DNA from: Jaapia argillacea MUCL 33604 | Lineage: Eukaryota; Basidiomycota; Agaricomycetes; Jaapiales; Jaapiaceae | DNA length: 64,000 nucleotides | Assembly (NCBI GenBank): GCA_000697665.1 | Contig: KL197709.1 | Coordinates: forward strand, 2,541,599-2,605,598 | Direction of reading: 5' to 3' | Shown: positions 1-64,000 of the stretch, piece after piece | Position numbering within the stretch: the stretch's first letter is position 1 | How the letters are laid out: every line of letters starts with the position of its first letter | Position numbers and translations under genes: made by a program | Notes under the pieces: generated by a model | Told to the model about the DNA's origin: nothing | Database searches by the model: none | The model's input: only the letters and a program-made list of their open reading frames with translations

Positions 1-1824
1 GACTGGGGAGAGAGGAGGAGGATGACGATGGGTGAGAGGCGGGTACTGGTCCGACTATTATGGGTATTCGAACTGTTGAAGGGAGGGGTGGGATACTGGG
101 TTGAGATGTTGTCGTTCCCGTTGTCTGCGTCGCTGACAATGGTCCCACGTTCGACTGGACGTGACCAGGGGTGATAGCAGAACTTGTCGTCTGAGGTATT
201 GATAAGGGCTGAGAAACACCAGGTTCAGATTTGACAATCGTCGACCCTGATTGAATGGGAGTTGAAAACGATAATGGCGTCGAGGCAGCAGCCTTGACCA
301 CCGCAGGTGTAGCAGTCTTGAACGCCAACGGAGCAGAGTTGAAAGGTGGGGGTAACGGGGCACCTACACGAAGACGTCAGTCACACCACTCCAACGCATA
401 TATGGACAAAACGTACCTTTGCCCTTCTTACCCTTCCCATCCTTTCCACCAACACCGGACCCACCCTGCCCGCCATCCTTCTCCTCAAACGTATGCTCAT
501 ACTTCTCGTCCACGCTCCAAAAAAATCCTTTCCCTCTCTCCCCTGCGCATTTTTCCATCTTCTTGAATCCGCGATTAGATGATAAGTTATGTCGGATGGA
601 ACTCTGTCGAGAATAAACAACATCAGTTTCGCCCACCCACTTTAGAGTGACAAGGATAAAGTACGCGGGGGGAAGGGTAGTGAAAAACAGATGAAACGTA
701 CCTCCCACCCAGTCCCTTCATTAAATCTATACCAATCAAAATTATCCATAGCCCATGTACATATATCCTGCAAAGTCGCTTTGCCTCCAAGAGCCTTGAT
801 AGCGCGATAACACAAAGTCTTGTACGTTAATTGAGGTTTCGGTGGCATATCTTCTGGTTTGGGTCGAGGAATGGGTTCGGCGTCTACGCCCTTCTTGCGC
901 TTCTTGGATGTTGACGTGGTAGTCGTCTTGGACGTTGCGGTGGCGGTAGGCTGTTTTCCAATTGCGTTGGAGTTGGGTAGTGATTGAGTTGGGGTTTGTG
1001 TTTGGGATGGAGGCGGGGAGGGTGCAGATGCAGGTTGGGATCGGGGTTCGTGTTTGAATTTGAGTTTGGGAGGAGGATTGGGCTTGTGTTGGGGTGGTGC
1101 TGTAGGAGGTGGTTGGGCATGGCTTTTGGCCTTGGCTTTGGATGATACGGTGGGTACAGGTGGTGGTGAACATGACGGCAGGGACGAAGGCGGTGATATA
1201 GAGGTGATGTCGACAGATGGAGAGCGGTGACGGTTGGTCGATGATTGTGAACTCGGTGAGGGTGAGTCTTCTGGGGCAGGAGGTGGAGGGAGAACAAAGT
1301 GGAATGTACGGGATGCAATTTGGATTTGGGACCTGATAGCGAAACGAAGGGAATCATAAATGAAAGTTCAATGAAACTAAAAAGGACAAGCTCGAAAATG
1401 AGGCAAGAACGCACCGTTCACCCAACGGAACTCTACTCCCACTGGGACTCCAAACTCCATCGACCCAAGCGCCATTCCTGCCTACGACGACCAACACGAA
1501 CCTCTCCTCCTCCTCATCGTACTCAATCTTTGCATGCAGCCTGGACACGCTCTTCAACGGACCCAAATCGACATCGACCTGACCCGAGGCACTGGTGGAA
1601 GCAGCAGACGCGGGGATACAGCGTCGCCCGATAGTGACAGTAAGAGTCTGGAGATAATAGGTGAAACCAGGAAAGACGAGAGAGTAGTATGCTGAGATCT
1701 TGTCAGGGAGGGTATCTGGGTCGAGGATGTTGGCAGGGTCAGCGGCGATAACGGAGTCAGGGCTGTGGTCATCGTTGGCAATGACTGTGACTGGGTTGAG
1801 GGGAGATGTAGCCCGAGTGTCCAT
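1..1824 (-). CDS. fhl1: Fhl1-like FHA/forkhead transcription factor, 3' end cut by window edge
   Basis: Nuclear transcription factor. The first exon starts at the ATG at 1824 and encodes an FHA domain (TIGRR, then SVSRLHAKIEY, then GRNGAWVDG), continuing after an intron near 1330-1400 with QIQIASRTFHFVLP. A Pro/Ser/Thr-rich linker with a KKRKKG basic patch follows. A forkhead winged-helix domain lies at about 848-480: TYKTLCYRAIKALGGKATLQ, then after an intron SSIRHNLSSNRGFKKMEK and GKGFFWSVDEKYE. The FHA-then-forkhead order and the GRNGAWVDG loop resemble fungal Fhl1 more than Fkh1/2. In yeast Fhl1 drives ribosomal protein genes through Ifh1; that role here is inferred from the family. A low-complexity tail stays open to position 1, so the C-terminus is missing. 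It diverges from MTP18 with about 260 bp between starts. Confidence 0.85.
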
Positions 1825-2084
1825 TGCGAGGGGGGATTTGGCGTAGGGATGCTCAGCTGGCAGAGTGCAGGTGTATTGCAGAAATCGTCACAAGTCCAAA
1901 CAGTCCGATTGTTTGACTCAACTGTCCAAGCCGGGTAGACTCGGTCCACGTAATATCCCACCCACGTGGCTCACCGCGTCCTCAATTTACATCCTTCTCC
2001 TGCTTTCCTTTTTACTTATTCCTGCCTTTTGACGAACGTGAAGGTTGCGAGGAGCTTGGAGCCGAAGGATACCATCAGATAAAC

Positions 2085-2945
2085 ATGTCATCCCAAGACT
2101 CGTACACGAAACAAGCAGAGGCAAAGGTCGAATCCCTCGCAGACCAAGATGTCTCCTCAACAGACTCTTCCGTCCGTTACCTCGCTTACGGTGCTCGCCT
2201 CCGCACAGCTCTCCTTGCAGGTCAACGATACGTAGCATACGTGCGTCCCTCTCACACCCCTTACATTCCCGCTTTTTTTATCCCCGATCCTTATCAAAGT
2301 AACCTACATGATACCCCCACACCCAGACCAGTGATATCGGCGAAGCCTTTCGTCCAGTCGTAACTCCTCGTATAGTCACTGCAGCCTATGGAATCTCTTG
2401 GCTATACCTTGCTGGGTGCGTTCTCCCTCCCCCTACTCGACGTTTTCTCGTGGTGGAGATTGAGAGTTTGTACTCATGAGAGAATTTGTTCACATGACGC
2501 AGGGATGTGAGTTATGAAGCGTACAAGGCACATCGGAGAGGCCCTTCCCCGTTAGAAGCGGCACATTTCTCAGAGTCTACGAGATTGGGTATGATCGTAG
2601 CCAAGCGATCAATCTTCCAATCCATCGCATCTATGTAAATTCTCTTTTCTCCGACTTCACTTCATATACTTGAGACCTCACCTTACCTCGCACACTAGGG
2701 CCCTCCCAGCGTTTACTATTCACACTATAGTCAACCAATCCAAACGAGCCTTCAAAAACGTTACCAACCCTCGAATCAAATCATGGGGTCCGACATTAAC
2801 GGGCTTGGCGGTTGTACCCGTCTTACCCTACTTGTTTGATCATCCCGTTGAGAGAGTTACGGATGAGGTGTTTGAGTGGATCGAGAAGAAGTTGGTTGAG
2901 AGACAGGATGCAGGGAAGGGAGCCGAGGGGAAGAAGGAGCTGTGA
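2085..2945 (+). CDS. Mitochondrial fission process protein 1 (MTP18/MTFP1 family)
   Basis: Inner mitochondrial membrane protein of the MTP18 family, linked in animals to mitochondrial fission. Four exons (2085-2240, 2327-2415, 2503-2634, 2699-2945) join in frame to give 207 residues. Visible family marks are SSVRYLAYGARLRTAL near residue 27, EAFRPVVTPRIVTAAYGISWLYLAGDVSYE-like sequence across exons 2-3, and LPAFTIHTIVNQSK followed by a hydrophobic LAVVPVLPYLFDHPVE segment. The end is charged (KLVERQDAGKG). The ATG at 2085 opens the first conserved block about 25 residues later. I am sure of the family and not of the physiological role in fungi. Confidence 0.9.
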
Positions 2946-3296
2946 AGTGGTGGAGGATGTGCGTCTGTGGAGCAGAGGTGGAAACAGGGAGGGAGGTCCG
3001 TGATAGAATTCATGTAGCATTTAGATAGATACTTGCTAATCACCGCTATATCCAACAATCTCACCCAATACCTAGCCAGCTGACCACGTCGTGATATGGC
3101 TTCCAAAACAATCGATACATTTATTGTGGGTGAACTACCTAATCATACTACCGTCTAGCCATGCAATGAACCAACAAGAACAAATGCAACGACAATGAAA
3201 TGGACTTCTAGGGACTGATGCTAAGTACCTTCTTGGCCGAGTTCCAGCTCAACGCCCTCGCTCCTCCCTAAACTCGCTCCTCCTGCTTCTACCACC
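2946..3296. other. Convergent 3' intergenic region
   Basis: The region lies between the MTP18 stop and the eIF2B delta stop, which face each other. I see no credible reading frame or RNA gene in it. It presumably holds the two 3' UTRs. Confidence 0.6.
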
Positions 3297-5128
3297 TCAA
3301 ATCATGTTCCTCCCCAACGCCAACGGTATCGAGCTAATTGAATTCGGCGGGATGACACCCACTTCTGTCACGACGGCCGTTATACTCGTAGGTGGTGTCA
3401 AGTCATATAACGGATTTAGGATTTCGAGATAAGGGTTCTCATTTGTCGACGCTGACAAGAGGGATTGGGGCGATTTTGAGTGTGGAGGTGTACTGAATTT
3501 GTTTATGGGTGCTATAACCCCCCACCCAACAAAAAAAAACGACGAGAACAGAGTTGAATGAAAGCAAGAGATAGAGAAAGCAAGGGGAAACAACACACCA
3601 AGTTCATTCTTCGAGAACCCATCAACACCTACACTCTCTGAGAACTTGTAAGTCTCACAACAAACCACGACGGGCACTCTATATTCTTTTCCGAGCATGG
3701 CTACCATGGCTGTACCGGCTCTTGAGTAGACAGCGCCGTTGGAGTGGAGGGAGTGGGCGCCGAGGAGGATGGTTGTGGCTTCGGTTATTATGGAGGGGAG
3801 GGAGGGGAGGAGGAGGTAGGTTGTTGGGATTGAGTGGGAGGAGAGGGTGTGGAGGAGGTTCTTCCCTGTCGAAGTGGTTATGGAGGGAAGGGTTAGGGTT
3901 AGACATGGGGCGGAGAGGGGGTAAGGACGGACTGACCTTCAAGCATCGGTCGGGAGTCCACTACGATTACTGAGAATTTTTTACCATCCGAGTGAGCTTG
4001 GAGTAAGACTTTCTCGACTACTGATGATCTGTCGACGATATTGGCTGTTGTAGATATTAAAGCCAACTGGATGACACGTACCGTGCATAGGTGAGGATGA
4101 CATCCCCATCTTTAATCTTCTTGCCTGCGGTATCTTGGATGACCTGATCAGCAATGATGATCCGATCTCGAATGTAATTGTCGATCTTGTCACATAGCGC
4201 GTCTTTAGCCTGCAATGGATCGAGCGCACGTAGTTATGGTCTATTTAACGATCGTATACATTGGAGGGGTGAAAAGGGGAAGGGACGAACGTCTTGTTCT
4301 GGTAAATCGATATCGGTGCCGCTGATTTCGAGCTTGAGTTGTCGGATTGCGTTACCCATGGTTACGGACATGGGTCTAGCGGCTACAAGGTAGCTGATTT
4401 GGGGTGAGAGGTGGGTCATTAAGTGTCGAGAGAGGGTGTTGTTCGGTGGCGTCACGTAATCTTGGATTACCTACCACAACAATCACATCAGCCCTCTCCA
4501 TTTGCGAATAATAAGCGGAAGACAAGATGGTTGGGAGACGTACGCTCTTGAAAGCAGTGAGGGTAGCGATACACCTCGCATTTGCACCTGTAATCTTGAA
4601 TTCGGAGAATTGGAGTCCGAGGCGAACGATCGCGGGGTGGATTTCGCCTTTATGACTTGTGATGGGTTTTGGTAAACCGAAATGGGAGAAGATCCTTAAA
4701 CCACGAGCTTTGCCTGCATCTTCTCCTCCTCCCCCTCCCACCGCACCACTCACACCTTCCTTTGTTTCTTTACCCTTTTGCGCACTACCGGGTGTACTAA
4801 GACCCTCTGCAAGACTTCCCCTTCTACCTTTCTTGGCTGCGGGAGTGCTGGGCGCCGCACTTCCTCCGGAGCCCTTGGCAGATTGAGCGGCGGGCCCACC
4901 AGTTTTGCCTGAGGCCTTTTCGGCTCGTTGACGTTCTTGCAATTCGCGACGTTCTGCCTTTGTCATTTGCTTTTGGGATGTTTTGGCTGGTGCATGACCG
5001 CCGCCGCCACCACCACCACCACCTTGCTGTGAAGAGGACGGATCGGGAGAGGACTTTGGGTTGGGAGGAGGGGGTCGTTTGGTGGGTGGTTGGGCGAGGG
5101 TTTGGGTGGCTGTTTGGGTTGATGCCAT
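3297..5128 (-). CDS. gcd2: Translation initiation factor eIF2B subunit delta
   Basis: Regulatory subunit of the cytosolic guanine nucleotide exchange factor eIF2B, which recharges eIF2 with GTP. The N-terminal exon (5128 to about 4470) has a low-complexity Pro/Gly/Lys region with a KAERRELQERQRAEKA helix, then the folded start IFSHFGLPKPITSHKGEIHPAIVRLG-like and GANARCIATLTAFKSV typical of the delta subunit. Downstream exons supply the Rossmann-like half (VVDSRPMLEG, SRAGTAMVAMLGKEYRVPVVVCCETYKFSE) and the family ending LNPLYDLTPP then VVTEVGVIPP. Several introns interrupt the gene. It diverges from RAT1 with 328 bp between starts. Two TTAGGG units near 3890 lie inside this coding region and are not telomeric. 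Confidence 0.92.
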
Positions 5129-5456
5129 TGGTATGATGTAGAGTACAGACTGAAATAGAAAGCGAGGGGATGAGACTAGTTATACAAGATTTGAAAGATG
5201 GGTTGCAGGTTATATATGATCGACCAAGTCATTTACTATTTACTGACCGTGGGAAGGAATCGATACCCTGGGAATCCATTTCGTCACATACCGTCTCGGC
5301 TGCGAGGTCAGTCACTGACAACTTTCTCGCGTCGCCCGTCTGCCGTGTTGAAGTCAAACTTGGGCACCAACTACCACCACATATCTTGTCTTTTCTCTCG
5401 TTTACTTCCCAGACCTTGCCTTTGAACGGTCATCTTACGACTATTACATCAGAATA

Positions 5457-8400
5457 ATGGTATGTGGTTCGGTTTTGGGTGTTGGAGAGCTCGGAACTGA
5501 GCCAGATGATTTGCCACATAGGGTGTCCCAGCACTTTTTCGTTGGCTCAGCAAAAAGTATCCTAAAATCAGTGCGTCTTTTTGCCCTTCCTCCAGTGTTG
5601 TCTTGCGGTCGCTAACTTGTCACATCAATCCAGTCTACCCAGTCGTTGAGGAGGAAGAAGTGAAAGTCCCAGATGCAGCTGGTGATCTCATCCAGCTTCC
5701 TATCGACATTTCGAAGCCCAATCCCAATGGAATGGAGTATGATAACTTGTATCTGGATATGAACGGTATCGTGCGTACATTCTGTTGCCTTCCCGGGTTT
5801 GTTTTGCTTAAAGTTATGGATGTTGCTAGGTTCACCCATGTACACATCCCGAGGGCAAGGTTAGTCTTTCTTTCTCCAACGACCTTCGTGACTATCCCAT
5901 TGACGTCGCTCATATAGCCTGCACCTGAGACGGAGCAAGAGATGATGATTGAGGTGTTCAAATATACTGAGCGAGTGGTCAATATGATCAGGCCTCGAAA
6001 GCTTCTCTTCATGGCCATCGGTCAGTATATTCCTCCCCGCATTTATTGTCACTGAATCTCATGTTAATATGGTTTATTCGTTCCCTTCCCATAGATGGTG
6101 TTGCTCCGCGAGCCAAGATGAATCAGCAGCGGTCTCGTCGTTTCCGGTCAGCTCAAGAAGCTAAAGACAAGGAAGAGGCTCGGAAAGAGGCTGTAGCGAT
6201 GTGGGAAGGTTCGCTCACTATTGCCCCCTCGACGGCGGGTAGCGGTACTTACCACCACTTCTCCTCACAGCTATGGGCAAGACTTTGAGTGAAGATGAGA
6301 AGAACAAGAAGTCTTGGGATTCGAATGCTATCACTCCCGGAACTCCTTTCATGGACCTTTTGGCAAATTCCCTACGGTATTGGGTCGTACAGAAGTTGAA
6401 TTCGGATCCTGGTTGGAAGGACGTGAGTCTTTCACTCTTTGGATGTTTGTGGTTGTCATCCCTAATGGTTTTGCGCCACCATAGATGGAGGTTATCATCT
6501 CAGATGCTAGTGTCCCTGGTGAAGGAGAACACAAGATTATGGATTTCATTAGGCGACAACGGTCAAATCCTGGACATGATGCGAATGCAAAGCACGTCAT
6601 TTATGGTCTTGTAAGCCCAGTGATACACTCCCGGTCAATGCGGTAACTAATGGCGCTATCTTCCAGGACGCTGATTTGATCATGCTGGCCCTTGCGACTC
6701 ACGAGCCTCACTTCAAAGTCTTGCGTGAAGACGTTTTCCACGATGCCAATAAGAACGCTTGTAGGATTTGTGGTCAAGAAGGCCACTATGCTGCCCAATG
6801 CACCGGCACCAAACCCGACGCACCGAAAGATGCAGCTCCGCCGGAAGCCAAGCCCTTCATTTTCCTGGATGTCTCCGTCCTCAGGGAATATCTAGAAGCT
6901 GAACTCAACATTTCTCAAGCTCATTCCCCGGCCTTCCCTTTCGACCTAGAACAAGCCATTGACGATTGGGTGTTGTTGATTTTCTTTGTGGGAAATGATT
7001 TTTTGCCACATATGCCTTCGTTGGAGATCCGAGAGGGCGCGATTGATACGCTGCTCAAGATATGGAAGGACGAGTTGGGAAGGATGGGGGGTTATATAAC
7101 GCAGCATGGCACCGTGGTGCTCAGCAGGGTTCAAGTAATTTTGCAGGGCTTGGCGAGTAGGGAGGATGATATCTTCAGGAGGAGAAAGGAAGGTGTGTTC
7201 TTGTTCTCGTCTCCGATATGTTTTGCACTCACTGACCCTCCGTCGGCTGGATAGCGGAAGACAGACAAAATCAAAATGCGAAGCGTCGTAAGATAGATGT
7301 GCCCACCAATCATGCAGGAGCAGAGACCACTCAGCCCACAGGTCCTTCACCGTCTTTAAACCTAACAGCTCCCCCTACGGCTCCTTCCTTCCCTTCCAAC
7401 TCTTCATCATCACCAGGTGGTCTCGCCTCCCTTCCCCCACGTCCCGATTTCGGCTTCAAGGCCGACCAAATGGGTTTTGGAGGTCCCGTTACATCTCAAT
7501 CGATGCACGTGGCTCCTTTAGCAGCTCAGGCCCTGGCGGGATCTAATCATGATGTTGTGAAGAATCGAGCAGCTATTAGGATGGCTAATATGAGTGCCGC
7601 TGAGGTGCTGAAGGCTGAGTTGGCGGGGTTGACGCCACTTAAGCCGAGTTCTGCTGGTTCGAAGTCGAATTCTGGTGCGACTGGTTCTGCTGCTGCTGCC
7701 CCTGGTGCTGGTGCGAGTGCGATCCAAGCGACATTATCTCCATCATCCTCCTCTCCTCCTCCTCCGATCCTTACTCCTACTCCTACCCCTGCCCAGTTCG
7801 CTGTTCCCATTGAGACATCTCAAGTTTCTCAACCAACTCCCACGTCTACATCATACCCCAGCGGGGCTTCCATCTCAGAAATTATCACAGACGCAGCGCC
7901 GTCGGCCCCTTCATCGTCAGTAAATGGATCCGAGTCACATCCCAACGGGAATGAGCCCCCCACGTCCGAGAACGACGCCATGGACACTGATGCAGCCGAA
8001 GCGTTCCTACATGGCGTGAAACGCAAGATTGATGACGTAGTAGCTGAGGAAGCCGCCGAGACTGAAGATGTTGTCGCTATTGGAAGTGACGAAGATGAAG
8101 CTCCTGAGGACATTCCTGTCGTAAAGGCGATGAAAGTCAATCCTGACGGAACCGTCGATCAGGAAGATACAGTGAAGTAAATCCCTTTTCCGTCAGTTTG
8201 GACTGGTGCGATGATCTGATATCATCTGTATAGGCTATACGAACCCGGGTATAAGGAACGTTATTATCGACAGAAGTTTGGTGTAGAATACAGTGACAAT
8301 GAGTTCAAGAAGAAGTAAGTCAGGTTGCCTAATTAGTAGGTTCCCATTTTCTGACCTTCTGTCCTCCCAAGGATCGCCGCAAGCTATATTGAGGGCATAT

Positions 8401-9924
8401 GCTGGGTGTTGCACTACTATTACCAAGGGGTCAGTGACTCTACATTAACTTTGTTCTTAACGCTCATGCCCTCTTAGACTCCATCATGGCAATGGTACTA
8501 TCCATACCATTTCGCTCCCTTCGCGGCCGACTTCGAAGCTCTCGATCAGTTCCAGGTCAATTTCGACATGGGCCAACCGTTCAAGCCGTTCGAACAGTTG
8601 ATGGGGGTATTCCCTGCTGCCAGGTACGACTAGGTCATCTCTTCTTCTAACTATTCAACGCTAAGTCTATTTCAGCCGAATGCATATTCCCCAGGCTTTC
8701 CAACATCTAATGGTTGATGAGGAGTCCCCTATCCTCGACTTCTACCCCTCGTCCTTCGAAGTCGATATGAATGGTAAACGCATGTTGTGGCAGGGTGTCG
8801 CGCTGCTCCCTTTCATTGAACCAAAGCGACTCCTGGAGGCGATGGCTCCGCATTATTCGAAACTCACTGAAGATGAGGTACGACGAAACACATGGGGTCA
8901 TAATGCCCTGTACGTCTCGGAAGATCATCCCCTGTATGCGTTCCTCGAAAAGTTGTATGGGAAACGCAAAAATCAGGAGGTAAGTCCGAGCAGTGTCGAA
9001 TATCCAATTATTCTCAATTTCGGTGTTCAGCCTGCTCCTCTTCCCGTCAAGCAAAGCAAAGCAATGAACGGGAGTGTTCTCCCAAACCCGGATTGCCTTC
9101 CTGGTGCTACCTTCTATTCTCCCTTGAGTGATGTGGATCTCCCCGACATCCCCAATGACAGGAGTTTATCTGCAATATATCTGTTTCCAAAGCAGCTCAC
9201 GCCCCATCGATCTGTCCTTCTCCCTGGAGTACGTCGCCCGCCTCGTATCCTTTCCTCTATGGACCTGGAGAATGCACGTCGCGGCGGCAATAATCGTGGT
9301 CGAGGACGAGGGGGAGGAGACTTTGGACGTAGCGGCAATTTCGATCAGCGAGGTGGTGGACGTGGAGGACCACCGTCTTATCGAGATTCGCAATCGCATC
9401 ATAATTCCCACTCATACAATGACGATCGCGGAGGAGGATACAGTCGACCTCCAAATCCTCCCTATCAGCAACAGCCAAACTCTTACAGACAACCACCACC
9501 CTACTCGTCCCACCAACAACCATCGTATCCATCTTACCAGTCAAGGCCTCCGCCACCAGTGGCGCAGCAGTACGGCGCCTATGGCTATGGGACCACGGCC
9601 CCGCCACCACAGCAGAACTTTGGCGGGATGGATCCCTACAGTGCCCCTTCACGCGGAGGAGGGTCGTATAATTCCTCCTATGGTCGAGGTGGTGGAGGTG
9701 GCGGTGGGGGATATGGGAACCATACGAGTAGGGGAGGGTATGGCGGGTATGGCGGAAATGATAGTGGATATGGTGGCTATGGTGGAAACACGTCTTACCA
9801 AAACAACAGTCATGGCGGTAGTGGGGGTAGAGGCGGAGGTGGATATGGACAAGGGTATCAAGGTGGCGGTAGAGGTGGTGGGTCTTACAATGCACCCAGA
9901 GGGAGGGGTCGAGGCGGTTACTGA
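5457..9924 (+). CDS. RAT1: Nuclear 5'-3' exoribonuclease Rat1/Xrn2
   Basis: Nuclear exoribonuclease that trims rRNA and snoRNA and drives torpedo termination of RNA polymerase II. The first coding exon is only the ATG (5457-5459); exon 2 (5522-5570) then reads [16 protein letters not shown], the universal Xrn start. A 30-nt exon (5830-5859) carries [10 protein letters not shown]. Later blocks are [18 protein letters not shown], the acidic-pocket segment with VPGEGEHKI and YGLDADLIM across junctions, a zinc knuckle [14 protein letters not shown] near 6760, and [21 protein letters not shown] Ser/Thr/Pro-rich insert spans about 7300-8180. The XRN C-terminal part follows ([33 protein letters not shown]). 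The C-terminus is RGG- and Pro/Tyr-rich and ends RGRGGY. The zinc knuckle and the nuclear-type C-terminus separate it from cytoplasmic Xrn1. Confidence 0.95.
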
Positions 9925-10209
9925 TGCATCATCCCTACGCATCTCTTCATTTGTAACTTATATCCTGTATCTTTAGTTAATCGCCATTCCTGCTTTCCAG
10001 AGACTGCTGTCGTATACCAACAACCGGGTGGGATCACTCTGGTGAAAACTTCCTACCAAAACAGCAGTAGTGCAAGACTCCGAGTGCTGAAGCGCAGTAT
10101 CGGCAATGTATGTGGAACGTACATATCGTCCCTTTTTCCTCATGGTGGGCGGTCAACGATCCCACCTTTGCTTTACGGATCTGATCAATGAAAGGGGTGC
10201 AACGTGTAT

Positions 10210-11715
10210 CTAGTATCCATGGAATTGATTCTCTGGGAGTGTGGACCAGGTCTGAGACGGTACAGAGGTGATGTAAAGGGCATACGTCTTCTCCTTCTCT
10301 TTTCGCTTCCTTCTCGGCCGCTTCCTGTGCTCCTTCCCCGCCCCATCAATATGTGTGTCCGTCGAGGACAACATTGCAGCGGGTTTGCTAGACTGATTCG
10401 CTAACAAGAGGGGGTCAGAAGACTCTCCCGGTTGCTTGTCAGGCTTTTTGCGACTACTCCCAAGAGCCGCTTCCTGTCTTGACGTACCATCATCCCGAAG
10501 ACGTGCGGTTGCAGAGGAACGAGGGTCAATTGCATTCTGCAAAAGTCCGCTATCGTTCGGTGGCGGGTGATAAACTGGATATTCCTCGTAATGTTTGGGC
10601 GCCAACTGATCCCGAGCCGGCCCATGACCGGGGGTTTCTCCGGATAAAACGACGCCATTCCGTTCGCCCAGTTCCGAAAGTGGGATTTGTGGAAGGTCTG
10701 TTGGGGTGTTCAACCGAGAGGAGCCCGGCGATAGACCATCACCACCTTCGGTAAGGTCGGCGCCAGGGACGGTTAAGTAGCGACCTTTTCGGCGATTGAA
10801 GACAGCGGTTGCCCACCGCACATAGCGGGGTGGCTGTGAGGAGCTGACGCTACCCACACCCAAGTCTGACGCGCTGTGCGTGTGCTGTGAGATCTTGCTC
10901 AAGCGTCGAGTCTCTCTTGCTGATTGGATCTCAGGAGGGGAGTCACCTTGCTTGCTTTGTCTCCCTGAGCTGAGACGGTCAATGGCGACGCGGGCGCGTT
11001 CTCCAATAACCTGATCGTTCGTTAGCATGAAAATACAGAATAGGTTGCCAGTTAACGGTACCATCGCAGACTTCGAAAATCCATTGAAGGCAGAGCATTG
11101 GCCCTCCATCCAATTACAGATCCCTAATTGCTTTGTTTCTGCCAATGTAGCCTCCATGGCAATAATGTCCCTACTGACATCGCCCATCTCCTTTGTTAAT
11201 CTCTCCAGCTCAGCGTTTCGATCCGATGAATCATGGTAATCCTTGGCCCGAGACGCATCCACTTTGGAGGCAAGGGTCTGTTTGATACGATTCAAATCCT
11301 CCAGGGGGCCATCAACTGAAGCCTGGATAGATTTCACAATATCACTGAGAGGCTTGAGGTCCTGGGCCAGTTTCGAAAAGGTCGTCGAGTAGCCCGAGAG
11401 GATCGTGGCGAAAGGAGCCACGCAGTTCTATTCAGAAATCTGGATGGATGAGAATTGAAGCTCCACATTCATCGAAACATTCACTCTTACCGCGAATTCA
11501 GTGCTTTCCCCCAGGCCCCATAACATGAGTGCCGTGGACATAACATGATGCTGGTGGCTCAAATTCTCGAATCTGCAATCCCCAAATTGCCATACGTCCC
11601 AAGGTAAGCATACACCTAGCATAACTGGGCAACTTGTAACTCACGATTGAAGGATCGACTCATATGCGGTGAGTATGTGCTGCAAAGGGAGAGATTTCGT
11701 TTGTTGATTCGCCAT
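10210..11715 (-). CDS. Helical coiled-coil protein with a C-terminal tail shared with the gene at 15411-18117
   Basis: I do not recognise a named family. Three exons (11715-11645, 11572-11491, 11427-10210) sum to 1371 nt and give a continuous 456-residue protein. Residues 1 to about 150 are predicted largely helical (LPLQHILTAYESIL, ENLSHQHHVMSTALMLWGLG, then GPLEDLNRIKQTLASK and LERLTKEMGDVSRD). This could be a BAR-like membrane-bending fold, which is only a guess from pattern. The middle is Ser/Pro-rich and disordered. The last 35 residues (RRKRKEKEKTYALYITSV) match the end of the protein encoded at 15411-18117 (KVKEKEKAYTLYITSV), and the DNA is similar too. It is head to head with the gene at 11875, with 159 bp between starts. 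Another start further upstream is possible. Confidence 0.65.
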
Positions 11716-11874
11716 GAACTTGCGAAGTAGGAGGAGTGTGAAGTTAACTGGATTTGCGGATGTCGGGTGATGTGTACGTTAGTTCCCGGCACAGCACTAG
11801 TACTGACGACGCCCGTGAAGGTTTCCTTGTACGTTGTCAAGTTGACGTTCGCGACTTAGCTCGCGTTCACGACC

Positions 11875-14800
11875 ATGGAACTGTCGTCAGAGACGACTCC
11901 ATCAGCTCTTCCAGTTGCGCTCCCGGCACCATCGACCACCACAAGCCAAGCGTCCCCCCTCGAGGACGTATCACCGGCTTCTCGATCTGAACTACACCAG
12001 ACCGAGGTGATGCCCTCTGTTCCTGAGTCCGTAATGTATACCTCTAGCCGTGGGGGGGATGGAGGAGTAGTGTATCAGCTGTATAAGTGAGCATTTTACT
12101 GTAAGACAATGTTACGTGACCGATCGATGTTGTGTAGAGCTGTGACTGCAAGGTATGCCTCCGCTCGTCCGTAGTGGCGCTTGGTGTCTAACGTGGAATG
12201 ATATTTTAGCTACCAGACTAGTCGAGGATTCGTGAATGGTACCACATGGATCTCAGCGGGATCTACTGGAACCTTGCCTGTGGACGCTAAGCCTGCACCC
12301 CCCGTAACGACTTTCATCTTGATATTGGGAGTAGTTGCTCAGCGTTACTCTTCCCCCGTAGGATTTTGCTGCTTCGTGGCACAGAAACCCGACCGACGTC
12401 GGAACGACCAGAGATCAGTACGAATTTCCCCTTCCCCCTCGTCGTTACACTCCCTCATCCTCGTGCCCACCTAGGCAACAAAATGGGGAGAAATCCAGCC
12501 CCGAGGACCGCTCACAGGGAGAAAACCGCGACGCACTTCGGGCTGATCGTCGTCCCAAGGAGAAGGGTACCGTCAGTTTCAGATCGGGACCTCCCAGTTA
12601 CATCAGCGGAGGGGCTAATTCTGGGTATTCAGATAGTACTGTTGATCCTAGGCCCAGCGATAGGTGGAACAGCCCTTACCGACCCTACATTCCTTCCTCA
12701 GTCTCCTCCACCGTCCCGAGCCATACGCCTTTCATCCCACCCCCCTCCACGCCTTACATCCCACCCTCCTCCACGCCTTACATCCCACCCTCCTCCACGC
12801 CTTACATCCTTCCCTCCTCCACGCCTTACATCCTTCCCTCCTCCACGCCTTACATCCCGCCCTCCTCCACGCCTTACATCCCGCCCTACTCCACGCCTTA
12901 CATTCCATCCCCCACCCCGTCTTACATGCCGCCCCCCACCACACCTTTCATCCCGCCAACCGCCATATATCTCGTCCCTAACCCCTCTACACCTTCTACC
13001 CCAAGTACACCCTTTTCCCCACCAACTGTTTCTGGGAGAGGGGCTTATAACTCGATGCCCCCTAGTGAGCCCTATCCCAGGTGGGCCACGATGGTTCCCA
13101 GTCCGCCTCCTGTTGGTGGCAGTTATGGAGCAGCAGGAATTCCTAGTTCTTTACCGAGTAGACACATCCATGGGGGTCCGGGAGGTCCAATTCCTGACGG
13201 GGGGATATATGGATATGCCAGACGGGTTCCTAACCCACTGCCTGGCGGAGGTATCTACGCAGGAGCGAGGTGGTCATCCGACCCTGTTGCGGGCGGAGGA
13301 GGATTCCAAAGAGGGGCGGCAAGCACTCCTGGCCCGTTCCTTGCTAGCAGTGTTCAACAGGAACAGATAGTGCCAGGGTCTACCACTTATACGACGACTG
13401 TGGGGGCGGATGGCAGGGTTGTTTACCACCGTTTTAGGCAAGTAGTGCCGCCCTTTGGGCTGGAGAGTGATTAACTAATAGTAGATGGGTATAGAGCCAT
13501 TGCCGCTAGGTATGCCCTCCAACCGATGTAGGCGAATCATGCTCTTACCTTGTTTGGTGTTCAATATCAGATATGAGACCCCTCAAGGCATCGTGGAAGG
13601 CGTACAATTGGTCCCTTTTCCTGTTCAGATACCTCCCCCTGATGCCATACCTGCTACCTCTGTGAGCATTCCTTTGATCGGTAAACGATCGTCATTTGAG
13701 AGTTGACGACCTTCCGTAGACTCTTGGTGCACCTTGGAACGGGGTATCTACGGATCGCGACACAACCAGTCATCGGTATACTGCTTCCTCATCTTCAAAC
13801 TATCGAGTCGCCGGCTAATTCCCTCGCGTCCAGGCAACGTGAAGAAAAAGGTCACCGACGAGAGAAGAAAGCATCCTCCCGAAGGTCCCACCAATGGGAG
13901 AGAGACCGACCCGACCAACATGGGACACCCAGCGGACCTGTACTCAACTCTGATCGTGGTAGTCCCTTTTCTCCCTGCCATCAATCTTCCCTATTGACGA
14001 CCCTTTCAGGACAGCCTGATTACCCTCGCGGTCAATTTCCTCCTACCCCACGTGACGAGTCTCGTATCCACGCGAGCACCTTACCTGCTTTCAATCGACC
14101 TTCTCAGCAACCGGTCGGAAGCCTCATAGAACCGGAATGTTTCAAGAGGCCTCCAAATGCGACTCACCCATATCCACCCTTCGATATTACGAGAGTCTTG
14201 GAGTTGGATGACCTTTTGGACGAAGTTATGCCCAATTTCCCCTTCAAGCTCTCGACGCACGACGTGTACAATGAAGATTGGACCAGGCTGATGCTGGTGT
14301 GTTCACGGTTCTCATGCCATTTTTGGGTCATGGAGCTGATCGTGACGGTTAGGATCTGTGGATGGTGTGGTCTCGGGAGCTTCAGAAACCAGAAGTCTCT
14401 GGTACACAGGTTCCCAGGAGAAGCTCCGTTGTCGCTGACATCATCGACTCCTGGAATGCCAAGTTCTTTGCTCCTCGCGGTCTCCAAGTTCTTCTCTATA
14501 AAGGCCGCGAATGTCGCTCAGGCCCGAATTCGGGAACGCTTAACTCTCACCTCCCCGGTCTTGACGTGAACGGGGCCGACCTCTCTGCCTCTGAATCCGA
14601 CTCTTCTGATTCAGACTCCGAGAATGAGGGTAATGAATATCGTGAGCAGGGTGGCGTCTCTGAACGACGGGTAGATGCCCGGCGGGCTGACATGGAGAAC
14701 GAGATCATTCGTGACAACAAGGGGAAGGAGAGGCACGTGTGGAAGATGAACGAAGGGAAAAGGCCTGCTCATCAGCCTTCTGACTCCGATTCTGATGAAG

Positions 14801-15054
14801 ATAGTTATCCGTATCCCATGCGCGGAGGCATATTTGGACAGCCTATCAATCCCCCAGTAACTCAGCACATGCATATGAATCCCACGGCGCCCCAGCATGT
14901 GCCTCAATCCATGAATCCTTCGCTGACCCAACATATGCCACCAATGGTGTTTCCTCCCTCTGGGGGATCTGCAAAATCTGGAGTTACAGTTCTTAACCTC
15001 CAATACCCCAATGAAAGCCCCTTCTACAACCCCTATTATTTCCCGCCACCTTGA
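11875..15054 (+). CDS. Internally duplicated, repeat-rich basidiomycete protein (two module copies in one frame)
   Basis: Unnamed family; paralogue of the gene at 15411-18117. Exons 11875-12086, 12138-12152, 12210-12303, 12362-12417, 12475-13437, 13495-13509, 13571-13661, 13720-13775, 13834-14296 and 14353-15054 total 2667 nt, giving 888 residues without a stop. The N-terminal module has GGDGGVVYQLYK, AVTA, SYQTSRGFVNG and DFAASWHRNP. Then come TPYIPPSS repeats, degraded GGGIYGG repeats, and a second module copy (YTTTVGADGRVVYHRFR, AIAA, RYETPQGIVEG). The conserved C-terminal domain follows (HPYPPFDITRVLELDDLLDE, LSTHDVYNEDW, DIIDSWNAKFFAPRGLQVLL). An acidic SDSSDSDSE stretch and a Pro-rich tail end it. 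One intron (13438-13494) has a GC donor. The single frame across both halves argues for one fused gene, though two genes cannot be excluded without RNA data. Confidence 0.7.
12724..12960 (+). repeat. 24-bp coding tandem repeat (TPYIPPSS)
   Basis: About seven near-identical 24-bp units (core tccacgccttacatccc) lie inside the long exon 12475-13437. In the exon's reading frame they encode TPYIPPSS with variants TPYILPSS and TPYIPPYS, decaying towards TPFIPPTA at the end. The repeat is open in all three forward frames, which explains the overlapping long reading frames there. Only the TPYIPPSS frame joins the flanking exons. Confidence 0.85.
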
Positions 15055-15410
15055 GCGACGAGGATTGCTACTCCTGACCTGCGTTTGGTGCGGGATTCCG
15101 GTCATGTAGAAGTATTAGTTGGTGGTTGTTGGTAGGCACGTATATAGTAGGTAGATACGTTCCACCAAATTCTGAGACAATCTTGTGGACGCCTCGCCCC
15201 ATGTTATCTCCAGTGGCCTTCTGTTCGTCGAAGAATACACTCTACATCTTCCGACTACTTACAGTATCTAACCGTACAGAGTTTCGCGGTCATTCATTTC
15301 GTGTACAATTTGGTGTACAAACGCGTGAGGAACATAAGAGGAGCTCGTGAATACTTGCGATAGCGATGTGGCCTTCTCCGAATGAACCAAGGTGAAAGAG
15401 AATGAGCTAT
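15055..15410. other. Convergent 3' region between the two paralogues
   Basis: The two related genes end tail to tail here. I see no reading frame of substance. It presumably contains both 3' UTRs. Confidence 0.5.
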
Positions 15411-18117
15411 CTACCAACCAGTCGTTTCGTACCCTCCAGCAGCCATCGGTGACGCCCTGGGTTCGACGGAGGTGATGTAGAGGGTATATGCTTTCTCCTT
15501 CTCCTTGACCTTCCTCCTCAACTTCTTCTCCTTCTCCTTTCTCTTCTGCTCCTCTTTCTTGTCCTTCCTCCGTCGCTTTGCATCACGGATCTCGGCCTGC
15601 CTGGGATCCGCCTGCCGCCCGTATACACCGCCCTGCTCACCGTACCCATAGCCCTCGTCCTCAGAATCGGAATTAGAGGAGTCCGATTCCGAGGTAGAGA
15701 TGTCGGCTGGGTTCACGTCAAACCCTGGGAGATGATGGTCGACGGTTCCGGCATTTGCACCCGAGCGACGTTCGTGGCCTTTGTACAGAACGACTTCAAC
15801 ACCACGAGGAGTAAAGAACATAGCGTTCCAAGTATCGACGATCTCAGCGGCGACGGCGGTCCTCTTGGGGACCTGCTGAGTGCGAGCGACATCAGGGATA
15901 GGAAGTCGTCGAGACCATGCCATCGACAGGTCCTGGGTACCAGGGTCAGCGTCATGGCTTCACGTGTGATAAGGAAACTGTAAGCTCACCTGCATCAATC
16001 TCATCCAATCTTCATTATACACGTCATGCGTTGAAAGCGTGATCGGGAACCTGGGCATAACACCGTCCAAGAACTCATCCAAATCGAGGACCCTCATGAT
16101 ATCGAACGGCGTGTAAGGGTGGGCCATGTTTGGAGGGCGTCCGAAACCTTCAGGTACCCCAAGCGCTCCTTCTTGTTGGGAAGGAGGCTGATCATATCCA
16201 GACACAGAACCTGCACGCATGTTCGGAGACCTAGGGTACCCACCAGGCGCAACAGGGGGACCACGAGAGGGAGGACGAATGGGTTGACCTTCGAGGACAT
16301 GACCGGGAGGATAAACGCCTGGGCGGGATGAAATCGACATATCGTGTGCAGGGTAGGGGGATGATGGGCGATCGGGGTTGCGGAAAGCCTCGCTGGGCCT
16401 GGCATCAGACGTAGAGTATCCTGTATTGTGGTATCCACCATGAAGGACGGCTTCTGGCCTAGAAGGGGAGGGAGGGTACGTGCCTGGATAAGGGGCAGTC
16501 ACAGATGAGCTTTGAGGAGCGGCGCCATAAACTCCAGCGCCTCCACCAGCAGTTCCATACATACTACCCCTCCTATCTTGCTGCGGAGGCGGTGCGGAGT
16601 GTGTCATATTCCTCGTCCTCTCGGCGGAGTAGACAGTGCTACTAGAACGATGCTGCTCGAAACTCATATCTTCGAACCTCCTCTCCAAGTCAGCGCCCAC
16701 ACCACCCGCATATACCCCTGGGGCATAGCCAGGGATGGGACTTGCGTTCCCACGAGCCTGTCCACCATAGATTCCACCACCGGGGACAGGACTTGGGGCC
16801 CTTCCCGCTCCACCATAAATCCCACCTCCAGGGACGGGGCTTGCGCTCCTTGCAACACCCCCGTAGATCCCTCCCCCAGGAACAGGACTAGGCACCCTGC
16901 CCGATCCTCCATAGATCCCTCCACCCGGAACGGGACTAGGCGCCCTTCCCGCTCCTCCGTAGATACCACCACCAGGAACGGGACTAGGTGCCCTTCCAGC
17001 TCCTCCATAGATCCCTCCTCCAGGAACAGGGCTCGGAGCCCTTCCCGCTCCTCCGTAGATTCCACCACCAGGGACAGGACTGGGAGCTCTTATCCCTCCA
17101 CCATATCCCCCGCCTGCATATCCAGGCACAGGGCTAGCCCTTCCTCCAATGATATTGGGAGCAGCCGGGCTGAAGCTAACGCTGTTCTTCCTCCTGTTTC
17201 GACTGGCAGCGTCTCTATCGCGTGCTTCTCGGAGTTCACGCTGTTCACGATCCTCGGCTCTCTCACGATCACGACGATCTTTCTCCCATTGATGGACTCG
17301 TTTGGAAGCTTCCTTCTCTTCTCGTTTACGTCGCTTGTCTTCTTCGCGTTGCCTAGCCGGAGGGATAAGGATGAGCGAGGTAGATGGAATGGGTGGGATG
17401 GAGGAGACGTACCAGTCTCGAACTTTCTCACTCTCGGATGGGTTCCTGTTCCACGAAGCAGCGAAATCCTAACATGAGAAAGGCGATCGATGCTCAGCTA
17501 CAGACGATTTCTCGATCGAGGCGATGAGACTTACAGAGGTAGCAGGCGTGGCACCAGCAGGGAGAACTTGAGTAGCTTCAGCAGGGATCCATTGGATACC
17601 ATTCACGATGCCCTGAGGAGTCTGATAGCTGATGAGGACGTAGATCATACCGATATAAGTCATCAATCGATCCCCCAAACCATAAGATAACATACCTAGC
17701 AGCGACCGCTCTACATAAACGCATCATCGATCAATCACTCAACACCTCAAAAGATCACAAACTAACAACTCACTTGAAGGGATGATAAACGACCCTCCCA
17801 TCCGTGCCAACGCTGGTAGTATAAGTGATCGTCCCAGGCGTGATCTGTTGTTGGACTTGGGCATGTTGGGGTTGAGGACTAGGGGGCGGCGCGTAGGCTA
17901 CGCCGACCTGAGGAGGTCCGGGCTGAGGCGCATATTGGACTGGAGGTGGTTGAGGCGAAGCGTATCCAGGCTGAGGAGCATACTGAACTTGGGGTTGAGC
18001 GTAACCCACAGGGGCGGCCTGTGCAGGCAAGTATGCGGGTTGAGGGTTTGGTGAATATTGGGTTATGGGGACTACATTTGGAGCAGCGTTCGGTGAGTAT
18101 CCATATATGCCGGCCAT
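15411..18117 (-). CDS. Repeat-rich basidiomycete protein, full-length member of the local paralogue family
   Basis: Unnamed family. Exons 18117-17774, 17710-17696, 17628-17535, 17468-17413, 17352-15990 and 15932-15411 total 2394 nt, giving 797 residues. The N-terminus is Pro/Gln/Tyr-rich (AQPQVQYAPQPGYASPQ). The module TYTTSVGTDGRVVYHPFK, AVAA, SYQTPQGIVNGIQWIP, DFAASWNRNP follows, then a charged helix (QREEDKRRKREEKEASKR, VHQWEKDRRDRERAEDREQR). Next are seven PGGGIYGG repeats and a disordered stretch. The conserved domain is HPYTPFDIMRVLDLDEFLDG, LSTHDVYNEDWMRLMQ, EIVDTWNAMFFTPRGVEVVL. The tail is lysine-rich and ends KEKAYTLYITSV plus about 15 residues. Intron positions and phases match both modules of the gene at 11875-15054. 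The Gly/Pro/Tyr repeats suggest a structural or condensate-type protein, which is inference only. Confidence 0.78.
16755..17105 (-). repeat. 48-bp coding tandem repeat (APSPVPGGGIYGGAGR)
   Basis: Seven units of about 48 bp encode APSPVPGGGIYGGAGR with small changes (SGRV, VARS, QARGN). They lie in frame inside the exon 17352-15990. Units differ mainly at third positions, so selection or gene conversion has kept the protein sequence. The related gene at 11875-15054 keeps only degraded units (PDGGIYGYARRVPNPLPGGG). Confidence 0.9.
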
Positions 18118-18745
18118 CGTCTTGATCGTTCACTTGAATTCCCAAGTCTGTCGCGCGATGAGAGCACAGGGCGGACTCGAGATGAAGGCGATGGTTGTGA
18201 GATGACCTCTTGGTATCCCAGAAAGCGACCGTTTAGGCTGCTTTGAGGAGTTATATGTTCTGGTAAAGCTGCCTCGTGCCCTTCGGATATGTCCTGGATG
18301 GCGATAAGATGATCATGGGCGCTTCGTGCAATGATGCATGCTGTTAAGGACTCCAAGCCCAGAATAGAAGCTCAGTACACGACCGCTGAGTATTGGATTT
18401 CTGACTCTGGAAAACCCATGTCGGACAAGTGAGATGAGAGCTAAGGTTTACGGAGGGATGATATTGATGAAGTGGTGGGATGATCGATATAGACGGAAGT
18501 AAACCATGGCCGAACAGCATGCGTATTAGTCGTTCTATAGATGTCGAGGAGTAAGCCGGTGGACTGAGAGCAGATCCAGGATATAATTACGAACAAATGA
18601 ATGGATATCTACACACATCGCCCACACTACCCACCAGCCACCCAATCTCCTATCCCGTGGTCCCACTCTAGCCAAGGTTGGAGCTACTGGCCAATATACG
18701 AACCCTCAATGCCCGCCTCCCTACTAATCCCCATCACATACTGCA
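18118..18745. other. Region without a recognised gene
   Basis: It lies between the paralogue start at 18117 and the Sec22 stop at 18746. No supported reading frame is seen. It should hold the promoter of the minus-strand paralogue and the Sec22 3' UTR. Confidence 0.5.
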
Positions 18746-19742
18746 TCACGAAAACCTCCACCAAAGGAAAATGATGATAATGAAGAACACCGCTCCCAGA
18801 GGTGCGTATTGCCGAATCATGGCTTGGAGGTTGATGTTCCTCGCTGCTCTACGGTACTTTTCGGACTCCGAGCGAAGGGAAGTTGACAGGTGAGACATCC
18901 CTGTTCAAGACGGTAAATGGTGAGGAAAGAGGGCAGAACATCGAGAGGGGAATAGAATGGGCGAGAGGGCGAGGACGAGCGGGAATGAGTATTGAAAGGA
19001 TGGGAAGACAGACTTACGGTCTAACGAATCCCCTCTCCACAAAAGCTCCTCCATATTCTTCGTCATAATTCTCGTCACATCCTGCAACTCATCATTCAAC
19101 TTGTCAAGATTCGAACTCCCACTAGAGTTCGCAGCTCGTGTATCTTGATACAGTCGAGCCGTTTTTGACATGAATGTGTCTATTCCCACCAGAATCCCAT
19201 AACCGTCAACAATAGGACATGAGGAGGAAGAGGGGAAACAACCGTACCGAATCCTACAAACGCATAAGGCTTTCGTACCGTCTCCACTTTCGGACCATAC
19301 GACAGCGCAAATTCTTTCGATAACTCGTCCAGATACGAAAAGGCCAGTTTTCTAGGGTAGGACTTGTCTGCTATCGTCATATACACCACATTGTCCACAA
19401 TGAGATAGCTACGAGTCACGGAACAGCAAGAAGTCAGCTTTCCGGGTAAGTGGGAGGGGAGAAACGAGAGACACGTACTGCAGTGTATATGCGCCGCTCT
19501 CTATCGAACACCGTGGCTCAGAGTTGGGTGTTATCCATCGAAAGACAAGTTTAGCTTGTTGTTTATGTTCTTGGAGAGTCTGTTCCGTCTATTGACAAGG
19601 AATAACATCCCCTGTCAGCACATTGTTCTCACTCAGAAATACCAGTGAACCGGACGAATATTTTGCTCACCTGCTCGTCATCAACGCTGGCAGCCAGCGG
19701 AAGACAGTCAGATCCCCGTACGACCATCGTTGAGCGAACCAT
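18746..19742 (-). CDS. SEC22: ER-Golgi R-SNARE Sec22
   Basis: Vesicle SNARE for ER-Golgi traffic. It starts at 19742 with MVRSTMVVRGSDCLPLAASVDDEQ, the Sec22 longin-domain start. Further exons give LIVDNVVYMTIADKSYPRKL, SYLDELSKEFALSYG and RKPYAFVGF. The SNARE helix is NLDKLNDELQDVTRIMTKNM then EELLWRGDSLDRMS, with the central arginine of R-SNAREs present. The last exon reads SEKYRRAARNINLQ and a tail anchor APLGAVFFIIIIFLWWRF with a single residue beyond it. Several short introns interrupt it. It diverges from MPO1. Confidence 0.93.
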
Positions 19743-20064
19743 TTCGTGATAAAACTATGATGAGCAGGTAGAAACTCGAATAAAATGTGGGAGCGTCGAG
19801 TCTGAGCCAGCGAGTGCTAGTGCAAGTTTGAGACCGAACTGTGACATGACGTGGAGAGACTGTGTCAAAACGCCACGTGGATGACAATCCGCCGGATTCG
19901 GTTTTGCCGACCGGTATGGAGACCTTCCTCCCCGAGCCGCAAGATCTTGAGGCTTGAGCTTGCTTCGCGTTCTGGACAAGGCTGCTGGAGGGTTCAATAC
20001 CCCTCAAAACCTGGAGAAAGATAGCAATTCAACCCCCATCTTTCTCCTCCTTACTTCCCCCACC

Positions 20065-20940
20065 ATGTCCAAGTTGTTTGACGTCGAACATCAGGTGAGA
20101 GAACCAGTCCCACCGTGATGCATCCCACCTCTCACGAGACACCAATGATACCAACCTCTTGTTGGATCTTAGTTGGCCTTTTACGGCGCTTATCATCATA
20201 ATCCAGTCAATGTTGCCATTCATATGGTCTGCGTGCCTATTCTCTTGTGGTACGTCTTCAATTCACCACACAGGATCCCGAACTCTAAACACTCATGTGC
20301 TTGATCCAGGTCGTTCTCCGTAATGGCATCGACGATCCCAGTACCCGCTTCCTTCCCCGTACTCAACTACACAATCAACCAATACCTCACATTCGAGCTT
20401 AACTGGGCTTCCATTCACTCAATCCTTTATCTCGTGTATTACTTTGCTTTGGAACCTGTAGCCGCCGTACGTCCCCTACCCCTCATCCTCACATATCCTC
20501 AATCCTAATCCCCAACCATTCCATCAACTCCATTGCTCAGTTGTTGTACACCCCCCAATTGACCCTCTCAATCTTAACGGCCATCGCATTTTCCAAAGAT
20601 CCAACCAGGGTAAGCCAAGCCATGATCCTCCACGGTATCTCCTGGGTCGCGCAATTCCTCGGACACGGCGTAGCAGAGAAGAGAGCACCTGCCTTGATTG
20701 ATAACTTAGTTGGAGGTACGACCCAAACCAACATGCTCGACGAATGCCAGACACCAACTTATGATTCCTTTTCAAAAAGCGGTCGTATTAGCACCGTTTT
20801 TCGTCCACCTCGAACTCCTCTTCAAGTTTGGGTACAGGCCCGCTTTACAGAAAAAGTTGGATGCTGATGTGGAGAAAGAGTTGGCTAGAATCAAGAAGGA
20901 GGAGTCGGAAAAGAAGAAGGGTGGGAAGAAGGAATTGTGA
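20065..20940 (+). CDS. MPO1: Mpo1-like 2-hydroxy fatty acid dioxygenase (DUF962, YGL010w family)
   Basis: ER membrane Fe(II)-dependent dioxygenase that shortens 2-hydroxy fatty acids by one carbon during phytosphingosine breakdown (function known for yeast Mpo1). The first exon is MSKLFDVEHQ (20065-20094). The family histidine motif follows in FYGAYHHNPVNVAIHMVCVP, and a second His pair sits in LHGISWVAQFLGHGVAEKRAPAL. Hydrophobic stretches are NYTINQYLTFELNWASIHSI, LVYYFALEPVAA and VVLAPFFVHLELLF. The intron after LIDNLVGG ends just before 20790. The lysine-rich C-terminus ends GGKKEL, which looks like an ER-retrieval type tail. The gene is tail to tail with the SDR gene. Confidence 0.9.
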
Positions 20941-21365
20941 GTAAGGGTTCACACTATGAGTGAGGCCGATCTCTATGAGAAAAGTTGTAAGGAACAAGAA
21001 TCCTGATGGGACGGAGTGAGAATGGTGAATGAAGGATTTGGGATTTGGATTTTTCGTATGTTATTTGTTGTTCCGTTCCCCTGCTCAACGCTTTCGTTCC
21101 CCTCACGCTTTGTACCTTGTATCAATCGAATGTCAGATCAATTACTATTTCTCTTTTGCTTCCAGACATCTGCGACGCTGACATCTCGAATGTAAGTGTA
21201 ACCCAACAAGATTTTTGTTGAGAGCGCTTTGGATCTACAATCAACTTCACACCTTCCCCATTCAACTTTAAAGAACACTTTTATTTATTTCTTCTTTCTT
21301 ACCCTCCATGGTCACCTTAGCCCTACCCCAAGGCAGTTCTGGCTTCGTCCACAACAAACCATACC
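20941..21365. other. Convergent 3' intergenic region
   Basis: It is an AT-richer stretch between the Mpo1 and SDR stop codons. No supported gene is seen. Confidence 0.5.
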
Positions 21366-22833
21366 CTACACCAAGCTAGACGGGGGAGCTAAAGCAGGTT
21401 CACCCAATGGAGTGACATAGCACGAAGAGATACCACCATCCACTCTGAAATCAGAGCCCTGCAAGGAGACAAATCACAAAAGGCTTATGTCAATCCGGAG
21501 GGGACAAGCGGTTAAAGATTGACGTACGGTCATGTAGCTCGAGTCGTCGCTCGCAACTATGGGTAAGAATCATATCAACCACCGATATCAAGGGTCGATA
21601 TGGAGCGGTAGATGGAGGAGATGGAAAGGGATGGTATGACGGAACTTACGGAACAAAGCAGCTTTAGCGATCTCAACAGCCTCTCCAAATCTACCCATCG
21701 GAAGATGGACCATTCGGCGCTCGCGTTTCTCGGGTGTGTTGAGGAAGTCCATCAACAAGGCTACGTTCACGATGGGTCAGTCGGGGTCTGGATCCCTGGA
21801 TGATGAAGAAGTGCGTACGAGTTTTTAAGGGGCCGCTGCATGGTGAGGGGTTTATGAGCAGGGCGATATTATGGGAAAGAGGGAGTGTGCTTACGGGGAA
21901 AGAGAGTTGAATCGGATGCCTTCACGTGCGTGAACCATGCCAAGTTCCCTGGTCATCGCAAGGACAGCACCCTGAACGGACGATTAGCGACTGTAGCTCG
22001 CATTGCAAATTATCTACCTACCTTGGAAGCAGTGTCTGTTCGAGATACCAATCAACATCTTCATCATTCCAGAGACGAACGTATTGATCCACTCACAAGC
22101 CAACTGGGGTGTAGCAGCACCCATACTAGCCACGAAACTAGCAGTATTGATGACCACACCACCAATGTGCAATCCCTTTGCCTCATCGGCTTTATTCTCC
22201 CTCATGGCGAGAATCGCGTATTTACATCCCCACCAAACGCCCTTGAGGTTGATTTGCATAGTCAAGTCCCAGATGTTCTCGGGGGTGTTAAGAGCATTGT
22301 CGTCTGCTGGATGCATGATACCTAGAGGGCACAGTGAGTGTAATGCGATGGGTAGAGAAGGGCGGGACTCACCAGCATTGTTGAACTACAATGATCCAGT
22401 CCATCCGCTCAGAAAGATCAATGCAGCGGAGAAGGTGGATGCATCTCACCACAACATCCAACCTCCCAAACTCCTTCACTGCAAGGTCGATCGCAGCCTT
22501 CACGTCCTCTTCCTTACCCACATCAGTCTTGGTGGCCACTATCTTAACATTGGGGTAACGCCCCTTGATCAAGGTTGCAGCTTTCTCCGCCGCTTGGACG
22601 TTGATGTCAACGAGGAGCACGTTGGCTCCTTCGGAGGCAAAGAGAATGGAGGTCTCAAGACCGATCCCCCTGGAACGTGGATTGTCAAAACCAGCGATCT
22701 TAGGGAATGGTGTGATAAGGCGACATACGATCCTGCACCGGTGATGAGAGTTGCCTGGATTCGCAGAGGCTATTAGTGCACGCGAGTCGGATATATGGGT
22801 ATAACTCACTCTGTTCTGAAGACGACCTGGCAT
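21366..22833 (-). CDS. Short-chain dehydrogenase/reductase (SDR)
   Basis: NAD(P)-dependent oxidoreductase of the classical SDR superfamily; the substrate is unknown. It starts MPGRLQNR at 22833. After an intron comes ATLITGAG, and after another SGIGLETSILFASEGANVLL, giving the TGxxxGxG nucleotide loop. VDINVQAAEKAA follows, then NLKGVWWGCKYAI and VVINTASFVASMGAATPQLA. The catalytic YxxxK is YTASK, encoded across a split Tyr codon and a 14-nt exon (22022-22035). Then come GAVLAMTRELGMVHAREGIR, PMGRFGEAVEIAKAALF and the usual C-terminal SDFRVDGGISSCYVTPLGEP. Aspartate at the end of beta-2 (LLVDIN) favours NAD(H). The gene looks intact. Confidence 0.88.
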
Positions 22834-23930
22834 GGTGAGGATGGATCAATGGAGGATGTTGCAAGATGACTCGAACCGAAGAGATTCAAGTTCGTATCGT
22901 AATTGGACTTTTGGAATTTGGCGAGCTATAATCACAAACGAGATAAGATAAAAACTTAGACGTCGCTTATCGCCATCTCCAGAAAAAGTCGATCGTCAAT
23001 TTGACATGGACATTTGGCGAGCTGAAATCCTGTCCACCCCCATGGGCCATCGCACACGTTCCTCCACTTGAGAAAGGCTATCGCGAACGGCAACCCATCG
23101 ACCAGCTGACGGAGGGAGCACAAGGAAATCCAAGTATGCAATGAATCGTTAGCCAAAGCTGTCCGGAAATGAAACGACTCCGAAATGACCAGTCTTGGCA
23201 GTCTAAGAGCATATCGGAATGGAATTGCCAACTATCGCAAAGTATATCGCAGCAGAGGAAAATCTTATCCTTCGGGAGATGCAGTGCGAACTCCGAATGA
23301 ATTGAATGAACTATCGACGAGCTAACGTATCGTAAAATAACATATGGTATGGCAAGAGGAAAAGACAGATGGTAACTGAAAGAATATATGATACGGATAA
23401 GAAAAACAGAACAATCCAAGTACTGAATATGAATGTCGAGGGGTGATCGGAGTGCACTGGAGCAAAAAAAAAATCCAACGGAAGAAATGGAGGTGAAAGA
23501 CAAGACAGGGTGATAGGACACGAGGGAGACAGGGGTTTGAGAAGCGTCATAAATGCAATGCCGATGATAGTGCAATGATATTCTGGAAAGCAAGCATTGT
23601 TCGTGGTGGGATGGGGATCGACGGGACGCGAGGCATAGGAGGCATAATGTCATGATTGTGTCGATACACAGTGCATAGGGAGACGCAATGGACGCTGGTT
23701 CGGGAGGAGAGGTCGACCGAGCGGGAAGCGAGTTGTCGGGTGGGGTGGCGAAAAGGGGAAGCGAGTAATTGCGTCACCATCCTGTCCATCGAAGGTGGAT
23801 ATGAAATGTGATAAAGCAAGAATGTCAAAGCTTCGGAGCGATGAATCACCGAGATGAAGAAGCGGGAGGGGGTTGCGAGTAGGTAGTCGTAGGAAGCTTG
23901 AGGATGGGAAGGGAAAGGGAAAGGATGGTG
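22834..23930. other. 1.1-kb region without a recognised gene
   Basis: It lies between the SDR start and the stop of the Rab-like gene. Minus-strand open frames here have low-complexity hydrophobic composition and no homology I recognise. It should contain the SDR promoter and the 3' UTR of the Rab-like gene. It is longer than most gaps in the window. Confidence 0.45.
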
Positions 23931-25464
23931 TCATATCTGACAACAACTCCATGACGCAGACGTGCGTGCTTTTTGAAGCTCTCGTTGTTCCTCCTCCTCG
24001 GCTTGAGCGGCCCAGGTAGGTGTACTTGAGGAGAGAAAGACGCTGTCGCGCCTCTTGAGATCGTTTTCACGTTCGATGGTGTCTTTTCTTTCAATGATGG
24101 CTGAGATGAGCGTCTCAAAGAGCTGTTCGATGCCTGTGCAAAGAAAAGTTGTCAGAATACATTTACGATTGAGAACTATGCGCAATATTGTACGCACCAA
24201 AGTCATCCTTGGAAGAAACCTCGAATAATTCCATCCCCTGAGCCAATCCCCACTCTTCTTGATCCTCAGCATACATATCCTCTTCATCCTCATTGATACT
24301 GTTACTGCTGTTATCCGCCCCGTTATCATTCCAGACACCGGCTCTGATACCGAAGTGTGAACCGAATCGTGATGCGGGCGGAGGCGATTGTGAGTGCGAT
24401 TGTTGGATTCTCATGGCCCCACTACTTGTCGCCGCTGCCGAGTTAGCTCTCTGCAGTCCCTGATTCGAAGTGGTCCGTGCTCGAGGTAGGCCGTTGGGCG
24501 CGGCTGCACCATTGGTGTTACTACGTTTGAGAGCAGATGATCGAGAAACAGCAGGATCCATATAAGCTGGCTCTCGCGGAGGTGAGTGTTTGATGGGTGG
24601 CGTGTTTAAGGGAACGGAACGGGCGGATGTGAAGGAGGTAAAACGGGGTCGAATGTAGGAAAAGGTGGACGGTTGTGGTGGCGGAGGTGGTGGCGTTGGA
24701 GGTTTGGGTGGAGGAAACCAGTTATGTAGGGAGAGTCGAGCGAGATCGGATGTGACCTTCCGTTGTCGTTGTAGATCAGCTTTGGAGCCCACGATGTAGA
24801 TGATGAGGTCGGGGGCACAATTTTTCTTCAGTTCTAAGTAGGAGAGGAGACATGATGGTGGTCAGATTAGTCAATGGCAAGAGGGGGGGAGCGTGGGTCG
24901 GCTCCCGGAAGAATGATGGGAAAGGAGGATGGGTCGCTCACCTTCCAACCATCCTCTGACGTCTTCAAAACTTGCTGCATTGGTGATATCGTACAATAGA
25001 AGGGCAGCGTTTGCTCCACGGTAATACATGGGAGCCTATGGCAAAACGGTTATCAGCTTCCCAAGCCACATGAAGCTCCGACGACAACGACGACAAGCGA
25101 TCCCTGTCCCCTGGCGTCGGCAGCAGAAAGGTAAACGGAGGCTGTTACGCACCATACTACGAAACCTCTCTTGCCCCGCAGTATCCCACAATTGCAGTCT
25201 AACTTTGAGTCCATTTACATCGACCTTTTTCGTCACGAAGAAGGCGCCGGTCGTTGAGGTCGTGTTCTTAGGGTCAAATTTGCCCTGGGTATATCGATGG
25301 AGCAGGCTGGTCTTGCCAACACCTGAGCGCAGAGCATCAGCGAGCGGTCCCTCCGAGGTCGAGAGAAAATTCTCACCTGTGCTGCCCATTACCACAATCT
25401 TAGCGTCAATCCCTTGGTCATACCTGGACCTCTTGTAGGGGTCCATGCGTGGATATTCCGCCAT
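23931..25464 (-). CDS. Rab-family small GTPase with a large insertion
   Basis: Membrane-traffic GTPase. It starts [18 protein letters not shown] at 25464. The P-loop GSTGVGKTS is joined across an intron (about 25322-25376). Switch I is [19 protein letters not shown] and switch [17 protein letters not shown], then [20 protein letters not shown], closest in pattern to the Rab5/Rab21 group. The G4 motif reads VGSKADL, with Ser where NKxD has Asn. About 150 Pro/Ser-rich residues follow (near 24730-24240: [16 protein letters not shown], later [18 protein letters not shown]), then [10 protein letters not shown] and [20 protein letters not shown], which is the usual final Rab helix. It ends SCCQI, a di-cysteine prenylation site. 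It is much longer than a standard Rab of about 200 residues. Confidence 0.82.
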
Positions 25465-26000
25465 TCTAGTTAGCGAGGTCGACCGACCGCACACGAGAGA
25501 ACCGTTGAGTGATCCGTGACGGAGTGGCCGCTAGGGCGGGAAGAGAAAGGTATAAAAGAGAGACGGGATAGTGGTAAAGTTGGATAGAAATGGAACACTT
25601 GATCTGGACTCTTTTGGCGCAACGGCAAACAACTTGTCACGGCAGTCGCGGGGCTTCGAATATCGCGTCAGGGGCCGCTATCCCGGTTCTGATAAAAGCC
25701 TGATGCCCCCTTCCGCTTCATATCCAAAACTATCGGGGCCACGTTGGAAGACAGCCACAATGTGGATTCACAATCGTAGCTCCGTCCACATCGTTAATTT
25801 ACTCCACACAGTTGGAAATCCGTACACTGCCGTTACTCGGCCCACAGTCAAGGACAATGGTGGGCGACCAGAGGTGCACATAATTGGGCATGTTACTGGC
25901 ATAAGCCATATATTTTGAGGATTGCGCGAAATAACAGTCAACATGAGCCATAAGCACATCCACCCAGTCCTAGCACCCCTAAAACCTCCTATCCACTGCT
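25465..26000. other. Intergenic region, promoter of the Rab-like gene
   Basis: No gene is supported. A plus-strand open frame at 25571-25918 has no recognisable domain and unusual composition. Confidence 0.45.
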
Positions 26001-26806
26001 CTACTCCTGGGGCGCAGGGAACTCGAACACAACATCCTTCCCTGTCAGACGGCGGTACACTGAGGAGAAAGAGTCAAGTTTGTACTCCAATGCTGTCGAG
26101 TCCTTGGCGTCAAGGAAACTAGCAGAGCCATCAAACACCGAGAGACAACGGTTAGTAAATGATGACCGGCGGATGTAGATGGGGAGTAAACCCCAAATGA
26201 ACAATTATGAAACCGAACTAAGAACTCACACTTTCAAAAGTTTCGACCCATCGACGGCAACTCGCGTCCGCTTCCCAACGATCTCAGTGGGGAAAACGAG
26301 ATCTTCCAAGATCCTCTCGTGGACGTTTGTAAGGGTTCGGCTACGGGGCCTCTTTTGCACGACACGGGAGGTTCGGGTGGGTTTGCGCAGCATTCTGCGC
26401 TGGGCGACAAAGACAACATGACGGTCGGAGAATTTCTTCTCAAGCTCTCGAGTCAGCCTATGTGCGCAGAACACAGCAATGATCAGTAAACACATCCGTA
26501 GTCCCTCCCACTCCTGTCACACCACTGCCCAAGGCAGAGCCCAAATCGAATCAGGTTGACTCACCTTTGCTGAATCTTGTGGAAGGCCTTCAACTGGGGC
26601 ACGGGAACGAAGATGACGATGGCCTTCTTTCCGCCGCGGACATCGACTTCACGGGCGGCTGAGATCTGCAGAGGGCGGAGTTCGGTCTTTAATTCGGGGA
26701 CGTTGTTCTCGAGGTCAATCAAAGCCTGAGCGACGCTAGTCTCCGTCTCATCGGGGGCAGTGGTGGGGGCGTTGGCGGTACGGAGGATTTTGTGGTTAAC
26801 GGACAT
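26001..26806 (-). CDS. RPS7: 40S ribosomal protein eS7
   Basis: Structural protein of the small cytosolic ribosomal subunit. Three exons (26806-26565, 26457-26230, 26118-26001) total 588 nt and give 195 residues, the family length. Visible blocks are [78 protein letters not shown] and the ending [21 protein letters not shown] cag acceptor-like site about 20 bp upstream of the ATG (near 26827) suggests a 5' UTR intron, as is common in ribosomal protein genes; the donor is not identified. Confidence 0.96.
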
Positions 26807-28060
26807 CTTGAATGAAGGGGTAGGCCTGCAAAGGTCGCATAGACATCATCAGCATCCTGGTGTGGTTGGAAGCATCCATCGCATTCCCGTGGTTCAAAGG
26901 TTTATTTCGCATCGTGGATACGTCCACGACGGGCGTACGAACCTGGGGAAGACGATGAATGGGCAAAACTGGACTCACCGTGCTTGCTGTCGCCGTCGAT
27001 GTCCTCGTTGATGTCGATGGGGGTTGTCCTTGCAGCTTGTGTGTAAAAAATAATAATAGTAAAATAACCCATTTCGGGAAGTGTGTGACCGAGAATAGTC
27101 ACGGACATTTTGCTCTCACCCATTCCTTGAACCTTCGGCCATTGTACTTGGGTCTTGCGCCCATACCTGACTGCGTCTACCCTGCTCTTTACCCTGCTCA
27201 GCAACCCTTTGACTCGTCGACCAGAGCTCTAGCACTCCTCCCCCTTTCTCACTCGACACCTTGACTCAAGCCTCCCAAATCTCTCCTCGCAGACTCGCAG
27301 TCGCCGAGCAAGGCGGAGCTACCCACTCGTATCCAGATCCCATGTAGAGATACGCAGTCCCATGATGATGACTGGTCGCTATAACACGAGGTTCTGTTCG
27401 GGCTCCCCATTGTCCGGCCATTCTCTGGATCCCGAATATGTACCATTGCCAAGTTCGGGTTTCGACACCGCCCTTCTCCGATTCTATCGCTCATCATCAA
27501 ACGATGTTTGTCAGACGACTGCTCCTCGCCGACATTAACTTTCGTGCCGCAGTGCTCTGAGTGAGGAGTATCAGTTGGGCTCTGTTATCTGCGGAATGCA
27601 CAGAGCTGGTGACCCATGGCGCTATTGTGGACACAGTGCCCTTGGTGATCCGTGAATGTTGATGTACCTCCGTGCTTTCTCCGTCCCGATCTAGATACAG
27701 GTCGAGATCACCTATCCCTTTGACTTGACGACAGATTTCTCAGCCTACCCGGTGCCCACCCATTCGCCTGAGCTAGTGTATCGTGACCAGGTTGATTTGT
27801 TCACTTTTCTGAACCTTTTGGGGCTCATTGCTCCTTTTGTTTGTAAGGTTATGGCCGGAGTCCTGCGGGCGAGCTTGATGAGTGGAATTGCCACCCCTGC
27901 CATTCCAAAGGATAACGTTTCTATAACTTCCCGGATGAAAAACGATGCCCGGAGTTTGTCATACAAATGGCTTGGATCAAGTAGTTGTGAAGTTCGATTG
28001 CAGGAGATCACGAACGCCGATCCTTCAACATTGAATTTATATCTCCCGGCTTATTACACC
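26807..28060. other. 1.25-kb region without a confident gene
   Basis: The right-hand side of eS7 should hold its promoter and 5' leader. Open frames at 27249-27500 (-) and 27725-28069 (+) show no domain I recognise. The second is a moderately hydrophobic 114-residue frame and could be a short unknown protein, at low confidence. Confidence 0.4.
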
Positions 28061-29328
28061 TCAACGTGATACATCCCTAGTCCTCTTGAATTCCTCAATC
28101 CACTTCTTCTCTTCCTCCCCTTTAGGCACCACAACAAAGCTCAAACTCCCTTCAGTCAACTCCAACCCATCCCTCTCCCCATCCTTCCCCTTCGCACTCT
28201 CACAAACATCCCTCAACGTCATCTTTTTCCCCACCTTCAACAACCTCTTCTTCGACGTAATAGCATACACCACCAAACCACCCTCACTATACACATACTC
28301 GCCCTTCCTATCCCACTCGGGTGCAGGCGCATTTGGTGGGAACATGGTTTCGAGGTGAGCTGAGAATGGGGTCGTTTCGACGAACTGGGAGATTATGTCT
28401 GATGTGGCGTGTTGGGGGTAGAGGAAGAGGACGGGGAAGATTAGGGTGGTGTTTGTAGGGTCTTCTGGGTCGAAGTGGGGTGCGTAGGGGTTTGGTTCGG
28501 CGTTGGGGTTGTGGATGGGGATGAGATGTCTTGCCTAGAATTGTGGTCGATAGATGATACAAGGGATAGTCCGATGGGAACTCACATACCTGGAATGCTG
28601 TATTCAGCCGCTGTTTCTCCTCCCGAGCAATCCTGAGTCTTTCCTCCTTCTCCCTTAATTTCTTATCCTTCGATGCTTTTTTGCTCGCCGCCCTCTCCCG
28701 AAGAGATCGAACGGTTGTGTTGGCACCGTCAAACTCCAAACATCGATCACAACAATCGATGGCTTCCTCCTCCCGATCAAGAGCTAATAGAGTCAATGTT
28801 GACCTATATAAGGCTTTGGATGATTTTGGGTTGATGTTCAAGGCTTTTGAGCAGTCCCTTAAGACGGAACCATAATTCTCTTGCGCGGTTTAGATTTGGC
28901 TTCAATGAGAAAGATTGGTGAAGAAGACTCACGAAGTTCTAGATTACAAGCTGCACGATTGCAGTATAGAGCCTCGCACAATGCGGGTAGGGTAGGTTTT
29001 GCGTCTAAACCTTGGGTGTAGAACCCCAAGGCTTCACGGTATCGTTTCCCCTTGAAATAATCATTACCTTGGTCTTTGAAGTTCTCTGCCACCTCTTCAA
29101 ACGCAAAATGAAAGGTTCAGCAAATACGACTAGGAATCGGTGCCGTGCAGCTCACCCACCATCGGGGGGACCTTCGTGCACGAGACTTTGCAAAGCCTCG
29201 AGTGCAGGATCCGAGGACTCTTCGGTGGGGAGAGATTTCATGAAGAGGGGGACATTGTCGAATGCCTTCAGCCTTTCCTCGTAGGAGATGGCTTGGGGGC
29301 CGACAGTTGGTGTGTCTGTTCTCGCCAT
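28061..29328 (-). CDS. CNS1: Hsp90 co-chaperone Cns1/TTC4
   Basis: TPR co-chaperone that binds Hsp90 and Hsp70 and is essential in yeast, where it assists eEF2 folding. It starts MARTDTPTVGPQ at 29328 with YEERLKAFDNVPLFMKSLP, a Cns1/TTC4 N-terminal signature. Three TPR units follow: AENFKDQGNDYFKGKRYREA, CEALYCNRAACNLEL, and INPKSSKALYRSTLTLLALD. A charged helix comes next (RAASKKASKDKKLREKEERL). The C-terminal wheel domain has PYAPHFDPEDP, TLIFPVLFLYPQHATSD and KKMTLRDVCESAKG. It is divergent from the L-2-hydroxyglutarate dehydrogenase gene with 182 bp between starts. Confidence 0.93.
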
Positions 29329-29510
29329 GGTCAACGCGAGTCAGACGCTTGGGCGGAAGGGAGATCAAAAATGTTGGTGGCTGATAAGATAAGATGGCTC
29401 AACAGAATGAGTTGACGGCAAATGACGGCAATTCTCTCAGTACTAGTCCAACATGCTGCACCTCGGTCCTCGGTCTTCCTCTGCGTCCTGCTCACCTCGA
29501 CAACTGCACG

Positions 29511-31166
29511 ATGCAGGCTCGTAGAGGTCTAGCAGCCGCTCTCAACGGTAGCGGCAGGTTCAAATACAAGGTAAATAATCCAAGATGTTGTCTATCCACA
29601 AACCCTGATACTGTTTTCTTTCCCCCGAAGTCCCCAGAATCAGTCGTAGATTTCCTCGTCGTAGGAGGCGGTGAGTTACACTGCCGTTACACGCACACGA
29701 AAGCTAACGCTTTCTGCCAGGTGTTGTCGGCCTTGCCGTTGCACAGCGTTTATCCGAGCGATTCCCAAACAAGTCGACTTTTCTCGTCGAACGCCATTCA
29801 CGAGCGGGCGAGGAGACGAGGTACGTCCTCTCATCACAAGTTCGAGCTCAGACGCTGATACATAGACACGAATAGTTCTCGCAATTCCGAGGTTATCCAT
29901 GCCGGTCCGTTGTACACATATATAAAGGCAGCTGGTGTTTATCACCTTGACTCTATAGGCCTATACTACCCTCCCGACTCTCTCAAAACCCGCCTTTGTC
30001 TTCGCGGCCGCCAGATGATCTACGACCGTTGTCAAAAGTACAACATCCCCCATCGCAAAACCGGTAAACTAGTAGTCGCCGAGGACCATCAACGATCCTA
30101 CATCGAATCCCTCCACGCCAAAGCCCTCAAACTATCATGGCCTCCCCATTCTCCCTCACACAACCCTACCCATAACGTTCTACCCACAGAACTCATCAGC
30201 GGAGACAAAGTACACGAAATGGAACCGAATCTATCAAAGAATATCGTGGCGGCGTTGTGGAGTCCAGAAACTGGTATTGTTGATTCGCATGGGCTTATGG
30301 AGAGTCTGGAGAAGGATATCATGGAATCAGAAGGGGGCGCTCTGGTATACTCAACCAAAGTAGTCCGAGTCGACCCGTTCATTCCTTCCTCATCCTCCAA
30401 CCTGGAAGGAGGAAACCAAGGATGGGTCGTCCAAACTGTTACTGGTGACCCATCGGCTGCGTCAGAGGGCGAGAGCGACGTAATGTTAGCTCGAACGTTG
30501 ATCAACGCATCAGGTCTAGCCAGTCCTCTCATCCTCAACTCCCTACTCCCTCCAGAATCTCGCATCTCAATGTTCTACGGCCGTGGTTCTTACGCCTCAT
30601 ACAAAGGACCAGGTATCTCCGGCATCTCACACCTCATCTATCCATGCCCAGATACAGCCTCTGACAGGAAAAGCAAAGGCAACAGCGTAAATTTCCAATC
30701 ACTCGGCACACATCTCACACTCGACCTTCAAGGCAAACTTCGTTTCGGTCCCGACTTGGAGTGGATCTTCCCTCGCGAAGGGAAAGAGGAAGATGAATTG
30801 GAGATGGATTTTTGGCAAGGGCATTTGGTGCCGAGCGAGGAAAGGTTGAGGGAGATGTACGAAGCTGTGAAGAGTTATTTGCCGGGTGTTGAGTTTGATG
30901 GGTTCCAACCAGATTATTGTGGGGTTAGACCGAAACTTGTGGGTCCAGGTGGTGGGTTCCAGGATTTTGTTATTAGGGTTGATTATCCCGAGGACTTTGT
31001 GGATGGGAAGGGTTCAAAGGATGGTAGGCGAAGCGGTAAGGGTATGGGAGGACAAATGATCTCATTACTTGGGATTGAGAGTCCGGGTTTAACTTCCAGT
31101 TTGGGGATTGCAGAATGCGTGGTTGAGGATGTGTTGGATAAAACGAGTGCCGATGAAACCTCATGA
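29511..31166 (+). CDS. L2HGDH: L-2-hydroxyglutarate dehydrogenase, mitochondrial (FAD-dependent)
   Basis: Flavoprotein that oxidises L-2-hydroxyglutarate to 2-oxoglutarate, a metabolite-repair step. The start MQARRGLAAALNGSGRFKYK is Arg/Ala-rich and looks like a mitochondrial presequence. The FAD loop is split by an intron: DFLVVGG then GVVGLAVAQRLSERFP. Next are SSRNSEVIHAG, LYYPPDSLKTRLCLRGRQM, HRKTGKLVVAE, SPETGIVDSHGLMESLEKDI and INASGLASPLI. The C-terminal FAD-contact region is YCGVRPKL, GGFQDFVIRVD and LLGIESPGLTSSLGIAECV. Exon junctions are near 29572, 29670, 29820 and 29893-29957. Confidence 0.93.
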
Positions 31167-31233
31167 ATAGAGTTGTCCAATGGATAGGGAATGAATGTGC
31201 ACATAAGATTGTAGGATATACAGTACATCTGAA

Positions 31234-31895
31234 TCATGCGCCCCGATCAGTTACTTTCGGTTCCCATGCATTGATCTTTGGTGCGGCGGTGTTGTATGTC
31301 TTGAAAGCACCCCTTGTGCCCGTCAAATTCTCCACCCATGGCTACATACAATCCAAATCACCAATCACAACAAAAAACATTGGCGCAAGTTACGCACCGC
31401 TTTCCAAGGAGGCGACATGTTCTGCATCACTTTGTCCGCTGTGGGCGGCTCATTCCGAATATGTTGTAAGCAGGAATGCCATTCTGGTGGGACTTGAGTT
31501 GCGTTCAAGTCGTGCTACACGAAACGGGTGGGATGGTTGAGTAAACGGGGGCGGTAACAGTCATGGAAACAAGGTGAGAGGGGAGTACGCACTTGAGCAA
31601 AGTCAACCCATCTGTGACGACCTGACAACGGTCTAAGTAAGGTAAAACCATAGTTGAAGACAGAAGGGACGTACCTGGCAACTCATCCAAAGGGTTCAAA
31701 TTCTCAAAATACCGATTCCCAAATCTATCATTCCCCTCGTCAACCAACCAACCAAACCATGAAACAAGTGAAAGAAACGCACTGGTCCTGTCCAATAAGT
31801 CTACCGAATTTGGCATCACCGATGTAGTTGAGGTCATGCCACCATTGCTTGATGCCTGCCCGCTGAATATGGCGGAGTGTTCGTGCTAGCGACAT
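31234..31895 (-). CDS. NDUFA12: NADH:ubiquinone oxidoreductase subunit NDUFA12 (complex I)
   Basis: Accessory subunit of mitochondrial complex I. I choose the Met at 31895 (MSLARTLRHIQRAGIKQWW) because family members start at this point; the frame extends upstream to 32000 without adding homology. Blocks are HDLNYIGDAKFGRLIGQDQ, FGNRYFENLNPLDELPG, RHRWVDFAQ, then NATQVPPEWHSCLQHIRNEP. The final exon reads PWVENLTGTRGAFKTYNTAA and ends with the family's NAWEPK motif near 31260. Its stop lies 68 bp from the convergent L-2-hydroxyglutarate dehydrogenase stop. Confidence 0.9.
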
Positions 31896-32211
31896 CCCGG
31901 CTTGCGGTTGTTGTTTGCGATGTCTGGCGAGGGTGAGGGCGGAAAGGCTGTCACGGTGTGACAAAGTTTCTGGATTCCGGATTTGGACGAATGTTTTCAT
32001 TCAGAATCATCACCGCTGCTCAACGCTCAGCGCAGCGGGCAGACTGCCGTTGCCAATGTGTTCAGACACTCTCAATGAGACGATAAGGAAGCACAAGGCG
32101 ACAAGGCGAAAATCGAGAGCCAATAGAATTTTGGATCCTGCTACATAGCGAAGTGATACAGGATGGAGTACACGACAAGCAGCGGGCACGAAAACGAAGA
32201 CGACGCGACGA

Positions 32212-33010
32212 TTAGTAGAAGTAACCCAAAATCTTGCCTCCAACATTCTTACGCCTGGCCTCATCGTGATCCAAGATGCCAGATGACGTAGTCTATAGGG
32301 GCACAAGAAATGAGGACCCGCATTTCATGCAACTCGACCGAAAACGTACCAAGACAATGGTACCGAACCCACGAGCAGGGAGCAACAAGTTGACCCAAGA
32401 CTCAATCTGTGTAACTTGGATGTTGAAGCGGGGTGAGATGACACCGCACTTATTGAGGCGTCCGTTCAGTTGGATCACGATCTTGCCGGAACGATGATCG
32501 TCGACGATTTCGAATTCACCAATGTAGCCTATAAGGATCCTTCGTCAGTGCGCCTGGCTCAAACGAGTGATCACGAAGAAGCGAATGAATGTAGTCTCGT
32601 GAGTGAACACAAATCCACGAAGAATAAGTAGATGCGCTGTTTAAATAGAGACAAAAGTTTGATATTTCGGAATCTTAAAACGAAGGGCGGGTAGAAGCAA
32701 GACCCTCGTCGATCGTAGTTATAACTCCGAGTTTGATGGAAACTAACGTGACGGATGTAACTGCTACTCACCATGGCGTTGCATGACACTGAGGAACTTG
32801 ACAACGACCTTGGATGAGGGTCGGATGAGGACCTGACGCTTGCCACGGCGCTCAGCATTGACAATGTTGTTCTAAGATTCGGAGGCTGTTATGAGAGATT
32901 TCTTATGCTCTTGCAGAGGGACTCACGAGGCAGTCATTCTAGGACACACGTCAGCAGGCGAACGACTTTATAATACAGATACTACGCACCAAGACGGATA
33001 CGCGGACCAT
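32212..33010 (-). CDS. RPS22: 40S ribosomal protein uS8 (Rps22/S15a)
   Basis: Small-subunit ribosomal protein. Exons 33010-32990 (MVRVSVL), 32938-32927 (NDCL, 12 nt), 32871-32772, 32528-32350 and 32292-32212 total 393 nt, giving exactly 130 residues, the universal eukaryotic length. Blocks are [67 protein letters not shown], and the end [20 protein letters not shown]. The 12-nt exon is required for this match. It is divergent from eS17. Confidence 0.97.
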
Positions 33011-33415
33011 TTTGACTCGGAGAGAAACGTGTGGAGGTCGAAGGTAGACTAGGACGGAGGGGAAACACGAGTAAGCACCTGAGCCGATCTGAGTGTCGCG
33101 CTACGGAAAGCGCGATTCAAGATGGCTTGTTGAACGACCATGACGGGTAAGCACAGCAGCTTTCCGCAGGTCGGATGCCAGAAGGAAAGCTCATTCACCT
33201 GTTGAGGGAGACCTTGGCGGCGGAGGGGGACTTGAGGACAGCGACGAGGCGAACAATTCGACTTCATGAACTTTGAAAGACTTTTTGGGAGAAACTGTAC
33301 AGTTGGTTCAGCCACTTCGGCAGTTACCGGTCTTTGACAAGACTTCCCTATTGGTACAGCCTACTCGATACACATCAAGCACATCGCGCTCCTCGACGTC
33401 AACGACTTTATCAAT
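33011..33415. promoter_or_regulatory. Bidirectional promoter between uS8 and eS17
   Basis: The starts of two 40S ribosomal protein genes face away from each other across 405 bp. Both 5' leaders and the shared regulatory sequence must lie here. I do not identify specific factor sites. Confidence 0.7.
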
Positions 33416-34152
33416 ATGGTCAGTCAGGCTTGTTGCCAGGATGTTATAAGGCCTGCGTGTTGATCTTGTCGAAAACAGGGCCGCGTTCGTACCAAGACCA
33501 CCAAGAGGGCTTCCCGAGTGCTCATTGAGAAGTAGTGAGTTTCTGTTTATTCCTCAAGGGCAATGGCGTAGAGAGCTCGAGGAGAGAGGCATGGGTGAAT
33601 TGGATCGGGAATTTGTGCTCAAACACTGCGATTTAGCTACCCCCGCCTCACCCTCGATTTCCACACCAACAAGCGTATCATTGATGAAGTCGTGCGTAAC
33701 CACATCCTTCCCCATTTCCTTCTTCCATTCATCAACGTATGCTGGAATAGGCCGTCATCCCTTCAAAACGCCTGCGCAACAAGGTCGCTGGTTTCACCAC
33801 TCATTTGATGAAGCGTATCCAGCGCGGACCCGTCCGTGGTATTTCCTTCAAGCTCCAAGAAGAGGAGCGTGAGCGAAAGGATCAATATGTTCCCGAAGTA
33901 TCTGCTCTCGACAGCCAAGGTGCTCCTCTGGAGGTCGACCCCGATACCAAGGTTTGTCCACAGCCCTGGAGCGCTCATTGATCAAGCCGCTGATGATTAA
34001 CATTACCGTGCCATACAATCTAGGAACTCCTCCACTCCCTGAACTTCGATTCCATCAACGTCAGCATTGTGAACGTTGCGTTGAACACTGCCCCCGAGCG
34101 TGCTCCCCGGCAGAAGCGACCTGTCCCTGGTGCTGGTCCTGGCAGATCGTAA
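33416..34152 (+). CDS. RPS17: 40S ribosomal protein eS17
   Basis: Small-subunit ribosomal protein. The first coding exon is the ATG alone (33416-33418). Exons 33479-33534, 33637-33691, 33751-33951 and 34024-34152 follow, totalling 444 nt and 147 residues. The protein begins [20 protein letters not shown], then [60 protein letters not shown] and EVDPDTKELL. The C-terminus is [16 protein letters not shown] followed by a short Gly/Arg end. Confidence 0.96.
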
Positions 34153-34700
34153 GGAGGTGATTGGTTGTTTGTTGGTGCTACGGTACTAGTGTGTCTATGA
34201 TCATGCTATGAACTGCTCTACCGCTTGTAAAACTCGCAGGGTTTTTACTAGCCCTCTATGCGCATCATCTCTGCTTGCGTTCACATGCATTCTAATGGCG
34301 TTGATCTGCGCCTACTATTATCTAAGTCGCCCATGACCACAGAACCAATAATGATTCAAGCAGGTAAGCCGTACAATGTGTGAGATAAGGATAAGAGTGG
34401 TTGTGGTTCCTACGAATCCAACAAAACGTACACGCACCGCTCTAGGAATGCGAACAAGGGCACGCTATTACTACAATTACTGGGCACAATTGGGGTGCAG
34501 GTGAAAAGGGGGAATAGGACAGAGGGATAGAGAAACAGGGGAGATGAGTGGAAACTGTGTCACAAATCAAGACGAGAGAAAGATGGGAGAGATCGAATAG
34601 AAACACAAGAGAGAGAAGGAAAAAAAAAATAAGATAGAAAGAAAAGTTCAAATGACGCCCGAGATCTGTCATACAGAGGTCCGCCCCAGTAACAAACACC
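34153..34700. other. Convergent 3' intergenic region
   Basis: It lies between the eS17 and Bem1 stops. It is purine-rich on the plus strand near 34500-34640 and shows no supported gene. Confidence 0.5.
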
Positions 34701-36956
34701 TCAATCAGCGTACAACACATGCTTATCAGTCTTCTCGATCCACTCCCTCAGCTCATCGTCCCTCCCCAGCCCAACAAACTCGTTACTCAAGCTGTCCCGA
34801 TACTTGAGTTTCAACACATTGCCTCCCAGACGTCCATGTACCTTATCCATCAACTGGGCATATGTCACCCGAGGATGAACACGAATAGCGATAAGATCGT
34901 CCGACACTCTGTCAAAGATTTTGATTTTGACAAAGGCGGTTTGGGGGTTGGTAGAGGAAATCGGCGGTGTATTGAGGTTGGCCGCGTTGGAATGGGAACG
35001 AGAACGAGTAGAAGGAGCTTGGGACGAGCGAAGGGATGTAGGGGAGGGAAGAGACGCTCCAACGGCCTCCTGCCTCTTGGATCCACTTCCCGATGAAAAG
35101 TTTGAGTGACTGCTCGTACGGTGATGATCGGCATCTCGAGTGGCCATGTTTCGGAGTTGAGAAGTCTGAGATGCTTGATAGCTTTGTTGATGAGGAAGGG
35201 GTGAATTCTCCCGGGAGTGATAAGCAGAATCTGTGCGAGTAACCGGGGATTGCTTGGAGGATGAGGTCGAGTCTGATCGACGATCGCGCGAGTTATGGAG
35301 ATAATCCGGCCCAGGTGATGGACGAGGGGGCGATGGATCATATGCGTAAGGGTGACGCTCGGTGTGGTCGTTGTTGCGATCATGCCCTTGTCCTTGCACT
35401 TTTTGCGTATCCTCCTCATAGACAGATCCGTCGCTCCCATCATCGTCCTCGTCCGCAAGCTTCATCCCGTTTAACTGGGCCTCAACACTATAATCATCCT
35501 CGATTTCGGCAACAGGATCGAGATGTTCCTCGCGTCCGTGCCCAGCTCTCAACGTCTTCATCTCTTCCACCCGGGGATCGATGCTGGTCTCCACGTCGCC
35601 AGGTTTGATACTGAGAAACTCGGCAACAACTCGATGTTCCAAGATATACTGGGCGTTGGTCTGCAAGAGTGAGCACAGAGAATGGAGATACGCGTCCAAC
35701 TCGTGACGCCTCTGTGCTGTGATGGCATCGTCCACCTGGTCAACCGGCCCAGGCATATAGGGTAAGATGCGGGGATGAGGAGGTTCACGACCAGCCTCGC
35801 GAGGGAAAGTCTTCAATAATTCGACTTGGAAGTCGAAAAAGTCGTTGTAGGCTCGGAAGAGTACGAGTTGTTTAGCGGAAGGGAGAGACGACAAGGAAGT
35901 GGATGGATCGCAAGGCTGGTAGATCGCATTAATGCGGAACCAGTACTCTTCCATCTCGTGGTGGAAAGATACAACGTCGGCGGTGAGGAGGATGCCTGGT
36001 GGTAACAGGGAAGGGGTGGGTGGTCTGTCGGGAACATTTGGCTCCGGTTCGTAGACGACAGGCGCTGGTTGTGGCGGAAGTTGAACAGGGGGTTGTTCGA
36101 GCTGTGGTGAGGTTGGCGAGTACATCGAGGTGTAAGGACTGTTGGGGACTTGTCCGCGAGCTGAATTGTCTTCGATTACGCCGAGAGCAATGCTGTTGGC
36201 TTTATAGTTGAGCATTTGCTTCTTCCACTCTTCCACCCTGGGCAGCTCTCCTCGGTCGATGATGGCCCCGACATCCTCGATGGGAAGATTCGTGGTGGGA
36301 TCACGAACTTCCACGAAGGAGACGGGGATTAGGCCTGGTCTGCCCAGCTTCCCGATAGGTTTGGCAACGAACCATTCCCGGTTTGACTGGGCAACTACGG
36401 AGATTGAGTCGCCCGCTTTGGCATCCAGCTCGTCTGCACGTTCGGCAACAAAATCGTGCACAACAACGGCATAGAAGACCTTGGGTTTGGGCTGTCTCTG
36501 CCCTGAGGTTGCAAGGGGGATCATGGGACCGGGAGACATTCGGCCACTTTGCGGTGAAATGGGCGGTTGGGCGCTGTTCAAGTTGTAAAACGAAACGTGT
36601 TGTTCAGAGATCAGAATCGGTTGGAACGCGGTAGCCACGACTCACTCCGTGTTTGATTTGTTGAATTCTTCAAACATCGATTTGGGAACCAAACCACGAG
36701 CACCTGTCACGGGGTTGTGTGCTTGAAACCAAGCGCTTTTCTGCTCGTCTTTAATGACATAGAAGAAATCGCCTGTTTGGAATGGTAGCTCCTGAGGGGC
36801 CTGTGGTCTGTAGGATCCGGTAGCGCGAATGACCTTCTTTGGCGGGATAAGGGTCGAGGGGGGTTTCGAAAGTGCGGGTAAGGGGATCGGGGTTGATATA
36901 TTATGGTGGTGATCCTTTGTGTGATTACCCTTGAGGGAGTTTCTGAGGGCCTTCAT
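34701..36956 (-). CDS. BEM1: Polarity scaffold Bem1/Scd2 (SH3-SH3-PX-PB1)
   Basis: Cytoplasmic scaffold that links Cdc42, its GEF Cdc24 and PAK kinase at sites of polarised growth. Exon 1 (36956 to about 36653) encodes SH3-1: VIRATGSYRPQAPQELPFQTGDFFYVI, in part, then GARGLVPKSMFEEF. After one intron, exon 2 carries SH3-2 (FYAVVVHDFVAERADELDAK, WFVAKPIGKLGRPGLIP), a Pro-rich linker, and a PX domain (ADVVSFHHEMEEYWFRINAI, FRAYNDFFDFQVELL, RILPYMPGPVDQVDD). A long Ser-rich region precedes the PB1 domain at the C-terminus (FVKIKIFDRVSDDLIAIRV to DKHVLYAD). The order and number of domains match Bem1. Confidence 0.95.
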
Positions 36957-38138
36957 GGTAAAGAACGTCGACTTGAGAGCAACTGGGGTCGTAAAAAATC
37001 GTGGTCGTCGTTTGGAGGAAAGGAAAGTCGGGTGGCCCGGCTAGGCTGCAGTTCTGGTGTCGACCCTTTGCCAATGCTGAAAGACGGTTTCAGTCAACGA
37101 AGTGAGATTTCCCACGATGAAGACCCCTTCCACCACTGTCAATCTTATTGTTCTGCACCCTCCTCTGTTCCAGTCTATTATTTCCCTTTCTCCATCGGGT
37201 TCTTCAGCGGAAGGTCAACGCACAGTGCTCAAGCGCTCAGACTGTGCGCCCACCGAGCTGTGCTCTGTAGTGCACTGGACTATTGTTTATCTCCATCGGT
37301 TCGCTCCGCCGGGCGATTGACGAGACATCGATTCTGATGTCGCGTAGGTGATGGCGTGGTATTTCAACATCATGGGCTCGCACTTCTAAAATCTAATCTT
37401 CCGTCTCTTTGATATCCTCATGGTCAATCTGCTTCCCTCTGGCAACCGCCCCGTAGATGCTCCAAGGTTATCACCAGGTGACTCGTCGTCCAGGTAGGTG
37501 CCAGGTCCACAAGGTGCTACGCACATTCCTCAGTAGCGGGTTTGCCCCAGCACCTATTCTTGTTCGGTTGTCGGAGATCTCTCACCCCACTTTGAGAGTC
37601 GGAATGGAACGACTCTTCGCTTTGTGTCCGGTGTTTCACCTTGACCCGCTCCCACCAATTTTTGAGGTCGCTTTGCGCATTCTCATGAGAGGATGTCTGT
37701 GCATTATTACGGCACCTATTCAACGTCGCAAATTTGGTGAGTACATTCTGTCTTTCTTTGCTGCTAACCGTTATCTCTCCCTTCCCTCGTACGTACGGTC
37801 GTTTACCGTAATTTAGTGACAAATAGACTGTTTCTGGAAGCCAATCCTCTCTTTTGCTGCGGCGATGGAAGCTTGGCTTAACCATGGTTACCCTCTATCC
37901 CGATTCCCCGTTCCTCTCTGCATTCCCCATCAGTGGCCATCAGTGTCCCTCCATTACTAGCGATGTAAGTATGCTTCCTTGACCACACAGTAGACACGAA
38001 ATACATTGTTCTGCTCTGGGGTCCTTGTGATTACGTAAGGTCAGTCGAGGTGTCTGCAACGCCACCTGGACCCCGACCCTACCTCTCCGAGAGACACAGC
38101 TACCCTCATACGACACACAACGACTGCCTCAGCCAACC
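36957..38138. other. 1.2-kb intergenic region between divergent BEM1 and NOT3
   Basis: It should hold both promoters. A 119-residue plus-strand frame at 37457-37816 has no domain I recognise and is probably not a gene. Confidence 0.45.
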
Positions 38139-41100
38139 ATGGCGGCACGGAAACTACAAAGTACTAGTCCCCTTCCTTTCAAGACGTTCAAATATACTGA
38201 TTCCATTTACATCTACCCCGTTGTCGTTGCACAGCGGAAATCGACCGCACACTAAAGAAAGTGTCCGAAGGCGTCGAGCTTTTCGAAAGCATATACGAGA
38301 AGATGCAGAACGCGAATAACCAGACGCAGAAGGAGAAACTGGAGATGGACCTGAAGACGCAGATTAAGAAGTTGCAGAGGTTAAGGGACCAGATCAAGAC
38401 TTGGGCAGCGAGTAACGATATTAAGGACAAGTCGGCACTGCTGGACAATCGGAGACTTATTGAGACGGTGAGTCCCAGCTTACTTTCATTGGGTTTGTTT
38501 CTATGGGTGTGCGCCGGTCGGTGGGAGGGATTCTGTGTGACTACTTCTCGTGCGACCGTTTCCCCGATACTGACTGAGCCGTTTCATTTTATTATACACC
38601 TCGACCTCGTCGTTGTCATGATGTCATGTCTTTCTGTGTCCTCGTCTCTCACAGCAAATGGAGAAGTTCAAAGCATGCGAAAAAGAAATGAAGACCAAGG
38701 CGTTCTCCAAGGAAGGTCTCATCCAGTCTGCCAAACTTGACCCCAAGGCCCAAGAAAAGATGGAAATCACATCATGGGTCCGGGACCAAGTGGAGGAACT
38801 CCTGCTGCAACTGGAACGATCAGAGGCTGAAATCGAGACACTGCAGCAGAGTGGTGGGAAGAAGAAGAGTAAGGCTGGAGGTGCGGCTGCTGAGAGGCTG
38901 GAAGAACTGGAGAGACTGAATGAGAGGAGGAAATGGCATATCAGTCGACTGGAGATTATTCTGCGGCTGCTAGATAACGGGTCGATGGCAACGGAGAAGA
39001 TTACCGCGTTGAAGGAGGATGTGCAATATTTCGTGGAGAGCAATACCGTGCGTCATTTTTCTGTCTTTCGGTGTGACGTTCTGGTGGGTTTGTGTGTTGA
39101 GAGGTATTGTTGGGTGTAGGACGAGGACTTTGACGAGGATGAAGGCATCTATGATGAACTGAATCTGGATGAGGAGGAAGAGAAGTTCGGCATTGCTGCT
39201 GAAGAATCTTCGAGTGAAGAGTCGGATGAGGGAAGTGAAGGTAGGGCTGATGCTTCTACGTACGATGCTGTGGTCGCTCATGGTTCGCCAGTGGATGTAC
39301 CCGTACGGACACCGTCGAAGAAACAGGAAGACGACAGTCCTACATTATCGAAACGGGATGGCAGTCCAATACTACGGAAAGCCGCGGTTACGCTGCAGTT
39401 ACGAAGTGCGTGCATTATGTTGTTCTCCAGATTCAATGGTTAAATTGACGAAATGGCCTCCTCAGAACCTTCAAATGCGGCGGACGGTGCGCGCTTCCAT
39501 CATGCCACACCGTTCACCCTTTTGACTAACCCGCCTCATATAGTACCGAGACCTCCAAATCCCAATTTCGTACAACAACCAATGGCAAGCATACTGAAAG
39601 CTGGACTCCCTCCAACAGCACCGCGACCACCCCAACTCCCTCCTATACGTTATGCGGCGGCGGCAGCGGCAGCAGTATCGACACCAACACTCCCGTCAAC
39701 ACCAGCACCTACGCAACCTACCGCTCCTTCAATAGCTCAGCCTATTCCCACACCGCCAGCACCTTCAATACCGGTTGTGGCACCGTCACCATCCGCGTCG
39801 CAGGATTTCATGTCGTCCTCACCGAGCTTGACACATCCTTCAGTGACAAGTCCGATGTTATCTTCTGCATCAGCGTCAGCACAACAGCTTGACGAGTCGT
39901 CACTTTATTCGCGCCACAGTTCGCCTTCACTATCGGAGTCGATTTCGGCTTCTGTTAGTGGCCCTGCAGTGTCGTCATCGCCACAACTGTCTCTGAATCG
40001 TATGTATGGAGAAGCTTTCGCCCTAACCGTTGTTGATTGTTTCCTCAGCTTCTGTCTCGTCTCCCCATATTGGATCTCAATCCCCTCATTCGATAGTATG
40101 TTCATCGTCCGACATAGCGTCTCCCATCTAACGATCTGTCCCAGCAATTGCTTGCAGCGGAGCCATCGAAAGCCTCAACGACGTCGAATACGAATGGTAA
40201 TTCGCCAGCACCGCCTACACCTGCAGAAGTACAAGCGTCAGCACCTTCACCACTACCCCAACAAATCCAGCAATACTCTCAACCTCCGGTAGCCCCAATA
40301 TCGACCTCCTCATCACCTCTACCGGCGTCTGCTATGCCTGTGACCACACCTGCCACAGCGCAACAACCTCAATTCCCACCTGGTGTCATTAAGCAACAGC
40401 CAACGACAATTGAGCAGCAGCAGCAGCAAGCACCAAGTCAAGGCGTGCCGACGTTACTTGCGCCTCAACAGCCTCAACAGGTACAGCAAATGCAAGCGGT
40501 GGGATCGCAGAGACCGCCATCAACAACACAGCAATTCCAAGCGCAGCTACAGCAGCAGCAGCAGCCACCACAACAGCCGCTTAGGACGTCCTTGCCTACG
40601 AACTCCTTCCCTGGGTCGTTGTCTGACTTGGTTGTATCGTTTGAGAATGTGAAGCAAAAAGGTGAGTCTCATTGCGACGTCGGTTATTCTTACGTACAAA
40701 CATGTGCTAGTGGGGTGTTAACTTGGCGTTTTTCATTGTATCTTCTGCTTGACATGTGGCTGGGTTCACTGACGCCTGGCGGTCTGCAGCTGTTCACCGG
40801 ATGAGCAACCTCGACCAGGTACACAAGTTGTTAGAGGGCGGGTACTCAAGTATGCCTCAACCCCAGGATACGGAGAAGTTAGTCGTTGTAGTATCGTCAG
40901 CGTACAAGTGCTGATGATTTCCGCGCTTTTACAGGCCCAAGTATTACGTGCCCCGGAATCAGTTCCCTTCGCCTGCATACTACCCCCAAACGCCCAACCC
41001 CGTGCTGAGCACATCAGGGCTGTTCTCGCAACTGGACGTCGAGACCCTGTTTTATGTCTTCTACTATCATCCAGGGACATACCTGCAGTACGTCACCTTT

Positions 41101-41349
41101 TTCCGTTCGTCCCTGGCGTCTCCTTGATGGACTGTGCTTTCTAGATATCTTGCTGCAAAGGAGCTGAAGCGCCAGTCGTGGCGATTCCATGTCAAGTACT
41201 TGACTTGGTTCCAACGTCACTCGGAACCTCAGGCCATCACGGAGGAGTACGAGCAAGGGGTATACGTGTACTTTGACTGGGAGGGGTCATGGTGTCAACG
41301 GAAGAAGAGTGATTTCCGTTTTGAATATCGTTATTTGTCTGAAGATTGA
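38139..41349 (+). CDS. NOT3: CCR4-NOT complex subunit Not3/Not5
   Basis: Subunit of the deadenylase complex that controls mRNA decay. It starts MAARKLQ (38139-38160) and continues [20 protein letters not shown], then [20 protein letters not shown], the Not3 N-terminal coiled coil. More coiled coil follows ([53 protein letters not shown]). An acidic stretch ([20 protein letters not shown]) and a long Pro/Ala/Gln-rich linker with poly-Ala and poly-Gln runs occupy 39450-40650. The C-terminal NOT2/3/5 domain is [40 protein letters not shown] and [17 protein letters not shown] to the end [10 protein letters not shown]. Introns are several and short. Confidence 0.94.
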
Positions 41350-41561
41350 TCTCTTTCACTGTCCTTCATTGCCTTCACACTCACTTCCCTCTGTTTTCCT
41401 CCAAATTCGTTTGCTTGCATGCACTGGCGTTCATCCCGCCCCCTCACACATCTACTCGTGATGAGTCCTCAGTTGTATTTATGACTTTGTAGTTGAAGGA
41501 CAATGAATTAATTGACCAGTGATTAGTATTGCCGCATCGAGATGGACAACGGGTGTAGGAA

Positions 41562-42276
41562 CTACTCTAGCTTGACAACACCGCCCAAAGCTTCGAAGGT
41601 GGCTTTGAGCTTTTCAGCGTCCTCCTTGGCCATGTTCTCCTTCAAGACCTTCGGCAGCGACTCGACGAACTTCTTTGCCTAAAATATCGAGGTCAGCCAA
41701 TACCAGGCTACAAGACGTGATAGTAGAGCCTCACCTCAATGAGAGTCAAGTTGGGCACCATAGCCTTGACCTCCTTGATAATTTTGGGTTTGGCGGTAGC
41801 CTCGAAGGACTCCAGTTTGACGTTGAAGACCGTCTTCTCCTTGGGTTTCTCCTGCTCCCATAAGCTTGTTCATATTGACCCTTCCACATGATTTCGGAAT
41901 CTACTCACCTCGACAGGTGCCTCTTCCGCAGGTGCAACAGCAGCCGGAGCGGAGGCAGGCATTGCAATCTCTTGGATGTTCAACCGCGTCTTTTCAAAAA
42001 CCAAGTTCGGGTTAGTAACACAGAAGAAAGAACTAGGCGATTACTCGCTTTCAGCAAAGAAACTAGGTCCGCCGCCTGCAGCAATGTCAAACCCGAGATG
42101 TCGTCAACGAGCTGGTTCAACTTTGGGTCGGCAGACTTTGACGGAGGAGGCGGGGGAGGTGGTGAAGATGCGGACGCGGCGGGTGCGGCGGTGGCCAGAC
42201 ATCTTGTTGACGTTCGCAGAAACGAGGGACTAGGAATGATATGAGGAAGAGATTCTCGTGAATAGGATTGTGACAT
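41562..42276 (-). CDS. MNP1: Mitochondrial large-subunit ribosomal protein bL12m
   Basis: Mitochondrial homologue of bacterial L7/L12, the stalk protein that recruits translation factors. The ATG at 42276 gives [20 protein letters not shown] then [14 protein letters not shown], an Arg/Ser/Thr-rich presequence. The N-terminal dimer domain is [21 protein letters not shown] hinge is Ala/Pro-rich ([17 protein letters not shown]). The C-terminal domain reads [48 protein letters not shown] and ends [11 protein letters not shown]. Another start upstream through an extra exon is possible. Confidence 0.9.
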
Positions 42277-44243
42277 GGGTCGTGCTCACCCTGCAACGGA
42301 ACGCGAACGCGAGAGAACCCGGAGAGAACGAGAGCAGCGACTCTGGAATAAGGGTGTTTGTTATTTGGGATGATGGTAGAAGACAAGAACTCACGGCCAT
42401 CCTGGAGCACGAAATGGAGAACTTCACAAGTGACAAGAGGCCAAAAATGTGGTTGCGGACAAACTCGGAAAACAAATATCCAAATTGGGCCGCTCACCCG
42501 ACCTCGATGCCACTGCCGACGACTTCCTCTCGAGTCTCTTGCAATACTTTAGCTCACCGTTCGCTGTTTCTTCGACACCTGCCAGATGGATCATTTTCCA
42601 GTCCGAGCCTTCACTGTCGCCGACTGTTGATTCTGAATCAAGTTTTGAGGGTTTGGAGACCTCCTGAAGACGAAAAAGATGAATGTCGAAATACGGCCTC
42701 TATATCAATCGTCGATATCTGTCGCCTTCTCTGGAGTGGATGGAACTTGTATTCCATTACTTATTTCCTACTTTCCACACATTCAAATCCAGAATGGTTT
42801 GGGTCAAGGAAGCTCCCAGTCCATAACCTGCACTCATCCCGCACTAGGCATTCGGTATACTGCTTTCCTTAGGCCCCTGCTCAGCCACCCTCTATCGCCG
42901 CGCAATGCACCTTTCGCCTGATTACCTTCCGGGGTTAGGACCACCTAGGTCTAGCTATCACTTTACCAAGCAGGATGGCTGCCCCCCTTACGATGCTTGA
43001 TAGTAAGGGTATGCCAAACCCCGTGTCGAACTGAAGACTTGTCAAGGATTCGCTCATTTGCAGATGACGGGAATTAGCGGTTGGAAGCTAATGAACTTGT
43101 TCCAGAGTGGGAGAAGATCATCATCCGGCTTGCGGGTGTGTGCTCTCGGCTTGCTTGGATTTGCTCTCACAATTGAACAACCATCAAGGTCCTGGGCTGT
43201 GGTGGCATCATAAAGGCTCCAGCTCTCCATACCTCTTTGTCGTACGATCCCCGGACGGGCGCCACGCGACCCTCTTGGTGTGTTTGATATCCGCCTCCCA
43301 TTGCTGACTAGAAGGCAATCAATTCTCGGAAACCGTTGTCCCATCCCGCAGCATGGCTTCCTGGTCGCGCTCCGCATACTCGATATTCGCGTCTCGCTTT
43401 GTGTGGTGATAGGTCTGGTCCCGTCCCTACATGATTGTAGTCGTCTGCTCGGCCTCAAATCGAGTTGCCTGGTGCTTTTTCGCGATATTAGTTGTTTCCT
43501 GGAACCTTCAAATCGGACCAGAGTCACTGGAAATCGTTCATGACACCCTGGTCAAAGGGATCTTACCTCACCACTTCCACCAATTTCCGGGCTACCTAGC
43601 TGGGGTGGGGACCTGAATCCGGATCCAGCATGGAGATATCCCGATATCCACAAGTTGATCTCTCGGATGCAGGGGGGGCGAGTAGTTGTGCAAGAGGATA
43701 CCATTTCTGGCAGAGTGCAAGGGGGTGCTAGTTGTGTTTTCGTTGTGCGGGTTACGGGACGGAGAGTAGTTCGAATCGATTGCTGGCAGCTGTTGAGTCT
43801 TTCTGATTAGAGTCAGATAGATAGATTCTGTGGAATTATTGTCGCATTCGCCATCTTTTCCGAGATGATTGAACGTCCGGAACATGTTCTTATCCTATTG
43901 TCACATCTGGCGCCGAACGATTCAATCGTCTGCACTAATGATTATCGATATGCCGATATTTACTCAACACTTGGATCACTTCCAGCACTCCTGCGTCTAT
44001 ATCGGCGCATTGACTCGAGTTTCTCTGCCAGATAATGCCGCCCTGACCGTACTCTCGTTCCCCGTGTTTCTGGTGCTGCCAATCTAAATCTGACCTTGTG
44101 ACGGTGTTTAACTCCGCGAAGTCTCGGCGGAGGCACACTCGCAGCTCTGCTGTTGTCGTAACCTGTTGCTAAAGGGCCTGAGGGAGGCTCTCACCCTCCC
44201 CTTGTTCTTGTTGCCCCCGCTGCATCGTATCTTCGTCTCTTTA
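42277..44243. other. 2-kb region without a confident gene
   Basis: This is the largest gap in the window. A plus-strand stretch at about 42437-42667 has protein-like composition (VVADKLGKQISKLG, ATADDFLSSLLQYFSS) but no good start. Minus-strand frames at about 43200-43530 contain helical, charged sequence (FQETTNIAKKHQATRFEAEQ, EYAERDQEAMLRDG) spread over different frames. That could be exons of an unknown gene or a decayed gene. I recognise no family. Confidence 0.35.
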
Positions 44244-45109
44244 ATGTCTCTCGTCGCTCCCAACCCCGATGCAAATCAACTCGACGAGCCAGATGACTCT
44301 GTCTGTATCCCGGAGCATTGTTTCCACGCCTTTGACACGTTATACTGCGCCCTCACCTACAGCAAGCCGATATCTCCCAAGTTTCCGGACGAGAAATAGT
44401 GAGTGCTATCGTACAAGATAGCCAACATGGGTACTGATATTCAGGGGCTTATCGCTCAGCCCACTATTTGTGACCTGGAACACCAGGTCCTCTCGTCCTG
44501 GGCGATCCCCTCGATTACGGGGCTGTATAGGCAGCTTTGAACCCCTCCCCTTGAAAGAAGGTCTAGCCGAATACGCTCTCATCAGCGCCTTCCGTGACTC
44601 TCGTTTCAGGAAGATTGAGGAGCGAGAGCTACCAAGCTTGGAATGCGGGTACGTGTTCCTCGCACTGGCTCCGCTGACTGACCGCAGATAGGGGATGTTT
44701 CTATGCCTGTAGGATCTCTCTTCTTACAGACTTTGAGGACGCCACTTCGTACTTAGACTGGACAATCGGTGTTCATGGGATCTACATTACTTTTCCGCAC
44801 CCCAATTTACTCCCCGCCCAAACGCCCTCATCTACTGAACCACCCTCGCCATATTCGTCTTCGACTTATTTGCCAAGCATCACTTCAAAGCAGACCTTCA
44901 CTGCGACGTATCTACCGGAGGTTGCTCCAGACCAAGGTTGGGATAAGATAGAGACCGTTGACAGTGCCATTAGGAAGGCAGGTTGGAGCGGAAGGATCAC
45001 GGAGGATCTGCGTCGAAGTGTCAAGGTGAGGAGGTATCAGAGTAGGAAGTGCGTCGTCAGTTGGGCCGAGTTTGTCGAATGGAGGAAGCAATATGGAGGA
45101 AAGATCTGA
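44244..45109 (+). CDS. AMMECR1-domain protein
   Basis: Member of the conserved AMMECR1 family of unknown molecular function. I use the ATG at 44244 (MSLVAPNPD) because family sequence begins soon after: CIPEHCFHAFDTLYCALTYS. Intron junctions near 44398-44457 join DEKY to PLFVTWNTRS. The signature block is LRGCIGSFEPLPLKEGLAEY then ALISAFRDSRF, matching the LRGCIGTF-type motif of the family. ISLLTDFEDATSYLDWTIGV and HGIYITFPHPN follow, and the C-terminal part is YLPEVAPDQGWDKIETVDSA, IRKAGWSGRITEDLRRSV. A run of 12 cytosines begins two bases after the stop. Confidence 0.93.
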
Positions 45110-45110
45110 G

Positions 45111-45122
45111 CCCCCCCCCCCC
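45111..45122 (+). repeat. C12 homopolymer
   Basis: Twelve consecutive cytosines directly downstream of the AMMECR1 stop codon. This is a likely length-variable site and possible sequencing-error site. Confidence 0.9.
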
Positions 45123-45265
45123 GGACTTACCACTACAGACGACAGTTACGAATTTCTTGCTCTCGCACATTTTCTCTTTATTGCTGTAACGACCCGGACT
45201 CTGGGATTATCCATTAGATGAGCGCAATGTATTCATATGTACGGTAATATTGACGACGACGAAGA

Positions 45266-47455
45266 CTATTCCTTGGAACGAAAGAGTGTCTTTCGGAACC
45301 GCTCGAGTCTACCACTCCAGAACTTCATCCCAAACCGGTCTTCCATTCTGAGCCAGGCCTCGCGGATGAGTGCTACATCATTACCACTCGCTTTGGCGTA
45401 TGCAAGCATGATCCACCAGACCAATCGACCATTGGGCTTCTTGTACTCGCCCGGAAGGTCCAAGAAGCTGTCGAAGACAGCTTCGAGGTTCGAGACGTTC
45501 CATGGACTCCGTGGGTCTGTCCGATGGGCCAACAAGGGGCCGGTGAAGGGATTCTCTGGTATAGGCTTCGAAGAGGGCTGAGTCGGGTTTCGTGCGTGAC
45601 GTGCAAAGCCCAGGAATAGAGACCGAAAGGCTGGAAGAGTGGGTTGATATGTGAGAGGCTCATCCGTTACCGCATCCTTCCTCTGTTCAGTAGCCTCAGT
45701 GATCTGAGCAGTGAGCATTTCTTGGAACGTCTCCAGTGCACGCATGAGGTCGCCTTGGTATGCATAAGCCTGGATGAGGATATGATAGGTGACCCCGTCG
45801 GGTACAACGTCTTCAGATATGCCAATATATTCCGTTTCGTCCAGATGTTTAACTGCTTTATCAATATCCGGATCTGGTTCGGCAGTGGCGCGAACGAGGT
45901 TGTATCGTAGTGCCCGATAGATCATGGTAGCAGTTTCGAGTCGTCCATTGTATCCATACGCCCAAATGCAGGCATTCAGAGCATCGATGCGTAACGGGAA
46001 TCCTCGCTCTCTCATACGAACGAGGATGGTCCGTACACCAGGCAAGTCTCGTGTCCGAGTGTAGTATCGTAGGAGGACAAGGTGAGTGATTTCGTTAGGT
46101 TCTAGTCCTGAAGAGTTGAATAATGAAGTGGCGCTGCGGAGGAGGTCGGGATTAAGTGCCCGAGCAGCGATGTTCAGAAGTGTGGTATGGGTGATAATAT
46201 CGGGTTGCACTCGATGTACGGTATGTTGTTCCGGCGGGGGTGTAGGGGGTACTTCAAGCGAGGCGTATGCGGACCCAGGCATACTCCCTTCGACCATATC
46301 ATCAAAAATCTTCAACGAGTTCTGATAATCCTGAGGTCTGGTCTTCTTCCATCCCTTGCCCGCACAATCAATAAGCGCATTCCATTCCATTCTGTGAATC
46401 TCTCCACCGGTTTTTCGGATGGTGGTTAGGACGGAATGGAGGCGGAGGAATAGGGAACGTGTGCGTGGTTTGGTGGATGCTATACGTCGAGCGAGGTTGT
46501 GGAGGTGATAATGGTAGGTGGGTTTGGGAACACTTGGTCCAGGGGAGAGGGAAAGTATGTAGTCGTATATGGCCCATGCTGTGTCGAGTGTTGGAGCGCA
46601 GGTCATGTCTTTGAGAAGACGTAGATGGAATACGTCGTCTGTGTGTGTGAGGGTATCGGTTGTGTCGAAATCGGTATCGTAGATGAGAGATTCGAGAATA
46701 TCGGGAGTGGAAAGTGAGGATGGAGGAGTGCCTTGTAGGGATGGAATTGGTTCGGGGGACGGGAGAGGCTTTGTTGCGAGGGATACTTCGCAACTCGCGT
46801 CCTCTTCGGCAGCGTCTTGAAGAACGCCTTCGTTTACGCCGGCAGGTTGCGAAATCGCCGAAGGGGACAGAATGTCCTCGTCGGTGACCTGATCGACCGG
46901 TGTAGGAGCTCCGTAAGACATTTCCTCCCACTCGGACGAGTATTCCGACAGAGTGGAGGAAGGAGATTTGTCTGAGGGATGAAAGCCGTCTGGAACGCGA
47001 CGTTCGACTCTTTTCAGAGGACGACGCAGGAAGAAGGAATCTCCCAATTGGTGCTCCCCAACTGCACCCTCTTCTCGTCTTCGTAGGGGAGCGCGTGTCT
47101 GGAAGTTGACATGCGCAGGGAGGTCTCGCGTAAAAGTACTGCTCATACCCCCCGATACTGGGATGACGCTCGTCGTGTCGCCAGTGATATCTCCCTCGGG
47201 ATATCCGCCGTCTGCCAAGCTCAGAACGACACCATTTTTCTCTTGACTTTGACCTCTCCTCTCCTCCCATTCTCCACCCCCAACTTCCCTCCTCACCTTC
47301 CTCGTCGAACAAGAAATCAACCGCCTCATCCGCGTAGTACTCGCCTCGAACGAACCACATCTCTTCAACGACGATACGCCCAGCACCGAATCGTAAACCC
47401 CGAGATGAAGATGAGATCGGAGGATGAGGGGGAGAGAGGACGACGCTCTCAGCAT
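45266..47455 (-). CDS. Pentatricopeptide repeat protein, probably mitochondrial
   Basis: RNA-binding PPR protein, probably acting on mitochondrial transcripts. A single long open frame starts at the ATG at 47455 (MLRASSSLPLILRSHLHLG), an amphipathic Arg/Ser/Leu start that suits a mitochondrial presequence. The N-terminal third is disordered. PPR-like helix pairs run from about residue 300 on: DIITHTTLLNIAARALNPDL, NEITHLVLLRYYTRTRDLPG, RIDALNACIWAYGYNGRLET and GVTYHILIQAYAYQGDLMRA. It ends in a charged helix (RMEDRFGMKFWSGRLERF). It is a single exon, unlike most neighbours. I cannot assign the RNA target. Confidence 0.85.
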   Translation of the reverse strand: MLRASSSLPLILRSHLHLGVYDSVLGVSSLKRCGSFEASTTRMRRLISCSTRKVRREVGGGEWEERRGQSQEKNGVVLSLADGGYPEGDITGDTTSVIPVSGGMSSTFTRDLPAHVNFQTRAPLRRREEGAVGEHQLGDSFFLRRPLKRVERRVPDGFHPSDKSPSSTLSEYSSEWEEMSYGAPTPVDQVTDEDILSPSAISQPAGVNEGVLQDAAEEDASCEVSLATKPLPSPEPIPSLQGTPPSSLSTPDILESLIYDTDFDTTDTLTHTDDVFHLRLLKDMTCAPTLDTAWAIYDYILSLSPGPSVPKPTYHYHLHNLARRIASTKPRTRSLFLRLHSVLTTIRKTGGEIHRMEWNALIDCAGKGWKKTRPQDYQNSLKIFDDMVEGSMPGSAYASLEVPPTPPPEQHTVHRVQPDIITHTTLLNIAARALNPDLLRSATSLFNSSGLEPNEITHLVLLRYYTRTRDLPGVRTILVRMRERGFPLRIDALNACIWAYGYNGRLETATMIYRALRYNLVRATAEPDPDIDKAVKHLDETEYIGISEDVVPDGVTYHILIQAYAYQGDLMRALETFQEMLTAQITEATEQRKDAVTDEPLTYQPTLPAFRSLFLGFARHARNPTQPSSKPIPENPFTGPLLAHRTDPRSPWNVSNLEAVFDSFLDLPGEYKKPNGRLVWWIMLAYAKASGNDVALIREAWLRMEDRFGMKFWSGRLERFRKTLFRSKE

Positions 47456-47902
47456 CAATGGGACGTGTAGTCATCCTAATACGCAACAGAAAATCGGAAT
47501 TCAGTTCGCGTGCAATTTGGGAGGGGAGGGAGAACGTACCGCCAGGTGCACAAATACACCTTCGTGAGAGGACGAACTGGACGCTTATATGTACGCGTTC
47601 CAGCTCTGTTTGACAGAAGTTGGAGGTTAGGACACCCTTGCCACCTCGATTGATGGTGCCGGTACTTTGAATTTTTTGGATGAGGTCGGATCACGACGTC
47701 TCTCACGGGGTGTGATTGGCTACACATCTTTCAACACAAACCCTCACAACTATTGAGAGGTCGATTTTCCAAGGCGCGTAAGTGTGTGTAATGCATAGCA
47801 TGGGGGCAGTACAACAGTAAGGAGCATAAATGCGTAGGAGGTAAGGAATGGTACGGCAACAGTGACAAGAGCACGGAATCAAGACGGAAATGACGACCAC
47901 AC
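47456..47902. other. Intergenic region between PPR gene and uL3
   Basis: It lies between the PPR start and the uL3 stop. No gene is supported; the PPR promoter and the uL3 3' UTR are expected here. Confidence 0.5.
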
Positions 47903-49460
47903 TCAAACTCGGGGTTTGAGGGTACCCAAGAACGCCGCCTTCTCCTCGAATGTCTGGAATGCACCGTGCTGAAAAACGAAAACGAAAATCCCATGAGCCA
48001 CGAATTCACTATCACCAGGACGAAAGAAACGATGAGATGAACTTACACCAAACTTGGAAGAAGTATCGATAAACTTGAGTTGGACCTTCTCCAAATCCCT
48101 TCTCGAAGTATGTACCATGAGGGATTTACGAATGGTGATGATACGTTTCTTGGTACCGGGGATGGAACCTTTGAGCATGAGGAAGTCGTTCTTGACGATA
48201 CCGTAATGAGGGAAACCACCCATAGGTGTAATGGTTTTCTTGGTGATGTCGTGTTCGGTTGATGCGTTACCTTCGTCGACCCCGGAACCGATGCGGTAGA
48301 TCTTCTTGTTGAGTTCCGTGCGATGATGGTAACCGTCTATCGAGAACAAGCACGTTCGTTAGTTAGAGGACTATGGGTGAGAGAGAGGTGGGGGGGAGGG
48401 TACGCACTTTGACCGGCACGAGCGACGGAGTACATGACCTTTGAAGGATGCCAAGCACCAATACAAGCCACCTTCCTCAAACCCTTATGCGTCTTCCTCG
48501 GCAACTTCTTCGTTCCCCACCTATGAGTAACACCCTCAAACCCATGACCCTTGGTAACAGCAATGATATCAACATTCTCATCCTGCTCAAACACACTCCC
48601 AACCTCTACAGGTTTCTCAAACAACCCATGTGCAAACTCAACCTTATCAGCAATGCTCCCTCCATTAACCTGAATCTCCATCAAATGAGCTTTCTTTTGC
48701 GTCAACCCTGTCTTGCGGATTTGGGTGTGGGCGAGGATACGAACGACAGTGCAGTATTTACGAATACGTTCCAGTTCGCGGGAGACGGATTTGCCGTTAT
48801 CCTCGGAAGCTTTCTTGGCGTAACGAGTGAAAGCCTTCTTCTTGGAACGATACCAGTTTTTGTAGAAGCGGCGTTTGAGTTCGTCGGAGAGATGGGATGC
48901 CCAGACTGTGGTGAGAGTGCGGAGACCGCGGGGGGTTTCGACGTAGCCGACTACACCGACTACGATCAGGGGGGGTGTTTCGACGATTGTGACGGCTTCG
49001 ACGACTTCGCGCTTGTGCATCTCTGATGGAAATTGGGTTTTAGGTGGGTTTGGGAGGTAGGAAGTAGATTAAAAGACGTACTGGAGCCGGGGCGGTCGAG
49101 GTCACGGACGACGTGGGTCATACCAGCCTTGTAACCCATGACGGCAGTCAAATGGACGGGCTTCTTGGGGTCATCCTGGTAAACGAAAGAAAAAGTCAAT
49201 CGTCTCGTTCTCGCTTTGATTGGAAAGATTGTCGTTCGTACCTTGGGGAAAGCCTTGACCCTGCCACGGTGACGGGCGGCACGTTTCCTAGGCAGGAAAC
49301 CAAGGGAGCCGTGACGGGGGGCTTCGTACTATCCATGACAAACATATTTAGGCCTTGAAATTGGATGAAAATTTGAATGGTTGGTTGGATACACACCTTA
49401 CGATGACTACGGATAGCTCAGTATACATGTCTAAGGGTACGGTTGGGATACTCACCTCAT
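47903..49460 (-). CDS. RPL3: 60S ribosomal protein uL3
   Basis: Large-subunit protein near the peptidyl transferase centre. Exon 1 is ATGAG (49460-49456) and exon 2 is 10 nt (49406-49397); together they encode MSHRK, and exon 3 continues [20 protein letters not shown], the universal start. Then come [49 protein letters not shown], the conserved [31 protein letters not shown] and [20 protein letters not shown]. The last exon is [20 protein letters not shown] and a final Val. Both tiny exons are needed for the correct N-terminus. Confidence 0.97.
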
Positions 49461-50836
49461 TTTGCGGGGGTCTTGAGGAGGAGGTGGGCGTATCTTTCGC
49501 GTCGGGTTGGACAGTGTCCAAGTTGGGGGCGGTGGCTGAGAACTGTACAGTTGATTCCCACGCCTCATCGTCGTTTATGGGACCCTAACCCATCTCGCGC
49601 CTCTTTCGTTCCCTCATCCATGGGGTGTTGTATCTCTCTTGGATTTCGAGAGCACAATATCATAGCCTTCACGTCGCTGTCTTCCTTCGACGTCGTCCAC
49701 GTATGAGCCCGTGTATCTCGTAAGTCTTATCATTTTCGGACTCTGCGTTTCTTCTTCTCCATCCATACCCGGCATAGTTCCTTTCTACCAGCGCAATCCG
49801 GTTGGACGCGCATCTCCGTATTCTGCAGAAATCAAAACGGGATATCTTGAGCTCCCTTTCAAAAGTTTTTAGGACGTTTAATCTTGTTGTATGTATCTCA
49901 AGAGGGTGCAGCTCGCCAACTCGAACAGTATCTGCATTTGTGCGACACCCGATTACTGCGGAGCGAGTCTGGTGTGAGTGGCTCGCCATGGGGATCCGTT
50001 CGAAAGGAGGATAGTTCAGTTCCCAACACCTCGTTCCCCTGCTGCGCCTCGGGCTTCACACCCATACGATTCCCTTCACATCTAGAACCGTACTTAGTAC
50101 ACGTACGGTCTCGATATTGTCGTGCGATCGCCTTCAAATGCAGACACGGGGCCATCATAGCGCAGCAAAATGCTTCCGTGAGGCGACCAACTTGATCCGC
50201 CTTTCTCCAACCAAATTCCGATTCGTTCGCTCCTACAATCTCGTTGCGAGAAGCCGGGATGCCCTCGCCTCCCGGAGACACATGCCAACCTGTCAATTCC
50301 CTCGCTTCTCATCGATGTCGCGCCCACCGCAACTTTGTCATACTTTGACCTCTACAATACGTACAGATTCAATCATACGCTGATGTGATTCTGTGAAGGA
50401 ATCGAATGTCCGTGAAGCGACGTCTTGGAACATGATGCATCATGATCAGTTTGTCTTCGGGGAGGACATCAGAATGGGTGATAGAATCAATCACGATCAC
50501 TGGTAAAGTTTTTGAAGTGTGACATTGACATAAACAATGGAGAACATAGTATAGTATCCTCTCGTGAACCAGCGCCTCAGACGTATAGTTGCGGGGATAT
50601 TCTCGTCGGGCGGCACTCAGATGTTCTGTTATGTAGTACAAGGCAAGCCCGATGACATCACGCGAGTTCCCTAAAACGCGAGACGTCACACAGGTCGTCA
50701 CGACATGTGACACCGCCAAAGTCCTGGCCTGTTCGGTTGAATCGTGTCGCACCGTGGTCGCAAAGCCAGCGAAACCCCCTTCACCACCTCGACTTGTCTT
50801 TCTTTTTTGAATTACAAAGTCGACAAGTCCCTATCG
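49461..50836. other. 1.4-kb intergenic region between divergent uL3 and MRC1
   Basis: It should contain both promoters. I see overlapping open frames on both strands but none with a domain or convincing exon structure. Confidence 0.45.
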
Positions 50837-53800
50837 ATGGCTGTTCTCAAGGAACTCTCCATCGTACCTGATTCCACTATTTCTTCCTCCTCCCCTCCTC
50901 CACCATCATCATCCTACATGCCCACCACCAACATGCATATCACGACTCACGAAGACCAAGACCAAGACACAGAACCACTTATTCTACCCCCCATTACTAA
51001 ACGCGTTGTAAAAACATACGGGAAATCACGCGAAGCCAATACAGAGTTCGACCCAGACACTTCCTCAACCACATTAATCGAGGAACCTACTTCTTCTGCG
51101 CGTTCTGCAACCGGGTTCAAGTCCCGAAGGCGGTCATATTCGACCGCTCGGGGTGCGAGCCACGAGGGGGAGAGAGGAGATGAGATGGAGATGGAGGTGG
51201 ACGAGGTACCGGGTACACCATCAGATTCTGAGCAGGCTTTCGACGCGTCGCAGGAGACGAGGGTAGGAGATGACATGGAGGTTGAGAAGAAAGCCACCAC
51301 CATCGCCTCTGCATCCTCCCCGTCCGATGACGAAGATGAAGAAGAAGCACCATTCCAGTTCAGTTGGCAAAAAAAGCTGCAAAACTGGACGGCGGAGGAC
51401 GACGAGAGGTACAAACCGCGTGACGAGCCTGATGAACCTCCTTCACGATCACCCCTACACTCTCCCGCCCGTGCGCCATCTATCCACCTACCCAAAGACG
51501 CGTCTATCCCTTCCTCTCCTCCTGAATTACCACCAACAACTCAATCCCCACCGCGTACTCAACCAACTCCTTCCCAACCCGACGACTTTGGTTCCTCATT
51601 AACGGAACTACGTTCATCACCGATCCCACGGACCACAGACGCAGACACGTTTGACCTGATCTTAGCTGGTGAGAGGGACCCTTCACCCGCTCCGAGGAGA
51701 AGACAGGGTAAGAAACGTGTAGGTGTAGTGCACGATTCTGATTCCGAGGACGATGCTGGACGGGGATCCCCTGTTAATGCATCACGGAGTTCACCTGTAC
51801 ACGAGGCGGCGTCGGACGAGGAGATGGAAGCCGAACCATTTGTCTCTCGGCTGAGCAAGCCGAAGAGTAACGACGGTGAACAACCAAAGGATAAGGGCAA
51901 GAGCAAAGTTTCGCGTCGGACTGTTCCTCCATTACAGTTCAAAGCGGATGCGGATCTTAGTGGTAGTGGTAGTGGGACCTCAAAAGCCAAGAAACTCAAG
52001 GGGAAGATACGCGAGAAGGAGTCGGAGAAACGTACGAAAACCAAGGTCTGTCCCCTCACCCTCCGACCTCTTTCTTTTATTCAATGACGTTTGTATTCCG
52101 TTGTGTGGTACGGTGATGGTAGCCTCCAACGAAGAAGCAGAAAAATGAGTTGAGCTTGATGAAGGAACAGATGATAGCTGAGAAGGAAGTCCACGTCCCG
52201 AAAGCTGCGCCAACGAACAAGTATACTCTCACCTCCTTGTTGAAGGGCGTAAAGTGAGTTCTTTTCTCTCCTTTCTATGTTTCGCGTCCAAGCCTTTCTG
52301 TCCGACATTCCTACCAAATCGTGATTCCGAGAAGAACGAGAGCTAATGGATAACGCGTGCTTTGCCCTATTTGTAGAGAATCTGTCGTACCACCACAGAA
52401 GTCGGCTTCGTTTACGGTCCCACCTTCAGATGACCCCATCCAAGATTTCACTTCCCCGCCTAGACATGTCGATGCACGATCGTCTACGAAGGTTGAAGCA
52501 CGTATGGACGACGACATGGGTTTTGGAGCACCCATGGGTTTGGTCGCTCCCAGTTCCCCACCTGCATTCAAGTTGCCTGCGGTTAAGGATATGGGACAGG
52601 CCTCCGGGTCGAAGGAGCGAGCTACGACGTACAGGTCGGCTTCGGAGAGTGAAGGGGATGATGAGGAACTCCCTGATATCAGCGAAGTGCTGGAAGTTGA
52701 GAGTAGGAAGAAGGAGGAGGAGAGGAAGATAAGAGAGTTGAGGGAGATGAAGTTGAAGGTGTTGGAGAAGCAGCAGCAGCAGGCTGGTTCTTCTTCGCGC
52801 CTAACGAAACAACATGTCTGGGAGGATGACGACGACGACGACGACGATTTGGTTGTGGTGGATGAAGCGGGTGACGAGGAGGAGAAGAGGAAGGAGAGGG
52901 CGAAAGGGCTGAAGGTACCTGAGGGGAAGAAGAAGAAGAGGTATTCGTTCCCCACGGTTCCTGTTCATAAACAACGAACCAACGTCGAAGGACGGGATGG
53001 GGCTAGAGGCAAGGGGAAGGCAGTGGTTGAGAGTCAGGAGATGTTGACGAAGAGGTTGTTACAAGATCATGCGAGGAAGGCAGCGGAGGAGAAGAGGAAG
53101 AAAGAAGAAGATTGGGTTAGGAGGGGTGGGGTTGTTAAGGAGAATGGTGTGGGTGTGGGTGCGGGAGGGGGTTTAGAGGAGTGGGTGGAGAAAGGATTGG
53201 AGGTTGCTAGGAGAAGGGAGGAGGGGTTGGGTGAAGAGGACGGTGAGGGGAGTGGGAGTGATGGGGAATGGAGGCCTGAGGAGGGGAGTGGGGAGGAGGC
53301 TGAGGGAGAAGATGAGCGAGAGAAAGATAATGAAGATGTCTTGATGGGATCCCAAAGGACTGAAGAGGGTGGGGACGGCTTTGATGAGGATATGGGGATG
53401 GACATGGGTGCAGACACCCAGATCGACGAGAACGAGAATCATCAACCCAAAGCCCCTCGTCGTGTTGTTCGGCCCTTAACCATCGTCGACTCGGACGATG
53501 AACAAGATACCGAGAATAAGCACCCGACAGGTCGAGTCCTCGTCCCGGATACGTCATTCTCCCTACCTCAAGCTTCTCCACCCTTCCCCCACGACGACGA
53601 CGTCGATCACGAGGACCAAGACGAAGTTCAGATCCCTAGTCTGTTTGCTGGACACAGGAGTCGGGCGTCGTTATCCAGTTCATCCTTTGGTGAGGGAACG
53701 GATAATGAGACTGATAAAGAGAATGAGGGGAAGTGGATGTTTGATCGAAGCGAGGATAAAGAGAATAAAGTCGTTGTGAGACATGGTGTTGGGATCGGTG

Positions 53801-56166
53801 ATGGAGTGGGAGCGAGGCCTGCCATGCCGCCGAGACTGAGTTCGTTGCAGGGTTTGGAGGAAGGTGTGAAGAGGTGTTTGTCCATGGTGTTTGTTGACGA
53901 GGAAGAAGCGAATGGGGGTTTGAGGAAACCTTTCGGACAGATTCTGGAGGGAGGTGTGGGTGACGACGATGAGGATCCATTCGCGTTTAACGCCCCGCCC
54001 TTTGCTGTTCGGTCAACTCAAGCGAGTAGGCTGGGTTCCCCCATGGCCATCGGGTTTTCTTCTTCTCCCCGTGTATCTCGTGTGCCCCAGCCTTCGTTTG
54101 AAGCTTCCCCGCCCCCTTTGCAATTTGGTTTGAAAGGTGGCGACGACGTTGGGTTTTCACAGTTTACGGACGATGGTGAAGGTGTCGCGCCAGAGTTGGG
54201 GATTGACGGGGAAGATGAGAATGACGAGAATGCACCCAAGGCCGTTGCATTGCAGCCAGCGTTTTCACAGTTTTTCGAACCCAGTGCGAAACCTGTGGCG
54301 GGTCCGTCATGCCTCAGTCCTCTCCAAGCACGAGGGTCGGATCTGTTCTCTCAACAGGTGAGTGAACTCCCGTCTTTCCTTTTTTGGGTCTATCTGACGT
54401 CCATTCCGTGTAGCCTGGCGGAGGTTTGGACAGACTCAGAAAAGGATTTGAAGATGATGACATTCCTTTGACCCTGGACGTTCGGTTGCAGCCTGCATTG
54501 GAAGTCAGCGACAGTCGGAGGCGAGCTGCAGACGCCATCTTCGAGAAGGAGCAGGAGTTTGTATTGTTGGATGCTCAACGGAAACCGGAGAAGAAGAAGG
54601 AAGAGTTGTATGTCAATGAATATGGGTGAGTCTTGTCGCCGTGACACTGGTTTTTGGATTGTTCCAATGGTTGTGCTTGATTCAGGTTCTTGACTCAAAC
54701 CAGACCGGAGGCGTCCACTCCTCAAATTTATCGCGTTATATCTCCCTCCCAAACGACAACTCTTCTGAACACCCACTCCGTTCCTCGAAATTCTATCATT
54801 CATACACAATCCAGTTCGCGGAAGCCTCTTCGCACCTTATCCGAGACGGACGTTTTTGAGACAGACGATTCACAACCACGACGGCGCATACGGAAGCGAA
54901 GCGTGTCCCCTTTAGGTGACGATGGTGACTTGGGAGGTGGATATCGATCTAGTCCCTCACCCAGTCCAAGCAAACGACCTCGAGATGCATTTACCGCATT
55001 ACGGCGAGGAGCAGAACGTGTTAAATCAAAGAAGGAGAAACTTCAAAGGTCGGAATTTGTTGAAGCTGAAGCTGAAGAATCCGATGAAGATGCCATGTTT
55101 GGGTTTGGAGGGAAGAAGAAAAACAATGACGAGGAGAGCGGTGGGGAGGATGAGGACAAGGTTGTTGAAGGGCTCGTTGATGATGGGCAAGTGGAAGAAC
55201 GCGTGGATCTGGTCATGGAGAAAGTCAAGTGAGTGAATGTCCCGGTTGTCGAGGTTCCCGAACCTGATATTGCAACAGAGAGCATCAAGAGGAGGACGAC
55301 AAGGCGGTTGAGAAAGTACATATGGATGCTATCCAGGGGAAACTTCGGGTCAAACGACGTGATCGTGGCATTGGATTTGAAGACAGTGATTCCGACGACG
55401 AGCACGACAATCACAAAGTTAAGGTCGCCAAAAAGAGAAAGATTGAGGGTGACAATCTTGAGGCGCTAGGTACGCTCCTCCTGACTACCCTGCTCGTTTG
55501 CCTGTCTGACAACATGATCAGCTAAGAACGAGGAGACTCGTCCTTTCTACGAGGCATATCAGGCCGGGGACGATGATAACGAATTTGCTCATCTCCGGCA
55601 AGAAGATGTGGTCATGGAAAATAATGAAGATGAGGAGAGTGACCGTGAGGAGCCTGAGGTCATTAATGCCGCTGACCTGCAGCAGGAGCTTCGGGCAGCT
55701 GCTAAGAGCAACAAGGTAAGCTCCCGTGCACTCACAAGACTAGGTCTCATACTCATGGTTGTGAGTCCAGCTCCCGGATCATTTCGATCCGCACGACGTG
55801 AACTACGTGGACAGAGAGGATTCCGATGAAGATGATCACCGTGTCCGGTTGGTTGAGCGGAAGAAGAATCTTCCTCTACAACGGACGATGACCGACGACT
55901 TTGGGTCGGGTCCGAAGAAGATATCAGAGGAGGACGCCGTGCGGCTGACAGCCTGGGCCAAAACCCAGAAGTCGGGTATTCACGCTGGCGGCTCGCGGTC
56001 AGCTATGGGGGCAACCATCACCGGTTTCAACAAGGCGAAGAGAGGTGATGGCTCGCTCAGACCTGGTCAACGTGCTGCCAGTGGCCCGTCGCATCCACGA
56101 AAACCCATCAAATCACAGAGTATGCTATCGGTGGTTTCGGACAGACGGGATCGTTTTGACACGTAG
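50837..56166 (+). CDS. MRC1: Replication checkpoint mediator Mrc1/claspin
   Basis: Nuclear adaptor that travels with the replication fork and passes the ATR/Rad3 signal to Chk2/Cds1. The first ATG in the frame is at 50837 (MAVLKELSI). The protein is very large, acidic and disordered. Checkpoint-kinase type SQ/TQ sites are frequent (ESQEM, GSQRTEE, ADTQID, STQASR, FSQFTDD, FSQFFEP, FSQQVSE). A basic KAKKLKGKIREKESEKR helix joins KQKNELSLMKEQM across an intron near 52047-52130. The Mrc1-family domain lies near the C-terminus: ESDEDAMFGFGGKK, then KAVEKVHMDAIQGKLRVKRR, NAADLQQELRAAAKSNK, FDPHDVNYVDREDSDEDD and LQRTMTDDFGSGPKKIS. At least six introns interrupt the 3' half. Confidence 0.88.
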
Positions 56167-56286
56167 ATGGACCATTCCCGGATCCCCATGTTATGACCTC
56201 CTTGTATGGTGATCAGATTTGTAGCATCGTCTTGCATGTGTCACACTATTTTATGTTGTATGGGTATTAGCTTGTTATGGAGATCA

Positions 56287-56990
56287 TCAAACAACAACCA
56301 CAGTTCTACTGGGACGACCGTCAAATAAGTTTGGGTATAAATTATAAATGGCCGTGCGCGAGCTTCGTAAGAACCATGAAAAAGAAAAAGGATCCGTCCA
56401 GGGTGTGAGAGTCAATGGCTCTGCCTTCCGCGCGCCCTTCCCAGCCGCATCCAAGTCGTTTTCGGAGATCTTCCTGAACGTGCTGGAGAACTGCATCGCG
56501 AAGCTTGGCGGGTATAACTGACACTGACGGTTCGTCGCTTCCGAGTGTTGCATTGATTCATCTAAGGGGGCACGTTTAATAACTGTCGTGGCATGGAAAA
56601 GCAAGCAGTCTGACCTTGTGTCGAAGCATGATTAGTTTCGCCATGTTAACTGGGTCGCTCGTTTCGCGAAAAGGGTTTCCTAGCGACGACGCGTATTTAG
56701 TACTTTGTAACGAGGATGTTTGGGCGATAACTCACGAGATGAGACCCTCAGCATACCAGACTCGTGCCCGTCGAAATTCTCGTCCAAAGCCGTTATCGAA
56801 GCCCACACGGACGGAAAGAGTATACAGCAGAGGATGAAGGCCGAGATGAAGCTGAGGAGCAGCACCGATAACATCATGCTGGGTAGACCGTCTGGCCGAC
56901 TAGGGCGTGGAACCGCGAAACGGTCGTCAAAAACGACGAGGACAGCGTAGGCGGTCGCTGGGATGGATGGTGGCGCGATTATGTGGGTGT
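56287..56990 (-). CDS. Possible small membrane protein, structure uncertain
   Basis: The minus strand is open from about 56990 to 56770, beginning just after a cag acceptor-like site. It encodes TNTHIIAPPSIPATAYAVLV and then a strongly hydrophobic MMLSVLLLSFISAFILCCIL followed by FPSVWAS, a transmembrane or signal segment. Further open sequence lies at 56604-56287 (MQFSSTFRKISENDLDAAGK, PFSFSWFLRSSRTAIYN). The join between them is not established, and I recognise no family. It could instead be an extra 3' part of the upstream glycosidase, but that gene closes properly at 57330. Confidence 0.3.
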
Positions 56991-57329
56991 TGGTTCGCCT
57001 GTGTTCGCACCGAGAACATTATGGAACAAAACAGTTTACGTAACACGCTTATGAAACCTTCTATGAACGTGTTGCTGTCGTGGTGTCCGCAGTCCCCTCA
57101 GAAGAGCTCTGTAACTCGGAACAAACTCTGATACGTGGTTACACCCCCCGCGCAGCTCGTCAGCTGCTGCTACACGAGTCCAGGAGATCAAGAGGTCGGA
57201 GGGTACTGCAGGAGCTGCAAACGACCGAATCTGCCTCCATTGCGACAATCTCGGAATTGCATAACTTACAATCCATAAAGTCCATGCCTACAAGCGTTCG
57301 CGATGGTACAAGTGTATGATACAATACCT

Positions 57330-59347
57330 TTAAGTTCTGATTCTAAGCTGACATTTCAAGCCCCCTGGATTGGATTGACTGCTACCACTGGGTGTCGTGC
57401 CGGGAATGGTGGAGTTCCAACCACCAGCACTCGGTAACGCTGCGGGTATGATAGGGTCGGCATCCACCCCAGCAAGACCGACAAAGGGAATGGTGCTCAC
57501 TGATATAGTTCGCAAAGTCTCGCCAGGCGGTGTGCAGTAGAATGACAAAGGCTTGTCCTTCGGGGCTATGTGTGCCATTAGAGACGGGTGCATTGAAAAC
57601 ATACGGATCAACCGTATTCAGGAGCCACCCATCGGCGTCGAGACTGTTCTCGATTAGTTTCATGGCCCGGTTAGCATACCCAACGTAGTCCGTATTGTTA
57701 GTGAGACCAGCCATGCGGTAGGTGACCGAGGCAAGAAGAGCGGTTCCCGACGAATCAGCAAAGGAGGTAGGGTCGTCGATGGTGTTCAGTAGGGTCCCGT
57801 TATCTTGCTAGAGATGTGGCAAGGGAGGTCAAGGCGTCGATCGCAAGGAGCAGTCACTACTATCTCACCTGGTGGATCCATGTACCGTTGATTATCTCCT
57901 CAATCCACTTTGTCAGATTCCTTTGTTCATCCACAAGGCTGGACGCTTGACTAGAAAAATGAATGGTCTCTAGTACTCGTAGCATTCCAGCGGCGGCCCA
58001 ACCATTCCCTGTAAAGTTTCATCAAACATCAGCAGACGAGCGGGAATGAATTAAGGCACGAACCCGTCGCCCAATGGGTGTTATCTTGCCAGGTGCCAAG
58101 GACAACGTGTCTCCACAGTCCACCATCGTCCTTGAGGTAATTACGATAGAGCATGCATTGGGTGTAAGCTTCTTGAAGGAGGCTCAATTCTTGAGTGCCC
58201 CCAGCAAGGATGCCGTAGTATGCGATGAACGGAGGGGCCATATAGATGAAATCGGCCCTGAGAGATAACCTATCAGGGTGGAGGGATTCATATACACAAA
58301 AATAGACGACATGCCATAGTTGAACCTGGTCTGTCTGATGGGAGATAGCACCATCATTTGTGCGAGGCACGTCATTGAGAAGGAAGGTCAGTTCGTCCGT
58401 CGCAGCAGACGCGTAAGACAAGTCGGAGAGGTTTGTTCTAGTCCAATTGGCCAGCAGCACGGCCACGCCAAGGCCTACGAGAAAGAGTCGTTATCGTCGG
58501 TAACTTGCATCAGGTTGACGCTCGATCCTTACTGGCGGGATCTCCTGCAGCCACACCAGTACCCCCAACCAAAGGAAGAGTGCCCGCAGGTTTGGATTGG
58601 ACAGTTCTAGAGTGGTTCCAGCGCCGTCAGCCATGACGTCTGCCTCCTGTGGAGAAGGGGGGGAAGACCTACTCGTTTGCTATCGCCAAAACGTCAGTGG
58701 CATTTAAAGTGGCATTGAGATGGGTGGGCGGAGGAAATGCAGTTGGGCGAAATACAGATAGAGCAGGCCATGAAAGCTCTGTCAGGGCTTCGGCGGCGGT
58801 GCCTACCTCCCAGCTAGTACCGTTGGTGCCAGGTGAAGCAAAATTAGCTAAATTCACATACCTGGCCTGGGCAATTTCGAGCAGCCTGGCTCTGACGTTC
58901 GCGATGGTCACATTGTCAAACCCTGCCTGTATGGGCGGACTATACAACTCCCGAGCAGCTATTCAGGCATTCAGCAGCAGAGCAGGAGACACCATGATGG
59001 TGTAGTGAGGGACAAAGGATGTCTATCTTACCACTTGGTTGCCAATACTGATCGTCTATCGCCACGAGGGTTTCTGCTGGGCAGTTGGGCGGTGTACACC
59101 AAACGTCGTGATGGATATACGTCTCCCGTAGTACAAGATGCGTGTTGCCAGTGGATACATTCTGATAGCCCCAGGATTGCCGCGAAGTTTGATTCTTCCC
59201 GTCCAAATTCGTAGAGATCACGGCATAGATTAACATAGCGGCGTAGGGAGTGACATAGTTGATGATGAAGTCTTTGCAGTTGTATAGGATGGCGACCAGC
59301 GTCCAACCGCCATGGGCCAAAGTAGAGCGAAGAGTCGGAGGGTCCAT
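57330..59347 (-). CDS. Six-hairpin glycosidase-type hydrolase (GH88/GH105-like)
   Basis: Probable carbohydrate-active enzyme with an alpha/alpha-barrel fold. Exons 59347-59032, 58958-58673, 58606-58533, 58474-58315, 58257-58064, 58008-57869, 57807-57501 and 57439-57330 total 1587 nt, giving 528 residues. Family-like blocks are LYSPPIQAGFDNVTIANVRA, SWEVGTAAEALTELSWPALS, SLGVAVLLANWTR, RTNDGAISHQTDQVQLW, ADFIYMAPPFIAYYGILAGG, HWATGNGWAAAGMLRVLETI and SPEGQAFVILLHTAWRDF. The intron 58314-58258 has a GC donor. About 105 residues precede the first block, with a hydrophobic VTPYAAMLIYAVIST but no clear signal peptide. The C-terminus is Ser/Thr/Gly-rich. The exact substrate and GH family need a profile search. 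Confidence 0.72.
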
Positions 59348-59695
59348 GGGGAGGGCGGTAGATCTTCGACGCAGCTGTCAAACACGTTTATAGACCAAGG
59401 AGTTTAGAGTTCAAGTTCAGATCAATTTGTCGGAGCCGTTGCAGCATGGCCGCTGGGCGCCCGGGGATTGAACAAAGACAACCCCACTTGCATCGGAATG
59501 CCATCAGAAATGCGGTATCAGCGTCCTGTAAAATGAAGATATCTGATGTTACGGGTCCAGGCGCAACCGGTGGTAGGAGGTGGTGAGACAGTGTCACACC
59601 GTGACATGATGGTGGATGCCACGATCAATATACAACCAAACATCGTTCTTGTCCAACGCCACATACGACTGTCGGGGAACTTGCTACTGCTGGGC

Positions 59696-62600
59696 ATGGA
59701 AGTCGTTGATAGTGTCCGCGCCTGTATTGAAAATTGGGAAAGAGGTGGAGAATCGGAATGGTATGTATCTTTGACTTGACTTTACAGCTTCAAAATTGAC
59801 GCGATGTCCCAATTGTCAGCCGCAACACACTCATTCCACCCCACTGCAGTCCAACAGTCCCTGATTGTGTCGACGTTCTCTCTACTGTTTACCATACGCT
59901 TCTGGTCTCGACATTGCTGACCTGGTCTCCGAAGCACTCCCTTTCGTCAAATGCGCTCATTGCGTTTGTTCACTCTGTCCTTGATGCTCTGCCGTCTTCG
60001 TCTGCTCCTTCATCCAAAAGTCTCCGTGTCGCGGCATTCGGAGAGCTTCTTGTCGACACCATCTGGTCGGTCGAGGCTGCTATTGACGAAATCTTGGGCG
60101 AGGCCAAGGCAGCTATCACCAGCAATGAGCCCGCACCCGATCATGCTGCACTGTCGAAGACGAAACAGAATGCTGAGAAGGACAAGGAAACACTGTCTCA
60201 GATTGTCAAACACTTTCTGGTATGTCAGTCCCCTATTCCCTTGGTCCATTGACCCTCATTCATAGTAGTCGAGCGGGATCCTCGACCCAGGTGTATGCAG
60301 AGAACGACTCGACGCCGCATTACTCGCAAGCGTTGGCCTCGTTTCCGACAAATCTTCGTTTGACAAGAAGGAAATCAGGGCAAGAACCGGTCTCTTGTGC
60401 GTGTTCATACTGGTAGTTCGTTCCTCGGGGCGTGCCGGTTGATTGGCGCCACATTCAGTTACAAGCAGAACAAGTTCAATCTCTTGCGCGAGCAATCAGA
60501 GGGATACAGCAAACTCACGACTGAGCTCACCAGTAGCCTGGGTCCGCCTCACTCTACTGTGACTGGTTACCCAACAGAATCAACAGCTGCGATTGAAGCT
60601 CGTGCACGTCCGGTTTGGGAGAGGGTCGTCAGCCTCATCGGCTACTTTGACTTGGACCCGAACCGAGCTCTCGATATCATCCTTGACGTCTTCTCTGTTC
60701 ATATGGGCCCTCATTACAGCTTCTTCCTCGCGCTACTTTCATTCTCCCCGTGGGCAGCACAGTCTGGGGAGGGTTCGGAGCAGCAGGATAGTGCTGGTAT
60801 GATGGTGGACGAGGAGCCGAATAGTTATCGCGGGAAGTCGCTGGATGATATTCTGCTGATGGCTGAGGTTCGGTCGAATGGAGGGAAGCAGCCTCCACGG
60901 CGTATTGGGAGCAAACCTAGGGTGTTGGCTCAGGTACTGGGGTTTAAATTCAAGTACTATCAGGTGAATTGCCGAAACGTTGTAGATTTGCATTTGGGAG
61001 ACATCTAACACGTACCTCTTCAGTCACCGGACGTTACAGAAAACCCTTCCAAGAACCTCTACTTGATGAGCGCACTATTGATACGAGAAGGCCTCATCAC
61101 TCTCGAAGATTTGTATTCCCATGTGCGTCGACACGCTGGTTTCGTTGCTGTCCATAGACCCTGAAGCGCCCCCTTTCAGATAACGCCCAGCGACACCGAT
61201 ATGGAGAAGCTCCACAAAGATTACCTGGCATCAGTTGACGCCAGAATTGCGGGAGCAAAACTGAGCCAGCTCGCTTTGGCCGCTCCCCTGGAGTCGAGTG
61301 CATCAACCACACCCTCTAAACCACGTGCCGCCACACCCGCCGACGCCAAACCGACTACTGCAGAGCCCAAGCCTCCACCGAACCAGAAGCTTTATCTTCT
61401 CATCGCTTTGCTTGCGATTGGGGCTCTACGGCCGGCCTTTGCCATCATCTCCCAATATCCCTGGATAGTTGACGCCCATACCGAATTGGCGGACCTGATC
61501 ATTCGAGCTCTGAAAGAGTCCGTCTCCTCCCTCTATACGACCACATATCCGCCCAAGGAGCAGAACGCGACCTTTACCCAGCCTCGTGCTCGTTATGGAT
61601 CCAGTGGTCTAGCTGCTCCACCTCCCAGAAAGCCGCACCTGACACTCTGGGCTCCGACACCTCCACCGACTGCCCTCGTCGAGTTTGTATACTTCTACCC
61701 GTATTGGACGGAGCGAGTCCCTATATGCTCCACGTTGGATGATATCGCGGACGTAGTTGAACCACTGATGCGCTTCGTTGGACTTCATGTATCACGCGAT
61801 CCTATGTTCATGACCAAATTATTGCGTCTAGGACGCAGCCATCTGGCCACGACGGTGATTACCATCTGTGTATCTTATTCTGTAAATATATTCGTTTCTT
61901 ACCACCTAGTCTTCATTAACAGATCGTTATTGACCCTGAAACCAAGAGACCTGTCGGCCAACCCGATCCTGAACACCCCATTCGCAAGCTCTGGTTCAAG
62001 ATTTTACGGTTATATATGCTACCAGCTCTTCCGCTGATTCGAGGGAATGCAGTTTGTGCAGTGGAGGTTTGGAATATCATTAGGCAGTACGAAACTACCC
62101 TCCGATGGCGACTATATGGCGAATGGAAGACAAGCACCTACAAGTCGCACCCCGAGTTGCGCGTTCGGGCAGTTCAGGCGGATCGCGAGTCGAAAGGTAT
62201 CTTGCGACGGCTGTCCCTCAATACTATCGACACACTTTCCAGCACTGTCGCCAAATTGGCCCATTCCAACCCATGCATATTCTTCGCCAACGCCGTCAAC
62301 CAGATCATGGCATACGACAATATGGCTGCGGTCGTCATCCAAGCCTTACGATACGTTACGAATATGGGATTCGATGTTCTCGTTTATGTTGTCCTTGACG
62401 CTTTCTCGAATCCCCACAAAGATCGAGTCAAGGATGATGGAGTGAACACATCTGACTGGCTTCAGAGTATGTTCATCATACTCCGCTCATTCTTGCACGC
62501 TGACGGTCAGTTTTTCAGGTCTAGCTTCTTTCACAGGGATGCTCTTCCGCCGCTATAGCGCCGACCTCACACCGCTACTCAAATATATCGTTCATCAACT

Positions 62601-64000
62601 CTACAACCGGCAAACGACGGAGATTGTAGTCCTTCGTGAGCTCATCTGGAAAATGGCCGGAATCGAGCCTTTGCCCAGTTTGAGCGATTCGCAGATAGCA
62701 GCCATGGCAGGTGGACCTGCCCTCCGAATTGAGGCCGTTGCTTCCAATACCCGCGGAGCACGCCTTGACCCTGGTGACGCCACCTTGAAAGGCCCGCAGA
62801 GGTTAGGCAAAACTCTCTTGGATGCGTCGCTCGCGCTGCCTTTGCTCATCCAAGTCGCTCAACAACGTCAATCTTGTGTTTTCGATGCGAAAGACACACA
62901 TCTGAAGTCGCTTGCTAGTTTGTACGATGCTGTAGGTCGACATTATGCGAAACCATTCCACGTCCCTCACCATTGTACTTTTTTGTTTAGACGCACGGGG
63001 TGTTGCTTCAGTATTTAGAACTCCTCACCTCTCCGGCAGTCGTGTTGCCCCATGACTATGCTACGAAGGTTATCCCTTCTTTGGCCGAGCTGGGTGAGTT
63101 ATACGGCATTTGCGCGCCGATATGCATGCAGATTATCCGGCCTGTCCTACACGAGAAGTTATTGGTATGTTGGCTGCCTAGCATTTGGGGCTCCTACTGA
63201 TCTATCCTGTTGAGAAGGTGTCTGCACTAGCGATGCAAGAGCAGGAAAGAGTGGCCAGTGAAGAGGCCGAGAAGCGTCTCAAGGCCGCTCTGACCGCGAA
63301 ACGAGAACCCAGCACAACAACATCGCGGGTTGCGTCACCTAGTGCCGGGGAGGCCAGTGTATCCGCCGAGGGTCCAGCAGAAACCAAACAGTTGTCCGCA
63401 TCCAAAGGCGACGATGTGTCCATGGATTTGGCTGACACTTCTATTAACGGCCAAACATCGGCATTGTCGGAGGTTTGTGAGATTTCTAATTGTACCGTCC
63501 GTGGTTGGCTGATCCTCTTCGGCAGCAACCTTGGGTACCGGAACTCTTCGCACTCTTTGATGAAGTCAAGCGAGTTGCTCCTGCTAGTGCTATTGAAATC
63601 ATCGGGTGAGCATATTTCGTGATAGTTCTTACTTCATCAAATGGCTTACCTGTCATTATTCGTAGACCTGGTTTCTATCTCACCTTCTGGCAATTATCAA
63701 CGTATGATCTTGCTCCACCTGCTGGGAAATATGACGAAGAAGGGGCCACTCTGCGAGCTCTCAGTCGTGAAGAGGATAGCAAGTATCAAGCCGCCGATCG
63801 GTCCTCAGACCGAATGAGAAGGGCCATGGCGCCATCCCATCGCAGCCGACGGGATCGATATAATGCTTTCGCTCACATCTTAGCCCAAGAGTTCAAAGAG
63901 CAGGCGGCTTCTCGAGCATTCACACTCAAGCGTTTAGCTAAAGAGAAACTACATTGGTTCTCCCACAGTACGTTCTGTCCTTCACCTTCCGACTCGTTCT
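59696..64000 (+). CDS. THO2: THO complex subunit Tho2, 3' end beyond window
   Basis: Largest subunit of the nuclear THO/TREX complex, which couples transcription to mRNA export. I start at the ATG at 59696 (MEVVDSVRACIENWERGGES); exon 59788-59814 and a short 35-bp intron then lead to PTVPDCVDVLSTVYHTLLVS. Family blocks are NKFNLLREQSEGYSKL, VVSLIGYFDLDPNRALDIIL, VLAQVLGFKFKYYQ, SALLIREGLITLEDLYSH, LFFRYSADLTPLLKY-like sequence at 62540-62585, and ILRLYMLPALPLIRGNAVCA, YGEWKTSTYKSHPELRVRAV, LSSTVAKLAHSNPCIFFANA. Near the edge are FYLTFWQLSTYDLAPP and a basic stretch followed by FTLKRLAKEKLHWF. The gene runs off the right end, so the basic C-terminal tail is missing. Confidence 0.9.

Follow-up and report, generated by a model that had tools for sequence, protein, structure and literature searches.

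Probable exchange of C-terminal tails between a DUF4646 gene and a neighbouring coiled-coil gene in Jaapia argillacea MUCL 33604

Pil1 and Lsp1 are eisosome proteins with a BAR fold which are located at the plasma membrane. Inversions are mostly discussed as events that break genes or alter their expression. A survey of 142 yeast strains reports 145 putative gene fusions in which both breakpoints of one variant lie in different genes (PMC10412453). The locus analyzed here, from Jaapia argillacea MUCL 33604 (assembly GCA_000697665.1, contig KL197709.1), comprises three neighboring genes, A, B and C, and is described in the coordinates of a window of 64,000 nt, the whole stretch of DNA that was analyzed (Table 1). 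An XRN-type exonuclease gene and a synaptobrevin-like gene lie on either side of the block. A single inversion of about 3.9-4.7 kb, involving the head-to-head genes C and A, probably swapped their tails in frame.

Table 1. Positions of the genes and sequence features at the A/B/C locus (window coordinates).
Feature	Position	Strand	Evidence or remark
Gene A, DUF4646 paralogue with two N-terminal exon modules	11875..15054	+	open model, 888 aa; exons 11875-12086, 12138-12152, 12210-12303, 12362-12417, 12475-13437, 13495-13509, 13571-13661, 13720-13775, 13834-14296, 14353-15054
Gene B, DUF4646 paralogue	15411..18117	-	open model, 797 aa; exons 18117-17774, 17710-17696, 17628-17535, 17468-17413, 17352-15990, 15932-15411
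Gene C, coiled-coil, weakly Pil1-like	10210..11715	-	model, 439 aa; exons 11715-11645, 11572-11491, 11427-11062, 11010-10210
Exon module copy A1	12138..12417	+	exons of 15, 94, 56 nt; preceding part is the end of gene A exon 1
Exon module copy A2	13495..13775	+	exons of 15, 91, 56 nt
Exon module copy B	17413..17710	-	exons of 15, 94, 56 nt
24-nt tandem repeat, 9.6 copies	12725..12954	+	gene A exon 5
48-nt tandem repeat, 7.2 copies	16761..17105	-	gene B exon 5
159-bp gap between the start codons of C and A (head-to-head)	11716..11874		read from models; within the putative inverted segment
Tail of C, K/E-rich ...TYALYITSV	10262..10315	-	80% identity over 54 nt to B 15519-15466
Tail of B, K/E-rich ...AYTLYITSV	15466..15519	-	DNA and ORF-end comparison
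Tail of A, GVTVLNLQYPNES... (AKS before it), [GDR]VT type	14980..15051	+	type seen in 11/17 paralogues of C
Nucleotide-level match of A to B, covering the DUF4646 domain and an acidic, Ser-rich stretch	14131..14693	+	match reaches B 15589
Putative inverted segment, outer limits	10316..14979		from tail and DNA matches

The gene models were built from the sequence, and their reading frames are open throughout. All introns are of the GT-AG type except for one GC-AG intron in gene A (exon 5, donor after 13437), and a putative in-frame intron of 51 nt (11061-11011) was added in gene C, giving a protein of 439 aa. The exons of gene A (n = 10) measure 212, 15, 94, 56, 963, 15, 91, 56, 463 and 702 nt, those of gene B (n = 6) 344, 15, 94, 56, 1363 and 522 nt. 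These models confirmed the exon pattern given in the original prediction (15, 94 and 56 nt in two copies of an N-terminal module, 15, 91 and 56 nt in the third, with the same phases): in all three copies the entry phase is 2 for the 15-nt and the 94/91-nt exons and 0 for the 56-nt exon. The first part of module A2 is the end of gene A exon 5, which exits via the GC-AG donor, and elsewhere in the genome the module of A and B also precedes kinase exons. Gene A resembles two fused B-like units, in which exon 5 joins the middle of unit 1 to the end of exon 1 of unit 2. A model with two separate genes in place of gene A was set aside, since exon 5 runs across both units in a single open frame.

Genes A and B are tail-to-tail paralogues, as had been predicted: their C-terminal domains share 65% identity over 163 codons (dN 0.20, dS 1.15). 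For the modules, dN and dS were 0.32 and 1.39 (A1/B), 0.32 and 1.14 (A2/B) and 0.56 and 2.20 (A1/A2). dN was lower than dS in the A/B comparisons, and the A/B dS values above 1 indicate that the duplication is not recent. Local rearrangement, as a theme proposed for this locus, was retained, but the description "actively rearranging" does not agree with these dS values. Nor did the statement that no named family could be recognized hold, since both proteins exceed the curated Pfam cut-off for DUF4646 (PF15496; 23.4 bits), gene B with 34.2 bits (E 4.4e-8) and gene A with 32.0 bits (E 2.2e-7). The family is named but uncharacterized, and no mention of its name or accession was found in the literature searched. 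PDB sequence searches with the N-terminal part of B and with its DUF4646 domain gave nothing useful, and the AlphaFold model of the last DUF4646 exon (two sequences) was poor (pLDDT 45.0).

A second DUF4646 cluster is present in the same genome, and three modelled DUF4646 genes, the C6 genes, were used for comparison. In the alignment, the blocks HD-x(4)-DW and WN-x-x-FF-x-PR are common to A, B and the three C6 genes, whereas a mid-domain Gly-rich hydrophobic stretch of the latter is missing in A (24-column gap) and in B (23-column gap); the best 19-residue hydropathy was 0.6 for A and 0.8 for B versus 1.7-1.9 for the C6 genes. A and B differ furthermore by their N-terminal exon module, a genome search with which did not list C6. 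A K/E-rich C-terminus followed by a short hydrophobic strand is present in B and in the C6 genes, which end in a similar ...FRLVVVSIA, whereas A ends in GVTVLNLQYPNES... instead. The Gly-rich stretch and the K/E-rich C-terminus are features seen in the C6 genes and are not known here as DUF4646-defining.

The body of gene C falls into another coiled-coil family, which is multi-copy and has 17 or more other members in the genome. In the search of its own genome, gene C matched C23, C4 and C2 copies at E 4e-27, 3e-19 and 3.5e-11, which revealed a homologous coiled-coil core. As the body of C matches these paralogues elsewhere, the grouping of A, B and C into one family was rejected, and the proposed three-gene family was not borne out. 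A profile of C's family matched PIL1/LSP1 chains in a PDB search (E 6e-4 to 1.5e-3), but designed and viral coiled coils outscored them in the same search. Pfam Pil1 (PF13805) matched three of ten family members weakly (best E 0.0019) and did not match gene C alone; genome-wide it gave five matches, and only C2:2126445 was above the curated cut-off of 27 bits. The AlphaFold model of gene C (single sequence) was mostly helical and poor (pLDDT 55.8), and Foldseek with this low-confidence model found no match at E 0.001. The profile and Pfam matches weakly suggest that C's family is similar in kind to Pil1/Lsp1, and it is not assigned as a member.

In the tree of this family, some rows of which are fragments, C groups with L052, L048 and L049 (0.941), next to L056 and two L051 genes (0.886). 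Eleven of the 17 paralogues of C carry a [GDR]VT... tail, with an exact fit to [GDR]VTxLxL in eight and a loose one in three. Among these six relatives of C in the tree only L052 lacks it, and it is also absent from C2:2126445. Gene C itself ends differently: its end scores 2.8 bits on a profile of these tails, and it is the neighboring gene A that carries the tail.

The end of gene C corresponds to the C-terminal tail of B, so the earlier claim that C shares only a tail with one of its neighbors proved correct. When the K/E run was included, the end of C was the best after B itself among 3094 unique ORF ends (score 76, next 39), and none of 20000 shuffles reached it; without the K/E run the match was ordinary (score 35, about fourth, reached by 11 of 20000 shuffles). 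With B's tail as query, a genome search up to E 10 gave only B and C. Against a C6 tail the end of C scored 39, no better than background. As no other gene was listed with B's tail, and the C6 genes too have a K/E-rich end with FRLVVVSIA, gene A is the odd one out.

The converse half, that A carries the tail of C's family (GVTVLNL) and that the sharing is reciprocal, had been missed in the original prediction. Genome searches with short tail peptides returned the query itself only, or in addition a C9 match at E 2.0 that was judged unrelated, so the tail was tested on ORF ends and by codon pattern. On a profile built from ten tails of C's paralogues, with A left out and the motif picked by eye beforehand, A's tail scored 16.4 bits. 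Nine of the 2361 unique ORF ends scored higher, each of them one of the ten training tails; the best other end reached 11.2 bits, and none of 200000 shuffles attained the score of A; one training tail scored only 4.5 bits when left out of the profile. The codon pattern GVTVLxL had 17 matches genome-wide compared with 26 for the reversed control, hence no enrichment. Three of the matches lie in loci with the coiled-coil core, a fourth match is that of A, and the remaining 13 are without the core. One of the three, L069, which was not in the profile, combines core and tail in one frame of 512 aa.

Such ends could also have arisen by convergence, as short docking motifs that different families acquired separately. 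Both tails are short, and nine of the 13 core-less matches have a stop within 20 codons, two loci (L058 and L068) having 97 and 90 open codons upstream, so that other genes with such an end are possible. However, among the matches with a nearby stop, more than 200 open codons upstream were found only in two family members and A. The missing enrichment and the rank of A's tail above every non-training ORF end and all shuffles point in the same direction, and the B/C tail match also exists at DNA level (80% over 54 nt). We regard convergence as very unlikely.

The DNA matches delimit the junctions. In the last exon of B (522 nt), A matches positions 1-344 and C matches positions 414-467, with no overlap at DNA level; the protein alignments A/B and C/B continue weakly into the K/E-rich stretch, where they overlap. 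Each new tail shares one uninterrupted ORF with its body. As a single assembly is the basis, a false inversion in the contig could have joined wrong halves, but the junctions contain no sizeable repeat that could have misled an assembler, and both are in frame, which by our reasoning a random mis-join would achieve about once in nine; an artefact appears extremely unlikely. The left breakpoint interval extends from 10316 to about 10777 (where, judged by eye, the family-like RYVRWATAVFNRRKGRY ends) and the right one from 14694 to 14979. Five short imperfect inverted pairs were found, none of which links both intervals, and there is no clear footprint; in the nearest pair (15 nt, 87%, 10559-10573/15036-15050) the right arm lies past the tail motif. 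Alignments of the two breakpoint regions scored no better than shuffles.

The exchange of tails itself appears well supported by these comparisons. It might have come about by two separate 3'-end captures, A acquiring its end from a lost Pil1-like copy and C from a lost DUF4646 copy at a locus that once held more copies. Both families are indeed multi-copy and clustered, A itself resembles a fusion of units, and the footprint of an inversion was not found. Such a course requires that two events in neighboring genes happened to mirror each other exactly, whereas a single exchange predicts what is seen at DNA level, namely that A and C match separate, non-overlapping segments of B's last exon. 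We consider the two captures clearly unlikely.

The gene orientations at the locus are compatible with one inversion. That it was a single event, its direction, and the working of both products are inferred. A pair of DUF4646 genes would have lain beside an unrelated Pil1-like gene, in the order A(-) carrying the LYITSV tail, C(+) carrying the GVTVL tail and B(-). The inversion would then have flipped the bodies of C and A and the 159 bp separating their start codons, and its breakpoints would have fallen within a poorly conserved stretch of each last exon. By this event the DUF4646 gene A would have gained, in frame, the [GDR]VT... tail of the Pil1-like family, and the Pil1-like gene C, likewise in frame, the K/E-rich YxLYITSV tail of the DUF4646 gene. 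The products may perhaps be scaffold-type proteins associated with membranes, with conserved C-terminal peptides that serve to dock partners; if so, the swap may have re-addressed both proteins. It is possible, though we think it doubtful, that the tails serve as address labels which can be interchanged between the two families, and that one inversion made two functional reciprocal chimeras, rewired the fungal membrane-scaffold network and left a pair since kept by selection.

If two unrelated genes had exchanged ends in frame by a single event and both products had been kept, this would amount to a clean natural tail-swap experiment. The A/C swap would provide a first handle on DUF4646 and a testable prediction on the role of two conserved, unexplained tails. 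Compared with the chimeric genes known from structural variants, the A/C locus differs in that both products are kept as open frames, and in that the event looks old and lies between two gene families, each tail being recognizable as the type of the other family.

Genes A and B, lying tail to tail in the window, could both be modelled with an open frame from end to end, and intron lengths in the modelled genes were 51-72 nt. The size of the introns, the genes present and the fungal names of the Pfam families point to a fungus. The models of A and B reproduced the exon sizes and phases proposed for both genes in the original prediction. The module of 15-, 94- (or 91-) and 56-nt exons occurs twice in A (copies A1 and A2) and once in B. 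A GC-AG intron with its donor after 13437 (AG/GCAAGT; the sister modules have GT there) leads into the second module of A. Exon 5 of A links a middle region resembling that of B, with repeats of the GGGIYGG type, to an end like that of exon 1 of B, so that A resembles a fusion of two tandem units. In the paralogous parts dN was lower than dS throughout (C-terminal domain of A versus B, 0.20 and 1.15 over 163 codons; A1 versus B, 0.32 and 1.39; A2 versus B, 0.32 and 1.14; A1 versus A2, 0.56 and 2.20); the duplication is therefore not recent.

Genes and gene parts in the window
Feature	Position	Strand	Remark
XRN-type exonuclease	8665-9924	+	XRN_M 5.7e-43
Gene C	10210-11715	-	439 aa
Gene A	11875-15054	+	888 aa
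Exon 5 of A	12475-13437	+	
GC-AG intron of A	13438-13494	+	
Gene B	15411-18117	-	797 aa
Synaptobrevin-like protein	18905-19351	-	4.1e-5, below cut-off; presumably Sec22
FAD-dependent oxidoreductase	29859-31166	+	
SH3-PX-(weak PB1) protein	34701-36641	-	
PPR protein	45266-47470	-	
THO complex subunit 2	61165-62037	+	

Both proteins exceeded the Pfam DUF4646 cut-off of 23.4 bits (B 34.2, A 32.0). A second DUF4646 cluster of the same genome is located on contig C6 at about 89.7-97 kb (loci L021/L022). It comprises three modelled genes, two of which flank what reads as a truncated fourth copy. The C6 genes possess a Gly-rich hydrophobic stretch within the domain that is absent from A and B (gap of 23-24 columns), with a best 19-residue hydropathy of 1.7-1.9 versus 0.6-0.8. 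Searching the genome (43.7 Mb, 95 contigs) with the N-terminal part of B revealed, besides A and B, one more significant place, on contig C72 (E 0.001; L023, C72:9500-19400, minus strand from 4966). The module exons there (128, 15 and 97 nt) have phases 2, 2, 0 as in A and B, and identity to B over the module is 44%. They are followed on the same strand by protein-kinase pieces (Pkinase E 2.8e-10 for one of them), so the module, present in at least four copies in the genome, does not seem to be tied to DUF4646.

The body of gene C is a member of a different family. A search of the same genome with a 456-aa version of C, putative intron included, found copies on C23, C4, C2 and in other places. 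A profile of eight cores (that of C and seven from the same loci) gave 17 rows at E <= 1.3e-10 in the fetched loci, corresponding to 16 genes because one gene was matched in two pieces, and a seventeenth paralogue of C is L069 on C16. Local expansions were seen on C23 at 57-117 kb (seven places; L047, L075, L049, L046, L048) and on C54 at 99-105 kb (three places; L050). The family profile matched PIL1/LSP1 structures weakly (E 6e-4 to 1.5e-3), behind three designed coiled coils and one viral one. Pfam Pil1 matched three of ten members (two of ten in another run) and did not match C searched alone. We therefore class it as Pil1-like and not as a Pil1 member.

A [GDR]VT tail near the stop was found in 11 of the 17 paralogues of C (for example TGVTVLILES, TGVTFLQLEY, TGVTVLVLESQHGEYPPSYS and KSGVTYPELAHPSDD); eight of the 11 match the strict form [GDR]VTxLxL exactly, whereas the fit is only loose in L048-, L050- and the first L051 gene. 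It was not seen in L052, L047, L046, L048+, L049+ and L050+ copy 1 (ending SEDVEYFEVDASGS), for some of which the last exon may have been missed, nor in L074, the gene over the Pil1 cut-off, which ends GGDDLPPYQDL. These tails were first spotted by eye and their frame was mostly assigned from strand and distance; core and tail share one frame in L069 and L053 copy 2. An unrooted tree of the family, in which some rows are fragments, places C with L052, L048 and L049 (support 0.941); this group in turn joins L056 and the two L051 genes (0.886). Because five of these six relatives, all except L052, show the tail, it was likely lost on C's side.

The DUF4646 gene A ends AKSGVTVLNLQYPNESPFYNPYYFPPP, which scored 16.4 bits against a profile of ten paralogue tails. 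Of the 2361 unique ORF ends scored, none ranked above it except nine of the ten training tails; the best remaining end reached 11.2 bits, and none of 200000 shuffles attained A's score. When left out in turn, the training tails scored between 4.5 and 21.5, which shows a motif with loose edges. The codon pattern GVTVLxL had 17 genome-wide matches versus 26 for the reversed control: three with a coiled-coil core, A itself and 13 without core, nine of these with a stop within 20 codons. Conversely, C carries a K/E-rich end, TYALYITSV, resembling AYTLYITSV in B (15 of 18 residues identical, dN 0.10, dS 1.74). A genome search with the tail of B listed only B and C (C at E 7e-4); scoring of 3094 ORF ends gave 76 for C and 39 for the next, and 0 of 20000 shuffles reached C's match. 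Once the K/E run is removed, the match becomes unremarkable (score 35, reached by 11 of 20000 shuffles). The three C6 genes also end K/E-rich, with FRLVVVSIA; against one of these tails B scored 51 and C 39, the latter being background level. A is the odd one out in the DUF4646 set. Convergence on these endings ranks second among the rival explanations.

Nucleotide matches to the 522-nt last exon of B do not overlap (A at 1-344, C at 414-467); the protein alignments continue weakly into the K/E-rich stretch, where the two overlap, and thus do not fix the cut exactly. In A, a single open frame (14353-15054) covers both the DUF4646 half and the new tail; in C, one open frame (10210-11427) covers core and new tail, a putative in-frame 51-nt intron aside. 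Mis-assembly of this region ranks third among the rivals. The starts of C and A are head to head, 159 bp apart. Taken together, the sequence comparisons make it probable that a single inversion exchanged the tails of A and C, our confidence being slightly lowered because the strict motif holds for only 8 of 11 tails and the tail is missing from one close relative of C too. A on the minus strand would have ended in LYITSV and C on the plus strand in GVTVL. A segment with both bodies would then have been inverted, with breakpoints at 10316 to about 10777 on one side and at 14694-14979 on the other, giving the present arrangement. One such event would account for both tails and strands; two independent captures rank first among the rivals. 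We only infer the single inversion, since the breakpoint regions examined held no convincing repeat.

The library searched yielded no paper on the families themselves, nor any containing 'DUF4646' or 'PF15496'. Events of this kind are known elsewhere: in yeast populations, 145 putative fusions stem from structural variants whose two breakpoints both fall within genes (PMC10412453), and PMC11077074 names reciprocal fusions in humans.
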